A stretch of 13,960 bases of DNA from Falciphora oryzae. Lineage: Eukaryota > Ascomycota > Sordariomycetes > Magnaporthales > Magnaporthaceae. The translations under genes were made by a program, and so were the position numbers. The DNA is taken from NCBI GenBank assembly GCA_000733355.1, contig JNVV01000051.1, positions 1-13,960 on the forward strand, read 5' to 3'. The notes beneath the pieces were generated by a model. The model worked only from the letters and a program-made list of their open reading frames with translations. It searched no databases and had not been told where the DNA came from. Of this stretch, positions 1-13,960 are shown piece after piece (position 1 is the first letter of the stretch; each line of letters starts with the position of its first letter).

Positions 1-2232
1 AGCAACGACCTCGGCCAAGCAGACGCCGTTCTCCGCCGGGAAGCGCCTGATTTATCCGCGCTCCTCGACCACCTGATGGCCAACGACCGCAGTCATTGGG
101 AATCTTATGGATCCAACCAGCCCTCTTCGCAAGGCTCTACCGACGCACCAGTCACTCGTCGCCGCGACAAGAATTTAGGCCCTCGCTTCATGATTGCAAG
201 CATCCTAGCCAACGCTCGCTCGCCAAAGCGGAGCAATTATTTGGCGAAAAGTTTGGGTATTTACCTACTCAACAGCGGAGTGCCGAGGCCGGTAGTAGAA
301 GTTTTGGCGGGATTGGGGGTTTCTTGTTCATATCGCCAAGCAAGGGGGGAGACCACGAAGTTGGTGGAGAGAGCTAAAGTACGTATGCCTGTAGAGTAAT
401 TTGCTTCTTTATCCATTCCATATTAAATTATATCTTTTGGACAGGTGAATTTGCGCCGCGTTGCCCGCGACCTTTCACTCGTTGTTGTATACGACAACTT
501 CAACTTCATGGATCGCATCCAAGACCTGGGATATGGACGTACCGATATCATGCGCAACGTTACTACATGTTTATTTATTGGGTGCCCCGACGTAAAACGA
601 TATACCCAATCCCAGTGGCGCGCAACTTTGCCTTTCCAAAAGCGATGGCTATTCGAAATGTTTACGTCGCCTCTTCCTCGCAACCAGCCAGAATGTGCCC
701 AGTTCCTGTTCCGCCAACAAATCCTCCACCACCTATTCGATGGATCTACAATCTCCAACGATCTATACAGTGGTGCCGAAAACGCTCTAAAGTTGCGCTT
801 CCCCGAAAAGCCTTTCCCAGAAGTATCACGTGCCTTAACTCAGGTGTCATACCTTATCCAAACACCGGCTATTATGGAAAATGAAGGCGAGCTTAGCGGA
901 GTTATCCGCATCCACGAACAGCTATTCCAAGAGCTCCTCGGTTTGAAGCCTGACGACCCTACCTTCGACTACAACGCCAACCTGGTCCTTGTTCATGGCG
1001 ATCAAAAGACAGTTTCCTTTATCCAGCATATCCAATCCGCCCAGCTTGAAGCCAGTCAGCCATTCGACCGCAAACAATGGATGCTTCCAATCCCGGCCTT
1101 TTTCCATATCAAGCTCAATATGCTATCCCACATATGGAAAGAATTTGAGCCATTGGTAAAAATAGACGTGAAAGGACTGGGTCGAACGCAAAAGCTATCC
1201 GTTCCAGTACCAGAGTACTACCACGCCATCAGGCTACTCCAAGACGCTTACCGTGCGCGAATGTTAGCCATGGTTATGTACCAGCTCCAGCAAACCGGTG
1301 CTTTGAGCACAATAGCGGAAATCACCCCGTCTATTCTAGTGTAAGCTTTAGCCAAAGTTTCTATCGACGACATCGACAACCTATATCAAAATATCCGAAC
1401 GGACGCGTTCGGATACTTTGGCAGTACCGGCAACTATCCTGACAATAGGGAGAGCAATATCCTCTTCCGCTCTCAATGCAAGTACCTCCACATTATCGAA
1501 ATACTTTGGGTTGTCGATGAAGCTATTCGAGCCGGTGACCATGGCATACTCCGTCAATATATCCCCATGCTTACCCTGTTCTTCTACGGCTGCAAAGGCG
1601 CTAAGAACTATGGACCACAAATGCTGTATTTAACTTGGCTGTTACGCCCAGAAATTACAGCCGAACCGCTAAATACTGCCATTCTCCGGTCTGGATTAGT
1701 CCGGTGCACTACTGCCGGACGTGGGTTCAAAGCGGCAGACCTCGCCGTGGAGCACATCAACAAAGGCTTTTCTGCGGACATCAAAAGTAACCGCAATTCT
1801 ACCCACGATATGTGGACGACGTTCCAACATTGTGCAGCCTTAGGCCCCATCGCCGCAACATTACGCGCTACCTTCGAATCCAAATTCGGCATACCTAGGA
1901 ATAGTGCACATACCGTTGTAAGCACCAAAGCAGACGTGGTGCAATGGGCGTGTACTTTGGTGAAAAATGGGTGGGGAAATAGTCTCGACCGAGTGAACCA
2001 GGACGAGACATTCGACGCCCCGCAGTTGTTTTCCCAGGGGCTTACCAACCTGCTGAAAAACAAGCTGGATAATTTCAACAAAGCTATGGTAAGGCCGGCG
2101 AGCGTGCAAAGTCAGCAAAGCCTGCCAGAGGCTACCGACGAGGAAGGGATAGGGATTGCCAATACAGAGGGTGAAAAATTGTACCCGCTTGGAGGGGCAG
2201 AGAGCGATGGCGAGGAGGGGTTAGACGACTAG
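1..2232 (+). CDS. DUF6589 domain protein, 5'-partial, one intron, one in-frame stop
   Basis: The frame is open from base 1, so the gene starts left of the window; the ATG at 76 is internal or a late start. Exon 1 (1-378) joins exon 2 (445-2232) in phase 0 across a 66-nt intron, giving about 720 visible residues. I recognise the fungal DUF6589 family from YDNFNFMDR (about residues 142-150), LVHGD (308-312), WMLPIPAFFH, GAKNYGPQML, DLAVEHIN (559-566) and NSTHDMW. The C-terminus is acidic. The family's function is not established. A TAA at 1342-1344 interrupts the frame, and coding similarity continues on both sides. CAA to TAA by one CpA-to-TpA change would explain it; a weak 84-nt in-frame intron (1341-1424) is the alternative. 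The gene is convergent with the RecQ-like gene. The family call is fairly sure; whether the gene is functional is doubtful. Confidence 0.82.
379..444 (+). other. Spliceosomal intron in the DUF6589 gene
   Basis: The donor is GTACGT at 379 and the acceptor is ACAG at 441-444, giving 66 nt, a normal fungal size. Removing it joins two phase-0 exons (...VERAK, then VNLRR...) and clears the TAA at 397-399. The DUF6589 reading runs smoothly across the join. No good CTRAC branch site is visible; the 3' half is AT-rich. Confidence 0.8.
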
Positions 2233-2373
2233 GTAGGTAGCCGCATGGAAAGTTTGCATGGGAATGCTGTTAAATAAAGTTGAATGCTTAAACTACAAAG
2301 AATTTCAATCTGGGTCCACCCTTAACTTTTGCACTAGAACCGGCGCAAATTATACCCGTTTGCGTCTTTTCCC
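2233..2373. other. Convergent intergenic spacer with AATAAA
   Basis: This 141-bp spacer separates the tail-to-tail DUF6589 and RecQ-like genes. It carries AATAAA at 2273-2278 on the + strand, 41 bp after the DUF6589 stop and well placed as a polyadenylation signal. I see no other element in it. Confidence 0.5.
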
Positions 2374-4998
2374 TTAAGACGAAGACCCGTGTCCCTGGCT
2401 AGCACTTCCTTCCGGTTGCGACTGTGGCTGTTGGGGCTGCCTCCTTTTCATTGTGGACTGGCGGTGATGCTCCTGATGCGAAGCAATTCCCCGGCGGTAT
2501 ATACCCTGCACTTTTTCGCGTAGCAGGTCGCCATCTGTTCCCAACCATGCGTGCCATTTTTGATCCCCGAAGTTTTGTGCAGGCGCGCGGACCTGTGGCA
2601 AATCCAACGAGCCCTTTTTCGATTCGATAGCTTTCGCCAAATGGTCTGCCACAATATCTTCCATCAAAATTGTGCCGGGGAGGGTAAATAGCCGAGTGGG
2701 ATCGGGGTATAATTTGGTGTTGGCGATACGCTCCAGAACTGCCATCAGCTCTTTACGTATAAACCACGGCTTTGTGTGCTTTCTAATTTCCACGATCGGC
2801 TTGTTCAGTTTGGGAAGAACGTCGAGTTCACCGAGCTTATGGGAACATGCGTTGCAGCAATCTTCGGGTGGCACTCGATGTGCTTTTACCTCTTGCAGTT
2901 GATTAAGACATTCCCGCCGGAAACAAGAGGCATTGACGAAATCGTACATATGAGGGTGTTCGTTCCGCAATTTAGCTCGCTGTTTAATCTCGGTGGCGGT
3001 CCATGGCAGGGGAATGGCGCCCGAGTAAATGCCGAGTGTGTAGTCCGCGTCGTTTTGAGATGCTGGCGCTAATGGCCTCCCTTCGATTACTTGGTTTGCG
3101 TCAACGGGGGTAAAGTGTGACGTGGAATAGCTTGACGCGGCCGACGCGGCCGATGCAGCCGACCCATGGGACGCGTCTGTCGCAATATCATCCTCTGAAG
3201 TTGCCATCGATAGGCGTAAGTTGCTTGGGGTGAAAGGTGCATGTTGTTGCGGGATGCGGCGTTTCTTTTGCGCTGAAATTTTATCGCCTGTGCCCATTAT
3301 GTCGAAATACCAATAGGGGGCGAAAAAATACCCCGTGCCTCGGCGGTTGCCGGAACGGCATGCGCGACCAAATCTTTGCATCAAATCCGCAACATCTTGT
3401 GAAAGCAGGGCCCCATGTTGTACGACACGCATAACGTCTGGGATATCCATACCCATTCCGAGGGAGACAGTAGACAGAACAATCCTGATAGGGGAATCGG
3501 CCTTCCGGAATATATTATATATCCGTTTTTGGTCGATAGGCGGTGTGATGGAATGGTAAGCAACAATCGTACGACTAGACATTGCGCTATTGATTCCTCG
3601 GCTTTCGAGATATGATATGAGAGCATAGCGGGCTTTTACAAGCCCACTGCGAGAATCTATGTAAATGATAGTTTTGGGAATCGAGGAAGGTTCGAACCCG
3701 GGCAGCATATCTTTCACTAGAAAGAAAAGGCGACGGTAGTCATCTTGTCGTTGTCCCCTCTCGAGGCACTGCACCACGAAAGAAATTTCCGGCCTATCTA
3801 CAGATGTTCGAACAATCTGTAGCTGGTTTTTGTTAGGGCCAGGGAATCTAAACCCCGCGTGAGTAAGGACGAACTGTTCGGCTTTTTGGGTAAGTGTTGC
3901 TGTACACCCAAAGAACGGGATCGACGTAGGGATCGCGGAGCGGATAAAATGGAGATTTGGGTATGAGGTACGGAATTCCCTCCATTGATAAACCGTGTGA
4001 AGTTTGTCGATGGCGATAAAGGCTATTTGTGTGCTGAATTCGGGGTTGCGAAGGAGACGAAGGAACCGATGATCGGTAGCTTGCTCTGGCCCAAGCAGAA
4101 AATGCGTGTATCCTGCCGGGTTGCTAGGTTTCCATACGTTGTCGGTCTAGGATGGTAATATATATTAGCCTGGCCCGATTTGCGCTTTTGTTGCTCCAGT
4201 ATCTTACATTTTTCGTCAAATGGTTAAGTAAAATGGGCTTGGCCCATGGGAACCCGGCAACGACCTGGGCTTGTTCTTCCCCCAACTTATTTAATGGGAC
4301 GAGTTGGATAGTGATATGTTGATTCCGGATGATAGATACTGCTTGGAACACGATGCTTTTGCCATATCCTGTTTTGGCGATGAGGATGGTATCCCCAAGT
4401 TCATAGACGATACGTTGGATGCAGGAGATTTGGTCGGGCTTGGGTTCTCGCCATGGTATGTGGTGTTCCTGGCCTTCTCGGGGCTGATTCAAAAGTGCCC
4501 TGGTAACGGAAGTAATAAATTTACGTTAAAAAAGCGTGTTTTCCGGTTTGTTCGTGTGGTGGTAGATGTCAAGGATGACGTCCCGGAAGGGGCGGCCTTG
4601 ATATTGCCCGGTAGCCAACGCGCGACTATTTTCGATTGCGCGCAACGCAAGCGATATACCGTCGGCTGTTAAGGCAGGCTCGGAGATGCTCTCCATCAAG
4701 TTTTTAGTCCGGTAACCACATAAAGTGGTAAACCAGGAGGTGGTTGTGGAAGGTTGCGGGAATGATGCTATTTTATCCCCATAAGATAATTTTCGCGTTG
4801 GCGATTAGCAATTGCGAACGAAGCGCCTAGGCGGAATAAAAAGTATTTCAGTTTGGAGTTGAAGCTATTCCCACCTTTAGACACTTCTTTATTAATAGAT
4901 GCGACATGTGGTTGTATAGATATGGCCGAGTGTTCAATGTAGATTTTTTCAGTTTGTATGGGGAACATCCCCATAAGAAGGAAAAAATCACCATGTTG
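2374..4998 (-). pseudogene. RecQ-like superfamily 2 helicase, 5'-truncated and mutated
   Basis: Reading leftwards, the protein has WREPKPDQ (motif 0), Walker A AKTGYGKS (4355-4378), LLGPEQ, Walker B region AIDKLHTV (about 3991-4014), GCTATLT (motif III), a helicase C domain with STVSLGMGMDIPDV (V) and QRFGRACRSG (VI), and a RecQ-type zinc cluster (CFRREC, then CCNAC, about 2820-2930). The tail is rich in Q and S. A 61-nt intron (4147-4207) joins the N and C lobes. Damage: TAA at 4526-4528 inside good coding similarity, a frame change between about 4770 and 4805 (1-nt indel, or a poor 107-nt intron starting GTGGGA), and DKLH where DExH is expected. Homology stops at 4998, where an inverted repeat and a transposase begin. 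The family is known as 3'-5' DNA helicases; the role of this fungal subgroup, sometimes repeat- or telomere-associated, is inferred. Confidence 0.85.
4147..4207 (-). other. Intron in the RecQ-like gene
   Basis: On the minus strand the donor is GTAAGA (4207-4202), the branch-like site is GGCTAAT and the acceptor is CCTAG ending at 4147, 61 nt in all. Splicing in phase 0 joins ...HLTKN to TDNVWK... and restores the helicase frame up to LLGPEQ. The apparent frameshift and stop at 4124 are therefore not damage. Confidence 0.82.
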
Positions 4999-5140
4999 TC
5001 TCAGACGTGATCTTCAAAAAGAGGGCCGGCCCGCCGGTACGTGCGCACAGACCAAATGACTTCGTTGCGCCACCCTACCGAGTCATGGAGCCGCGGTGGG
5101 CCGGCCCTTTTTGAATCGATCACGTCTGAGGCACTGAGAC
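4998..5140. repeat. Imperfect inverted repeat (foldback) at the RecQ/pogo junction
   Basis: The left arm 4998-5032 begins GTCTCAG, then ACGTGATC, TTCAAAAA and GGGCCGGCCC. The right arm 5098-5140 is its reverse complement with small indels, including 8 extra bases near the outer end. About 65 bp lie between. The arms mark the point where RecQ homology ends and transposase homology begins. It could be a small MITE or an inverted duplication at a rearrangement breakpoint. Confidence 0.75.
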
Positions 5141-6639
5141 TACCCAAATCCCAGAAATTGACGGAATCCGAAAAAGAGGCGCTTATCAAATACATACTCG
5201 AGCTGGATTCCCGCGCGTTTCCTCCCCGGCCTTCTGGTGTTGAAGATATGGCCAACCGACTACTCGCCGAACGCGACGCGGGCACCGTCGGCAAATGCTG
5301 GGTCGAAAGGTTCGTTAAACGCCGCGCAGAGCTCGGCACGCGTTGGATTCGAAAGTACGACTACCAGAGGGCCAAATGCGAAGATCCCAAGCTCGTTTCT
5401 GCATGGTTCGACCTTGTGCGGAACACTATCGACAAATATGGCATTCAGGATAACGACATCTACAACTTCGACGAAACCGGCTTCCTTATGGGCATAATCG
5501 CGGCCGTCATGGTCATTACAACATCGGAAGGCCGTGGCAAAGCAAAGCTGGTTCAACCTGGCAACCGGGAATGGGCTACAGTCATCCAAGGGGTTAACTG
5601 TTGCGGTTAGGCGATCCCTCCTTTCATCATCGTCAAAAGGCAATACCACCTAGCCAATTAGTACTCGGAAACCGACCTTCCACGCGACTGGGTCATCGCA
5701 ACGAGTTCTAACGGGTGGACTACGAACGAGCTCGGCCTGGAATGGATTCGGCATTTCGATAAACACACTGCAGCTCATTCCACGGGGTCACATCGTCTGT
5801 TAGTGCTAAACGGCCACGAAAGCCACCACTCGACGGATTTCGAACTCTACTACCAGGAACACAACATCATTACGCTTTGCATGCCTCCGCATTCGTCTCA
5901 CTTCCTTCAGCCGCTTGACGTTGGGTGTTTCAGCCCAATGAAAAAAGCGTACGGTCGACAAATCGAAAACTTGATAAGGTCGCACGTTAACTACGTGACC
6001 AAGGTCGAGTTCCTTTCGGCGTTCAAAGCGGCATTCTTTGCTTCTATAACCAAGGAAAACATCCAAGGAGGCTTCCGAGGGGCTGGCCTTGCTCCCTTCA
6101 ATCCAGATTCGGTTCTGGAAAAGCTGGATGTAAAGCTACGGACTCCAACTCCCCCGAGGACGCCTTTGAACGACCCCGAACTTTGGACTTCCAAAACGCC
6201 CCGGACAGCCAAAGAAGCAACTTCGCAATCCAAACACATCAAAACTCGGATCTCCAATCACCAAAACAGCTCTCCGACATCCATGCTAGCGGCTATGGAC
6301 CAATTTGCGAAAGGGGCCAAAGCAATCATGCATCGGGTCAACCTTTTGGAAGAAAAGTGCTCCAAACTACGAAAGGCGAACGAAGCACTAAACAAACGCC
6401 GGAGGGCCAAAAAAACACGTATCCGACTTAGAGAGTCACTTACCATCGAAAAGGTACGAGATGTTCTGGACCAACAGGAGCTGGATGGACAGCTACAGCA
6501 AAAAATGCGCGACCATAGGGGTCAGGAAAGGAGGGCGACGACGACTCGTCGGCGATGTGGCACGTGCGGCAAAACCGGACATAATACGCGCACCTGTCAG
6601 GAAGAAGTAGAAATGTCCGATATATACAGTTCCGAATAG
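5041..6639 (+). pseudogene. Fot/pogo-type (DD35D) DDE transposase, inactivated
   Basis: A single frame matches fungal Tc1/mariner Fot/pogo transposases (DDE superfamily endonuclease). It shows QKLTESEKEALIKYILELD and WVERFVKRR (DNA-binding CENP-B-like region), RKYDYQRAKCEDP, then the catalytic core. The first Asp is in YNFDETGF (5470-5472), the second is replaced by Asn in LVLNGHESH (5809-5811), and the third is in LQPLDVGCF (5917-5919). The last two are 35 residues apart, as expected for the family. A coiled-coil-like basic stretch and a CCHC knuckle (CGTCGKTGHNTRTC, C-x2-C-x4-H-x4-C) end it. TAG at 5608-5610 and at 5659-5661 both fall where the family has Trp (GWAIPP, ANWY), so both are TGG to TAG. 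The usual N-terminal psq-type HTH is not recognisable; homology starts near 5107. Dead element copy. Confidence 0.88.
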
Positions 6640-6746
6640 TTTGAATAGATTTCTGGCGTTGTTGGGTTGGCATGCGAGTTAATTGTCCGGAGGTCGGGGT
6701 GTCGTGGCCCACTCGCTGATATGGTCCACTCACTGATGAACCACGT
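5107..6746 (+). mobile_element. Fot/pogo DNA transposon, 5'-truncated, right end present
   Basis: The right terminus is 6746, followed by TA (6747-6748), about 107 bp after the transposase stop. It ends GATGAACCACGT and carries two copies of a 12-bp motif at 17-bp spacing (6709-6720 and 6726-6737). No matching left end beginning ACGTGGTTCATC occurs before the transposase; an inverted repeat sits there instead. The left limit is approximate. Confidence 0.6.
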
Positions 6747-6748
6747 TA

Positions 6749-7190
6749 ACGTGGTTCATCACCGAGTCGCCCATATCACCAAGTCGCCCACTTCAAAATT
6801 CCATACTAAACGCCGTTTTCGACCCCCCGGTTAAATCCACTAATTTTTTATAAAATTCCATGAAAATTTAATATGTTATATTCAACTATATAATTGATTT
6901 TATAATTATTTTTCCAGATTTTTATCATTGCTATTTAAGGTGATTTACTATTTATACACAGTGTTTTACACAGTGTTTTACATAGTGTTTAAAAGTCTCC
7001 TAAAATAATGCTAATAAAAATCTGGAAAAATAATCATAAAATCAATTCTATAGTTAAATATAACATATTAAATTTTCATGGAATTTTATAAAAAATTAGT
7101 GGATTTAACCGGGGGGTCGAAAACGGCGTTTAGTATGGAATTTTAAAGTGGGCGACTCGGTGATATAGGCGACTCGGTGATGAACCACGT
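6749..7190. mobile_element. Foldback MITE, Tc1/mariner-pogo type, TA target duplication
   Basis: This 442-bp non-coding element has very long terminal inverted repeats (6749 to about 6926 and about 7013 to 7190, roughly 178 bp each). I count about six mismatches between the arms, nearly all transitions. The termini are ACGTGGTTCATCACC and its complement, flanked by TA at 6747-6748 and 7191-7192. The interior is AT-rich with three 12-bp tandem units. It has no coding capacity, so it would need a transposase in trans. The flanking TA and shared end sequence tie it to the pogo superfamily. Confidence 0.88.
6956..6991 (+). repeat. Three tandem 12-bp units at the MITE centre
   Basis: ACACAGTGTTTT occurs twice, followed by the variant ACATAGTGTTTA, with no spacer. 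The array lies between the two long arms. Confidence 0.8.
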
Positions 7191-7192
7191 TA

Positions 7193-7330
7193 GTTAAAAC
7201 GCTATATACAAAATTGCATCGAATTTGAATTAAAATTAGTGGAGTTATAAAGAGTTAAAAAACCGGTGTTTAGTATAGAATTTTGAACTGTCCCACTCGC
7301 TGATGTGTCCCACTTACTGATGAACCACGT
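7193..7330. mobile_element. Truncated right end of a related pogo-type element
   Basis: The sequence from about 7225 to 7330 aligns with the right arm of the neighbouring MITE (ATTAGTGGA, TTTAGTATAGAATTTT) and ends GATGAACCACGT followed by TA (7331-7332). Its paired 12-bp motifs (7293-7304 and 7310-7321) match the version in the pogo right end better than the MITE version. No opposite end is seen, so it is a remnant. Confidence 0.65.
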
Positions 7331-7332
7331 TA

Positions 7333-7428
7333 AGCTTAAATAAGGTCAAAAAATCAGCAAGGGGTCCAAAAAACCAAAAAAAAACCAATAGCCTAAAACA
7401 GCCCCTTAGTCGGCGAATTCGCACTTAC
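7333..7428 (-). other. Start of a further metallo-beta-lactamase intron, cut by transposon end
   Basis: A consensus donor GTAAGT (7428-7423) follows coding sequence. The remaining 96 bp is T-rich on the minus strand and holds no convincing acceptor plus exon before the pogo-type terminus. The last exon appears displaced or lost. If unspliced, the frame ends at TAA 7406-7408. Confidence 0.5.
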
Positions 7429-8243
7429 CAGAGTTATGGTCAGATGCAGCCGCATTCCAAGCTTCCACAAGACCCTTCAACCTCCCCAGCGTGTCGCTGT
7501 AGAGCCGCAAGTTCCCCTCCAACGGGAAAACGATTGGTGCCCATTCGTACATGGTATCTCCAACAAATATCACCCGTTCTTTGGGATCCCAGATAGCGAT
7601 CTCGTCAGGAGTGTGGCCAGGAGTATTGTAGATGACGAGGCCGAGGTTCTCGCCGCTTTCGCCGGCAAAGGCGCGTTGGCGGTCGTCCGCCCAGTTGGTG
7701 ACCTTTTATTCCGGTGTCCCCGCACCGAAGAAGCGGCAGAGCGAACTCGTAGGCAGCCGCCCCTCTCCTTCGATGAATGCCTTTTCGTAGGAGCTCGCCC
7801 ATATGGCCAACTTTTGCGTGTCGGCGAATTGCGCAATGGCACCTTGCGCCCCGTATGTTAGCAGAGACTTGGTTGTCGCCGATCGCAGGAACATTACCTA
7901 TGTGGTTAAAATGGCAATGTGAGCATATGACGACATAGCCTTTTTGAAATCCGGGATTTAGTGCACGATTGTCGTTTTCGGCCACTGGGTAGGTTTCGAG
8001 GAATTCGCGCAGAGACGTGAGTTGAGTCGTTTCGTCCTTGGACGCCCCGCCGCAGCCGGTGTCGATAAGGGCCAGTATAGAGTCGTAAACCTTGACATAT
8101 ATATAGGGAAATTCGGACCATTTGTCGTCCTCGACAATCAGAAACGTGGTGTCGTTCAGCCTTGTGCAGGTGAAGCATGTCGATTTGTTCCCGGCCCCTC
8201 TGCCTTTTGACACCGCGCTATCCGTGCTACTGGTGGGACACAT
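7429..8243 (-). pseudogene. Metallo-beta-lactamase-fold hydrolase, two exons visible, 3' end missing
   Basis: Exon 1 (8243-7898) and exon 2 (7842-7429) encode about 253 residues of a fungal metallo-beta-lactamase-fold protein. Seen are FLIVEDDKWSEFPYIYVKVYD, ALIDTGCGG, the metal motif ICSHCHFNHIG, IWASSYEKAF, YNTPGHTPDEIAIWDP and FVGDTMYEWAPI. The family is known to use HxHxDH to bind metal; here the Asp is Asn (7905-7907), from GAC to AAC in CpA context on the + strand. A TAA at 7706-7708 interrupts exon 2. Exon 2 ends at a GTAAGT donor (7428) and the next exon is not found before the transposon end at 7332. The start ATG at 8243 is the nearest to the conserved region; ATG at 8342 is an in-frame alternative. 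The substrate cannot be told. Confidence 0.78.
7843..7897 (-). other. Intron in the metallo-beta-lactamase gene
   Basis: The donor is GTAATG (7897-7892), the branch site is a perfect CTAAC in TGCTAACATA, and the acceptor is GCAAG ending at 7843, 55 nt in all. Splicing gives HIGAIAQFADTQ, the expected continuation after the metal motif. What looks like a frameshift is thus a normal intron. Confidence 0.85.
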
Positions 8244-8619
8244 CGCGACGGGTGTGAAACGCTCCGGATGGAGTGCTACCATCCAACCCTCTGATCCGAG
8301 GTCCCTTGGGAGAGTCCAACCCTCTGTGGGCGTTTTTGCCAAACCGATCGATCGATCGGCCGAAGTTTTTGGGTTTGCAGCCGCCCGCGCGGATCCGGGA
8401 GATGAGCCGCTCGAGACCAGGCGTCTTGGCCATCCCTATGGATTGGGCGCTGTGGTCTTCATCCAAAGATTGGTCCGACTTTCGGGTGGTGCTGTGTTTG
8501 TGGGTTCCATTGGATGGCCTGGAAGTCGTGGAAAGTTTAGAATGCCGAAATTGAACCGTCATAGCCTTCGTCCAGGACGGGAACTTTAAGCGATGCCCTG
8601 CGATTTGAGTACGTAACAT

Positions 8620-9358
8620 GGTCAGCGAGACGTAGAGGAATTGTGAGATGGAGAACCACGAAGTATATCAACATCGGAAGTCACGGAGAAGTAGGCTTTA
8701 TATAGACGGCCAAGGCACAGTTGAAAGACCTCGAACAGTAAGTAAGTTCCTGTCTACATCTCCCAAGCAAAATGTACAGTTCTGTTGCTGAACCCAGGTC
8801 ATCGTCGTGTCCACCGCCAGGCCCTCGCGCAGCACCATTATCGATCTAGCCCTCTTATTGGAATACAGGCACAACACGGCCTCCAGGCACGGCCGTGGGG
8901 GCTAATCTGTCTTATGTAATGAGGAACGATGACACAAGGTCACGTTACTATGACAAGTTACTTGTATTTAGCCTAGATCCCCTACTGGGACCCATCCTGA
9001 TCCTACTCTGGATCATCCCCTTCCATGGGTGCTAATACAGTACAGATTGGCCCCCAAGACCTCGTTTAGCAACAAATGGGTGGTTCATCCCCAAACAGAA
9101 CAGTCTCCGTCGAGCATGTGAAAGCTGCAACGTACCGGACCATGCATAGGCCAGTTTCCCAGATTCGCCGTGTGATTGGAAGGCCATGGGCTCGAGCGTC
9201 GTCATCCTCCTGCGGGGATCGAAAGTCAAACATGTCTGCTTGACGCTCGCTAGTTCACGCGTGGATAGAACGAACGCCCAGCTATGGCCTGAAATATATA
9301 TGTCGCTGATAGCCCGTGTTGAGACGGACATTGTAATGTTTCCATTCATACTAATACA
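8620..9358. other. Intergenic region, no gene recognised
   Basis: This stretch separates the divergently placed metallo-beta-lactamase and CCCH genes and so should hold both promoters. TATATAT near 9295-9302 lies about 60 bp before the CCCH ATG. I found no convincing coding region, RNA gene or repeat. Confidence 0.5.
8697..8704 (-). promoter_or_regulatory. Possible TATA box upstream of the metallo-beta-lactamase gene
   Basis: TATATAAA lies on the minus strand, about 450 bp upstream of the chosen ATG at 8243. The distance would imply a long leader or an upstream start, so the link is weak. Confidence 0.3.
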
Positions 9359-10021
9359 ATGAGCAACAAAATGGATCAAGGCGTCTGTTTCCAATACGCA
9401 GAGTCCGGTACCTGCCGGTACGGATCAAACTGCAAGTTCCGTCATATGCCTGGAGCGCAAGCCTCAAAGCCGAGCCGCAAACGAAAACAACGGAAGCGGG
9501 GCCGCATTGATGACTTCTTTGCCGACTATCCGGGCTTTGACCACGACTCGTCGGCTCCGGCATGGAGGGAGTTCAATCGAATGTGTGATGAATTTGGCTG
9601 GGAAAGCGATGATTCCCAGACCAAGAGGGCGAAGCAGACGTTCAAGGCCGCCCTGGTGCAAGAGTTCAATCACATATACGGCACAGATGACGACGATCTG
9701 GCATCTTGGCACAAGCTATGCGTTGTCCTGAAGATTCAGCCCGTACCTGAGAGCTTAAAGGAGTGTCGTAAGGCGAGTATGCCCATCGTCCTATACAGCA
9801 TCATGGACGCCATGACTAATGGATACCAGAAACTTCGCAAGATACACGTTAATCTTGTGGACCTTGTGGACTCTCCGCGAACGGGAAAGCCAGTGAAGGT
9901 ATTCCCGAACCTCGAGGGGTTGCAGGATTACACGATCAACAGCGGGAAGTTTTTCCCCAAGAAAGACGCATATGCTGGGGGCCTGCTACGATTTCTACTC
10001 AGGGAAATCCTCCATTCGTAA
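9359..10021 (+). CDS. CCCH zinc-finger protein, fungal family, intact
   Basis: This is a single-exon gene of 220 residues. One CCCH finger lies at residues 10-29 (C10-x8-C19-x5-C25-x3-H29, from CFQYAESGTC to CKFRH), the type usually known to bind RNA and sometimes DNA. A basic stretch at 37-49 (KPSRKRKQRKRGR) could be a nuclear signal. The rest matches a fungal family with DDFFADYPGF, EFNHIYGTDDDDLASWH, VNLVDLVD and a C-terminal FPKKDAYAGGLLRFLLR. The family's role is not known to me. The start at 9359 gives the finger close to the N-terminus; Met5 is a possible alternative. No stops or frameshifts are seen, unlike most neighbours. Confidence 0.82.
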   Translation: MSNKMDQGVCFQYAESGTCRYGSNCKFRHMPGAQASKPSRKRKQRKRGRIDDFFADYPGFDHDSSAPAWREFNRMCDEFGWESDDSQTKRAKQTFKAALVQEFNHIYGTDDDDLASWHKLCVVLKIQPVPESLKECRKASMPIVLYSIMDAMTNGYQKLRKIHVNLVDLVDSPRTGKPVKVFPNLEGLQDYTINSGKFFPKKDAYAGGLLRFLLREILHS

Positions 10022-10563
10022 GAGGATAACAGGGGCTTGACATCTATACCAATAACAGCAGGATATGCTAATGGCGGCGTGGTGTGATGGTTTGGAAAAG
10101 GGCGAAGGGGCGCGTTGTGCGTGATACAAGTAACGCAGGTCCGTGTTTGTTAATGAGCCGAAACCCGGAAAATGGACGGCTTTCACGCTTCGTATGCGTG
10201 CTTGAAGGGCGTGGTCGGTGTGATAAAGACCAGAAATTCTGTCAGATAAATCGAAACTGACGTGCTCCTGTGCATTGGCCACCCATGCTTTCCCGAACGG
10301 TGTCGTCGAGCTTGGAAGCCTGTCGGACAGATGCCCTGATCGAAAATGCCCCCCGAAACGAAAGCGACTTGCAACCCTCCACAGGCACGACTCAAGCCAG
10401 AGCCTGCCTGCCCCGCTTTCAACTGAAGTCGCATTGGCAGGAGGGTCCAGGAGTGTCCAATCCCCCGCGGGACCGTCCAATCCCCGCGCGATGTCCTGGT
10501 ACCCCGCTTTGAGCTTGCTCCAAGCCGATCTGACTTCCGGAACCAGGATTGACAAATTGCAGC

Positions 10564-10622
10564 CAGTGGTTGGCTGCAGGCAGTTGTTGGCTGGGCAGTT
10601 GTTGGCTGGCAATTGTTGGCTG
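10564..10622 (+). repeat. Tandem GTTGTTGGCTG cluster
   Basis: GCAGTTGTTGGCTG occurs at 10580-10593 and 10595-10608, with GCAATTGTTGGCTG at 10609-10622 and a diverged unit (GTGGTTGGCTG) before them. The period is 14-15 bp. Confidence 0.75.
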
Positions 10623-10829
10623 GCTGCAGGGTGACACATCGACCCATCCATCCAATCACTGTCCAGAACCGCAAATCTCCTGTCTCGGGCGCAACCTCCA
10701 ATCAGGATTCCCTAGACGAACCAGCAGTCGAGTGTCATGTCGCCCAAGAGGTCGGAGCCGGTCGAAATCGAATGGCAGAGGATGAGTTACTTGCACCTGC
10801 GTATGCACGCTAGCCTAGGGCGTGATCGG

Positions 10830-10862
10830 CCGCAATGATCAAGACTGAAATGATCATTGCGG
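10830..10862. repeat. Perfect 12-bp inverted repeat
   Basis: CCGCAATGATCA (10830-10841) pairs with TGATCATTGCGG (10851-10862) around a 9-nt loop. CCGCAATGAT recurs at 10951-10960. Confidence 0.75.
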
Positions 10863-11186
10863 ACGCCAAGAGACAGGGGATTTTCATTTTATCTCGACAC
10901 GCCTAACCGTTTTTGGCCGGTGCCCCGCACCCAAACAGGTTTGTCAGCGTCCGCAATGATGAGAGAGGTCTGACAGGGGGTTGGATGAAGTACCCAGCTT
11001 GTGAGGAGGCGTTTCAGGCCAAAATTAAGCCTAATTTGTACTAGCGGTACAGTCAAAATTGGCTCAACCTCTTGTTTTTGCGCTGCTAGCAAATTGGTCG
11101 TTGCTTCCCGTTGCCCCTCGTCGTTGCCGGCATCTGTTTTCTGCAAATATATTGGCAAAAAGGAGGCTATTCCCAATTTGCCCGCT

Positions 11187-12425
11187 ATGGAGCCCGATCC
11201 CAACGAGGACGCCGACGAGGATAGGGCTGCCGTGACGGTGATAACCACTGTTATCCTTGTTCTTTATTTGGTGCAATTTTGCAGGGAGGAAAAGGGCGCG
11301 CGCCAGATAAACCTACTGTTGAACCAACGCCGCCGTTACCCCTTGTCGAGGGCAATCGTCCATGCCGGTGGTTATTCGTATGCCGCCGGTATCGCTCGAG
11401 ATCTTTTGGAGGCCAACGAACCTCGGTTCTACAGCTTGTTCCGCCTGTCAAAGGAAAAGTTCAGCTTTCTCCAAAACTGGCTAGTCACCAACGGCGGACT
11501 TGAAAGCACCCAATACCAAACGCCTGCCCAAAAGCTGATGATCTTCTTGTTGATCGTCGCCCAGGGGGCCAGCCAACGGATCACCTCGCACTTTTTTGGA
11601 GTCGCCCAAAGCACGGTTAGCAAGATCTTCCATAAGGTGCTAGTTAGTATGCAGCGATTCCACCTAGCAGTCGTACGCTTACCTCCTGATGGGTGGTTGG
11701 ACCCGGGGATCGAACTCGACTCGGCAGTTGCCGCGGGTCTAAGCGGCTGTATCGGAGCGATCGACGGCACGCACGTCTCGGCCTTCATCAAAAGCAAAGC
11801 GCAAAAGCTATGGATCGATCGGAAAGGGAGGGTAACGCAAAACGTTTTTGCGGCAGTCAAATCTGACATGGCGTTCACCTACGTATTAGCCGGTGCCGAG
11901 GGCTCCATGAACGACTCGACCTTATTGGGGGAGGTACTAAACAGAGGGTTCCGGATACCCCGGGATAGGTACTACCTAGCAGATGCCGGCTTTGGAACCA
12001 GGCCCGGTATCGTTATGCCTTTCCCCGGGATCCGGTATCATTTGCAAGATTGGAGGGAAGCGGTGGCGCCGCCGCTTACCCGGAAAGAGTTATTCAACCT
12101 ACGCCACTCCCGGACGAGAATGATGGTCGAACGAGCGTTTGGGTGCTTGAAAAGGCGCTGGAGGATCGTTAGGAACGCACCGGCAGAGTACAGCTTTGGC
12201 ACCCAGGTGAAGATTATATACGCGGTGACTGCCCTGCATAATCTGGCGTTGGCAAACCAGGAGGACTGGCAGTTGGAGGAGCCGGATCGAGAGACTCTCT
12301 CCCGGGCGCGGGAGGTCTGCCGGCGAGAGTTGAAGGACCTGCACCAAGATTATATACGTTTAAGGTCCGCGGAGAGGATGGCGGCGCAATATAACGCCCG
12401 GGTCGGTAGATTGAACCAATTGTAG
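11187..12425 (+). CDS. PIF/Harbinger (HARBI1-like, DDE_Tnp_4) transposase, intact
   Basis: This is a 412-residue single-exon protein from the first suitable ATG (11187). It matches the DDE_Tnp_4/HARBI1 family. An HTH-like region ITSHFFGVAQSTVSKIFHK precedes the catalytic core. Acidic residues are D193 in CIGAIDGTHV, D243 in GSMNDSTLL, D266 in YYLADAGFG and E315 in MMVERAFGCLKRRW, all present. LHNLALAN follows, as in the family. Residues about 12-30 are hydrophobic, an oddity near the N-terminus. There are no stops or frameshifts. The partner Myb/SANT-like gene is convergent 118 bp downstream, the two-gene layout known for PIF/Harbinger. The protein could still be active. Confidence 0.9.
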   Translation: MEPDPNEDADEDRAAVTVITTVILVLYLVQFCREEKGARQINLLLNQRRRYPLSRAIVHAGGYSYAAGIARDLLEANEPRFYSLFRLSKEKFSFLQNWLVTNGGLESTQYQTPAQKLMIFLLIVAQGASQRITSHFFGVAQSTVSKIFHKVLVSMQRFHLAVVRLPPDGWLDPGIELDSAVAAGLSGCIGAIDGTHVSAFIKSKAQKLWIDRKGRVTQNVFAAVKSDMAFTYVLAGAEGSMNDSTLLGEVLNRGFRIPRDRYYLADAGFGTRPGIVMPFPGIRYHLQDWREAVAPPLTRKELFNLRHSRTRMMVERAFGCLKRRWRIVRNAPAEYSFGTQVKIIYAVTALHNLALANQEDWQLEEPDRETLSRAREVCRRELKDLHQDYIRLRSAERMAAQYNARVGRLNQL

Positions 12426-12543
12426 CAAAAACGGTGGAATTGGAAGGTCGTTGGCGATAGTCGTTGGCGATAGTTGTTGGCGGTAGGGTAGGTAGGGTAG
12501 GTAGGGTTAAGGTTACAGGCACAAAACAACGCCAAAAACAACG
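12426..12543. repeat. Tandem repeats between the convergent Harbinger genes
   Basis: GTCGTTGGCGATA occurs at 12447-12459 and 12460-12472, with variant GTTGTTGGCGGTA at 12473-12485. Two GGGTAGGTA units (12486-12503) and GGGTTAAGG follow directly. The G-run spacing resembles degenerate telomeric repeat. Confidence 0.75.
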
Positions 12544-13430
12544 TCAACTAGCCCTCCGAGCCTCGGATACATACGCATCCCGACTTTCCTCATCCAATGC
12601 CACCCAAAGCTCGGCCTCTCCTAATGATCTCAAGTTGCGGGCGATGCGGAAAAACTCAGAGGGTTCAAGTTTAGCCCGGTAGCCCTCGGTGAAAGATCTA
12701 ATCGCCTCTTCAGCCACGCTTTGGCGGCGCTTGTTAACGGAACCTGCTAATACCAATATAGCATTAGCTAGCTGTTCCGACGCTGCCGGCGGCGGCGACT
12801 CGAGTCTCGCCGGCGAGACCCTTCCTTCCGATGAACTAGAGGCCCGACGCCTCCTCCGGCCGCGCAGTACGTCAACGCCTCCGTCCCTGGCGGCCGCTAC
12901 TAGATCCGGATCCGTTGCCCTCTGATGCAACTGCTCGGCAAAGGGCCTTCTGCGACGAAAGGGCGGCGGCGGCATTAAAGGGTCGGGCATCCGTTGGGTA
13001 GGCGTGGAGGTAATCGGCCGCCAGCGAGTATCTTCGCCCGTTTCCATCTCTCCCTCGCCCTCGCCCTCGCCCTCTCCCTCGCCCTCCTCATTTGCAGGAA
13101 TATACCCATTGAATAAACCCAAGCCACTAACGCGTGCGGATCCTTCAGCAAGCTCATTCCCTTCAATAGAAGGGCGACGGATCATGGTCCCTTTTGCCGT
13201 CTCTCCCGCCCAAAGCTCCCGATACAAGGCCACCTCCCTAACGGCACGCCGGCGGCGATCCATCCAACTTTCCGTATCCCATGCACGCTTGCAAAGCTCT
13301 GCCACCGAGGGTCCTCTTTATCAACGTCGCAAGCGCCCGTCTCCGGGTCACAAGTATTGCCCGATAGGCTAACCCATGACTTCCAGGCGAGATATCTCTT
13401 TCGTTCGTTATCGTACTTGGTAGAGATCAT
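12544..13430 (-). pseudogene. Myb/SANT-like Harbinger partner protein, frameshifted and N-truncated
   Basis: Two frames join into one protein. The first (13430 to about 13302) has KYDNERKRYLAWKSWVSL and CDPETGACDVDKEDPRW. The second (about 13301 to 12544) has AELCKRAWDTESWMDRRRR and ALYRELWAGETAKG, then a Glu-Gly repeat, a proline/arginine-rich linker and a helical C-terminus (FFRIARNLRSLGEAELWVAL). Spacing and the WKxxxxxSGxxxDxxTG pattern match the Myb/SANT-like domain (Myb_DNA-bind_3) of PIF/Harbinger accessory proteins, which are known to bind DNA and help the transposase. A one-base loss near 13301 breaks the frame; no intron fits. The N-terminal half of the domain is missing where LINE sequence begins near 13440. 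ATG 13430 is only the first Met left. Confidence 0.68.
13050..13090 (+). repeat. CCCTCG hexanucleotide microsatellite
   Basis: A run of CCCTCG/CCCTCT units lies inside the Myb-like gene and encodes an alternating Glu-Gly tract (about 13 residues). Confidence 0.8.
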
Positions 13431-13440
13431 TTTCAATGCC

Positions 13441-13960
13441 CGGGGGCCTAGGGCAGGCCTGCCCGGCAGGCTTACGACCTCGCTGCAAAGGACGGCCGGA
13501 CTCCTTCCGGCGTGCACCCGCCCGGCTTACCTCCCTTATAGATATACGGGGCTTACGGTGGCCACACAAGAAAAGCAAGCAGCCGCCAAAGCATTTATGG
13601 CGTGGCTTCGCACCCTCCCCCCTACCGACGTTATAGTATATAGCGACGGGTCCAAAGCGGAAAACGGGGCAGTTGGATACGGCTGGGTAATACACCAAGC
13701 CGGCCAACGCAAACTTTCCGGGCACGGCCGGCTAGCGCACCCGGCGGAAGTGTTCGACGGCGAAGCGGAAGGGGGCCGGATGGGCCTCCGTAAAGCCGTT
13801 CGGAGCTTCCGCAACTGCACTTTTCACTTGTGCCTCGATAACACCTCGGCGGCTAACGGCTTTTTAAGCACGGCCCCCGACAGCTCACAAGGGGCCTTTA
13901 AAGAAGTCCATTACTTTATGGATAAATACCGGGTACACGTCCGTTGGTCTCCGGGCCATA
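13441..13960 (+). mobile_element. Tad1-type LINE fragment, RNase H domain, runs off the right edge
   Basis: The frame starting at 13441 is open to the window end. From about 13561 it encodes a fungal LINE RNase H domain: VIVYSDGS (Asp at 13645-13647), FDGEAEGGRMGL (Glu at 13762-13764), LCLDNTSAANG (Asp at 13837-13839) and VRWSPGH (His at 13957-13959), so the catalytic acids are present. In Tad1-like LINEs this domain follows reverse transcriptase in ORF2. The reverse transcriptase is absent to the left, so the copy is 5'-truncated, a common result of target-primed reverse transcription. The left limit (about 13440) is where Myb-like coding stops. The 3' end lies beyond the window. Confidence 0.82.

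Follow-up and report, generated by a model that had tools for sequence, protein, structure and literature searches.

Gene content and borders of the paired locus

The window, by which we mean the whole stretch of 13,960 nucleotides that was analysed, forms the start of contig C51 in a genome of 50.2 Mb and 123 contigs. Two genes face each other at its left end and are followed by a pogo-like transposase gene (Table 1). The forward-strand gene matches the Pfam family DUF6589 (PF20231) twice, once in each half (E = 1.4e-23 and 4.6e-23), while the reverse-strand gene matches the Pfam domains Helicase_C and DEAD and has the WRN, RECQ1 and BLM helicases as its best solved relatives. Together with the stop codons and the single GT..AG intron in each gene, these matches confirm the arrangement originally predicted here, a convergent DUF6589/RecQ-like pair with 141 bp between the two genes. 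The unit had, however, been ended too early, at position 4998. The window copy and eight other copies are alike up to ...GAGGCACTGAGACTA, after which they diverge from one another, and the right border lies at 5142. At the left end, where base 1 is the contig start, approximately 955 bp are gone relative to the copy on contig C23, and the target duplication belonging to the window copy is therefore out of view.

Table 1 Features of the window and their positions (1 = first base of the window)
Feature	Position	Strand	Details
Transposon copy, very probably of AcademH type	1..5142		Right border common to nine copies; length relative to C23:340384-346480
DUF6589 gene (candidate DDE transposase)	1..2232	+	N-terminus missing; intron 379-444; in-frame stop 1342-1344
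Candidate catalytic Asp 1 (D17 of modelled copy)	493..495	+	Motif YDN; kept in 22/22 covering rows
Candidate catalytic Asp 2 (D171 of modelled copy)	1000..1002	+	Motif GDQ; kept in 31/32 covering rows
Candidate catalytic Glu (E421 of modelled copy)	1750..1752	+	Motif EH.N; kept in 30/32 covering rows
Gap between the facing stop codons	2233..2373		141 bp
RecQ-like helicase gene	2374..~4804	-	Intron 4147-4207; in-frame stop 4526-4528
Subterminal palindrome	4997..5133		Arms 4997-5036 and 5094-5133 (40 bases), 80% complementary, 57 nt apart
Right terminal inverted repeat	5124..5142		19 bp, extent taken from the C23 copy, whose ends match 19/19
Host site, pogo-like transposase gene	5143..6639	+	HTH_Tnp_Tc5 and DDE_1; related pogo copy on C52 crosses the junction

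Across the genome, PF20231 gave at least 47 matches and the window's helicase at least 62. Five weak helicase matches (below 40 bits and resembling host genes) were left out before clustering, and matches on the same strand and separated by under 2.5 kb were merged, giving 42 DUF6589 and 42 RecQ-like clusters among the matches listed. Within this set, a RecQ-like cluster was located no more than 2 kb from 35 of the 42 DUF6589 clusters and was convergent with it in all 35 cases, one of which depends on a DUF6589 match under Pfam's cut-off; seven of the 42 RecQ-like clusters had no DUF6589 cluster within 2 kb. Four of the seven unpaired DUF6589 clusters (one each on C16, C35, C69 and C72) were convergent with a partner lying at a distance of 2.8 to 16 kb, the two on C30 had no RecQ-like partner other than a distant one in a different orientation, and the one on C36 was without any partner. 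The frequency and uniform orientation of the pairing bear out the proposal that the genes belong together, and neither an absence of co-occurrence nor single-copy genes without shared borders, both named beforehand as grounds for abandoning that proposal, was found in this genome. The DUF6589 and RecQ-like genes form one transposon.

Terminal repeats, target duplications and nested inserts

The units are closed by the inverted repeat TAGTCTCAGTGNCTC, and the terminal motif also closes their DUF6589 side, in inverted orientation. Allowing at most one mismatch, GRGGCACTGAGACTA occurs 56 times genome-wide, compared with seven occurrences of the reversed control. Left and right ends agree at all 19 positions in C23; in C59, C54 and C26 the agreement covers no fewer than the first 15 bases, while C92 carries two mismatches in the first 15 bases of the terminal repeat and C44 likewise two in one repeat. 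Target duplications were scored on the 14 units for which both ends lay in the fetched sequence, and an exact 9-bp duplication was present in 12 of these; the duplication matched at 8 of 9 bases in C41 and comprised only 7 bp, with one mismatch, in C70. Unit size was 6.1 to 7.2 kb in 11 of the 14, with oversized units on C41 (13.6 kb), C72 (21.8 kb) and C9 (a dimer of 12.1 kb).

Three empty sites were also recovered. The window copy is inserted where a pogo-like transposase gene begins, a point at which the related pogo copy on C52 is intact; the C52 pogo copy is itself interrupted by a unit, flanked by the duplication TACCAAAGG, at a place (near 5360) where the pogo copy of the window is intact; and the site occupied by the C70 unit is uninterrupted in a flank on C108. 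The inverted terminal repeats, the 9-bp target duplications and the empty sites establish that the unit has moved, as originally suggested. As to the suggested targeting of repeats, the units on C51, C52 and C72 all lie in or at the end of pogo-like copies, an observation that is uncontrolled for the abundance of the pogo-like element.

Two inserts interrupt the 21.8-kb unit on C72, one of 613 bp, at which the element coordinates overlap by 9 bp, the other of approximately 14.5 kb, at which they overlap by 6 bp. As both interrupt the element and show coordinate overlaps, nested insertions are a likelier source of the extra DNA than cargo. The copy on C56 contains a 281-bp insert, again with a 9-bp overlap. 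Despite these 9-bp overlaps, the 281-bp insert and the 613-bp insert on C72 were rejected as non-autonomous relatives of the element, as their ends are without the TAGTCTCAG motif.

Mutation, end structure and a head-to-head dimer

Eight close copies differ at 1073 two-state variable columns, 1067 of which are transitions (C/T or A/G) and six transversions, and the base following C-to-T columns is A in 230 cases, T in 195, C in 77 and G in 48. Since almost all variable columns are transitions, the copies must have been near-identical at the time of mutation, and their spread is accordingly recent. Ten of the 15 measured copies, among them the seven close relatives of the window copy, have a TpA/ApT ratio of 0.99 to 1.14, versus 0.78 in the window copy itself and 0.70 to 0.83 in the group that it forms with C59, C92, C44 and C54; in C92, the matched regions of both genes are without a stop. 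Damage of the RIP type had been read from the stop codons of the window alone, and this reading holds for the family, where the damage is clear, and for the in-frame stop in each gene, but the window copy as a whole is lightly damaged. The element is a DNA transposon that has moved recently and has been damaged by RIP to a degree that varies between copies.

The strength of the palindromic ends also varies. Relative to shuffled sequences, folding gave z = -8.2 at the right end of the window copy, -4.5 and -4.0 at the right and left ends of C54, -2.7 at the right end of C59, -1.9 at both the right end of C26 and the left end of C23, and -0.15 at the left end of C59; two control stretches of the window gave 0.65 and -0.14. 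Over these seven ends, some copies thus have a strong palindrome and one has none, and terminal palindromes as a general feature of the family are thus only partly borne out.

On C9 (1029390-1041537), the 12.1-kb unit consists of two copies arranged head to head, with their left ends joined at the junction GAGGC-TAGTTTTAGT-GCTTT, which includes a 10-nt spacer; a 9-bp duplication flanks the unit beyond its two right ends. The halves differ from each other by 492 transitions, three transversions and three gap bases, whereas either half differs from the four other copies compared by 27 to 372 gap bases. The dimer is probably one element that was duplicated in inversion and then inserted as a unit, although an assembly artefact of a palindrome is a possible explanation. 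It is also conceivable, though unlikely, that the ends of the element are at some stage closed, as hairpin-like or sister-fused structures, and that the RecQ-like helicase is kept to open them; if so, the C9 dimer would be a fossil of the fused state and the end palindromes would be the substrate of the helicase. With the head-to-head dimer and the copies whose genes are open, the part that a RecQ-like helicase plays in DDE transposition becomes accessible to testing.

DUF6589 as a candidate transposase and the relationship to AcademH

The predicted fold of DUF6589 resembles those of DDE transposases, namely the P element, Hermes (hAT), RAG1 and Transib enzymes, and in the model, as in them, a helical segment separates the second Asp from the last Glu. 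Identity to these proteins in the alignments is 8 to 11%, and in a Foldseek search the best E-value of the model was 0.016, with TM-scores of at most 0.26 and no match at E 0.001. The candidate catalytic residues are conserved in nearly all covering rows (Table 1), the final Glu being replaced by Lys in the C54 and C35 copies, which are otherwise open. On C35, a run of N inflates the long RecQ-like frame. Pfam searches up to E 1 gave DUF6589 and nothing else for the transposase protein, and fused domains, such as a nuclease, were not shown in the 33 + 18 database proteins. Members of DUF6589 in the databases are listed as hypothetical proteins, and a description of DUF6589 as a transposase was not found in open-licence PMC papers, among which the name DUF6589 did not occur and PF20231 occurred in one paper with an unrelated title. 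The RecQ-like helicase sets the present element apart from the P element, Hermes, RAG1 and Transib elements, none of which is known to carry a helicase.

The AcademH lineage of Academ DNA transposons reportedly goes back to Kojima in 2020 (Mob DNA 11:15). AcademH elements are reported to carry a helicase and to generate duplications of 9 or 10 bp (PMC10045372), and a further paper places them in Ascomycota at low copy number (PMC10799480). The present element likewise has a helicase (DEAD and Helicase_C domains, with RecQ relatives) and exact 9-bp duplications, while the DDD/E transposase of AcademH has its counterpart here in the predicted fold and the conserved D, D and E alone. In a cited passage, fungal Academ copies reportedly contain DEAD and recQ_fam domains, often under a host-gene annotation (PMC6416283); DUF6589 does not appear by name in that passage. 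With transposase, helicase and 9-bp duplication all matching AcademH, and RecQ-family helicases of fungal Academ elements already published, the original description of the element as an undescribed kind does not stand. Very probably, the copy in the window belongs to a class II DNA transposon of the AcademH type, approximately 6.1 kb in size, in which DUF6589 is the DDE transposase and the RecQ-like protein an accessory helicase. The likeness is one of anatomy (helicase gene, 9-bp target duplication and fungal host), and it is from this anatomy, rather than from sequence, that we infer that the transposase belongs to the Academ superfamily.

For catalysis by DUF6589 and for the role of the helicase, we infer the following scheme. 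The DUF6589 transposase would bind the element ends, excise the element and insert it at a target cleaved with a stagger of 9 bp, while the RecQ-like helicase, in an accessory role, may unwind the ends or process a transposition intermediate. The family spread recently, after which RIP struck many copies, the window copy only lightly; both of its genes carry a stop.

The strongest alternative to an AcademH element is a separate, unnamed DDE superfamily, with a DUF6589 transposase and a RecQ-like helicase gained independently of AcademH. The purely anatomical basis of the Academ assignment and the recovery of DUF6589 alone by Pfam would suit this reading, and the approximately 40 units found here count against the AcademH name given the 'low-copy' description cited above (PMC10799480). 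However, the 9-bp duplication, the helicase and the fungal host all fit AcademH (PMC10045372), and a RecQ-family helicase is reported for fungal Academ elements (PMC6416283). A separate superfamily is, on balance, improbable.

Mutator-like elements (MULEs) have target duplications of approximately 9 bp, the size seen here. Nevertheless, no MULE domain appeared in Pfam searches up to E 1, and the present element has a helicase partner, whereas none is known to us for MULEs. This identity is highly improbable. Kolobok transposons, by comparison, have a target duplication of TTAA, which was found in none of the 14 scored units, 12 of which have 9 bp instead. KolobokH, reported to be a fungal DDE transposon that encodes a RecQ helicase (PMC9587614), shares these traits with the present element but is, given that difference in duplication, a scarcely credible identity for it.

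Equally remote is the chance adjacency of two host genes, or of subtelomeric RecQ-type helicase genes. Subtelomeric RecQ families do occur in fungi according to a passage in PMC4522978, but the clusters here are paired in 35 of 42 cases in a single orientation, and terminal repeats and target duplications are present. The target duplications and the internal positions of copies in megabase-sized contigs contradict a telomere or host-gene reading, and the suggested targeting of telomeres is not supported, as several copies are deep in contigs (for example, at 1.03 of 1.20 Mb on C9 and 1.65 of 1.92 Mb on C5). A Helitron, which has neither terminal inverted repeats nor a target duplication according to the same passage (PMC4522978), is excluded by the presence of both.

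The element is of a known kind, and the annotation of DUF6589 is new and useful in offering a likely function for a Pfam family of unknown function. Where a DUF6589 gene adjoins a RecQ-like one in a fungus, the two probably make up a transposon and are not a pair of host genes, and interpreting RecQ-like genes of this sort as helicases of the host or of telomeres calls for caution. Outside fungi, a narrow search pattern for DUF6589 matched 67 viral and 8 prokaryote stretches, none of which was confirmed by tblastn; the narrowness of the pattern makes this weak evidence of absence from the viral and prokaryote collections.

Both proteins have their closest named relatives in Annulohypoxylon, Achaetomium, Chaetomium, Lasiosphaeria and Xylaria, which makes a sordariomycete the probable host. 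When the DUF6589 matches (33 proteins) were compared with the RecQ-like matches (48 proteins), five longest contigs of equal size were found, with a sixth via an 18-protein DUF6589 set. The shared sizes are 7473 (Annulohypoxylon truncatum), 14770 (Achaetomium macrosporum), 645570 (Lasiosphaeria ovina), 97513, 6912 and 8176, and this equality of size suggests that DUF6589 and RecQ-like genes may be linked in other species too. Xylaria intraflava and Chaetomium globosum appear in both match lists, with longest contigs of differing size.

Neighbouring genes and insertion sites

The window's pogo-like transposase gene is interrupted by an in-frame stop, and copies of this pogo-like element host AcademH-type units on contigs C51, C52 and C72, where the units lie inside them or at their end. 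The metallo-beta-lactamase-fold gene is apparently divided between frames, through an intron or damage.

Features of the window beside the AcademH-type copy
Feature	Position	Strand	Domains or structure
Pogo-like transposase gene	5143-6639	+	HTH_Tnp_Tc5, DDE_1
Palindromic repeat	6746-7333		Two 200-bp arms
Metallo-beta-lactamase-fold gene	7406-8435	-	Lactamase_B in 7406-7705 piece
CCCH zinc finger open frame	9323-10021	+	
Harbinger-like transposase, open frame	10989-12425	+	DDE_Tnp_4

Composite and interrupted copies

A 12.1-kb macro-palindrome on contig C9 of the same genome, G000 (C9:1029390-1041537), consists of two element copies joined head to head by their left ends; a 9-bp duplication brackets it as a whole, and the terminal motif is doubled in tandem at one outer end. 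Elsewhere in G000, element copies carry inserts of 281 bp (C56:30810-31090) and 613 bp (C72:63696-64308), each with a 9-bp overlap at its edges. Inspection of the insert ends found no TAGTCTCAG ends; both inserts are of another kind than the element around them.

The palindromic repeat

The arms of the window's palindromic repeat are 93% complementary and separated by 46 bp, resembling a foldback element or MITE. The repeat contains an extra copy of its own end motif, and related sequence occurs in L012 and L028.
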